Assembly: GCF_000310185.1 (NCBI RefSeq)
Contig: NZ_AMXD01000032.1
Span: 1-32,191, forward strand
Direction of reading: 5' to 3'
DNA from: Thauera aminoaromatica S2
Lineage (GTDB): Bacteria > Pseudomonadota > Gammaproteobacteria > Burkholderiales > Rhodocyclaceae
DNA length: 32,191 bases
The notes beneath the pieces were generated by a model. That model had not been told where the DNA came from, made no database searches, and saw only the letters and a list, made by a program, of their open reading frames with translations. Below, in pieces: positions 1 through 32,191 of this stretch (its first letter is position 1; the number at the start of each line of letters is the position of its first letter). The position numbers and the translations under genes are program-made.

Positions 1-1
1 T

Positions 2-553
2 TCCGACCCGCCCGCCCTGCCCGCCTGGCCCATGGTGCCGGCCTGCTACGGCTGGCTCGCGCTCGACGCCCGCGGCGGCTGGCGGCTGCGCGGCGAGATC
101 ATCACCCACCCCGGACTGCTCGCCTTCCTAGACGCCCACTACACCGGCGACGCGCACGGCAACTGGGGGGTCGATAACGGCCCGCAGCGCGTCTACGTGG
201 AACTCGCTGCGGCACCGCTGATCCTGCGCCTGCATCCCGACGGCCGCCTGGTCGCCCACACCGGACGCGAGGCGACCACGACCGGACCGGTGCTGGTCGA
301 CGCGGACGGTTGCGCCTTCCTCGCCACCGACCTGGGTCCGGCGATGATCGACGACCGCGACCTCGCGCTTTTCGCCGCCGAGCTGCGCCAGCTCGAGGGC
401 ACGCCCGCCGGCGACGAGGACCTGCTCGCACTGATCGACGGGCAGTCCGGCCCGACACTGCGCTGGCGCGAGGTCGACGTGGCCTTCTGCGCGCGTGCGG
501 CAATCCCCGGGCGCCTCGGCTTCCAGCCCCACCCGCAAGCCATCGGCACCTGA
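2..553 (+). CDS. Unrecognised protein, 5'-truncated by the window edge
   Basis: An open frame runs in from the left edge; codons before the first ATG (position 32) are open and read S-D-P-P-A-L-P-A-W-P. The true start is therefore probably outside the window, and the ATG may be internal. The visible 183 or so residues form a soluble, acidic, Ala/Asp-rich protein with alternating beta-type hydrophobic stretches, no signal peptide and no membrane helix. It contains short blocks such as YGWLALD, GNWGVDNGPQRVYVEL and LRWREVDVAFC. I do not recognise the family and assign no function. It ends about 70 bp before the tRNA-Leu promoter, so it is transcribed separately from the tRNA. Base composition matches the neighbours. 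Confidence 0.6.
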   Translation, partial: SDPPALPAWPMVPACYGWLALDARGGWRLRGEIITHPGLLAFLDAHYTGDAHGNWGVDNGPQRVYVELAAAPLILRLHPDGRLVAHTGREATTTGPVLVDADGCAFLATDLGPAMIDDRDLALFAAELRQLEGTPAGDEDLLALIDGQSGPTLRWREVDVAFCARAAIPGRLGFQPHPQAIGT

Positions 554-621
554 TCCGCAGCGCCGTCTTCCGTCGCCGCAACGACGCCCGCGCTCGGCGC
601 TCGCATCAGACACGGCAGGTG

Positions 622-651
622 TTGACCCCCACCCGGCTTCACGGCTATGAT
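622..651 (+). promoter_or_regulatory. Predicted sigma-70 promoter of tRNA-Leu
   Basis: TTGACC (622-627) and TATGAT (646-651) are separated by 18 bp, a good match to TTGACA-17-TATAAT. The predicted transcript starts near 658, leaving a leader of about 48 nt before the mature tRNA for RNase P to remove. Confidence 0.6.
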
Positions 652-706
652 CCGCGCCCTTGCTCGATGCGGCCGGCGCCACGGCGCAGAACACCGCAGC
701 AGCGAA

Positions 707-791
707 GCCTTGGTGGTGAAATTGGTAGACACGCTATCTTGAGGGGGTAGTGGCGAAAGCCGTGCGAGTTCGAGTCTCGCCCAAGGCACCA
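707..791 (+). tRNA. tRNA-Leu, anticodon GAG
   Basis: The cloverleaf can be drawn by hand. Acceptor arm GCCTTGG (707-713) pairs with CCAAGGC (781-787). The D-arm contains the invariant TTGGTAGA. The anticodon stem CTATC/GGTAG carries the loop TTGAGGG, giving anticodon GAG, which reads CUC and CUU. A long variable arm with stem GGC-GAAA-GCC is typical of class II leucine tRNAs. The T-loop reads TTCGAGT. The 3' CCA is encoded in the DNA. CUC is a heavily used leucine codon in the surrounding genes, so this isoacceptor should be important here. It stands alone, between its own promoter and terminator. Confidence 0.97.
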
Positions 792-824
792 GATTACGGC
801 CCCGCCGACGACGGCGGCGTCCGA

Positions 825-863
825 CGAAGAAAAGCCCGCGAATCGCTCGCGGGCTTTTCTTCG
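825..863. terminator. Bidirectional intrinsic terminator between tRNA-Leu and thrC
   Basis: A perfect 16-bp inverted repeat (825-840 with 848-863) has a 7-nt loop. The inner stem is GC-rich (GCCCGCG/CGCGGGC) and the outer stem is A-rich on the left and T-rich on the right. Each strand therefore ends in a U-rich run after the GC stem. It can end tRNA-Leu transcription on the plus strand and thrC transcription on the minus strand. Confidence 0.88.
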
Positions 864-913
864 TTTACGTCCCGGCGTCCCCGCCGGCCCGCTCGCCGAC
901 GGGGACCCGGCGA

Positions 914-2377
914 TCAGGTGCGCTGGGCGATGAAGCGCTTGATCGCGTCGGCGTCGGGCGCCATCACCTCGACGCGCTGCGGCAGCTTCTCGATGCCTTC
1001 GAGGTCTGCGGGACGCTCCGGCTCGCGCCCAAGGGCCTCGACGATGGTCTCGGCGAATTTCACCGGCAGCGCGGTCTCCAGCACCAGCACCGGCACGCCC
1101 GCAGGTACGTCGGCGGCGCGCTCCCAGGCCACCTTGACGCCGTCGGCGGTGTGGGTGTCGATCATCACGCCGTAGCGCTCGTACACCTTGCGGATGGTCG
1201 CCAGGCGATCGGCATGGCTGCTCGCGCCAGACACGAAGCCGAACGCGCCGATGCGGGCGAATTCGTCCGTGCCGGACAGGTCGAAGGCGCGCCCGGCGTC
1301 GACCTCGGCCCACAGCGCGGCCACCTTGCTCGGGTCGCGGCCGACCAGGTCGAAGACGAAGCGCTCGAAGTTCGAGGCCTTGGAGATGTCCATCGACGGG
1401 CTGGAGGTCACGTGCGTCTCGGCCGCCTTGCGCGGGCGATACACGCCGCTGCGGAAGAACTCGTCGAGCACGTCGTTCTCGTTGGTGGCGAGGATCAGCT
1501 TCGCCACCGGCAGGCCCATCTGGCGGGCGATGTGGCCGGCGCAGATGTTGCCGAAGTTGCCCGAGGGCACGCAGAAGGCGACCTGCTCGTCGTTGCTCGT
1601 CGTGGCCGCGAAGTAGCCCTTGAAGTAATACACGATCTGCGCCGCGACCCGCGCCCAGTTGATCGAATTCACTGCACCGATCTTGTGCCTGGCCTTGAAG
1701 GCGTGATCGTTGGAGACCGCCTTCACGATGTCCTGGGCATCGTCGAACATGCCGGTGACGGCGATGTTGAAGATGTTGTCGTCCTGCAGCGAATACATCT
1801 GCGCGCGCTGGAAGGCGCTCATCTTGCCGTGCGGCGACAGCATGAACACACGCACGCCGTGCTTGCCGCGCATCGCGTACTCGGCCGCCGAGCCGGTATC
1901 GCCCGAGGTGGCACCGAGGATGTTGATGGTCTCGCCACGCTTCGCGAGCACGTATTCGAAGAGGTTGCCGAGCAGCTGCATGGCCATGTCCTTGAAGGCC
2001 AGCGTCGGGCCATTGGACAGCTCGAGCAGGCCGAGGCGGCCGCGGCCGTCGGCATCCTTCTCCAGCCAGTGCACCGGAGTGATGTCGCGCGCGTCGCCGC
2101 CCGCGCGCACGTGGCGATAGACCTCGGCGGTGTAGGTCTTGGCGCAGATCGCCTTCAGGTCGACGGCGGGGATGTCGGTGATGAACTTCGACAGGATCGC
2201 GAACGCCAGCTCTGCGTAGGACAGGCCGCGCCAGGCGTCGAGCTCGGCGCGCGTCACCTGCGGATAGGTCTCGGGCAGGTAGAGGCCGCCGTCGGGGGCG
2301 AGGCCGCCGAGCAGGATGTCGCAGAACTCCGGGTTGGCGGGCTGGCCGGCGTGGCCGCGGGTGGAGAGATACTTCAC
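914..2377 (-). CDS. thrC: Threonine synthase
   Basis: Converts O-phospho-L-homoserine to L-threonine and phosphate with pyridoxal phosphate, the last step of threonine synthesis; cytoplasmic. The protein is 487 residues, the length of the long proteobacterial ThrC class. The N-terminus is typical (MKYLSTRG, then GGLAPDGGLYLPE near residue 24). The cofactor lysine is K129 in LAFKDMAMQ, and the phosphate/PLP loop GATSGDTGSAAE follows. The start is fixed by this conserved N-terminus; the ribosome site (AAGGA) lies rather far upstream. hom, for the step two before, is 2.5 kb upstream on the same strand, but unrelated genes lie between, so thrC needs its own promoter. A weak TAGAAT at 2439-2434 is a candidate -10. 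It ends at the bidirectional terminator. Confidence 0.97.
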   Translation of the reverse strand: MKYLSTRGHAGQPANPEFCDILLGGLAPDGGLYLPETYPQVTRAELDAWRGLSYAELAFAILSKFITDIPAVDLKAICAKTYTAEVYRHVRAGGDARDITPVHWLEKDADGRGRLGLLELSNGPTLAFKDMAMQLLGNLFEYVLAKRGETINILGATSGDTGSAAEYAMRGKHGVRVFMLSPHGKMSAFQRAQMYSLQDDNIFNIAVTGMFDDAQDIVKAVSNDHAFKARHKIGAVNSINWARVAAQIVYYFKGYFAATTSNDEQVAFCVPSGNFGNICAGHIARQMGLPVAKLILATNENDVLDEFFRSGVYRPRKAAETHVTSSPSMDISKASNFERFVFDLVGRDPSKVAALWAEVDAGRAFDLSGTDEFARIGAFGFVSGASSHADRLATIRKVYERYGVMIDTHTADGVKVAWERAADVPAGVPVLVLETALPVKFAETIVEALGREPERPADLEGIEKLPQRVEVMAPDADAIKRFIAQRT

Positions 2378-2634
2378 GTGGGCAGTCCTTCAGGGTGACG
2401 TGGTCGGCGCGCGCCGTCCGGCGCAAAGGCTCGATTCTAACGAATTCGGCGGACGAATTCGGCTTGCCGGCACACCCCAACCCCGGCGAGGAGCCCGGAC
2501 GCCGAACGCGGGAACGACGTCGCGCGCCGCAGCTCCGCACGCGCCCGCGATGTGCAGGACGCCCGAATATGCCGCACGCCCGCGGCCCGCACACCGATAC
2601 AATCGGACCTTCACATCATGAACGGGAGTCCGCC
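2378..2634. other. Divergent intergenic region thrC / TerB-like gene
   Basis: This 257-bp region holds the promoters for both flanking genes. Candidate -10 boxes are TAGAAT on the minus strand (2439-2434) for thrC and TACAAT on the plus strand (2598-2603) for the TerB-like gene. Neither has a convincing -35. A 10-bp direct repeat, CGAATTCGGC, occurs at 2441-2450 and 2454-2463 with a 3-bp spacer, next to the thrC -10. No convincing small gene was seen. Confidence 0.4.
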
Positions 2635-3486
2635 ATGAACCTCGGAAACATCCTCGGCCAGATCCTTCAGCAAGGCATGGGCCAGCAGGGCCGTTCGCGC
2701 CTCGACCACGCCATGGGCGCGGGCGGTATCGGAGACGTGCTCAGAGGCATTCTCGGCGGACAGGCGGCGGGCGGCACAGCTGGCAGCGCGGGCGGCGGCC
2801 TGGGCGATCTGCTGGGTGGCGTGCTGGGCGGCGGCCGTGGCGGCTCCGCGGCGGGCGGGATGGGAGGCCTGGGCGAGATCTTCGGCGGCGCGCTCGGTGG
2901 CGGCCGCAGCACGAGCGGAGGCGGCTTGGGCGATCTGCTCGGCGGCCTGCTCGGAGGCAGCGCCGGGGGCGGCACGGGCACGCGCAGCGGCGGCGGCAAC
3001 GCCGGCATGGCCATCCTCGCCACCATCGCGATGGCGGCGCTGAAGAACTGGACCGACGGCCGCCGCGCGCAGGCCGCGATGGCACCCGACACGGCGGGCT
3101 TCGCCGCCCCCGAACTCGAAACCATGACCGAGCCCGCGACCGCGGAGCTGATCGTGCGCGCGATGATCTCGGCGGCCAAGGCCGACGGCGAAGTGAGCGA
3201 GGACGAGATCCAGCGCATCGTCGGCCGCATCGGCGCCGACGGCCTGAGCGAGGAGGAGAAGCAGTTCATGATCGCCGAACTGCGTCGCCCGCTCGACCTC
3301 GCCGCGCTCGTCGCCGAGGTGCCCAACGAGATGGTGGCGGTCGAGGTCTATGCCGCCTCGCTGCTCGCGATCGAACTCGACACCCCGGCCGAGGCGGCCT
3401 ACCTGCGCCAGCTCGCCCAGGCACTGCGCCTGGACGGTGCGACGCTGTCCCGCCTGCACGAGATCACCGGCGCCACCGCGGTCTGA
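2635..3486 (+). CDS. TerB/DUF533-family protein with glycine-rich repeat region
   Basis: The 283-residue protein has three parts. Residues 1-45 begin MNLGNILGQILQQG. Residues about 45-125 are a low-complexity Gly-rich stretch with three imperfect copies of GGLGDLLGGxLGGG (two with DLL, one with EIF). Residues about 165-280 form a helical TerB-like domain with the acidic motif AKADGEVSEDE. The architecture matches the DUF533 / 'tellurite resistance TerB family' group (E. coli YebE-like), whose molecular role is not established. A hydrophobic Ala-rich helix (AGMAILATIAMAALKNW) near residue 130 may associate with the membrane. ATG 2635 is chosen because GGGAG lies 7 bp upstream and TACAAT (2598-2603) gives a short leader; an upstream in-frame extension has no conserved look. 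It is monocistronic and divergent from thrC. Confidence 0.85.
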   Translation: MNLGNILGQILQQGMGQQGRSRLDHAMGAGGIGDVLRGILGGQAAGGTAGSAGGGLGDLLGGVLGGGRGGSAAGGMGGLGEIFGGALGGGRSTSGGGLGDLLGGLLGGSAGGGTGTRSGGGNAGMAILATIAMAALKNWTDGRRAQAAMAPDTAGFAAPELETMTEPATAELIVRAMISAAKADGEVSEDEIQRIVGRIGADGLSEEEKQFMIAELRRPLDLAALVAEVPNEMVAVEVYAASLLAIELDTPAEAAYLRQLAQALRLDGATLSRLHEITGATAV

Positions 3487-3505
3487 GCGCGGGTATCGGG
3501 CCGCA

Positions 3506-3532
3506 CCGCCGCACGCCAAGCTGGCGCGGCGG
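3506..3532. terminator. GC-rich hairpin between convergent genes
   Basis: CCGCCGC (3506-3512) pairs with GCGGCGG (3526-3532), and the inner GCCA pairs with TGGC around a 3-nt loop. It lies between the convergent stops of the TerB-like gene (3486) and dodecin (3544). No T-tract follows on either strand, so its role as a terminator is uncertain. Confidence 0.4.
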
Positions 3533-3543
3533 CGCGACTCGCC

Positions 3544-3756
3544 TCACTCGCTCTCGAGCCGGAAGCCCAGCTTCAGCGTGACCTGGAAGTGCGCGACCTT
3601 GCCGTCGACCACGTGGCCGCGCGTCTCCATCACCTCGAACCAGTCGATGTGGCGGATTGTGCGCGCAGCGGTCTCGATCGCATTGCGGATGGCGGCATCG
3701 GTGCTCTCGTGCGAGGTGCCGACGATTTCGACGAGCTTGTAGACGCGATCGGACAT
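3544..3756 (-). CDS. Dodecin, flavin-binding/storage protein
   Basis: A 70-residue protein with the complete dodecin fold signature: MSDRVYKLVEIVGTS, then a helix (AAIRNAIETAARTIRHIDW), then two strands (FEVMETRGHVVDGKVAHFQVTLKLGF). Dodecins form hollow 12-mers that bind and store FMN, FAD or flavin precursors, protecting the cell from free flavin. The conserved aromatic residue that sandwiches the isoalloxazine ring is W39, and Q58 sits in the ligand-facing HFQV strand. ATG 3756 has a near-ideal ribosome site (GAGGAGG, about 5 nt upstream). A longer frame through it lacks support. It follows the 48-residue microprotein by 41 bp and is probably cotranscribed with it. Confidence 0.95.
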   Translation of the reverse strand: MSDRVYKLVEIVGTSHESTDAAIRNAIETAARTIRHIDWFEVMETRGHVVDGKVAHFQVTLKLGFRLESE

Positions 3757-3797
3757 CTTGTCCTCCTCTGCGGTGCCGGCCAGCGCCGGATGGCTGT

Positions 3798-3944
3798 TCA
3801 GTCCGCGTCCGGATCCGCGGACCGATCCTCCCCGCGCAACGCCCGCGCAGCCTCGAAGCCGCGCACCGACGCCACATAGCCACGGACGCCGAGCACGGCG
3901 ATCGCAACCACGATGGCGGTGAAGACGGCGAGCTTGAAGGCCAT
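3798..3944 (-). CDS. Small single-helix membrane protein (48 aa)
   Basis: An intact 49-codon frame (ATG at 3944, TGA at 3800-3798) encodes MAFKLAVFTAIVVAIAVLGV, a hydrophobic helix, followed by a basic and acidic tail (RGYVASVRGFEAARAL, then GEDRSADPDAD). This predicts one N-terminal transmembrane helix with a short charged C-terminus. An AGGA lies about 9 nt before the ATG, and a promoter-like pair sits upstream (4039-4011). Dodecin begins 41 bp downstream on the same strand. I recognise no named family. The start signals and clean amphipathic pattern make it a likely real gene rather than chance, but it has no homologue evidence here. Confidence 0.6.
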   Translation of the reverse strand: MAFKLAVFTAIVVAIAVLGVRGYVASVRGFEAARALRGEDRSADPDAD

Positions 3945-4010
3945 GCGAAGGCGTCCTGCAGGCAAGGGTTGGGAATCGCGGCATGCGCCTCGCGCGCGCC
4001 GCCGTGCTTC

Positions 4011-4039
4011 AGTCTAGGCGCAAACGCCTGTGGTGTCGC
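4011..4039 (-). promoter_or_regulatory. Predicted promoter for the microprotein-dodecin pair
   Basis: On the minus strand, GCGACA (4039-4034) and TAGACT (4016-4011) are 17 bp apart, each matching the sigma-70 consensus at 4 of 6 positions. The predicted start near 4004 gives a leader of about 60 nt to the microprotein ATG at 3944. Confidence 0.45.
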
Positions 4040-4096
4040 GCATGCCCGGAGCTCCCGCCACCGCCCACGCGCCCTCCCACCTCGCCGTCCACCTCC

Positions 4097-4759
4097 TCAC
4101 CCCCCCTGCGCGCGCAGCCACGCCGCACGCTCGCGCCAGCGCGTCGCCTTGTCGCCGGCGAGCCCGGGCGCGCCGGCGATGCGTGCGAGCAGCCCGGCAT
4201 CGGGCCGGTGCGCGCTCACCGTGTCCCAGTAGTCGGCAAGCGTGAGCCAGGGATTGGGACGCTCGAGCAGCTCGATCGTGTCGCCCGCGGCGATCCTGCC
4301 CGGCTGCAGCACGCGGTAGTACCAGCCGGTGATCCCCGCCGCCTCGACGAAACGCGAGGCGCCCTCGACCTGCAGACGCAGGTCGATCTTCCAGCACGGC
4401 GAGCGCGTCTGGCTCACCTGCACGCGCGCCGCGCCGATGCGCAGCACGTCGCCGATGCACAGCACGTGCTCGTCCAGCCCGTGCGTGCTGATGTTCTCGC
4501 CGAGGAAACCCGCACCCAGCGCGGCTGCGCACTGTGGCCACTCGGCGGCCAGCACCGCGTAGTGCTCGACCGGATAGTGGTGCAGCGCCTTCTCCAGGCC
4601 GCCGTGGTGGCGCAGGTCGGCCTGCTCGTCGCCCTCCAGCCCGGTCGGCGTCAGCATGACCGGGCCCGCGGCCGGCGACTTGACGATGCCGCTGCGCTCG
4701 CCCTCGATCGACAGCAGGCGCACCTTGCCGACGAAGACCTCATCCACCTTGCTCTTCAT
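4097..4759 (-). CDS. MOSC domain-containing protein (YiiM-like)
   Basis: A 220-residue stand-alone MOSC (molybdenum cofactor sulfurase C-terminal) protein of the YiiM type. Visible motifs are SGIVKSP near residue 23, GLEGDEQADLRHHGG (residues 40-54) and FLGENISTHGL (residues 85-95). The conserved cysteine is C122 in TRSPCWKIDLR, expected to bind Moco-related sulfur or metal. YiiM-family proteins act in Moco-dependent reduction of N-hydroxylated compounds; that activity here is inferred from family. A C-terminal helical tail (about 170-220) matches the 3-alpha extension of YiiM proteins. ATG 4759 has GGGGGA and AGGGAGGA upstream. It lies 116 bp downstream of hom, probably beyond hom's terminator. 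Confidence 0.92.
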   Translation of the reverse strand: MKSKVDEVFVGKVRLLSIEGERSGIVKSPAAGPVMLTPTGLEGDEQADLRHHGGLEKALHHYPVEHYAVLAAEWPQCAAALGAGFLGENISTHGLDEHVLCIGDVLRIGAARVQVSQTRSPCWKIDLRLQVEGASRFVEAAGITGWYYRVLQPGRIAAGDTIELLERPNPWLTLADYWDTVSAHRPDAGLLARIAGAPGLAGDKATRWRERAAWLRAQGG

Positions 4760-4822
4760 GTCCCCCAATCCTCCCTGCCTTCCAGGTCGCAGCAATGGCG
4801 ACCCGGGATGACGTGAACGCAA

Positions 4823-4848
4823 GAGGCCGCACCCGGGGGCACGGCCTC
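4823..4848 (-). terminator. Putative terminator of the alaA-hom operon
   Basis: Read on the minus strand, GAGGCCGTGCC pairs with GGTGCGGCCTC (11 bp with two G-T wobbles) around a CCCG loop. It starts 27 bp after the hom stop codon. The tail TTGCGTT is only weakly T-rich, so termination may be partial. Confidence 0.5.
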
Positions 4849-4875
4849 GTCTTCGATCACGACTCGAAACTGCGC

Positions 4876-6183
4876 TCAGAGAGCTTCCATACGCAGCTTC
4901 ACGACCTTGCCCTGCACTACGGGCAGCGCCTCGATGCGCACGATGGCGGCATTGGCGTTCTTTTCCGCGGTCTGGTGGGTCAGCATGATGATGTCGGTGT
5001 GCGCCTCGCCCTCGGCCGCCTGCTTCTGGATCAGCGCCTCGATCGAGATCCCGCTGTCGGCCAGGATGCGGGTGATGTCGGCGAGCACGCCCGGCTTGTC
5101 CTCGACCCGCATGCGCAGGTAGTAGGAGGTCACGACCTCCTCGATCGGCAGCACCGGAACGTCGTGCACCTGGTCGGGCTGGAAGGCCAGGTGGGGCACG
5201 CGGTGCTCGGGGTCGGAGGTGTGCAGGCGGGTGACGTCGACCAGGTCGGCGATCACCGCCGAAGCGGTGGGCTCGGCGCCCGCGCCCTTGCCGTAGTAGA
5301 GCGTCGCGCCGACGGCGTCGCCCTGCACCAGCACCGCATTCATCGCACCCTCGACGTTGGCGATGAGGCGCTTCGCCGGAATCAGCGTGGGGTGCACGCG
5401 CAGCTCGACGCCGTTCTCGCGGCGGCGGGCGATGCCGAGCAGCTTGATGCGATAGCCGAGCTGTTCGGCGTAGCCGATGTCCACCGAGTCGAGCTTGCTG
5501 ATGCCCTCGATGTAGGCCTTGTCGAACTGCATCGGGATGCCGAAGGCGATCGCGCTCATGATCGTCGCCTTGTGCGCGGCGTCGACCCCCTCGACGTCGA
5601 AGGTCGGATCGGCCTCGGCGTAGCCGAGCGCCTGCGCTTCCTTGAGCACCTCGGCGAAGGGCAGGCCCTTGTCGCGCATCTCGGACAGGATGAAGTTGGT
5701 GGTGCCGTTGATGATGCCGGCCAGCCACTCGATGCGGTTGGCGGTGAGGCCTTCGCGCAGCGCCTTGATGATCGGGATGCCGCCCGCGACCGCGGCCTCG
5801 AAGGCCACCATCACGCCCTTCTTCTGCGCCGCGGCGAAGATCTCGTTGCCATGCACCGCGAGCAGCGCCTTGTTGGCGGTGACCACGTGCTTGCCGTTCT
5901 CGATCGCCTTCAGCACCAGCTCCCGGGCCACGCCGTAGCCGCCGATCAGCTCGACGACGATGTCGATGCCCGGATCGGTGACCACCGAGAAGGCGTCGTC
6001 GGTGAGCTTGACCTCGCCGCCGGTCACCTTGCGCGCGAGCTCGAGGTTCTTGTCGGCCACGGTGACGATGCGGATCGGACGGCCGGCGCGCCGGGTGATC
6101 TCCTCGGCGTTGCGTTTGAGGACGGTGTAGGTGCCGCCACCGACGGTACCGATGCCAAGGAGGCCAACGTTGATAGGTTTCAT
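4876..6183 (-). CDS. hom: Homoserine dehydrogenase
   Basis: Reduces L-aspartate-4-semialdehyde to L-homoserine with NAD(P)H, the branch-point step to threonine and methionine; cytoplasmic. The 435-residue length is typical of the monofunctional enzyme. Domains in order: Rossmann NAD(P)-binding (GLLGIGTVGGG, residues 8-18), the catalytic core with VVTANKALL near residue 105 and the GIINGTTNFIL motif near 165-175, and a C-terminal ACT domain beginning about residue 350 (MRVEDKPGVLADITRIL). The ACT domain is expected to mediate feedback inhibition by threonine. It follows alaA by 66 bp on the same strand and is probably in the same transcript. The start is set by MKPINVGLLG; the ribosome site is weak, within a tandem ACCTCAC repeat. 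Confidence 0.97.
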   Translation of the reverse strand: MKPINVGLLGIGTVGGGTYTVLKRNAEEITRRAGRPIRIVTVADKNLELARKVTGGEVKLTDDAFSVVTDPGIDIVVELIGGYGVARELVLKAIENGKHVVTANKALLAVHGNEIFAAAQKKGVMVAFEAAVAGGIPIIKALREGLTANRIEWLAGIINGTTNFILSEMRDKGLPFAEVLKEAQALGYAEADPTFDVEGVDAAHKATIMSAIAFGIPMQFDKAYIEGISKLDSVDIGYAEQLGYRIKLLGIARRRENGVELRVHPTLIPAKRLIANVEGAMNAVLVQGDAVGATLYYGKGAGAEPTASAVIADLVDVTRLHTSDPEHRVPHLAFQPDQVHDVPVLPIEEVVTSYYLRMRVEDKPGVLADITRILADSGISIEALIQKQAAEGEAHTDIIMLTHQTAEKNANAAIVRIEALPVVQGKVVKLRMEAL

Positions 6184-6249
6184 TTTGTCCGTGAGGTGTG
6201 AGGTGTCAGGAGGGAGGAGCAGGCGGCGCAGCCGCCTTCCGGTGGCGGC

Positions 6250-7557
6250 TCAGGTGCCGTGACGCTTGCGGTAGTTCTCGAGGAAGCGGGCGATGCGGCC
6301 GATGGCGTCGCGCAGGTCGTCCTCGTGCGGCAGGAAGACCAGGCGGAAGTGGTCGGGATGCGGCCAGTTGAAGCCGGAGCCCTGCACCAGCAGCACACGC
6401 TCCTCTTCGAGCAGTTCGGCGATGAAGGCCTGGTCGTCCTCGATCGGATAGACCTTGGGATCCAGGCGCGGGAACATGTACAGCGTGGCCTGCGGCTTCA
6501 CGCAGCTCACGCCTGGGATCTGGTTGATCAGTTCCCAGGCGAGGTCGCGCTGGCGACGCATGCGCCCACCCTCGGCGACCAGGTCGTCGATGCTCTGGTA
6601 GCCGCCGAGCGCGGTCTGGATCGCGTACTGGCCGGGCACGTTGGCGCACAGGCGCATCGAGGCCAGCATGTTGAGGCCCTCGATGTAGTCGTTGGCGCGG
6701 CGCTTGTCGCCGCACACCACCATCCAGCCCGCGCGGTAGCCGCAGGAGCGGTAGTTCTTCGACAGACCGTTGAAGATGATCGTCAGCACGTCCTCGGACA
6801 GCGCCGCCATCGAGGTGTGCCTGACGCCCTCGTAGAGCACCTTGTCGTAGACCTCGTCGGCGTAGAGGATCAGGTCATGCTCGCGGGCAAGCGCGACGAT
6901 CTGCTTCAGGGTCTCGTCCGGATACACCGCGCCGGTCGGATTGTTCGGGTTGATGACCACGATCGCGCGCGTGTTGGCGTTGATCTTCGCGCGCATGTCG
7001 TCGATGTCCGGCAGCCAGCCCTTGGACTCGTCGCACAGGTAATGCACCGGCTTGCCGCCCGACAGGCTCACCGCAGCGGTCCACAACGGGTAGTCGGGCG
7101 CCGGCACCAGCACCTCGTCGCCGGCGTCGAGCAGCGCGTTCATCGCCATTACGATGAGCTCGGACACACCGTTGCCGATGTAGATATCCTCGATGGTGAC
7201 ACCCTTGATGCCCTTCTGCTGGGTGTAGTGCATCACCGCCTTGCGCGCGGAGAAGATGCCCTTGGAGTCCGAGTAGCCCGCCGCGTTGGGCAGGTTGCGG
7301 ATCATGTCCATCTGGATCTCTTCGGGCGAATCGAAGCCGAACGCGGCGAGGTTGCCGATGTTCAGCTTGATGATCTTGTGCCCCTCGTCCTCCATCTGCT
7401 TGGCGCGCACCAGCACCGGGCCGCGGATGTCGTAGCAGACCTCGGCGAGCTTGGCGGACTTGCGGATCGGACGCGGCGCGGCGGCTGCGCCCGCCTCGGC
7501 CTTGATCACCGGTTCGGGGGATGCCGCCGCGAGCTCGAGTGTCTTCACCGCTTTCAT
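6250..7557 (-). CDS. alaA: Alanine-type PLP aminotransferase (AlaA/AlaC-like)
   Basis: A class I/II fold-type I aminotransferase of 435 residues, most like the AlaA glutamate-pyruvate transaminase group. In betaproteobacteria such genes commonly stand before hom and thrC. Visible features: substrate/PLP loop LNIGN (66-70), the Asp of YADEVYDK (residues 232-239), NPNNPTGA (203-210), and the Schiff-base lysine K267 in NGLSKNYRSCGYRAGW. The C-terminal arginine that binds the alpha-carboxylate lies in DHFRLVFLP. A poorly conserved Ala/Pro-rich extension of about 30 residues precedes the core. ATG 7557 has AGGAAGGA 5 nt upstream and fits the promoter at 7648-7620. The exact amino acid pair used cannot be read from sequence. 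Confidence 0.9.
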   Translation of the reverse strand: MKAVKTLELAAASPEPVIKAEAGAAAAPRPIRKSAKLAEVCYDIRGPVLVRAKQMEDEGHKIIKLNIGNLAAFGFDSPEEIQMDMIRNLPNAAGYSDSKGIFSARKAVMHYTQQKGIKGVTIEDIYIGNGVSELIVMAMNALLDAGDEVLVPAPDYPLWTAAVSLSGGKPVHYLCDESKGWLPDIDDMRAKINANTRAIVVINPNNPTGAVYPDETLKQIVALAREHDLILYADEVYDKVLYEGVRHTSMAALSEDVLTIIFNGLSKNYRSCGYRAGWMVVCGDKRRANDYIEGLNMLASMRLCANVPGQYAIQTALGGYQSIDDLVAEGGRMRRQRDLAWELINQIPGVSCVKPQATLYMFPRLDPKVYPIEDDQAFIAELLEEERVLLVQGSGFNWPHPDHFRLVFLPHEDDLRDAIGRIARFLENYRKRHGT

Positions 7558-7619
7558 GCCATTCCTTCCTGAGAGGTGGAAACGCGCGCCGGAGTTTTCC
7601 CGCACGCCAAAAGGTTGAT

Positions 7620-7648
7620 ATCTTAGCCGCGCTCCCGCACTGCGGCAA
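7620..7648 (-). promoter_or_regulatory. Predicted promoter of alaA-hom
   Basis: On the minus strand TTGCCG (7648-7643) is followed after 17 bp by TAAGAT (7625-7620). The predicted start is near 7613, giving a leader of about 56 nt before the alaA ATG. No operator-like palindrome or attenuator was seen. Confidence 0.5.
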
Positions 7649-7709
7649 TTTGCCCGGGCATCGCGGGCAACCGCCGGCGTGCGCCGCATGCCGCGACCAG
7701 GAACGGACG

Positions 7710-8093
7710 ATGAAGCTCTACCAGGACAAGCACGCCAACACCAACGTGATAACCGGCTACGGCGACGACCACGTGATGATCGGGAAGACCCGCCACGAGG
7801 GCAACGTGCTCGTCAGCGCCGGGCGGATTGTGGGCGATTGGGCCCCGCAGGCCGGTGGCGACCTCGCAGGACTGACGGCCGAGGATCTCGCGCGCGCAGC
7901 CGAACTCGGCGCCGAGATCCTCATCGTCGGCACCGGGCGCCGCCAGCGCTTCCCGCAGCCACCGCTGCTGCGCGGGCTGGTCGAGGCGCGCATCGGCTTC
8001 GAGTTCATGGACTTCGCCGCCGCCTGCCGCACCTACAACATCCTCGTGGCCGAAGGCCGCGCGGTCGTGCTCGGACTGCTCCACGAACGCTGA
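7710..8093 (+). CDS. Mth938-like domain (DUF498) protein
   Basis: A 127-residue soluble protein that fits the Mth938/NDUFAF3-like (DUF498) fold. Family blocks visible are NVITGYGDDHVMI near residue 14, the strand NVLVSAGRIVGDW, the loop EILIVGTGRRQRFP (residues 70-83) and a C-terminal ACRTYNILVAEGRAV. Relatives include the mitochondrial complex I assembly factor NDUFAF3; bacterial members have no settled function. It diverges from alaA across 152 bp. ATG 7710 has an AGGA 8 nt upstream. A GC hairpin without a T-tract (8104-8119) follows the stop. Confidence 0.88.
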   Translation: MKLYQDKHANTNVITGYGDDHVMIGKTRHEGNVLVSAGRIVGDWAPQAGGDLAGLTAEDLARAAELGAEILIVGTGRRQRFPQPPLLRGLVEARIGFEFMDFAAACRTYNILVAEGRAVVLGLLHER

Positions 8094-8238
8094 GCGGCGC
8101 AACGCGGCGGTAACGCCGCCGCAATACGCTCTTCACCCGGGCAGGCGCTTTCGGCTACCCTGAGGCATACGAAGCACGTGCGCCGGTGCGCTCGCCCCGA
8201 GCGCGCAGCCCCGCCGCCCCGACGAACAGGAGACCCGA

Positions 8239-8694
8239 TTGAGCGCCCCCCTCGCCCCCGACTTTTCCCTGCCCGCCACCGCCGGCCACACCGTCACCCT
8301 CTCCGCGCTGCGCGGCCGCAAGGTGGTGATCTACTTCTACCCCAAGGACAACACCCCCGGCTGCACCAACGAGACGCGCGACTTCGGCGCGCTGCACGCC
8401 GAGTTCGCCGCCACCGACTGCGCCGTCTTCGGCATCAGCCGCGACAGCCTCAAGAGCCACGAGAACTTCAAGGCCAAGCTCGAACTGCCCTTCGAACTCG
8501 TCTCCGACCCCGAGGAACAGGCCTGCGAGGCCTTCGGCGTCATGAAGCTGAAGAACATGTACGGCAAGCAGGTGCGTGGCATCGAGCGCAGCACCTTCCT
8601 CATCGACGCCGCGGGCGCGATCGCGCGCGAATGGCGTGGCGTGAAGGTGCCCGGCCACGCCGAGGAAGTGCTCGCCGCCGCGCGCGCGCTCTGA
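8239..8694 (+). CDS. bcp: Bcp/PrxQ-type peroxiredoxin, TTG start
   Basis: A thiol peroxidase that reduces hydrogen peroxide and organic hydroperoxides; cytoplasmic. The 151-residue length and blocks APDFSLP, VVIYFYPKDNTPGCT and FGISRDS fit the Bcp (PrxQ) family. The peroxidatic cysteine is C42 in TPGCTNETRDF. In the usual Bcp pattern (GCTxEACxF) a resolving cysteine stands five residues later; here that position is R47. Remaining cysteines are C61 and C96, neither at the helix-3 position used by some PrxQ proteins, so this may work as a 1-Cys enzyme or with an external thiol. The TTG start is chosen because CAGGAG lies 6 nt upstream and conserved sequence begins at once. Confidence 0.93.
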   Translation: MSAPLAPDFSLPATAGHTVTLSALRGRKVVIYFYPKDNTPGCTNETRDFGALHAEFAATDCAVFGISRDSLKSHENFKAKLELPFELVSDPEEQACEAFGVMKLKNMYGKQVRGIERSTFLIDAAGAIAREWRGVKVPGHAEEVLAAARAL

Positions 8695-8800
8695 TCCTTG
8701 CGGCGCCGGCCGCGCACCGCGAGCCGTCCCGCACGCTCGGCGCCCCGGCGCCGCCTCGCCTCTTCCTGCGGCCGTCCTGCCGCCCTCCCGGATCCACGTC

Positions 8801-10279
8801 ATGTCCGCCCTCCGCAAATCCGCCACCTCCCCGTCCCTCCCCGCGGACGCGGGCGAGCCTGCCATCAAGCGTGTCCGCCGTACCCGCAAGGCCCCGGCAG
8901 CGTGCAAGCTCTTCGTGCTCGACACCAACGTGCTGATGCACGACCCGACCAGCCTGTACCGCTTCGAGGAGCACGACCTCTACGTGCCGATCATGACGCT
9001 GGAGGAACTCGACAACAACAAGAAGGGCACCAGCGAGGTGGCACGCAACGCCCGCCAGGCCAGCCGCATGCTCGACGAGATCGTATGCGCCTCGGAAGAC
9101 GGCATTGCCGCGGGCATCGCGCTCGAGGGCCCCTCGCGCGGCCAGGCCACCGGACGCCTGCACCTGCAGACCGAGGCGATCGACATCAAGCTGCCGCCGG
9201 CCTTGCCGACCGCGCGCGGCGACAACCAGATCCTCGCGGTGGTGATGTTCCTGGTGGAGAAGCACCCCGGGCGCGAGGTCATCCTGGTGTCGAAGGACAT
9301 CAACATGCGCATCAAGGCCCGTGCGCTCGGGCTCGCCGCGCAGGACTACTTCAACGACAAGGTGCTCGAGGACAGCGACCTGCTGTACACCGGCACCTGC
9401 GAGCTGCCCGCCGACTTCTGGGACAGCCACGCGCGCGGCATGCAGTCGTGGAAGGAAGAAGGCCGCAGCTACTACCGCGTCAGCGGGCCGCTCGCCGCCG
9501 AGATGCTGGTCAACGAGTTCGTCTATCAGGACGGCGACAACCCGCTGCAGGCCTGGGTGAAGGAAAAGGAAGGCCGCAGCGCCCTCATCGAGACCCTCAC
9601 CGACTACAGCCACCACAAGAACAACGTCTGGGGCATCACCGCGCGCAACCGCGAGCAGAACTTCGCGCTCAACCTGCTGATGAACCCCGAGATCGACTTC
9701 GTCACCCTGCTCGGCCAGGCCGGCACCGGCAAGACCCTGCTGACGCTCGCCGCCGGGCTCACCCAGGTGCTGGAGTCGAAGCGCTACAGCGAGATCATCA
9801 TGACCCGCGTCACCGTTCCGGTGGGCGAGGACATCGGCTTCCTGCCCGGCACCGAGGAAGAAAAGATGGCACCCTGGATGGGCGCGCTCGAGGACAACCT
9901 CGACGTGCTCAACGGCACCGCCGGCGAGGGCGGCGACTGGGGTCGCGCGGCCACCCGCGACCTCATCCGCAGCCGCATCAAGATCAAGAGCCTGAACTTC
10001 ATGCGCGGCCGCACTTTCCTCAACAAGTTCCTCATCATCGACGAGGCGCAGAACCTCACGCCCAAGCAGATGAAGACCCTGATCACGCGCGCCGGCCCCG
10101 GCACCAAGGTGGTCTGCATGGGCAACATCGCGCAGATCGACACGCCCTACCTCACCGAGGGTTCTTCGGGCCTCACCTTCGTGGTCGACCGCTTCAAGGG
10201 CTGGGCCCACTCCGGCCACATCACCCTGCAGCGCGGCGAACGCTCCCGCCTCGCCGACCACGCCGCCGAGGTGCTCTGA
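8801..10279 (+). CDS. PIN-PhoH ATPase (PhoH2-type)
   Basis: A 492-residue fusion of an N-terminal PIN nuclease domain and a C-terminal PhoH ATPase domain. The PIN domain (about 36-170) has the catalytic-type LDTN (D41) and EELDNNKKG. The PhoH domain (about 285-490) has Walker A GQAGTGKT (305-312), Walker B LIIDEAQN (D414, E415) and a sensor-like MGNIAQID. PhoH2-type proteins are reported as ATP-dependent RNA helicase/ribonucleases in mycobacteria; activity here is inferred. The first 35 residues are basic and variable. The ATG has no clear ribosome site, so a different start or a leader-poor mRNA is possible. It precedes the CBS/DUF294 gene by 74 bp, which contains a separate TATAAT box. Confidence 0.93.
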   Translation: MSALRKSATSPSLPADAGEPAIKRVRRTRKAPAACKLFVLDTNVLMHDPTSLYRFEEHDLYVPIMTLEELDNNKKGTSEVARNARQASRMLDEIVCASEDGIAAGIALEGPSRGQATGRLHLQTEAIDIKLPPALPTARGDNQILAVVMFLVEKHPGREVILVSKDINMRIKARALGLAAQDYFNDKVLEDSDLLYTGTCELPADFWDSHARGMQSWKEEGRSYYRVSGPLAAEMLVNEFVYQDGDNPLQAWVKEKEGRSALIETLTDYSHHKNNVWGITARNREQNFALNLLMNPEIDFVTLLGQAGTGKTLLTLAAGLTQVLESKRYSEIIMTRVTVPVGEDIGFLPGTEEEKMAPWMGALEDNLDVLNGTAGEGGDWGRAATRDLIRSRIKIKSLNFMRGRTFLNKFLIIDEAQNLTPKQMKTLITRAGPGTKVVCMGNIAQIDTPYLTEGSSGLTFVVDRFKGWAHSGHITLQRGERSRLADHAAEVL

Positions 10280-10319
10280 CGCAGCCGTCGCGGCTCGCCG
10301 CTCCCGCGATGCGCGCGCC

Positions 10320-10325
10320 TATAAT
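10320..10325 (+). promoter_or_regulatory. Consensus -10 box before the cNMP/CBS/DUF294 gene
   Basis: A perfect TATAAT stands 29 bp before ATG 10354 in very GC-rich DNA. The region 17 bp upstream (GCCGCT) is a poor -35, suggesting activator help or an alternative spacing. The predicted start is near 10332. Confidence 0.5.
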
Positions 10326-10353
10326 GTGTGATTGCTTCGATCCCGGTCCGCCC

Positions 10354-12255
10354 ATGAGCAACGACGCCGCCGACCTGCTGGTGGGAGCCAGCATGGATTT
10401 CCTGCGCAACTTCTCCCCCTTCAACCGCATGGAGCCGGGGGCGCTCACCTTTCTCGCCGAGCGCGCGGTGCTCGCCTTCCATGCCCGTGGCAGCGAGATC
10501 CTGACGCCCGAATCGGGTGTGCCGTCGCACTTCTACATCGTCCAGCGCGGCAAGATCCAGGCCCGGCAGACCGGCCAGACCACGGTCACCGAGTACACCA
10601 GCCTCACCCTCGGGCCGGGCGAGTGCTTCCCGATCGGCGCCATCTCCGCGCGCCGCCCCTCGACCAACGCCTACGTGGCGGTCGAGGACAGCTTCTGCTT
10701 CCAGATCAGCGCCGACGACTTCCTGCATCTGATGCAGATCAGCCCGGTGTTCCACCTCTTCTGCACGCAGTACATCGCCAGCCTGCTCAGCCAGTCGCGC
10801 CAGCAGCTGCAGAGCACGTTCGCCCAGCGCGCCGCCGAGCAGCAGACCATGACCACGGCGCTCGGCAAGTTGATCGAGAAGGAGGCGGTCTTCGTCACCC
10901 CCGATACGCCGACGCGCAGCGCGCTCGAGCGCATGTCCGAGCTGCATCTCGGCTGCATGGTGGTGGTGGACGCGGAACGCCGCCCGGTCGGCATCCTGAC
11001 CCAGAGCGACCTGCTGCCGCGCGTGATCCTCGCCGGCTTCGACCTCGCGCGCCCGATCGGCGAGCTGATGACCGCCAATCCGCACCAGCTGCCGGCGAGC
11101 GCCTCGGCCTACGACGCGGCCCTGGAGATGGCCACCCACGGCGTGCGCCACCTGCTCGTGGTCGACTCCGACAGCGTGCTGCTGGGCGTGGTCTCCGAGC
11201 GCGATCTGTTCTCGCTGCAGCGCATCAGCCTGCGCCAGATCCGCGCCGGCATCGACAACGCCGCCGACATCGAGGCCCTGCAGCGTGCGAGCAAGGACAT
11301 CCGTCAGCTGGCGCTGAACCTGATCGCCCAGGGCATCGGCGCCGAGCAGCTCACGCAGTTCATCTCGGCGCTCAACGACGCGCTGACGCGCCGCATCATC
11401 ATCCTGGCGCGTGAACGCCACGAGCTGGTGGGGATCGACTTCGCCTGGCTCGCCTTCGGCTCCGAGGGCCGCCACGAGCAGACCCTGTCCACCGACCAGG
11501 ACAACGGGATCATCTTCCGCTGCGCCGAGCCGAAGCAACTCAAGGACACGCGCGCCCGCCTGGTCGAGTTCGCGCGCACGGTCAACGAAGACCTCGCGGC
11601 CTGCGGCTTCCCGCTGTGCAAAGGCAACATCATGGCGAGCAACCCCGAGCTCTGCCTGACCCTCGACGAGTGGAAGTCGCGCTTCGGCGACTGGATCCGC
11701 GAGCCCGACCCGCAGGCCCTGCTCAACGCCTCGATCTTCTTCGACTTCCGCGTGCTCTACGGCAACGAACGCTTCGGCGACCAGCTGCGCAGCGCGCTCA
11801 ACAAGGGTGCCAAGGGCAACAGCGCCTTCCTGCGCATGATGGCCGCCAACGCCCTCAAGGTCATGCCCCCGCTCGGGCGCATCCGCGACTTCGTGGTGGA
11901 TGAAGACGGCACCATCGACATGAAGAAATCCGGCGCCCGCCTGTTCGTCGATGTGGCCCGCATCCTCGCCCTGCGCACCGGCGTGGAGTCGAGCAGCACG
12001 GTGCAGCGCCTGCGCCAGGGCAGCACCAAGATCGGCGGCATGAGTCCGGAGGAAGTCTCGGCCATCATCGACGGCTTCAACTTCATTCAGTTGCTGCGCC
12101 TGCGTTCGCAGCACCTCGAGACCGAGCACGACTCCGCCGAGGACAACCGCATCGACCCCGAATCGCTCAACGAACTCGACCGCCGCATCCTCAAGGAAGC
12201 CTTCCGCCAGGCGCGCAAGCTCCAGCTGCGGCTTAAACTCGATTACCAACTATGA
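10354..12255 (+). CDS. cNMP-binding / CBS-pair / DUF294 nucleotidyltransferase-like protein
   Basis: A 633-residue soluble signalling protein with four modules. A cyclic-nucleotide-binding-like barrel (about 15-130) includes GECFPIGAISARRPS. A CBS pair follows (about 175-300; VVVDAERRPVGILTQSDL and LVVDSDSVLLGVVSERDL), likely binding an adenosyl ligand. The DUF294 nucleotidyltransferase core has GSEGRHEQTLSTDQDN (G369, S370, D381, D383), the GlnD-like GS...DxD metal site. A DUF294 C-terminal helical domain occupies about 480-620. The family is related to GlnD/DUF294 regulators, but its target is unknown. The start is ambiguous: ATG 10354 fits the TATAAT, while ATG 10393 (residue 14) has GGGAG 6 nt upstream. 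Its stop overlaps the ATG of the exonuclease-like gene by 4 bp (ATGA), implying translational coupling. Confidence 0.92.
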   Translation: MSNDAADLLVGASMDFLRNFSPFNRMEPGALTFLAERAVLAFHARGSEILTPESGVPSHFYIVQRGKIQARQTGQTTVTEYTSLTLGPGECFPIGAISARRPSTNAYVAVEDSFCFQISADDFLHLMQISPVFHLFCTQYIASLLSQSRQQLQSTFAQRAAEQQTMTTALGKLIEKEAVFVTPDTPTRSALERMSELHLGCMVVVDAERRPVGILTQSDLLPRVILAGFDLARPIGELMTANPHQLPASASAYDAALEMATHGVRHLLVVDSDSVLLGVVSERDLFSLQRISLRQIRAGIDNAADIEALQRASKDIRQLALNLIAQGIGAEQLTQFISALNDALTRRIIILARERHELVGIDFAWLAFGSEGRHEQTLSTDQDNGIIFRCAEPKQLKDTRARLVEFARTVNEDLAACGFPLCKGNIMASNPELCLTLDEWKSRFGDWIREPDPQALLNASIFFDFRVLYGNERFGDQLRSALNKGAKGNSAFLRMMAANALKVMPPLGRIRDFVVDEDGTIDMKKSGARLFVDVARILALRTGVESSSTVQRLRQGSTKIGGMSPEEVSAIIDGFNFIQLLRLRSQHLETEHDSAEDNRIDPESLNELDRRILKEAFRQARKLQLRLKLDYQL

Positions 12256-12893
12256 GCTGGCTCTCTCGCCTGAAGAACGCCCGCGGCAACCAGCCGCCGC
12301 TGAGCGCCGAGGCCGAGCGCGCGCTCGAGGCTTGGCATGCGCTCGCCGAGTCCGCGCACGAACAGCCTCATTTCGAGTCGCGCTACGTGGTGCTCAACAC
12401 CGAGGCCACCGGCCTCGACCTCGAACGCGACCGCCTGCTCGCGGTCGGCGCCATCGCCGTCGACGGCGGCCTGCTGCACCCGCAGGACGCCTATCACGCG
12501 CAGCTCGAGCCCTTGCCCGGCGATGCGCTCGCCGGGCTGCTCGGCTTCGCCCGCAACAGCCCGCTTGTCGTGTTCAACGCCACCTTCAACCGCACGATGC
12601 TCGAGCGCGCGTTCTCGAGAATGCTCGGCTTCACGCCGGAGTTCCTCTGGATCGACCTCTATTTCCTGCTGCCCTCGCTGTTTCCCGAGCGGCTGGAACG
12701 CCCCGGTCGGCTCGCCGACTGGATGGCCGCCTTCGAGATCGAGACCTTCCAGCGCCACCACGCGCTCGGCGACGCCTGGGCGATCGCGCAACTCTTCCTC
12801 GCGGCGCAGTCGCGCGCACTCTCGCTCGCGGTCACCAGTCCGCGCGCGCTTGCCGAGCACGCCCAGGCCTACCGGCAAAAGATCAAGGTCTGA
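12252..12893 (+). CDS. DEDDh exonuclease-fold protein with two altered catalytic residues
   Basis: A 213-residue protein of the DNA polymerase III epsilon-like (DnaQ/RNase T) exonuclease fold. Motif order is preserved, but Exo I reads VVLNTEATGLD, with N49 in place of the first Asp (E51 kept). Exo II reads FNATFN, with N113 in place of the metal-binding Asp and F in place of the usual His. Exo III keeps H169 and D174 in HHALGDAW. Two of four acidic metal ligands are therefore amides, which should impair or abolish two-metal catalysis. The hydrophobic core is intact, with no frameshift, so the protein looks selected rather than decayed. It starts by ATGA overlap with the cNMP/CBS/DUF294 gene, a pairing that suggests a regulatory or nucleotide-binding role. 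Confidence 0.85.
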   Translation: MSWLSRLKNARGNQPPLSAEAERALEAWHALAESAHEQPHFESRYVVLNTEATGLDLERDRLLAVGAIAVDGGLLHPQDAYHAQLEPLPGDALAGLLGFARNSPLVVFNATFNRTMLERAFSRMLGFTPEFLWIDLYFLLPSLFPERLERPGRLADWMAAFEIETFQRHHALGDAWAIAQLFLAAQSRALSLAVTSPRALAEHAQAYRQKIKV

Positions 12894-12963
12894 AAGCAGG
12901 CCGACAAGAACCGGGACGAATGCGTCCGACAGGCGCAGATTTCCCTTTACACCGGATAGCTCG

Positions 12964-13533
12964 ATGCGTATATTTCCTCGAATGTTTTTCCGGACATCCC
13001 TACCTGCCCTGCTCGCCTCCTTCGCGCTCGCCCTTCCCGCCCAAGGCGCGGAGCCGGCCCCGGCGCAGCGCGAGCACGCCTTCCAGGCGTCTTCGGCGTT
13101 CGAGGAGTACACCACGGCCGCCGAACAACTGGTCGACGAGGCGCTCTCCTACCTGGGTATCCGCTATCGCTTCGGAGGCACTTCGCCGGCGACCGGCTTC
13201 GATTGCAGCGGACTCGTGCTCAACGTGTTCCGTAATGCCGTCGGGCTCGACCTACCGCGGAGCGCGAGCGAGATGGCGAGCCTGGGCGACAAGATCGGCA
13301 AGCAGGACCTCAAGCCGGGCGACCTGGTGTTCTTCAACACCATGCGACGCACCTTCTCGCACGTCGGCATCTATCTCGGCGACGGCAAGTTCGTGCATGC
13401 CCCCTCGAGCGGCGGCAAGGTTCGCGTCGAGAACATCTCCGCGACGTACTGGGCCAAACGCTTCAACGGCGCCCGCCGGCTGGTCGATGAGGAATCGCTC
13501 GGTCTCAGCGCCCAGGTGATGCGCACGCACTGA
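12964..13533 (+). CDS. Secreted NlpC/P60 peptidoglycan hydrolase
   Basis: A 189-residue NlpC/P60 family cysteine peptidase that probably cuts peptide stems of peptidoglycan (D-Glu-diaminopimelate bond type). An N-terminal signal peptide runs from MRIFPRMFFRTSLPALLASF to about residue 28 (ALPAQGA). The catalytic domain spans about 55-175: C81 in GFDCSGLV, H133 in FSHVGIYLGDG and H145 in FVHAP form the C-H-H triad. No SH3 or LysM targeting domain is present. ATG 12964 is chosen because the signal peptide starts there and GGATAG precedes it; the longer open frame upstream overlaps the exonuclease-like gene out of frame. It is followed by a strong terminator. Confidence 0.93.
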   Translation: MRIFPRMFFRTSLPALLASFALALPAQGAEPAPAQREHAFQASSAFEEYTTAAEQLVDEALSYLGIRYRFGGTSPATGFDCSGLVLNVFRNAVGLDLPRSASEMASLGDKIGKQDLKPGDLVFFNTMRRTFSHVGIYLGDGKFVHAPSSGGKVRVENISATYWAKRFNGARRLVDEESLGLSAQVMRTH

Positions 13534-13557
13534 GCGCCGGCGAGGAACACGCCGAGG

Positions 13558-13591
13558 AAGAGGCCCCGCATGCCGGGGCCTCTTGCTTTTT
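13558..13591 (+). terminator. Intrinsic terminator after the NlpC/P60 gene
   Basis: AAGAGGCCCC (13558-13567) pairs with GGGGCCTCTT (13575-13584), closing a 7-nt loop with one more possible pair. The stem is followed by GCTTTTT. Its tail reaches the stop codon of the convergent DUF2325 gene. Confidence 0.85.
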
Positions 13592-13950
13592 CAGCAGGCA
13601 GATGACGCCCGCCGGCGCCCACCGGATGCCTTCTCGCAGCGCCGCGGGCATTCGTCGCAGCGCGAACCCATCTGCCGATCGAGCGCCTGCTGCAGCGCGC
13701 AGGTGGAGCGCCGGCAGCACACCACCTGCACGCCCTGCTTGCCTGCGGCCTCACGGAAGCGCTGCATGACGTTGTGGCCGAGAAAATCGGTGAACAGGAT
13801 CACCAGCCCGATCCCGCTCGGCAAGGGCGTGCTGCGGCGCTGGTGCGTCGTGTCGCGGCCGCTGACGTGGGCGGCGATGCGAATGCCGAAGTTGTGCAGA
13901 ACATCCGGGATGTTGCCGAGGCGGTCGGCACCGACGAGCAGCGCATTCAT
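13591..13950 (-). CDS. DUF2325 cysteine-rich protein
   Basis: A 119-residue protein matching the DUF2325 family: N-terminal MNALLVGADRLGNIP, a middle segment IGLVILFTDFLGHNVM, and a C-terminal cysteine-rich tail. Seven cysteines lie in the last 45 residues: VCCRRSTC, then SRCDECPRRC, then the final residue. This suggests metal or Fe-S binding. DUF2325 has no established function. ATG 13950 has AAGGAG 6 nt upstream. It diverges from fbpA across 117 bp, and the Fur-like palindrome at 13962-13980 begins 12 bp before its ATG, so iron control is likely if that site is functional. It converges on the NlpC/P60 gene with almost no spacer. Confidence 0.85.
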   Translation of the reverse strand: MNALLVGADRLGNIPDVLHNFGIRIAAHVSGRDTTHQRRSTPLPSGIGLVILFTDFLGHNVMQRFREAAGKQGVQVVCCRRSTCALQQALDRQMGSRCDECPRRCEKASGGRRRASSAC

Positions 13951-13961
13951 GGAATCTCCTT

Positions 13962-13980
13962 GTTGAGAACATTTCTCAAC
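13962..13980. promoter_or_regulatory. Perfect 8-3-8 palindrome, candidate Fur box
   Basis: GTTGAGAA (13962-13969), CAT, TTCTCAAC (13973-13980). The core TGAGAA-N3-TTCTCA has the same half-sites as common Fur-box variants (TGAGAATCATTCTCA). It sits over the likely leader of the DUF2325 transcript and just upstream of the fbpA promoter. Confidence 0.6.
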
Positions 13981-13994
13981 AATAATGAAGTGAA

Positions 13995-14009
13995 TGCGAT
14001 CCATTTGCA
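13995..14009. promoter_or_regulatory. Second Fur-like site over the shared -35 region
   Basis: TGCGATCCATTTGCA resembles the TGCGAA-N3-TTCGCA form of Fur box, with two half-site differences. It overlaps TTGCAA (14005-14010), the predicted -35 of fbpA, a position suited to repression when iron is plentiful. Confidence 0.45.
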
Positions 14010-14033
14010 ACTGCGAACCTTTATCGTTAGTAT
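14005..14033 (+). promoter_or_regulatory. Predicted fbpA promoter
   Basis: TTGCAA (14005-14010) and TAGTAT (14028-14033) are 17 bp apart. The predicted start near 14040 gives a 28-nt leader. TTGCAA is its own reverse complement and, with CATTAT at 13987-13982, also forms a 17-bp-spaced promoter for the divergent DUF2325 gene. Confidence 0.5.
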
Positions 14034-14067
14034 CGTCGCACCGCAAACACACCAAGGTTCGCACACC

Positions 14068-15081
14068 ATGAGCAAGAAAGTCCTCATCGCCTCGATCATC
14101 GCCGCCTTCGGTCTCACCGGCACCGTCACCGCCGCCGAGCTGAACGTCTACTCCGCCCGCCACTACCAGACAGACGAAGAGCTCTACGGCAATTTCACCA
14201 AGCAGACCGGGATCAAGATCAACCGCATCGAGGCGAAGGAAGACGAACTGCTCGAGCGCATCCGCAACGAGGGCGCCAACAGTCCGGCCGACATCTTCGT
14301 CACCGTCGATGCCTCGCGCCTGGCGAAGGCCGACGAACTCGGCATCTTCCGGCCGGTGAAGTCCGCCGCGCTCGAGGCCCGCATCCCCGCCCACCTGCGC
14401 GCACCGAACTGGTTTTCCTACTCGACCCGCGCACGCGTGATCGTCTACAACCCGGACATGGTCAAGGCCGAGCAGGTGCAGACCTACGAGCAGCTCGCCG
14501 ACCCCGCGCTCAAGGGCCAGGTGTGCACCCGCTCGGGCAGCCACCCCTACAACCTCTCGCTCGGCGCCGCCATGATCAAGCACAACGGCGCGGAAGCAAC
14601 CGAGAACTGGGCCCGGGGCATCGTCGCCAACTTCGCACGCGCGCCCAAGGGCGGCGACACCGACCAGATCCGCGCCGTGGCCGCGGGCGAGTGCGGCGTG
14701 GCCATCGCCAACAGCTACTACCTCGCCCGCCTGATGAACTCGGACAAGCGCGAAGACCAGGCCGTGGTCGCGAAGATCAAGGCGGTGTGGCCGAACCAGG
14801 CGACCTGGGGCACCCACATCAACGTGTCCGGCGCCGGCATGCTCGAGCACGCGCCGAACAAGGAGGCCGCGGTCAAGTTCCTCGAGTATCTCGCCTCGGA
14901 CCAGGCGCAGGAATACTTCGCCAACGGCAACAACGAATGGCCGGCGGTGCCGAGCGTGAAGGTGGACAACCCCGCGCTGAAGAAGCTCGGCGAGTTCAAG
15001 GCCGACACCCTGCCGATCGGCGAGCTCGCCGACACGGTGGCCGAGGCCCAGCGCATCTTCGACCGCGCCGGCTACCGCTGA
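14068..15081 (+). CDS. fbpA: Ferric-iron ABC transporter periplasmic binding protein
   Basis: A 337-residue periplasmic iron(III)-binding protein of the FbpA/FutA/HitA group, delivering ferric iron to the FbpBC permease. The signal peptide is MSKKVLIASIIAAFGLTGTV plus TAA, cleaved near residue 23. The mature protein begins ELNVYSARHYQTDEEL, where H32 and Y33 fit iron-ligand positions. The tyrosine pair Y217-Y218 in NSYYLARL is the classic FbpA iron-binding dyad. ATG 14068 fits the signal peptide and the promoter at 14005-14033. The permease and ATPase genes are not adjacent: fbpB and fbpC lie 2.3 to 5.2 kb away beyond a diguanylate cyclase. Its 3' end overlaps the convergent cyclase gene by 10 bp. 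Confidence 0.94.
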   Translation: MSKKVLIASIIAAFGLTGTVTAAELNVYSARHYQTDEELYGNFTKQTGIKINRIEAKEDELLERIRNEGANSPADIFVTVDASRLAKADELGIFRPVKSAALEARIPAHLRAPNWFSYSTRARVIVYNPDMVKAEQVQTYEQLADPALKGQVCTRSGSHPYNLSLGAAMIKHNGAEATENWARGIVANFARAPKGGDTDQIRAVAAGECGVAIANSYYLARLMNSDKREDQAVVAKIKAVWPNQATWGTHINVSGAGMLEHAPNKEAAVKFLEYLASDQAQEYFANGNNEWPAVPSVKVDNPALKKLGEFKADTLPIGELADTVAEAQRIFDRAGYR

Positions 15082-17300
15082 TCCGCAGCCCCTGCGGCGG
15101 CCCCCTCGCTGACGGGCTCGCCGCAGGGCGCACCGGCACTCGCCGGCGCCAGCACGACGCGGTTACGCCCGGCGTGCTTGGCCGCGTACAAGGCCTCGTC
15201 GGCGCGCGCATAGGCGGCCTCGTAGCCCTCGTCGGCCGCGTCCAGCATGGTCGCGCCGATGCTGACCGAATAGTGCAGCGCCCCCGAGTCGACGCTGGCC
15301 GGCGAATCCGCCACCACCCTGCGCAGCCGGTCCGCCGCCCGCACCGCGCCGAGCGCGTCGATGCTGGGAAGCAGGACCGCGAACTCCTCCCCGCCCAGGC
15401 GTGCGAACACGTCGGCCTCGCGCAACTGCGCGCTCACCGTCGCGGTGAAATGGCGCAGCACCTCGTCACCCGCGGCATGGCCGTGGGTGTCGTTGATGCG
15501 CTTGAAGAAGTCGAGATCCATCAGCAGCAGCGCTGCCGGCGCCTGGTTGCGGCGCACGCGTCCGAGTTCGCCGCGCACGACCTCGACGAAGTGGCGGCGA
15601 TTCCATAGCCCGGTGAGCGGATCGCTGGTGGCCAGCTGCAGCAGGCTCTCCTCCATCGCCTTGCGCTGCGAGATGTCCTGGTGGATGCCGACCATGCGCA
15701 GCGCCTCCCCGCCCGCGCCGCGATCGAGTACGCGGCCCGCCGCGAGCACCCAGACCCAGTGCCCGCTCTTGTGCTTGAGGCGGTATTCCGCGCGATAGGC
15801 ATCCTTGATGCCGCGCAGGTGCGGCTCGAGCGAGTCGCGGATGTCGTACCAGTCGTCCGGATGCACCAGGGACTCCCAGCTCGATACATTCGCCGGCAGC
15901 TCCTCCGCTGCATAGCCGAGCATCCTGCACCACATCGGGCTGAAATTCGCTCGCCCGCTCGGCACGTCCCAGTCCCAAAAACCGAGCTCGGCACCTTCGA
16001 GTGCGAGCATCAGGCGGCGTTCGCGCTCGGCGATCTGCTCGCGCACCCGGCGCCGTTCGGTGAAGTCCCGGCTGACGCGGATCTCGCCGAGCTGCACGCC
16101 GTCGAGGTCGAAATAGGGGGTGCGCAAGGTGTCGAGCAGACGTAGCGTTCCGTCCGCCGCCTCCAGCCACTCCTCGTGGTTCTCTGCGCAGCTCACGGTG
16201 TCCTGGCCGGCCCCGGCGAGCGGCAGCCGCCCCGCGAACACCTCGCCGTCGCTGCGCCCGACCAGGGCCGCCTCGCGGATCCCGTAGGCCTCGGCGAAGG
16301 CCTTGTTGCAGCCCAGGTAACGGCCTTCCCGATCGCGGAAGGCGATCAGGTCGGGCACCGAATCGATCAGCCCGCGCAGCAGCGCCCGCTCGGCCGCCAG
16401 CGTCCGCTGCGGCGCACGCACGCCGGACACGAACACCGCGCGATAGATCATCGCGAACGCCGCCACCTTGTAGGCGTGCCCGAGCACGTTGTAAAGGTCG
16501 GCGACCGCGGCATAACGCGCGAAATGCAGCTCGGCCAGCGCCATCGTCGCCGCGGCGGCGGCCAGCCAGCCAGCGGCGGATTCGCCGTCCGCCAGCGCGC
16601 GGCGCGCGAGCAAGATCGCGGCAGCAAGGTGCAGCAGCACGAGCCCACCCTCCAGCACGCTCTTTAACGGGGTTACGCCCTGCCCCTCGATGAAGGTCGC
16701 CGGCAAGACCTGCGGGTGCGCAAGGACGAGCCAGCTCCAGCCGAAGGCGACGCCGATCGCAGCGAGGACGGCCCAGGCCGCGGCGGATCCGCCGCCATCG
16801 CGCTCCGGCAGCACGGCATGGGCGAGCAGACCCAGCACACCGAGCAGACGCGCCATCAGCCAGAAGGCGATCGCCTTGTCCGCGCTGTTGGGCGTGAAGA
16901 AGGGCGGCATGCCCGGAAAGGACATCAGGTGGGCGAAATCGAGCAGCCCCACCGCGAGGCAGGCTGCGCCGAGCCAGACCAGCCGTGCCCCGCGCGCGCT
17001 GCGGCGCAGGTTCCAGCCAAGCGCGAACACCATCCCGGCGACCACGAGCGAGAAGATCTCCAGCCCTGAATGCAGCGGCAGGTAATCGCGCGCATCGGCG
17101 AACAGGCGCACCGGCGGCATGAAGACGCTGAGGACGAAGAGCACCCCGAGCAGGCCGGTGGCCTGCAGCGGACGACGGAAGCGGTGCAGCACCGAGGTCG
17201 CCAAGATCAACGCGCCTCGGGCACACCGCAGGAGCGTGGTTTGCCCCCCCAGCCGGAAGGCATGGTATGGACGACCCGGGCAGCTTGCCGAGCGCTGCAC
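15072..17300 (-). CDS. MASE3-PAS-PAS-GGDEF diguanylate cyclase
   Basis: Makes the second messenger c-di-GMP from two GTP at the inner membrane. From the GTG at 17300 it is 742 residues. Order: an N-terminal MASE3-type sensor of about seven helices (about 47-270; motifs LEIFSLVVAGMVFALGWN and GLLDFAHLMSFPGM), PAS 1 (about 308-430), PAS 2 with a PAC tail (about 435-555; WDWDVPSG, GIHQDISQRK), and GGDEF (about 566-725). The active site is GGEEF (636-640), and the inhibitory I-site RxxD (READ, 627-630) lies five residues before it, so both catalysis and product inhibition look intact. The start is uncertain: GTG 17300 follows a -10-like CATAAT (17341-17336), whereas TTG 17210 has GAGG upstream. 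It sits between fbpA and fbpB. Confidence 0.93.
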   Translation of the reverse strand: MQRSASCPGRPYHAFRLGGQTTLLRCARGALILATSVLHRFRRPLQATGLLGVLFVLSVFMPPVRLFADARDYLPLHSGLEIFSLVVAGMVFALGWNLRRSARGARLVWLGAACLAVGLLDFAHLMSFPGMPPFFTPNSADKAIAFWLMARLLGVLGLLAHAVLPERDGGGSAAAWAVLAAIGVAFGWSWLVLAHPQVLPATFIEGQGVTPLKSVLEGGLVLLHLAAAILLARRALADGESAAGWLAAAAATMALAELHFARYAAVADLYNVLGHAYKVAAFAMIYRAVFVSGVRAPQRTLAAERALLRGLIDSVPDLIAFRDREGRYLGCNKAFAEAYGIREAALVGRSDGEVFAGRLPLAGAGQDTVSCAENHEEWLEAADGTLRLLDTLRTPYFDLDGVQLGEIRVSRDFTERRRVREQIAERERRLMLALEGAELGFWDWDVPSGRANFSPMWCRMLGYAAEELPANVSSWESLVHPDDWYDIRDSLEPHLRGIKDAYRAEYRLKHKSGHWVWVLAAGRVLDRGAGGEALRMVGIHQDISQRKAMEESLLQLATSDPLTGLWNRRHFVEVVRGELGRVRRNQAPAALLLMDLDFFKRINDTHGHAAGDEVLRHFTATVSAQLREADVFARLGGEEFAVLLPSIDALGAVRAADRLRRVVADSPASVDSGALHYSVSIGATMLDAADEGYEAAYARADEALYAAKHAGRNRVVLAPASAGAPCGEPVSEGAAAGAADQR

Positions 17301-17413
17301 GGGACGAAGATTGAAGGACGCGGGGACATCGCGTAATTATGCATGATCGACCCGCGACCGCCGCCGCGGCAGCGCACCCCGCGTGCATTATTTCGCGTCG
17401 GCAGGCACCTCGC

Positions 17414-19054
17414 TCAGCCCTCCCGGCGGCGCACGCGCAGGATCTGGCGCGAAATCCAGAACATCGGCAGCAAGCCCACCGCCACGATGATCAGCGCCGC
17501 GGTCGAGGCTTCGGCCAGGCGCTCGTCGGCCGCAAGCGTGTGCGCCTGGGTGGCGAGGGTGTCGAAGTTGAAGGGTCGGATCACCAGCGTGGCGGGCAGC
17601 TCCTTCATGACATCGACGAACACCAGCAGGCCGGCGGTGAGCAGGCTACCGCGCAGCATCGGCATGTGCACCCGCCTCAGCGTCGCCCACTTGCCGAAGC
17701 CCAGGCTGCGCGAGGCGTCGTCCATGTTGGGGGTGATCTTGCCCAGGCTGGACTCGACCGTCTGCAGCGCCACTGCGAGGAAGCGCGCCAGGTACGCGTA
17801 GATCAGCGCGGCGATGCCGCCGGTGAGCAGCAGCCCGGGGTTCGTCCCCCACAACGCCTCCCAGCCCTGGGCCAGCCAGCGATCCACCCGGGTCAGCGGG
17901 ATCAGCACGCCCACCGCGATCACCGAGCCGGGCACCGCGTAGCCCAGTCCGACGATGCGGTTGAGCACCTGCGGCAGGCGCGAGCGCGCCAAGCGTGCGG
18001 CGTAGGCGAGCAGCACTGCGAGCAGCACCGCCACCACCGCGGTGATCGCCGCGAGCACGAAGCTGTTGTGCGCCAGCTCGACGAAGCGCGCGCCGAACTG
18101 GGCATCGCCCTCAAGGAAGGCCATGCGCAGCAGCAGCGCCGCCGGCAGCAGGAAGCCGAGCAGCAGCGGCATGAAGCAGGCGAACGCGGCGAGCACACCG
18201 AGCGCCAGCGGCAGGCGCAGCCGCACCGGCATCGCCACCTGGCGCGAGGTGTTGTTGAAGCGCGCCCGCCCGCGCGACATGCGCTCCAGGGTCAGCACCA
18301 GGACCACGAAGGCGAGCAGCGCGGCCGACAGCTGCGCGGCGGCGATGCGGTCGCCGAGCGAGAACCAGGCGCGATAGATGCCGGTGGTGAAGGTCTGCAC
18401 GCCGAAGTAGGACACGGTGCCGAAGTCGGCCAGCGTCTCCATCAGCGCCAGCGCGGTGCCGGCCACCACCGCCGGGCGCGCCAGCGGCAGGGAGACGCGG
18501 AAGAACGAGCCCCACGGACCCAGCCCGAGCGTGCGCCCGGCCTCGAGCATCCCGCCCGCACGCTCCAGGAAGGCGGTGCGCGCGATCATGTAGACATACG
18601 GGTAGAGCACGAACATGAACATCGCCACCGCGCCGCCGACGGTGCGCACGTCGGGGAACCAGTAGTCGCCGCGCCCCCATCCGAAGGTCTCGCGCAGCCA
18701 GCCCTGCACCGGGCCGACGAACTGGAGAAAATCGGTATACACGTAGGCCATCACATAGGCCGGCATCGCCAGCGGCAGCACCAGCGCCCACTCCAGGAAG
18801 CGCCGCCCGGGAAAGTCCAGCATCGTCGTCAGCCAGGCCGAGGTCACGCCGATCGACGACACCCCCAGGCCGACGCCGATGCATAGCACCACGGTGTTGA
18901 ACACGAACTCGCCGAGCACCGTGTCGGCCAGGTGCGACCAGGTCGCCCCGGTGTCGCCGGCGAGCACGTTGGAGAACACCGACAGCACCGGCGCCGCGAT
19001 CAGCGTGGCCACCACAACCGCCAGCACTGTCAGCGAAGAAAACCGAATGCGCAT
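17414..19054 (-). CDS. fbpB: Ferric-iron ABC transporter permease
   Basis: A 546-residue inner-membrane permease with two fused BPD (binding-protein-dependent transport) domains, the FbpB/ThiP/HitB pattern of about twelve helices. The first EAA coupling loop is GMLEAGRTLGLGPWGSFFRVSLPLARP (about 180-206). The second is NMDDASRSLGFGKWATLRRVHMP in the C-terminal half. Two such loops per chain mean a single permease subunit serves the ATPase. The start MRIRFSS at 19054 has AGGG-rich sequence upstream; ATG 19081, nine codons earlier, is an alternative. A TATAAT at 19142-19137 is its likely -10. It diverges from fbpC across 153 bp and is downstream of no other gene. Confidence 0.93.
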   Translation of the reverse strand: MRIRFSSLTVLAVVVATLIAAPVLSVFSNVLAGDTGATWSHLADTVLGEFVFNTVVLCIGVGLGVSSIGVTSAWLTTMLDFPGRRFLEWALVLPLAMPAYVMAYVYTDFLQFVGPVQGWLRETFGWGRGDYWFPDVRTVGGAVAMFMFVLYPYVYMIARTAFLERAGGMLEAGRTLGLGPWGSFFRVSLPLARPAVVAGTALALMETLADFGTVSYFGVQTFTTGIYRAWFSLGDRIAAAQLSAALLAFVVLVLTLERMSRGRARFNNTSRQVAMPVRLRLPLALGVLAAFACFMPLLLGFLLPAALLLRMAFLEGDAQFGARFVELAHNSFVLAAITAVVAVLLAVLLAYAARLARSRLPQVLNRIVGLGYAVPGSVIAVGVLIPLTRVDRWLAQGWEALWGTNPGLLLTGGIAALIYAYLARFLAVALQTVESSLGKITPNMDDASRSLGFGKWATLRRVHMPMLRGSLLTAGLLVFVDVMKELPATLVIRPFNFDTLATQAHTLAADERLAEASTAALIIVAVGLLPMFWISRQILRVRRREG

Positions 19055-19207
19055 CGCGCCCTGCCCTGCCGTCGAATCCATGCCGTTCCCATGATTGCGC
19101 CCCGGCGCCGGAAATCGGCCCCCGCGAACTGAGCGAATTATAATTGATCGCATTTGGAACACCGGGGTGCAATAATTCCCCACGCCCATAGGCCCTCGAC
19201 GACCGCG
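19055..19207. promoter_or_regulatory. Divergent fbpB/fbpC control region
   Basis: On the minus strand, CGATCA, two bases, then TATAAT (19150-19137) forms the fbpB -10 region. The same layout, CGATCA-N2-CATAAT, precedes the diguanylate cyclase at 17349-17336. No good -35 is present for fbpB. For fbpC, AATAAT at 19171-19176 is a possible -10. GCGAATTATAATTGATCGC (19132-19150) is partly palindromic and could be an operator; resemblance to a Fur box is weak. Confidence 0.4.
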
Positions 19208-20317
19208 ATGTCCCACCTCGACCTTTCCCGCATCGACCTCGCCTTCGGCAGCCACCTCGTGGTCCGCCAGCTCTCACTGCAGCTCGAGAAGGGCCGCATC
19301 GGCTGCCTGCTCGGGCCTTCCGGCTGCGGCAAGACCACGGTGCTGCGCTGCATCGCCGGCTTCGAACGGCTGGCGGCCGGCGAGATCCGCCTCGACGGCG
19401 AGGTCGTCAGCACGCCGCGCCACATGCTGCCGCCCGAGCGCCGGCGCATCGGCATGGTGTTCCAGGACTATGCGCTCTTCCCGCATCTCTCGGTGGCGGA
19501 CAATATCGGCTTCGGCCTCCGGCGCGACAGCGCCGCCGTGCGCAACGCGCGGGTGGACGAGCTGCTCGCGCTGGTCGGCCTCGCCGGACAGGGCCGCAAG
19601 TATCCGCACGAGATGTCCGGCGGCCAGCAGCAGCGCGTCGCGCTCGCGCGTGCACTCGCTCCCAAGCCCAGCCTGCTGCTGCTCGACGAGCCCTTCTCCA
19701 ATCTCGACGTCGAATTGCGCGAACGCCTGTCGTACGAGGTGCGCGAGATCATCAAGGCCGCCGACACCACCGCGATCCTGGTCACCCACGACCAGCACGA
19801 GGCCTTCGCAGTGGCCGACGAGATCGGCATCATGCACGAGGGTCGCATCCAGCAATGGGATACGCCCTACAACCTCTACCACCGCCCGGCCAACCGCTTC
19901 GTCGCCGACTTCATCGGCCAGGGTGCCTTCCTGCGCGGCAAGGTGCTCGACGATCACCGCGTGCAGATCGAGCTCGGCGTGCTCGACAGCACGCAGCCGC
20001 TGGTGTGCTGCGCCGACTGCGCCGGTTGCGTGCATGGCAGCCCGGTCGACGTGCTGCTGCGCCCAGACGACCTCGTGCACGACGACGCCAGCGCGCTGCG
20101 CGCCGAGGTGGTGCATAAGGCTTTCCGCGGCGCAGACATCCTGTACACCCTGCGCCTGGCGGGCGGCGCGCGCGTGCTCTCGCTGGTGCCCAGCCACCAC
20201 AACCACGCCATCGGCGAGCGCATCGGCATCCGCCTCGACGTCGACCACGTCGTCACCTTCTCCGACGAGCGCGCCGACGAGTGCGCGCCCGCCCATCCCG
20301 CAGCGTCTCTGGCATGA
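19208..20317 (+). CDS. fbpC: Ferric-iron ABC transporter ATP-binding protein
   Basis: A 369-residue ATPase that drives iron import through FbpB. All ABC motifs are present: Walker A GPSGCGKT (36-43), Q-loop Q86, signature SGGQQQR (137-143), Walker B LLLLDEP (156-162) and switch H194. A C-terminal TOBE-type regulatory domain runs from about residue 240. Unusually, it has a cysteine cluster, CCADCAGC (C267, C268, C271, C274), with spacing suited to metal or Fe-S binding. Because it lies in the regulatory domain of an iron importer, it may sense iron or redox state; this is inference. ATG 19208 gives the standard N-terminus. The stop overlaps the ATG of aat (ATGA at 20314). Confidence 0.94.
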
Positions 20318-21021
20318 TCCCCTGGCTGGGCGCGGAGCCGGGCTTCCCCGCCGACGAGCGCGCTTTGCGCGAACCCAACGGGCTGCTCGCCGCCGGTGGC
20401 GCGCTCACCCCACCCTGGCTGCTCGCCGCCTACCGCCGCGGCATCTTCCCCTGGTTCAGCGAGGGCGAACCCATCCTGTGGTGGACACCCGACCCTCGCC
20501 TGGTGCTCGTGCCCGACGAATTCCACGTCAGCCATTCGCTGCGCAAGACCCTGCGCCGACGGCGCTTCGAGGTCAGGACGGACACCGCCTTCGCCGAGGT
20601 GCTGCTGGCCTGCGCCGCGGCGCGCGCCGGCGGCCCGGGCACCTGGATCACCCCCGCGATGCGCGCCGCCTACCAGCGCATGCACGAACTGGGCTGGGCG
20701 CACAGTGTCGAATGCTGGCGAGAGGGCCGGCTGGTGGGCGGACTCTACGGCATGGCGATCGGCCGCGTGTTCTTCGGCGAGTCGATGTTCGCGCGCGAGA
20801 CCGACGCCTCCAAGGTGGCGCTCGCCCATCTCGCGCGGCTGCTCGCCGAACGCGGCTATGGCATGATCGACTGCCAGATGACCACCGCCCACCTGTGCTC
20901 GCTCGGGGCACGCGAGGTGCCGAGGGCGCGTTTCACCGCCGCCCTGCGCCAGTGGGCGCACGACGGCCCGGCGCCGCAGCGCTGGGCCGAGCGAACAATG
21001 CAGGACTTCGACTGGAACTGA
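20314..21021 (+). CDS. aat: Leucyl/phenylalanyl-tRNA-protein transferase
   Basis: Transfers Leu or Phe from aminoacyl-tRNA to N-terminal Lys or Arg of proteins, making N-degrons for ClpAPS. The 235-residue protein has the family signatures: [26 protein letters not shown] (about 28-53), [18 protein letters not shown] and [20 protein letters not shown] 20314 overlaps the fbpC stop by 4 bp and starts MIPWLG, the usual Aat N-terminus. A longer in-frame GTG start at 20281 would intrude further into fbpC and is less likely. bpt, the other prokaryotic N-end rule transferase, follows 30 bp downstream. Cotranscription with an iron-transport ATPase looks accidental but would put aat under the same promoter. 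Confidence 0.96.
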
Positions 21022-21051
21022 CGCAGGACGGCAAGTTGCACGACGGACGCG

Positions 21052-21780
21052 ATGAAATCGGACTATCCCTACGCCCTCATCCAGTTCTACGCCACGGCGC
21101 CCTACGCATGCTCCTACCTGGCCGGGCGGAGCGCGCGCTCGCAGGTCGCCACCCCGGGCCATCTCATCGACCCGCAGGTCTATAGCGAACTCGTGCGCCG
21201 CGGCTTTCGCCGCAGCGGGGTGTTCACCTACCGCCCCTATTGCGACCACTGCCAGGCCTGCGTGCCGGTGCGCGTGCCGGTCGAGCGCTTCCAGCCCGAC
21301 CGCAGCCAGCGCAGGACATGGGCTCGACATGCAGATCTGATCCCGATCGAGCGTCCCCTCGAATTCGTCGAGGAGCACTACCAGCTCTACCAGCGCTACC
21401 AGACCGCCCGCCACGCCGGCGGCGGCATGGACCTCGACAACCGCGAGCAGTACGCCCATTTCCTGCTGCAGAGCCATGTCGACACCCGCCTGGTGGAGTT
21501 CCGCAGCTATGGCAGCCTGCGCATGGTGAGCGTGATCGATCGCCTCACCGACGGCCTGTCGAGCGTCTACACCTTCTACGATCCCGACCAGCCGCGCAGC
21601 GCCTTCGGCACTTGGGGCGTGCTCTGGCAGATCGAGGCGTGCAGGGTGCTCGGACTGCCGCACGTGTACCTGGGCTACTGGATCGGCGAGAGCCCGAAGA
21701 TGGCCTACAAGGCGCGCTTCCGCCCGCTCGAGGCGCTGATCGACGGCGACTGGCAGCCCTTTCCGGGCGATTTCGCCTGA
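21052..21780 (+). CDS. bpt: Aspartate/glutamate leucyltransferase
   Basis: A 242-residue Bpt: it adds leucine from Leu-tRNA to proteins with N-terminal Asp or Glu, turning secondary into primary destabilising residues for ClpAPS. The N-terminal ATE domain has the conserved cysteines in [16 protein letters not shown] (C19) and [16 protein letters not shown]. The C-terminal GNAT-like domain shows [21 protein letters not shown] and [20 protein letters not shown], all typical. Length fits the bacterial family. It lies 30 bp after aat and 42 bp before pyrD on the same strand. The ATG is unambiguous because [20 protein letters not shown] aligns with the family start. Confidence 0.96.
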
Positions 21781-21810
21781 TCACGGCGCCCGGCGGTCGG
21801 GTCGACTCGC

Positions 21811-21816
21811 TACAAT
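21811..21816 (+). promoter_or_regulatory. -10-like TACAAT immediately before pyrD
   Basis: TACAAT ends 6 bp before the pyrD ATG (21823), so a transcript starting 7 bp downstream would begin at or next to the start codon. No ribosome site lies between. No convincing -35 was found. Confidence 0.35.
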
Positions 21817-21822
21817 CTCGCG

Positions 21823-22830
21823 ATGCTCTACGAACTCGCCCGCCCCCTCCTGTTCGCGCTCGACCCCGAGACCGCCCACAACCTCACCCTGCATGGCCTG
21901 CACTATGCCGGCAAGCTGCTGCCCGCCGCCGAGCCGGAGCCGGCGAGCGCGGTCGAGGTCATGGGCCTGCGCTTTCCCAACCGCGTCGGCCTCGCCGCCG
22001 GGCTCGACAAGAACGGCGAGGCGATCGACGGCCTCGCCCGCCTCGGTTTCGGCTTCCTCGAGATCGGCACGATCACGCCGCGCCCGCAGCCGGGCAACCC
22101 CCGCCCGCGCATGTTCCGCCTGCCCGAGGTGCGGGGCATCATCAATCGCATGGGCTTCAACAACCACGGCGTCGACGTCCTGCTCGCGCACGTGCGTGCG
22201 GCGAAGTACCGCGGCATCCTCGGCATAAACATCGGCAAGAACTTCGACACCCCGATCGAGCGTGCCGCCGACGACTACCTCGCCTGCCTGGAAAAAGTGT
22301 ACGCCCTGGCGAGCTACGTCACGGTGAACATCTCCTCGCCCAACACCAAGAACCTGCGCCAGCTGCAGGGCGAATCCGAACTCGACGACCTCCTCGGCCG
22401 CCTCAAGGCGGCGCAGACCCGCCTCACCGAGCAACATGGGCGCTACGTCCCGCTCACCCTCAAGATCGCCCCCGACCTCGACGACGCGCAGGTGAGCAAC
22501 ATCGCCGACGCGCTGCGCCGCCACCGCATCGACGGCGTGATCGCCACCAATACCACGATCGCGCGCGACAAGGTGCAGGGCATCGCCCACGGCAACGAAC
22601 AGGGCGGCCTGTCGGGCGCGCCGGTGTTCGAGGCTTCCACCGCCGTGGTGCGCAAGCTCGCGCACGCGCTCGCCGGCGAGTTGCCGATCATCGCCGCCGG
22701 AGGCGTGCTCGAGGGCGCACAGGCGCGCGCCAAGCTCGAGGCCGGCGCCGCTTTGGTTCAGCTCTACAGCGGACTCATCTACCGCGGCCCGGCACTGGTG
22801 CGCGAATGCGTGCGCGCCACCGCGGGGTGA
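21823..22830 (+). CDS. pyrD: Dihydroorotate dehydrogenase (quinone), class 2
   Basis: Oxidises dihydroorotate to orotate in pyrimidine synthesis, passing electrons to quinone at the inner membrane. The 335-residue length and N-terminal membrane-binding helices ([20 protein letters not shown]) identify the class 2 enzyme. FMN and substrate motifs: [33 protein letters not shown], catalytic serine in [20 protein letters not shown] and the phosphate-binding [10 protein letters not shown]. Its start ATG 21823 has no Shine-Dalgarno but lies 6 bp after TACAAT, so it may be translated from a leaderless mRNA as well as from the aat-bpt transcript. Confidence 0.97.
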
Positions 22831-22927
22831 GTCCTTCCCCGACCTCTTCCTTCACCCGGCGAGCAGCACGCCGCGCTCGTCCGCAGCGGCGCCCGTGCCG
22901 ACCTTCCGACCCTCCGAGGAGCCCAAG

Positions 22928-24016
22928 ATGACTCATCGCCGCCAGTTCGTCCTCTCCGCCGCCGCGCTTGCGGTCGCAGCCACCCTGCCCTTCGCCGCCC
23001 ACGCCGCGGACGCCGCGAAGGTCGGCTTCGTCTATGTGAGCCCGATCGGCGATGCCGGCTGGACCTACCAGCACGACCTCGGTCGCAAGGAGCTCGAGAA
23101 GACGCTCGGCGGCAGGATCGAGACGCGCTACGTCGAGAACGTCGCGGAAGGTGCCGATGCCGAGCGCGTGATCCGCGAGTTCGCCGCCAGCGGCAGCAAG
23201 ATCGTGTTCGCCACCAGCTTCGGCTACATGAACTACGTCGAGCGCGTCGCCCGCCAGTTCCCCAACGTCACCTTCCTGCACGCCACCGGCTACAAGTCGG
23301 CGAAGAACTTCGCGCCCTACAACGCGCGCTTCTACGAGGGCCGCTACCTCAACGGCGTGATCGCCGGCAAGATGACCAAGTCCAACGTCCTCGGCTACGT
23401 CGGCGCCTTCCCGATCCCCGAGGTGCTGCAGGGCATCAACGCGTTCACCCTGGGCGCGCGCAGCGTGAACCCGAACGTCGAGGTGCGGGTGATCTGGGCC
23501 AACAGCTGGTACGACCCGGGCAAGGAGCGCGAGGCGGCGATGACCCTGATCTCGCAGGGCGCCGACATGCTCACCCACCACACCGACTCCACCGCCACCG
23601 TCCAGGCCGCGGAAGAAAAGGGCGTGTACGCCTTCGGCTACCACTCCGACATGTCGAAGTACGCGCCCAAGTCCCAGCTCACCGCCACCACCCACCACTG
23701 GGGCGAGTTCTACGCCCGCACCGTCGACGCGGTGCTCGGGGGCACGTGGAAGCCGGAGGGCGTGTGGGGTGGCATGAAGGACGGCATGATCCGCCTCGCC
23801 CCGCTCAACCCGGCGATTCCGGCCGACGTGCAGGCCATGGTCAAGGAACTCCAGGGCCGCATCACCGCCGGCAGCCTGCATCCCTTCACCGGCCCGGTGC
23901 TCGACCAGGCCGGGAAGGAACGCCTCGCCGCCGGTGCGGTGATGGACGATGCCACCCTGGGCAGGATGGACTACTTCGTCCAGGGCGTCGGTTCGCGCCT
24001 GCCCACCGCCAAGTAA
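22928..24016 (+). CDS. BMP-family periplasmic binding protein, Tat-like signal
   Basis: A 362-residue substrate-binding protein of the BMP/Med (PnrA-like) family, whose characterised members bind purine nucleosides or related compounds for ABC import. The signal peptide starts MTHRRQFVLSAAALAVAATL and ends AHAAD near residue 28. The RRQFVL stretch resembles a twin-arginine motif. Core motifs are VGFVYVSPIGDAGWTYQHDLG, ARFYEGRYLNGVIAG and ADMLTHHTDSTATVQAAEE. ATG 22928 has GAGGAG 7 nt upstream, which excludes the longer frame. No permease or ATPase gene lies beside it: pyrD is upstream and a convergent amidase downstream. Its transporter must be elsewhere, or it acts alone. Confidence 0.92.
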   Translation: MTHRRQFVLSAAALAVAATLPFAAHAADAAKVGFVYVSPIGDAGWTYQHDLGRKELEKTLGGRIETRYVENVAEGADAERVIREFAASGSKIVFATSFGYMNYVERVARQFPNVTFLHATGYKSAKNFAPYNARFYEGRYLNGVIAGKMTKSNVLGYVGAFPIPEVLQGINAFTLGARSVNPNVEVRVIWANSWYDPGKEREAAMTLISQGADMLTHHTDSTATVQAAEEKGVYAFGYHSDMSKYAPKSQLTATTHHWGEFYARTVDAVLGGTWKPEGVWGGMKDGMIRLAPLNPAIPADVQAMVKELQGRITAGSLHPFTGPVLDQAGKERLAAGAVMDDATLGRMDYFVQGVGSRLPTAK

Positions 24017-24069
24017 GCCTGCTTCCCCACCACGTCGGTTCCACCCGGCGACGAGACCGCCCCCGTGCG

Positions 24070-24089
24070 GAGCGGGCAGCCCCCCGCTC
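24070..24089. terminator. Weak GC hairpin between convergent genes
   Basis: GAGCGGG (24070-24076) pairs with CCCGCTC (24083-24089) around a 6-nt loop, between the BMP gene stop (24016) and the amidase stop (24093). There is no T-tract, so this is only a possible terminator. Confidence 0.3.
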
Positions 24090-24092
24090 GCT

Positions 24093-24908
24093 TCACGGTG
24101 TGGGCGGGTCGGCGCGATCCGGGCGGTCCGCCCACGCCTCGTCGTCGGCCGGAAGGCCGTTGCGCAGGCAGGCCGAGATCCCGGTGGCGATCGCGTCGGC
24201 CATGCGCGCCTGGCGTTCGGGGTCGCGCAGCAACAGTTCCTCGTCGCGGTTTTTCAGGATGCCGGCTTCGAACAGCACTGCCGGCATGCGCGCGTGGCGC
24301 AGCACCGCCAGCCCGTCGTAGTGGTGCACCGCGTGCTCGCGGTCGGCGTAGCTGCGCCGGCGGCCGTTCTTGTGCGTGGGCTCGAAACCCATGCGCTGCA
24401 GGCGGGCGCCGATCGCACGCGCACACAGGATGCTCATGGCCGTATCGGGGTTGTCGCGCGAGACGAAGAGCGAATGCCCGGCGAACTCGTCGTTGTAGTC
24501 GAGCGCACGCCCCTCCCAGGTCCACGGGCGCAACTCGACGGCATTGACCGAGTCGTGATGCAGCGAGAGCAGGAAGGCCGCTCCGGCCTCGCCGGCGGCC
24601 TGCGGCCGCGCGCGCAGGCTCGCGATGCGGCCGTCGGCGTTGATGGTGCTCACCGCCCAGCCGCGCGCGTGCAGTGCATCGACCACATGCACGGAAAGAT
24701 CGCGGTTGAACTCGAACTCGCTGCGGCCGCGCGCGCTCGTCGCCCCGGGCGCGTCCAGGGTGTGGCCGACGTCGACAGCCACCGGCCCTGGCCCCTCCCC
24801 GCCAGCCAGCGCCCCCCCCGCGATCGCCGCCAGCACGAGCGCAAGCAGCCCGTGGCGCGGCGCGCGCCGCCACGCATCCCCGGTCCGTGCGTGCCCCGAG
24901 GCCTGCAA
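24093..24908 (-). CDS. N-acetylmuramoyl-L-alanine amidase (Amidase_3)
   Basis: A zinc amidase that cleaves the bond between MurNAc and L-Ala of peptidoglycan in the periplasm. Counted from TTG 24908 it has 271 residues. The signal peptide core is HGLLALVLAAIAGGALA (about 19-35). Zinc and catalytic residues: H49 in VDVGHT, E64 in GRSEFEFN, H117 or H118 in LSLHHDS, and E214 in LFEAGILKN. There is no AMIN or SPOR domain. The start is uncertain. An open frame extends to 25142 with an ATG, but it would cross the norC control region and start codon and would bury the signal peptide, so I chose the TTG nearest to it; GTG further upstream is also possible. Confidence 0.85.
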   Translation of the reverse strand: MQASGHARTGDAWRRAPRHGLLALVLAAIAGGALAGGEGPGPVAVDVGHTLDAPGATSARGRSEFEFNRDLSVHVVDALHARGWAVSTINADGRIASLRARPQAAGEAGAAFLLSLHHDSVNAVELRPWTWEGRALDYNDEFAGHSLFVSRDNPDTAMSILCARAIGARLQRMGFEPTHKNGRRRSYADREHAVHHYDGLAVLRHARMPAVLFEAGILKNRDEELLLRDPERQARMADAIATGISACLRNGLPADDEAWADRPDRADPPTP

Positions 24909-24962
24909 AGACCCGCAAAGCGAGCGCCCATGCGGATGGAAAAGTTCCACTCGGGCTACATC

Positions 24963-24976
24963 TTGATTCAAATCAT
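24963..24976 (+). promoter_or_regulatory. FNR/Dnr/Nnr-type box before norC
   Basis: TTGATTCAAATCAT matches the TTGAT-N4-ATCAA consensus at 9 of 10 positions. Its centre (24969.5) lies 41.5 bp before the start site predicted from TGACAAT (24998-25004), which is the exact geometry of a class II CRP/FNR-activated promoter. NO- or low-oxygen-responsive control of norCB is the natural reading. Confidence 0.8.
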
Positions 24977-24998
24977 GGAGAGCGCGGGTGCCCGCCGT

Positions 24999-25004
24999 GA
25001 CAAT
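24999..25004 (+). promoter_or_regulatory. -10 box of the norCB promoter
   Basis: GACAAT, preceded by T at 24998, lies 22 bp after the FNR-type box. The predicted start is near 25011, leaving a leader of about 94 nt. No separate -35 is evident, as expected for an activator-dependent class II promoter. Confidence 0.6.
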
Positions 25005-25104
25005 CCGCCCACCATCGGCATTGCCGTGGACAGTTGTACCCCTGACCCACGCGGGCGAACCGAGACCTTCCTGACAAAACGAGACAAGCGATGAGGAGTA
25101 CTCC

Positions 25105-26944
<1,840 letters not shown>

Positions 26945-26972
26945 GCCCTGCCGACCGAAATGCGGTAACAAG

Positions 26973-26987
26973 CCTGGATCATCCAGG
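26973..26987 (+). other. 7-1-7 inverted repeat after norB
   Basis: CCTGGAT-C-ATCCAGG lies 28 bp after the norB stop and just before the terminator. A one-base loop cannot form a tight RNA hairpin, but a shorter 5-bp stem could. It may protect the 3' end of the norCB mRNA or be a protein-binding palindrome. Confidence 0.3.
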
Positions 26988-26997
26988 GTAAGGGGTT

Positions 26998-27026
26998 GGG
27001 GCGGCGCGAGCCGCCCCTCTTTTTTT
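26998..27026 (+). terminator. Intrinsic terminator of norCB
   Basis: GGGGCGGC (26998-27005), a GCGA tetraloop and GCCGCCCC (27010-27017) are followed by TCTTTTTTT. The stem is perfect and the tail strong. It should separate norCB from the downstream epd-like gene and norEFQ. Confidence 0.9.
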
Positions 27027-27155
27027 GCGTGCCACGCTCGCAGCATGGAGCGGCCGCTAGAATGTCGGGCTTCGTCCGCGCCCGAACGGCACTCCGCTGC
27101 CACCGGATCCCCCCGGCGCGCGCGTCCCATCGCCTCCGCTCGCTCCCCTCCGCCC

Positions 27156-28256
27156 GTGCCCAACGCCTCCCTTCCGCCCTCCCCGCCGTCCCACGACGCA
27201 CCTCCCGTCCTGCACCCGAGCGGCGTCGAGCGCCCCTTCCGCATCGCGATCAACGGCTACGGCCGCATCGGTCGTTGCTACCTGCGTGCCCTGCACGAAG
27301 CCGGCCTCGCCGAGCGCTACCGCATCGTCGCGATCAACGAGCCTGCGGACCTCGCCAGCATCGCCTACCTCACCCGCTTCGACTCGACCCATGGCAGGTT
27401 TCCGGGGGTGGTGGACCGCAGCGAGCGCGAGCTGATCGTGGACGGTCATGCGATCCACGTGAGCCACGCGAGCACCCCGGAAGAGGTCGACTGGACCGTG
27501 CTGGGGCTCGATCTCGTCGTCGAGTGCTCCGGACAGTACGGCGGACGCCGCGACTTGCAGCGCTTCATCGCTGCCGGCTGCCCGCGACTCCTGCTGTCGC
27601 ACCCCGGCAACGGCGCCGAGGATGTGGATGTCACAGTGGTGTTCGGCATCAACGAGGACGAGCTGCGCGGCCCCGGGCGCCTGGTGTCTAACGCGTCGTG
27701 CACCACCAACGCCGTGGTCCCGGTGCTCGACTGCCTGCACCGCGAGATCGGCATCGAGCAGGCCCTGCTCACCACACTGCATTCGGCGATGAACGACCAG
27801 CCGCTGATCGACGGCTACCACCACGCCGACCTGCGCCGCACGCGCTCGGCGATGCAGTCGATCATCCCGGTGTCGACCGGTCTGGCGCGCGGCGTCGAAC
27901 GCCTGCTGCCGGCGCTCGCCGGACGCGTCCAGGCGAAGGCGATCCGCGTGCCCACCCACAACGTCTCGGCGATCGACATGGTGCTGAGCTTCGGCCGCGA
28001 GGTCTCGGCCGAGGCCGTCAACCGCCTGCTGCGCGAGACCGCCGCCGGGCCGCAGCGTGGCCTGCTCGCGTGCTCCGACGAGGCGCACGCCTCGATCGAC
28101 TTCAACCACGACCCGCACTCGGCGATCATCGACTGCAGCCAGACGCGCGCAGTCGGAGCGAAGATGCTCAACCTGGTGGTGTGGTTCGACAACGAATGGG
28201 GCTTCGCCAGCCGCATGGTCGACGTCACCCGGCGCTGGCTGGCGGCGGCGGGCTGA
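27156..28256 (+). CDS. epd: Erythrose-4-phosphate dehydrogenase-like (GAPDH family)
   Basis: An NAD-dependent aldehyde dehydrogenase of the GAPDH superfamily, closest by motif to E. coli Epd (erythrose-4-phosphate to 4-phosphoerythronate, for pyridoxal phosphate synthesis). Visible: Rossmann INGYGRIGRCYLRAL, catalytic Cys in SNASCTTN, then Epd-like TTLHSAMNDQPLIDGYHHADLRRTRSA, SIIPVSTGLA, FNHDPHSAIID and WFDNEWGFASRM. GAPDH activity is the alternative. The core begins at ERPFRIAIN. GTG 27156 is the nearest start and gives 366 residues; ATG 27045 would add 37 low-complexity residues and sits right at the norB terminator. A TAGAAT at 27058-27063 is a possible -10. It lies between norB and norE, an unusual place. 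Confidence 0.85.
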   Translation: MPNASLPPSPPSHDAPPVLHPSGVERPFRIAINGYGRIGRCYLRALHEAGLAERYRIVAINEPADLASIAYLTRFDSTHGRFPGVVDRSERELIVDGHAIHVSHASTPEEVDWTVLGLDLVVECSGQYGGRRDLQRFIAAGCPRLLLSHPGNGAEDVDVTVVFGINEDELRGPGRLVSNASCTTNAVVPVLDCLHREIGIEQALLTTLHSAMNDQPLIDGYHHADLRRTRSAMQSIIPVSTGLARGVERLLPALAGRVQAKAIRVPTHNVSAIDMVLSFGREVSAEAVNRLLRETAAGPQRGLLACSDEAHASIDFNHDPHSAIIDCSQTRAVGAKMLNLVVWFDNEWGFASRMVDVTRRWLAAAG

Positions 28257-28273
28257 ACACGAACGAATCCCAA

Positions 28274-28315
28274 TTAACCACGATCAAGTTAAACCCGCGC
28301 CCTTCTGCCTAGACT
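28274..28315 (+). promoter_or_regulatory. Degenerate FNR-type box and -10 before norE
   Basis: TTAACCACGATCAA (28274-28287) keeps one perfect FNR half-site (ATCAA) and a poor left half. Its centre, 28280.5, lies 41.5 bp before the start predicted from TAGACT (28310-28315). That start would be at 28322, one base before the norE ATG, implying a leaderless message. TTAAC...GTTAA (28274-28292) also forms an inverted repeat. Confidence 0.5.
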
Positions 28316-28322
28316 GCGCCGC

Positions 28323-28937
28323 ATGAATACCGTCACCACTCCGCCGAGTTCCCTGCCGGCCGGCGGACCGGCACAGGCGCACGGCCCCCGCCTTGCGGGC
28401 GACCTCGCGATCTGGTTCTTCATCCTCGCCGAGCTGCTCGCCTTCGGGGTCTTCTTCGCCGCCTACGCCTTCGCGCGCGCCAAAAACATCGAACTCTTCG
28501 CCGCCGAGCAGGCCGCACTCAACCGCAACGCGGGCGCGCTCAACACCGTGCTGCTGCTCACTGCGAGCTACTTCGTGGTGCGCGCCGTGCAGGCCGCCGA
28601 GGCCCAGGCCTCGCGACAGTGCGCCAACTGGCTGGGCGGCGCGATCCTCACCGGCCTCGGCTTCATCGTCGTCAAGCTGAGCGAGTACGCCGCAGCGTTC
28701 GAGCACAACATCAGCCTCTCGAGCAGCACCTTCCACATGTTCTACCTGTCGCTGACCTTCTTCCACTTCATGCATGTGATCCTGGGTCTGGTAATCCTGA
28801 TCGCGATGTGGAACGGCGCGCGCCAGGGCCGCTACCGCCCGGGCGAGATGAACGGACTGGAGACCGGCGCCGCCTACTGGCACATGGTCGACCTGGTCTG
28901 GCTGATCCTCTTCCCGCTCGTCTACGTCATCCACTGA
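28323..28937 (+). CDS. norE: NorE, cytochrome c oxidase subunit III-like NOR accessory protein
   Basis: A 204-residue, five-helix membrane protein of the heme-copper oxidase subunit III family. In nor clusters this is NorE, which supports full NO reductase activity but is not part of the purified NorBC complex. Motifs are GDLAIWFFILAELLAFGVFF, LNTVLLLTASYFVVRAV, YLSLTFFHFMHVILGLVIL and YWHMVDLVWLILFPLVYV. The last is the classic subunit III ending. The ATG has no Shine-Dalgarno and lies 7 bp after TAGACT, consistent with leaderless initiation. norF follows by 10 bp. Confidence 0.92.
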   Translation: MNTVTTPPSSLPAGGPAQAHGPRLAGDLAIWFFILAELLAFGVFFAAYAFARAKNIELFAAEQAALNRNAGALNTVLLLTASYFVVRAVQAAEAQASRQCANWLGGAILTGLGFIVVKLSEYAAAFEHNISLSSSTFHMFYLSLTFFHFMHVILGLVILIAMWNGARQGRYRPGEMNGLETGAAYWHMVDLVWLILFPLVYVIH

Positions 28938-28947
28938 GGAGCCCGCC

Positions 28948-29229
28948 ATGAGCGCACGCATGCACGGAACGCCCCGCGGCTCCACGATCCTGTTCGCCAC
29001 CCTGATCCTCGCCACCGTCGCCACCTGGGGCATGGGCTCGCTCGGCGTGACCGGCACCTGGGGCGTCGCCATCCTCGCCGCGATCTCGTTCTGGAAGGGC
29101 GCGGTGGTCATCCTCGATTTCATGGCGCTGCGCCATGCACCGCTGCTCTGGCGCGCGATCACGATGGGCTGGATCATCGTCGTCTGGGCGCTGATCGCCA
29201 TCGCCTACATCAAGGGACTCGCCCAATGA
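28948..29229 (+). CDS. norF: NorF, small NOR accessory membrane protein
   Basis: A 93-residue protein with three hydrophobic helices (about 13-30, 35-58, 68-90), including TWGVAILAAISFWKGAVVILDFMALRHAP. It belongs to the cytochrome c oxidase subunit IV-like/NorF group that accompanies NorE. Its job is thought to be in assembly or stability of NO reductase; evidence comes from the family, not this sequence. GAGGAG lies 6 nt before ATG 28948. Its stop overlaps the norQ ATG (ATGA at 29226), indicating translational coupling. Confidence 0.88.
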   Translation: MSARMHGTPRGSTILFATLILATVATWGMGSLGVTGTWGVAILAAISFWKGAVVILDFMALRHAPLLWRAITMGWIIVVWALIAIAYIKGLAQ

Positions 29230-30026
29230 AGCCCGATACGCCCAACCTCGACATTCCCTTCTACCAACCCGCCGGCGACGAGGTGGACATCTTCCAGCAC
29301 GCCTGGAAGAACCGCCTGCCCCTGCTGATCAAGGGCCCCACCGGCTGCGGCAAGACGCGCTTCGTCTCGCACATGGCCGCCCGCCTCGGCCTGCCCCTGT
29401 ACACCGTGGCCTGCCACGACGACCTCACCGCCTCCGACCTGGTCGGCCGCCACCTGATCGGCGACGGCAAGACGATGTGGTGCGACGGCCCGCTCACCCG
29501 CGCGGTACGCGAAGGCGGCATCTGCTACCTCGACGAGGTGGTCGAGGCACGCAAGGACACCACCGTGGTGCTGCACCCGCTCGCCGACGACCGTCGCGTG
29601 CTGCCGATCGACCGCACCGGCGAGCTCCTCGAGGCGCCACCCTCCTTCATGCTGGTGGTGTCCTACAACCCCGGCTACCAGAACCTGCTCAAGGGCATGA
29701 AGCCTTCGACCCGCCAGCGCTTCGTCAGCCTGCGCTTCGACTTCCCGCGCCCCGAGCAGGAAGAGGCGGTGCTGATCGGCGAGACCGCCTGCGCACCGGA
29801 CCTGGCCAAGCGCCTGGTTGCCATCGCCAACGCGCTGCGCGCGCTCAAGGACCGCGACCTGGAAGAGGCCGCGAGCACCCGCCTGCTCGTGTATACCGCC
29901 CTGCTCGTCAAGGACGGCATGGACCCGGTCGCCGCCAGCCGGGTCGGCATCGTCGAGAGCCTGACCGACGACGCCGACGTCGCCGAGGGACTGATGGAGG
30001 TGGTCGCCGCCACCTTCGGCCGCTGA
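29226..30026 (+). CDS. norQ: NorQ, MoxR-class AAA+ ATPase
   Basis: A 266-residue AAA+ ATPase of the CbbQ/NirQ/NorQ subgroup. It works with the VWA-domain protein NorD to insert the non-heme iron (FeB) into NorB. Walker A is GPTGCGKT (37-44), and Walker B is YLDE (D103, E104) in GGICYLDEVVEARKDT. The sensor 1 Asn is in VVSYNPGYQ, and arginine-finger-type STRQRFVSLRFDFP follows. A C-terminal CbbQ_C-like helical domain fills about 190-266. It couples to norF by ATGA overlap. Two extra genes separate it from its partner norD. Confidence 0.96.
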   Translation: MKPDTPNLDIPFYQPAGDEVDIFQHAWKNRLPLLIKGPTGCGKTRFVSHMAARLGLPLYTVACHDDLTASDLVGRHLIGDGKTMWCDGPLTRAVREGGICYLDEVVEARKDTTVVLHPLADDRRVLPIDRTGELLEAPPSFMLVVSYNPGYQNLLKGMKPSTRQRFVSLRFDFPRPEQEEAVLIGETACAPDLAKRLVAIANALRALKDRDLEEAASTRLLVYTALLVKDGMDPVAASRVGIVESLTDDADVAEGLMEVVAATFGR

Positions 30027-30042
30027 AGGCCGGGACATCGAG

Positions 30043-30450
30043 ATGGAAATCAAGCGCGCCGATCCGCTCCGCCACGTCATGCCCGGCCCGCGCCTGGCGG
30101 TCGTCGCCGAGGCGCTGTTCCTGATCAACCTGATGCTCCTGCCCGGGCTGGCATTCCTCGCGCTGATGGTGCTGTGGTACCTGCATCGCGGGCACCCCGA
30201 TCCGCTGGTGCGCAATCACCTGCGCCAGACCGGGTGGACCTGCATCTGGGGCGGGCTGCTGCTGGTCGTGATCAGCGTCGCGATCTTCCTGCTCGGCGGC
30301 TTCGACAATCCGTGGACCTGGGTGATCGGGGTGCTCTATTTCACCTTCGTCCACTCGAGCCTGATCCTGCTCGGCGTGATGGGCCTGTCGCGCGCGATCA
30401 ACGGCCGCAGCTGGCGCTTCCCGGTGTTCGGACCGCGCGAGCCCTCCTGA
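30043..30450 (+). CDS. Four-helix membrane protein in the nor operon
   Basis: A 135-residue protein with a short basic N-terminus (MEIKRADPLRHVMPGP) and about three to four hydrophobic helices: VVAEALFLINLMLLPGLAFL, a second starting LALMVLWYLH, WGGLLLVVISVAIFLLGG, and WVIGVLYFTFVHSSLILLGV. The motif HPDPLVRNHLRQT between helices is reminiscent of DUF4870/Tic20-like small membrane proteins. I do not recognise a named NOR subunit. It is 16 bp after norQ and 17 bp before the polyferredoxin gene on the same strand, so it belongs to the nor operon. A role in NOR assembly or as a membrane partner of the polyferredoxin is inference. Confidence 0.85.
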   Translation: MEIKRADPLRHVMPGPRLAVVAEALFLINLMLLPGLAFLALMVLWYLHRGHPDPLVRNHLRQTGWTCIWGGLLLVVISVAIFLLGGFDNPWTWVIGVLYFTFVHSSLILLGVMGLSRAINGRSWRFPVFGPREPS

Positions 30451-30467
30451 GCCGGCCGGTGACCACG

Positions 30468-31487
30468 ATGAACACCGGAGCCCCTGCGCGCAAACCGCAG
30501 CGCGTCATCCCGATCGCGACCGCCCCTGCGGGCGATGCGGCCGCCGCCGCGGCGATGCAGCGCCGCCGGCGTGCGTTCCAGGCCGGCTTCTTCGCGCTCT
30601 TCGTGCTCGCGCCGGTATTCGATCTCTTCCGCTACGACCTCGACGCCGACCACGCCTGGCTGCTCGGCATGGAATGGCGGCTCGGCCTCGACCCCTTCCT
30701 CGCCGGCCAGGCGAGCGCACTCGAGGCGGCCGGGAGCATCATCCTGAATCTCTTCGTGCCCCTGCTCGCGCTCGCCGCGCTGGTCATCGGCGCGGCGTGG
30801 AAGTGGGGACGGCTGTACTGCGGCTGGCTGTGCCCGCACTTCTCGGTGGTGGAGTCGATCAACCGGCTGATGGCGCGCGCTTCGGGCAAGGCCTCGGTAT
30901 GGGACCGCCACCTGCTGCCGGCGTGGAAGCCCGACGGCCGCCCCGCGCGGGTGGACGCGCGCTGGTGGGGCGTCGTCGTGCCGGCGGCGGTGGGCTTCGC
31001 CTTCCTGTGGGCGGTGGTGCTGCTCACCTACCTGCTGCCGCCCGCGCAGGTGTACGGCAACCTCTTCGCCGGCGAGCTCACGCGCAACCAGGCGATCTTC
31101 CTCACCGCGGCCACGGTGGTGCTGAGCCTCGAGTTCCTCTTCGCACGTCACCTGTTCTGCCGCTTCGTGTGCGCCGTCGGGCTGTTCCAGAGCCTGGCCT
31201 GGATGGGCAACCGCGACGCGCTGGTGGTCGGCTTCGAGCGCGAGCGCGCGAGCGATTGCTCGAACTGCCTGCCCGACCGCCAGTCCGCCTGCGACGCCGC
31301 CTGCCCGATGCGGCTGCGCCCGCGCAACATCAAGCGCCACATGTTCACCTGCACCCAGTGCCGCCAATGCGTCGACGCCTGCGCGACCACCCAGCACGCC
31401 AACCCGCAGGGGCCGCTGCTGTCCTGGGTGGCCGGCGAGGCGGCGCGCCAGAACGAGGCCGGGTTCCGCGCACTCAAGGATCGCTGA
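30468..31487 (+). CDS. Membrane polyferredoxin (NapH/CcoG-like) in the nor operon
   Basis: A 339-residue membrane iron-sulfur protein of the NapH/NosR/CcoG type with about five helices. Two CxxxC motifs flank the membrane segments: C118/C122 in YCGWLCP and C231/C235 in FCRFVCAVG. The C-terminal cytoplasmic domain has two ferredoxin-like cysteine sets: C264, C267, C275, C279 (DCSNC ... CDAACP) and C295, C298, C301, C305 (FTCTQCRQCVDAC), enough for two 4Fe-4S clusters. Such proteins move electrons from quinol or the cytoplasm across the membrane; CcoG is a Cu(II) reductase for cbb3 oxidase assembly. Here it lies between norQ and norD, 4 bp before norD, so electron supply or metal reduction for NO reductase is the likely job. 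The ATG follows GACCACG; no strong ribosome site. Confidence 0.92.
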   Translation: MNTGAPARKPQRVIPIATAPAGDAAAAAAMQRRRRAFQAGFFALFVLAPVFDLFRYDLDADHAWLLGMEWRLGLDPFLAGQASALEAAGSIILNLFVPLLALAALVIGAAWKWGRLYCGWLCPHFSVVESINRLMARASGKASVWDRHLLPAWKPDGRPARVDARWWGVVVPAAVGFAFLWAVVLLTYLLPPAQVYGNLFAGELTRNQAIFLTAATVVLSLEFLFARHLFCRFVCAVGLFQSLAWMGNRDALVVGFERERASDCSNCLPDRQSACDAACPMRLRPRNIKRHMFTCTQCRQCVDACATTQHANPQGPLLSWVAGEAARQNEAGFRALKDR

Positions 31488-31491
31488 CGCC

Positions 31492-32191
31492 ATGGAAGAA
31501 ACCGTAGGCCTGCTCTGGCACCGCCTCATCACCCGCGCCGCCGGCGGACACTTCCCCAAGGCGGCGGTCCGCCTGCGCGACATCGAGAAGACCGCGGGCG
31601 TGTTCTTCCGCGCCCTCGGCGGCGACCCCGGCCTGCGCCTGGCGGCCGCCACCACCGACGAGCATGGCGCGCGGCGCAGCCTGCTGCAGCGCATCGCCGG
31701 CGCCGACGAACGCGTCGCGCGCGCGCGCATGGACGTGTCCACGCTGCGCCTGCCGCCCGAGCTCGACGTGCTGCCCGAGCGCGGCCTCAACCGCGACCTC
31801 TACCTCTGGCTCGCCGCCGTGGCCGCCGCGCCCCCCGCGGAGGATGGCGACGGCCACCCCGCGCTCGGCCCCGTGCCCGACGAGCCGATCGACGAGGCCG
31901 CCACCCGCGAGCTGCGCGAGAACCAGGCCGCCACCCTGCGCGCCCTGGCGCGCTGGCCGGGCATCCAGGCACGCTACCGCCGCCTGGTCGACGCGATGAT
32001 CGCCCAGCGCCCCAGGCTCGACAAGCTGCCGCCCGCCGAGGCCGAACGCGAGAAGCTGATCCGCCTCGCCCTGCACGCCCCCGGCAGCGTCGCCGCCCTG
32101 CCCCGCCTGCCCGCCAAGGCGCGCGCCACCCAGCCCGTGCTGCTGTGGCTGAGCGAGTTCCACGCCAGCGCCGCGGGCGGCAGCGGCGGCG
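31492..32191 (+). CDS. norD: NorD, 5' part, cut by the window end
   Basis: The frame opens at ATG 31492, 4 bp after the polyferredoxin stop, and stays open for 233 codons to the window edge. The visible region is the N-terminal part of a NorD-type protein: MEETVGLLWHRLITRAA, LRDIEKTAGVFFRALGGDPGLRL, and GLNRDLYLWLAAVAA near residue 100. The C-terminal VWA/MIDAS domain, which pairs with NorQ for FeB insertion, must lie beyond the window, so the assignment rests on the N-terminal pattern and operon position. Sequence at the break is Gly/Ser-rich (AAGGSGG), a likely interdomain linker. Confidence 0.85.
   Translation, partial: MEETVGLLWHRLITRAAGGHFPKAAVRLRDIEKTAGVFFRALGGDPGLRLAAATTDEHGARRSLLQRIAGADERVARARMDVSTLRLPPELDVLPERGLNRDLYLWLAAVAAAPPAEDGDGHPALGPVPDEPIDEAATRELRENQAATLRALARWPGIQARYRRLVDAMIAQRPRLDKLPPAEAEREKLIRLALHAPGSVAALPRLPAKARATQPVLLWLSEFHASAAGGSGG

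Follow-up and report, generated by a model that had tools for sequence, protein, structure and literature searches.

A polyferredoxin encoded between norQ and norD: a candidate accessory protein of one lineage of cNOR-type nitric oxide reductases

Introduction

The nitric oxide reductase cNOR obtains its electrons from periplasmic cytochrome c or a cupredoxin. Among the membrane polyferredoxins related to the protein described here, NapH has cytoplasmic clusters, and NosR, which was first described as a regulator, combines a CX3C-containing membrane part with a tail of the polyferredoxin type and is encoded in a denitrification cluster. According to a review, a third relative, CcoG, is active on Cu(II) but does not reduce Fe(III), and it carries a C-terminal Ig-like periplasmic domain, which is lacking in smaller homologues such as YccM, the CcoG homologue of E. 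coli (PMC7558416).

The cNOR gene cluster has been described as consisting of the six genes norC, norB, norQ, norD, norE and norF (PMC13036017). In Paracoccus denitrificans, insertion of the FeB iron requires NorQD, and cytosolic Fe2+ or iron chaperones/ferritin were named as the possible iron source (PMC9976466; PMC13036017). The cytosolic iron pool is described as being already Fe2+, and the P. denitrificans norCBQDEF genes, which do not include the polyferredoxin gene, yield an active cNOR in E. coli (PMC9976466).

The nor locus of Thauera aminoaromatica S2

The window, i.e. the whole stretch of 32,191 nucleotides that was analysed, ends within a nor cluster with the following features:

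24963..24976, + strand: FNR/Dnr-like palindrome TTGATTCAAATCAT, 128 bp 5' of the norC start codon (pattern scan)
25105..25530, + strand: norC, cytochrome c subunit (Cytochrom_C match; custom norC HMM, 281 bits)
25562..26944, + strand: norB, catalytic subunit of cNOR (COX1, 257 bits; custom norB HMM, 968 bits)
26998..27017, + strand: intrinsic-terminator-like hairpin with T run, 3' of norB (pattern scan)
about 27225..28256, + strand: gene of the GAPDH/erythrose-4-phosphate dehydrogenase family between norB and norE, start codon uncertain
28323..28937, + strand: norE, COX3-like (PF00510, 55.9 bits)
28948..29229, + strand: norF, COX4_pro-like (PF03626, 44.9 bits)
29226..30026, + strand: norQ, MoxR-type AAA+ chaperone (AAA_5 and CbbQ_C matches)
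30043..30450, + strand: smp, 135-aa membrane protein, optional partner (AlphaFold2 model; all family matches sub-threshold)
30468..31487, + strand: pfd, nor-linked polyferredoxin of 339 aa (Fer4_5, 41.1 bits; conservation; synteny)
31492..32191, + strand: 5' part of norD, which ends with the contig (homologous to the full-length 636-aa NorD of a near relative)

The cluster comprises the same norC, B, E, F, Q and D genes as the Paracoccus-type cNOR. The remainder of NorD is encoded on another contig of the same genome (C19), and the NorD profile (A3) recovers the solved NorD chain 9qhd_G with an E value of 2.6e-142. The palindrome upstream of norC, which is a match to the FNR/Dnr motif only, is the sole site with one mismatch among the 18 sites with up to two mismatches in the pattern scan. 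In the hairpin downstream of norB, 8 G-C pairs are followed by a long T tail; five terminator-like hairpins were found in the region, compared with 2.9 expected from shuffled sequences. Due to this hairpin, norCB and the downstream nor genes may form two transcription units. The gene between norB and norE scores 454.8 bits with TIGR01532, which is under the cut-off of 530.55.

The first-pass annotation of the window had placed two additional genes, smp and pfd, between norQ and norD, and its open reading frames, gene order and spacings (16 bp for norQ-smp, 17 bp for smp-pfd and 4 bp for pfd-norD) were reproduced. Its description of smp as a small multi-helix membrane protein agrees with the AlphaFold2 model (mean pLDDT 88), which contains four helices, two of them short (17-31 and 36-47) and two long (54-85 and 90-119). 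Searches of smp against Pfam at an E value of 0.01 and against NCBIfam gave no match; with DUF4870, the smp of the window reaches 12.9 bits and fails the Pfam gathering cut-off of 25. Among the 14 members of the smp family (A2), weak sub-threshold matches were observed with DUF4870 in seven (best E 0.0032) and with DUF6343 in six (best E 0.00076). In a comparison with the single species Thauera propionica, smp had a dN/dS of 0.14 and pfd one of 0.27. Both thus have the appearance of constrained coding genes, and pfd appears to be under purifying selection.

Family assignment and conserved motifs of Pfd

Pfd, with four predicted membrane helices, had been called a NapH/CcoG-like polyferredoxin. 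The superfamily part of this assignment stands: the protein exceeds the cut-off of 22 for PF12801 (Fer4_5) and shares with NapH, CcoG and NosR the Fer4_5 region, a pair of CX3C motifs and a ferredoxin tail for two clusters, the tail reaching only 17 bits with Fer4_10, under the cut-off of 25.5. Membership in the NapH or CcoG families, however, was not borne out by the curated cut-offs. Pfd obtained 45.3 bits with TIGR02163 (cut-off 213.05) and 31.9 bits with NF007013 (cut-off 234), the NapH model that the annotated Sphaerotilus NapH, used as a positive control, passed with 404.9 bits. With the CcoG/RdxA/FixG model TIGR02745, it scored 42.3 bits against a cut-off of 316.7, NapH being the sole positive control scanned, and with the NosR model NF046105 17.2 bits against 1000, the 339-aa protein being compared with a model of 680 positions. 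Since these scores are far under the respective cut-offs, Pfd constitutes a separate family within the NapH/CcoG/NosR superfamily, and it is rated as a nor-specific branch of this known superfamily.

Like CcoG/RdxA/FixG, an assembly factor of cbb3 oxidase, Pfd is a membrane polyferredoxin encoded in an operon for a haem-copper-type oxidoreductase. Both proteins contain two CX3C motifs, are predicted to bind two [4Fe-4S] clusters and likely have an accessory role. However, Pfd aligns only to positions 52-287 of the 435 positions of TIGR02745, without the C-terminal part, it has no counterpart of the Ig-like periplasmic domain described for CcoG (PMC7558416), and its target enzyme has FeB rather than CuB. 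With NapH/MauN, it has in common a region of the Fer4_5 type, a tail resembling ferredoxin and two CX3C motifs, whereas these motifs continue as CPV and CPA in the Sphaerotilus NapH and as CPH and CA or CS in Pfd. NosR resembles Pfd in its CX3C-containing membrane part, its polyferredoxin tail and its location in a denitrification cluster, but Pfd matches only positions 484-518 of NF046105.

Conservation was assessed in an alignment of 92 Pfd sequences, namely that of the window and 91 others from a non-redundant set of 105, which had been selected among 183 near-complete, stop-free hits; broken copies are absent from this alignment. Twelve cysteines as well as H124 and H228 are invariant in all 92 sequences, including the copies located away from nor. 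The motifs CX3CPH, RHxFCX3C[AS] and CX2CX2CX3C are each present in 92 of 92 sequences and CX2C...CX3CPM, with the pattern used, in 91. The alignment shows invariant candidate ligands for two [4Fe-4S] clusters and for a putative four-Cys/two-His site. The residue following the first CX3CP is glutamine in all 19 other superfamily homologues that were read and valine in the NapH control, in contrast to the histidine of Pfd, and CPH is a diagnostic feature of Pfd in the material examined. A sequence search of the PDB with Pfd gave a cytochrome bd subunit as the best match (E 0.049). In fold searches of the PDB with Pfd and smp, two Foldseek comparisons revealed no match at E <=0.001, and a further fold comparison none with Z >=5.

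The AlphaFold2 model of Pfd has a mean pLDDT of 68.5, with values mostly between 78 and 96 for the membrane part and of about 37-53 for the ferredoxin tail. It contains helices at positions 22-51, 84-121, 164-189 and 206-225. The mean number of lysine and arginine residues amounts to 3.3 in the N-terminal segment 22-36, 2.3 in the loop 52-83, 5.8 in the loop 122-163, 0.2 in the loop 190-205 and 13.8 in the segment 226-339. Based on these helices and the positive-inside rule, the two termini and the loop formed by residues 122-163 are predicted to be cytoplasmic, and this topology would place both CX3C motifs and the ferredoxin tail on the cytoplasmic side. The clusters of Pfd are thus predicted to face the same side as NorQD, and the position and the modelled membrane side of the protein fit a NorQD-dependent maturation.

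Co-occurrence and gene order

Strong pfd hits (E <1e-80) were found in 47 of 101 genomes, comprising the genome of the window and relatives from genus to order. Among the best 30 loci, norQ is located upstream and norD downstream of pfd in 28, the exceptions being a contig that stops before norD (L010) and an orphan copy (L028). In a class sample of 274 genomes, with one genome per species and a threshold of E <1e-40 for pfd, the gene was detected in 34 genomes spanning 26 families and full NorD in 44; both occurred in 32, NorD only in 12, pfd only in two and neither in 228 (Fisher p 2e-29, uncorrected for kinship). Hits with E values of 1e-11 to 1e-27 are other members of the superfamily and were excluded from these pfd counts, as were partial VWA matches from the NorD counts. 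One of the two genomes with pfd only (G223) has the start of norD adjoining pfd at a contig edge (L083, L216), and in the other one (G198) pfd is frame-broken and lies on a contig of 3.6 kb; the pfd of G221, a genome counted under both, is also frame-broken. Leaving aside the genome of the window, pfd precedes norD on the same strand by 7-280 bp in 30 of the 31 genomes with both genes (distances between profile matches). In the sole exception (G197), pfd and norD are on separate contigs, neither adjoining the other's kind. In a phylum sample of 299 genomes, some of which are shared with the class sample, pfd was detected in 15 and NorD in 37 (at least three truncated), and all 15 pfd genomes are among the 37.

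The same picture emerged from the named loci, i.e. the best 80 of at least 566 relatives, at which up to 8 kb per side was covered, or less where contigs end. In 63 of them, norD is located at most 0.6 kb downstream of pfd; norD is 6 kb away in one locus (L137), four loci are cut off by the end of a contig, and the remaining 12 show no nor gene. The gene is present, for example, in Thauera, Azoarcus/Aromatoleum, Dechloromonas, Azonexus and Denitromonas. Its position within nor clusters varies in plasmid records, the order being norC-norB-norQ-pfd-norD in Sphaerotilus and norC-norB-pfd-norE-norF-norQ-norD in Amphritea, while in Thiothrix norC-norB is followed by two other genes and pfd-nnrS, with norQ and norD unannotated in the stretch examined. 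The Sphaerotilus pfd lies close to a true nap cluster, and Crp/Fnr-family genes occur near pfd in all three plasmid records. The co-occurrence exceeds both chance and what conserved gene order would yield, as seen from the class sample, from the Amphritea and Thiothrix arrangements and from the Zoogloea-type and UBA6194 genomes described below, and this fits a nor-linked accessory gene; the arrangement of nor genes with norQ, smp, pfd and norD is far beyond chance. The suggested link of the module to norD and norB is strongly non-random.

Two other elements of the initial interpretation had to be revised. The two genes are not inserted between norQ and norD as a peculiarity of the Thauera genome; rather, norQ-(smp)-pfd-norD is common in its NorD lineage and represents the usual arrangement in this lineage of cNOR. 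Likewise, an obligate smp-pfd pair was rejected because smp is frequently missing. At 188 loci containing most of norD, with some places counted twice, both genes were present in 117, pfd only in 39, smp only in five and neither in 27, and the corresponding numbers for the 116 rows of the NorD tree are 54, 30, 5 and 27.

At most loci, the gap between norQ and norD holds smp and pfd alone. A bacterioferritin gene is located between pfd and norD in one genome (G091; TIGR00754 159.5 bits, cut-off 125.55), and in two others (G223 and G338) a hemerythrin-domain gene lies immediately upstream of pfd, overlapping the pfd start by 4 bp in G338. The iron proteins in the gap are confined to these three genomes and are no more than suggestive. 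A CopD/HemJ-like membrane protein is encoded between pfd and norD in L127, L146 and L151 and, at a distance from nor, after pfd in the Zoogloea loci L135 and L144, and the orphan pfd of L170 is followed by a different CopD-like protein; the CopD and UPF0093 matches are under the curated cut-offs in all four proteins scanned. The CopD/HemJ-like gene was considered as a fixed third partner and dropped, relatives of the L127 protein being found in only 9 of 61 genomes. Furthermore, individual loci contain unrelated genes in the gap, for example an MCP-like one (G272) or a Crp/Fnr-like one (L120 of Azonexus).

Two NorD lineages, losses and copies away from nor

The NorD tree, for which pfd-bearing rows were thinned at an identity of 82% and all rows without pfd were kept, contains a Paracoccus-like clade without any pfd (0 of 16 rows), and in the remainder 84 rows have pfd and 16 lack it. 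The pfd label changes 11 times on this tree, at least eight times on starred branches, compared with 28 changes for shuffled labels. The tree was calculated by a quick method and drawn with midpoint rooting, a representation in which gain is not separable from loss. Absence of pfd in this tree refers to the locus, and one row scored as lacking it (G197) has pfd elsewhere. As judged from this tree, pfd probably belongs to one of two NorD lineages, with repeated losses. Within the pfd-bearing lineage, no pfd is present anywhere, at the threshold used, in 11 of the 12 class-sample genomes with NorD only. That pfd was indeed lost is evident from single genomes: a pfd remnant or fragment is all that is left in G354, smp alone is present in G305, whose congener retains pfd, and in G317, and in G047 of the phylum sample smp was kept and a RelE-like fragment stands in place of pfd. 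Since several lineages lost pfd, it is not absolutely required for cNOR.

For 40 non-redundant loci, the protein distances correlate with rho values of 0.81 for pfd-norQ, 0.74 for pfd-norD and 0.84 for norQ-norD. The value for pfd-norD is no higher than that of norE-norD (0.74, 34 loci), and these correlations are a sign of co-inheritance and not a proof of contact.

Seven of the 12 pfd loci without a nor neighbour derive from Zoogloea or near relatives, and smp is adjacent to pfd in six of these seven (the exception being L135). All seven genomes possess a single pfd; norB and norD are each present in six, in all cases apart from pfd. In five norCB stretches of this type that were read, norQ, norD and pfd are not beside norCB, and in one of the loci (L254) norF-norQ is located about 7.5 kb from norCB on the opposite strand. 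The Zoogloea-type nor operon is scattered and pfd has been retained. The nor cluster of Thauera UBA6194 reads norQ-smp-norD, and the single pfd of this genome is located elsewhere, next to a gene for a metallo-beta-lactamase-fold protein that reads like a persulfide dioxygenase. Paralogues of pfd without a nearby nor gene occur, in Thauera beside a metallo-beta-lactamase-fold gene, and four genomes (G661, G662, G664 and G665) contain one nor-linked and one orphan copy each.

Proposed role of Pfd in cNOR maturation

We propose, with about even confidence, that one cNOR lineage has in Pfd an accessory protein of its own, which acts as a cytoplasm-side reductase during maturation of the enzyme. 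Pfd would accept electrons from a cytoplasmic donor, and these would pass through the two [4Fe-4S] clusters to the CX3CPH/RHxFCX3C site at the membrane interface. There, either a metal, for which the FeB iron would be the simplest candidate, or a redox group of the enzyme under assembly may be held in the reduced state as NorQD opens NorB from this cytoplasmic side. The FeB iron would most probably benefit, given that NorQD presumably admits cytosolic Fe2+ to NorB, either free or from iron chaperones/ferritin (PMC9976466). Pfd would thereby raise the efficiency or robustness of cNOR assembly, with smp as an optional membrane partner. This proposal is favoured by the linkage to norQ, norD and norB, the retention of pfd after break-up of the operon, the invariant Cys and His residues, the predicted cytoplasmic side, the iron proteins in the gap and the need of FeB insertion for NorQD. 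It has to be weighed against the pfd-less NorD clade, the already reduced Fe2+ pool, the orphan paralogues, the absence of matches among solved structures and the low-confidence ferredoxin part of the model. A simple iron reductase, in particular, is at odds with the losses, the active Paracoccus operon and the report on CcoG and Fe(III). It could in principle be that E. coli YccM stands in for Pfd when the Paracoccus operon is expressed. A more specific version, which we consider tentative and rather doubtful, is that Pfd serves as a putative Fe(II)-loading station, in which the CX3CPH/RHxFCX3C site would bind iron at the cytoplasmic face, hold it as Fe(II) with electrons from the two clusters and pass it through the NorQD-opened channel to FeB. 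The iron could be derived from stores such as the bacterioferritin encoded within one such cluster. If this were true, Pfd would serve a whole lineage of NO reductases as a counterpart of CcoG for iron.

Several other roles are conceivable. The nearest described function is that of the cupric reductase CcoG (PMC7558416), and Pfd might be a similar metal reductase with a broader role, such as copper or haem supply or the repair of metal centres under NO stress, that is merely co-expressed with cNOR. The CopD/HemJ-like and CopD-like neighbours in six loci and the orphan paralogues in Thauera are in line with such a role, which we nevertheless regard as unlikely: the CopD/UPF0093 matches are sub-cut-off and of limited occurrence, the linkage observed is to norD and, to our knowledge, cNOR contains no copper. 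Somewhat less likely still, Pfd could be a NapH-like component of respiration that supplies the cNOR chain with electrons from the oxidation of quinol or a cytoplasmic donor. Its superfamily resemblance to NapH (the TIGR02163 score given above) and its place among respiratory genes, with nap close by in Sphaerotilus, speak for this role. However, the redox motifs of Pfd are all predicted to be cytoplasmic and its periplasmic loops are short, as opposed to the periplasmic donors of cNOR, and the predicted side of the clusters makes an electron supply to the working enzyme less likely. Furthermore, the nor cluster of the window contains no NapG- or NapC-like gene, and Pfd widely misses the NapH cut-off that the true NapH passes.

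That pfd is a hitch-hiker without any role in NO reduction is improbable in our view. Co-inheritance with norQ and norD would indeed yield a conserved gene order without function, and the repeated losses show that pfd is dispensable, but the gene stays in cNOR genomes after the operon has broken up, is found at several positions inside nor clusters and shows signs of purifying selection. Lowest of all we rate the possibility that Pfd is a redox or NO sensor regulating nor expression or NorQD activity. The history of its relative NosR as a regulator and the Crp/Fnr-family genes in the plasmid records point in this direction. Yet neither Pfam nor NCBIfam revealed a DNA-binding or signalling domain in Pfd, and the invariant 12-cysteine electron-transfer architecture would suit a conduit better than a sensor. 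Beyond the six described nor genes, denitrifiers of a large lineage possess one more conserved redox gene. A redox protein tied to NorD would make the iron source and redox handling of FeB testable, in hosts that matter for N2O turnover.

Pfd in previous work

The statement of the first-pass annotation that no NOR component of this kind has been described agrees with the literature search. Among the literature matches listed, pfd is not named as part of nor clusters in titles or the beginnings of abstracts, which is not a proof as subscription papers are mostly uncovered, and no pfd mutant has been published among these matches. Pfd seems not yet to have been described as part of the cNOR system. 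The choice of model organisms may explain why it never surfaced experimentally. When scored with the NorD profile, the solved chains obtained 450-479 bits and the pfd-less Paracoccus-like NorDs 437-561 bits, whereas full-length NorDs of the other lineage reached 685-1060 bits and truncated ones less. The solved NorDs (9qhd, 9qh6), as compared by profile score, fall within the pfd-less range; thus, the experimental work on NorQD seems to originate from the lineage without pfd. The Dechloromonas aromatica genome paper lists NorDQEBC and skips two gene numbers between norD and the following gene (PMC2907700), which may correspond to pfd and a neighbour.

Genes and transcription of the nor cluster

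The nor cluster of the window contains the following features downstream of norB:

26998-27017, terminator-like hairpin 3' of norB
27225-28256, gene of the GAPDH/erythrose-4-phosphate dehydrogenase family, between norB and norE

Because of the hairpin, the sequence suggests that norCB and the accessory genes are transcribed separately. The same GAPDH/erythrose-4-phosphate dehydrogenase family gene (96% identical) is located between norB and norE in a near relative (L036), and a norB-norE gap of 1.3-1.4 kb recurs in the Thauera loci L094-L096, L098, L099 and L106, of which the gap size alone was compared. Two more GAPDH-family genes are present elsewhere in the genome of the window.

Surroundings, loss and dispersal of pfd

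In other genomes, the following features adjoin or replace pfd, the gene for the nor-linked membrane polyferredoxin:

L051:8688-9155 (genome G091), bacterioferritin gene between pfd and norD
L216:1173-1670 (G223), hemerythrin-domain gene directly upstream of pfd
L081:1010-1504 (G338), hemerythrin-domain gene directly upstream of pfd
L222:6624-7702 (G047), RelE-like toxin fragment and other remains in the expected place of pfd, between norD and smp, the gene for the small membrane protein

The two genomes carrying the hemerythrin-domain gene are related. In Zoogloea and near relatives (L253-L256, L260), norCB, norD and pfd are dispersed across the genome: the nor operon has come apart in an unusual way, its parts separated but retained.

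Paralogues and a further family

Several Thauera genomes possess a second pfd paralogue (L034, L035, L037, L038), for instance:

L034:9686-10612, second pfd paralogue
L035:9623-10591, second pfd paralogue

At both of these loci, the paralogue is adjoined by a metallo-beta-lactamase-fold gene that looks like one for a persulfide dioxygenase, and nearby there is a gene resembling polyphosphate kinase 2; these names were assigned by reading the sequences.

Loci L187-L201 encode another family of the pfd superfamily, of about 440 amino acids and with the CPQ motif after the first CX3C. Four scanned members scored 110-116 bits against the CcoG model, which is below the cut-off. In three loci that were read (L194, L195, L196), the next gene downstream is small and its product contains the residues 'PFWGDR'.
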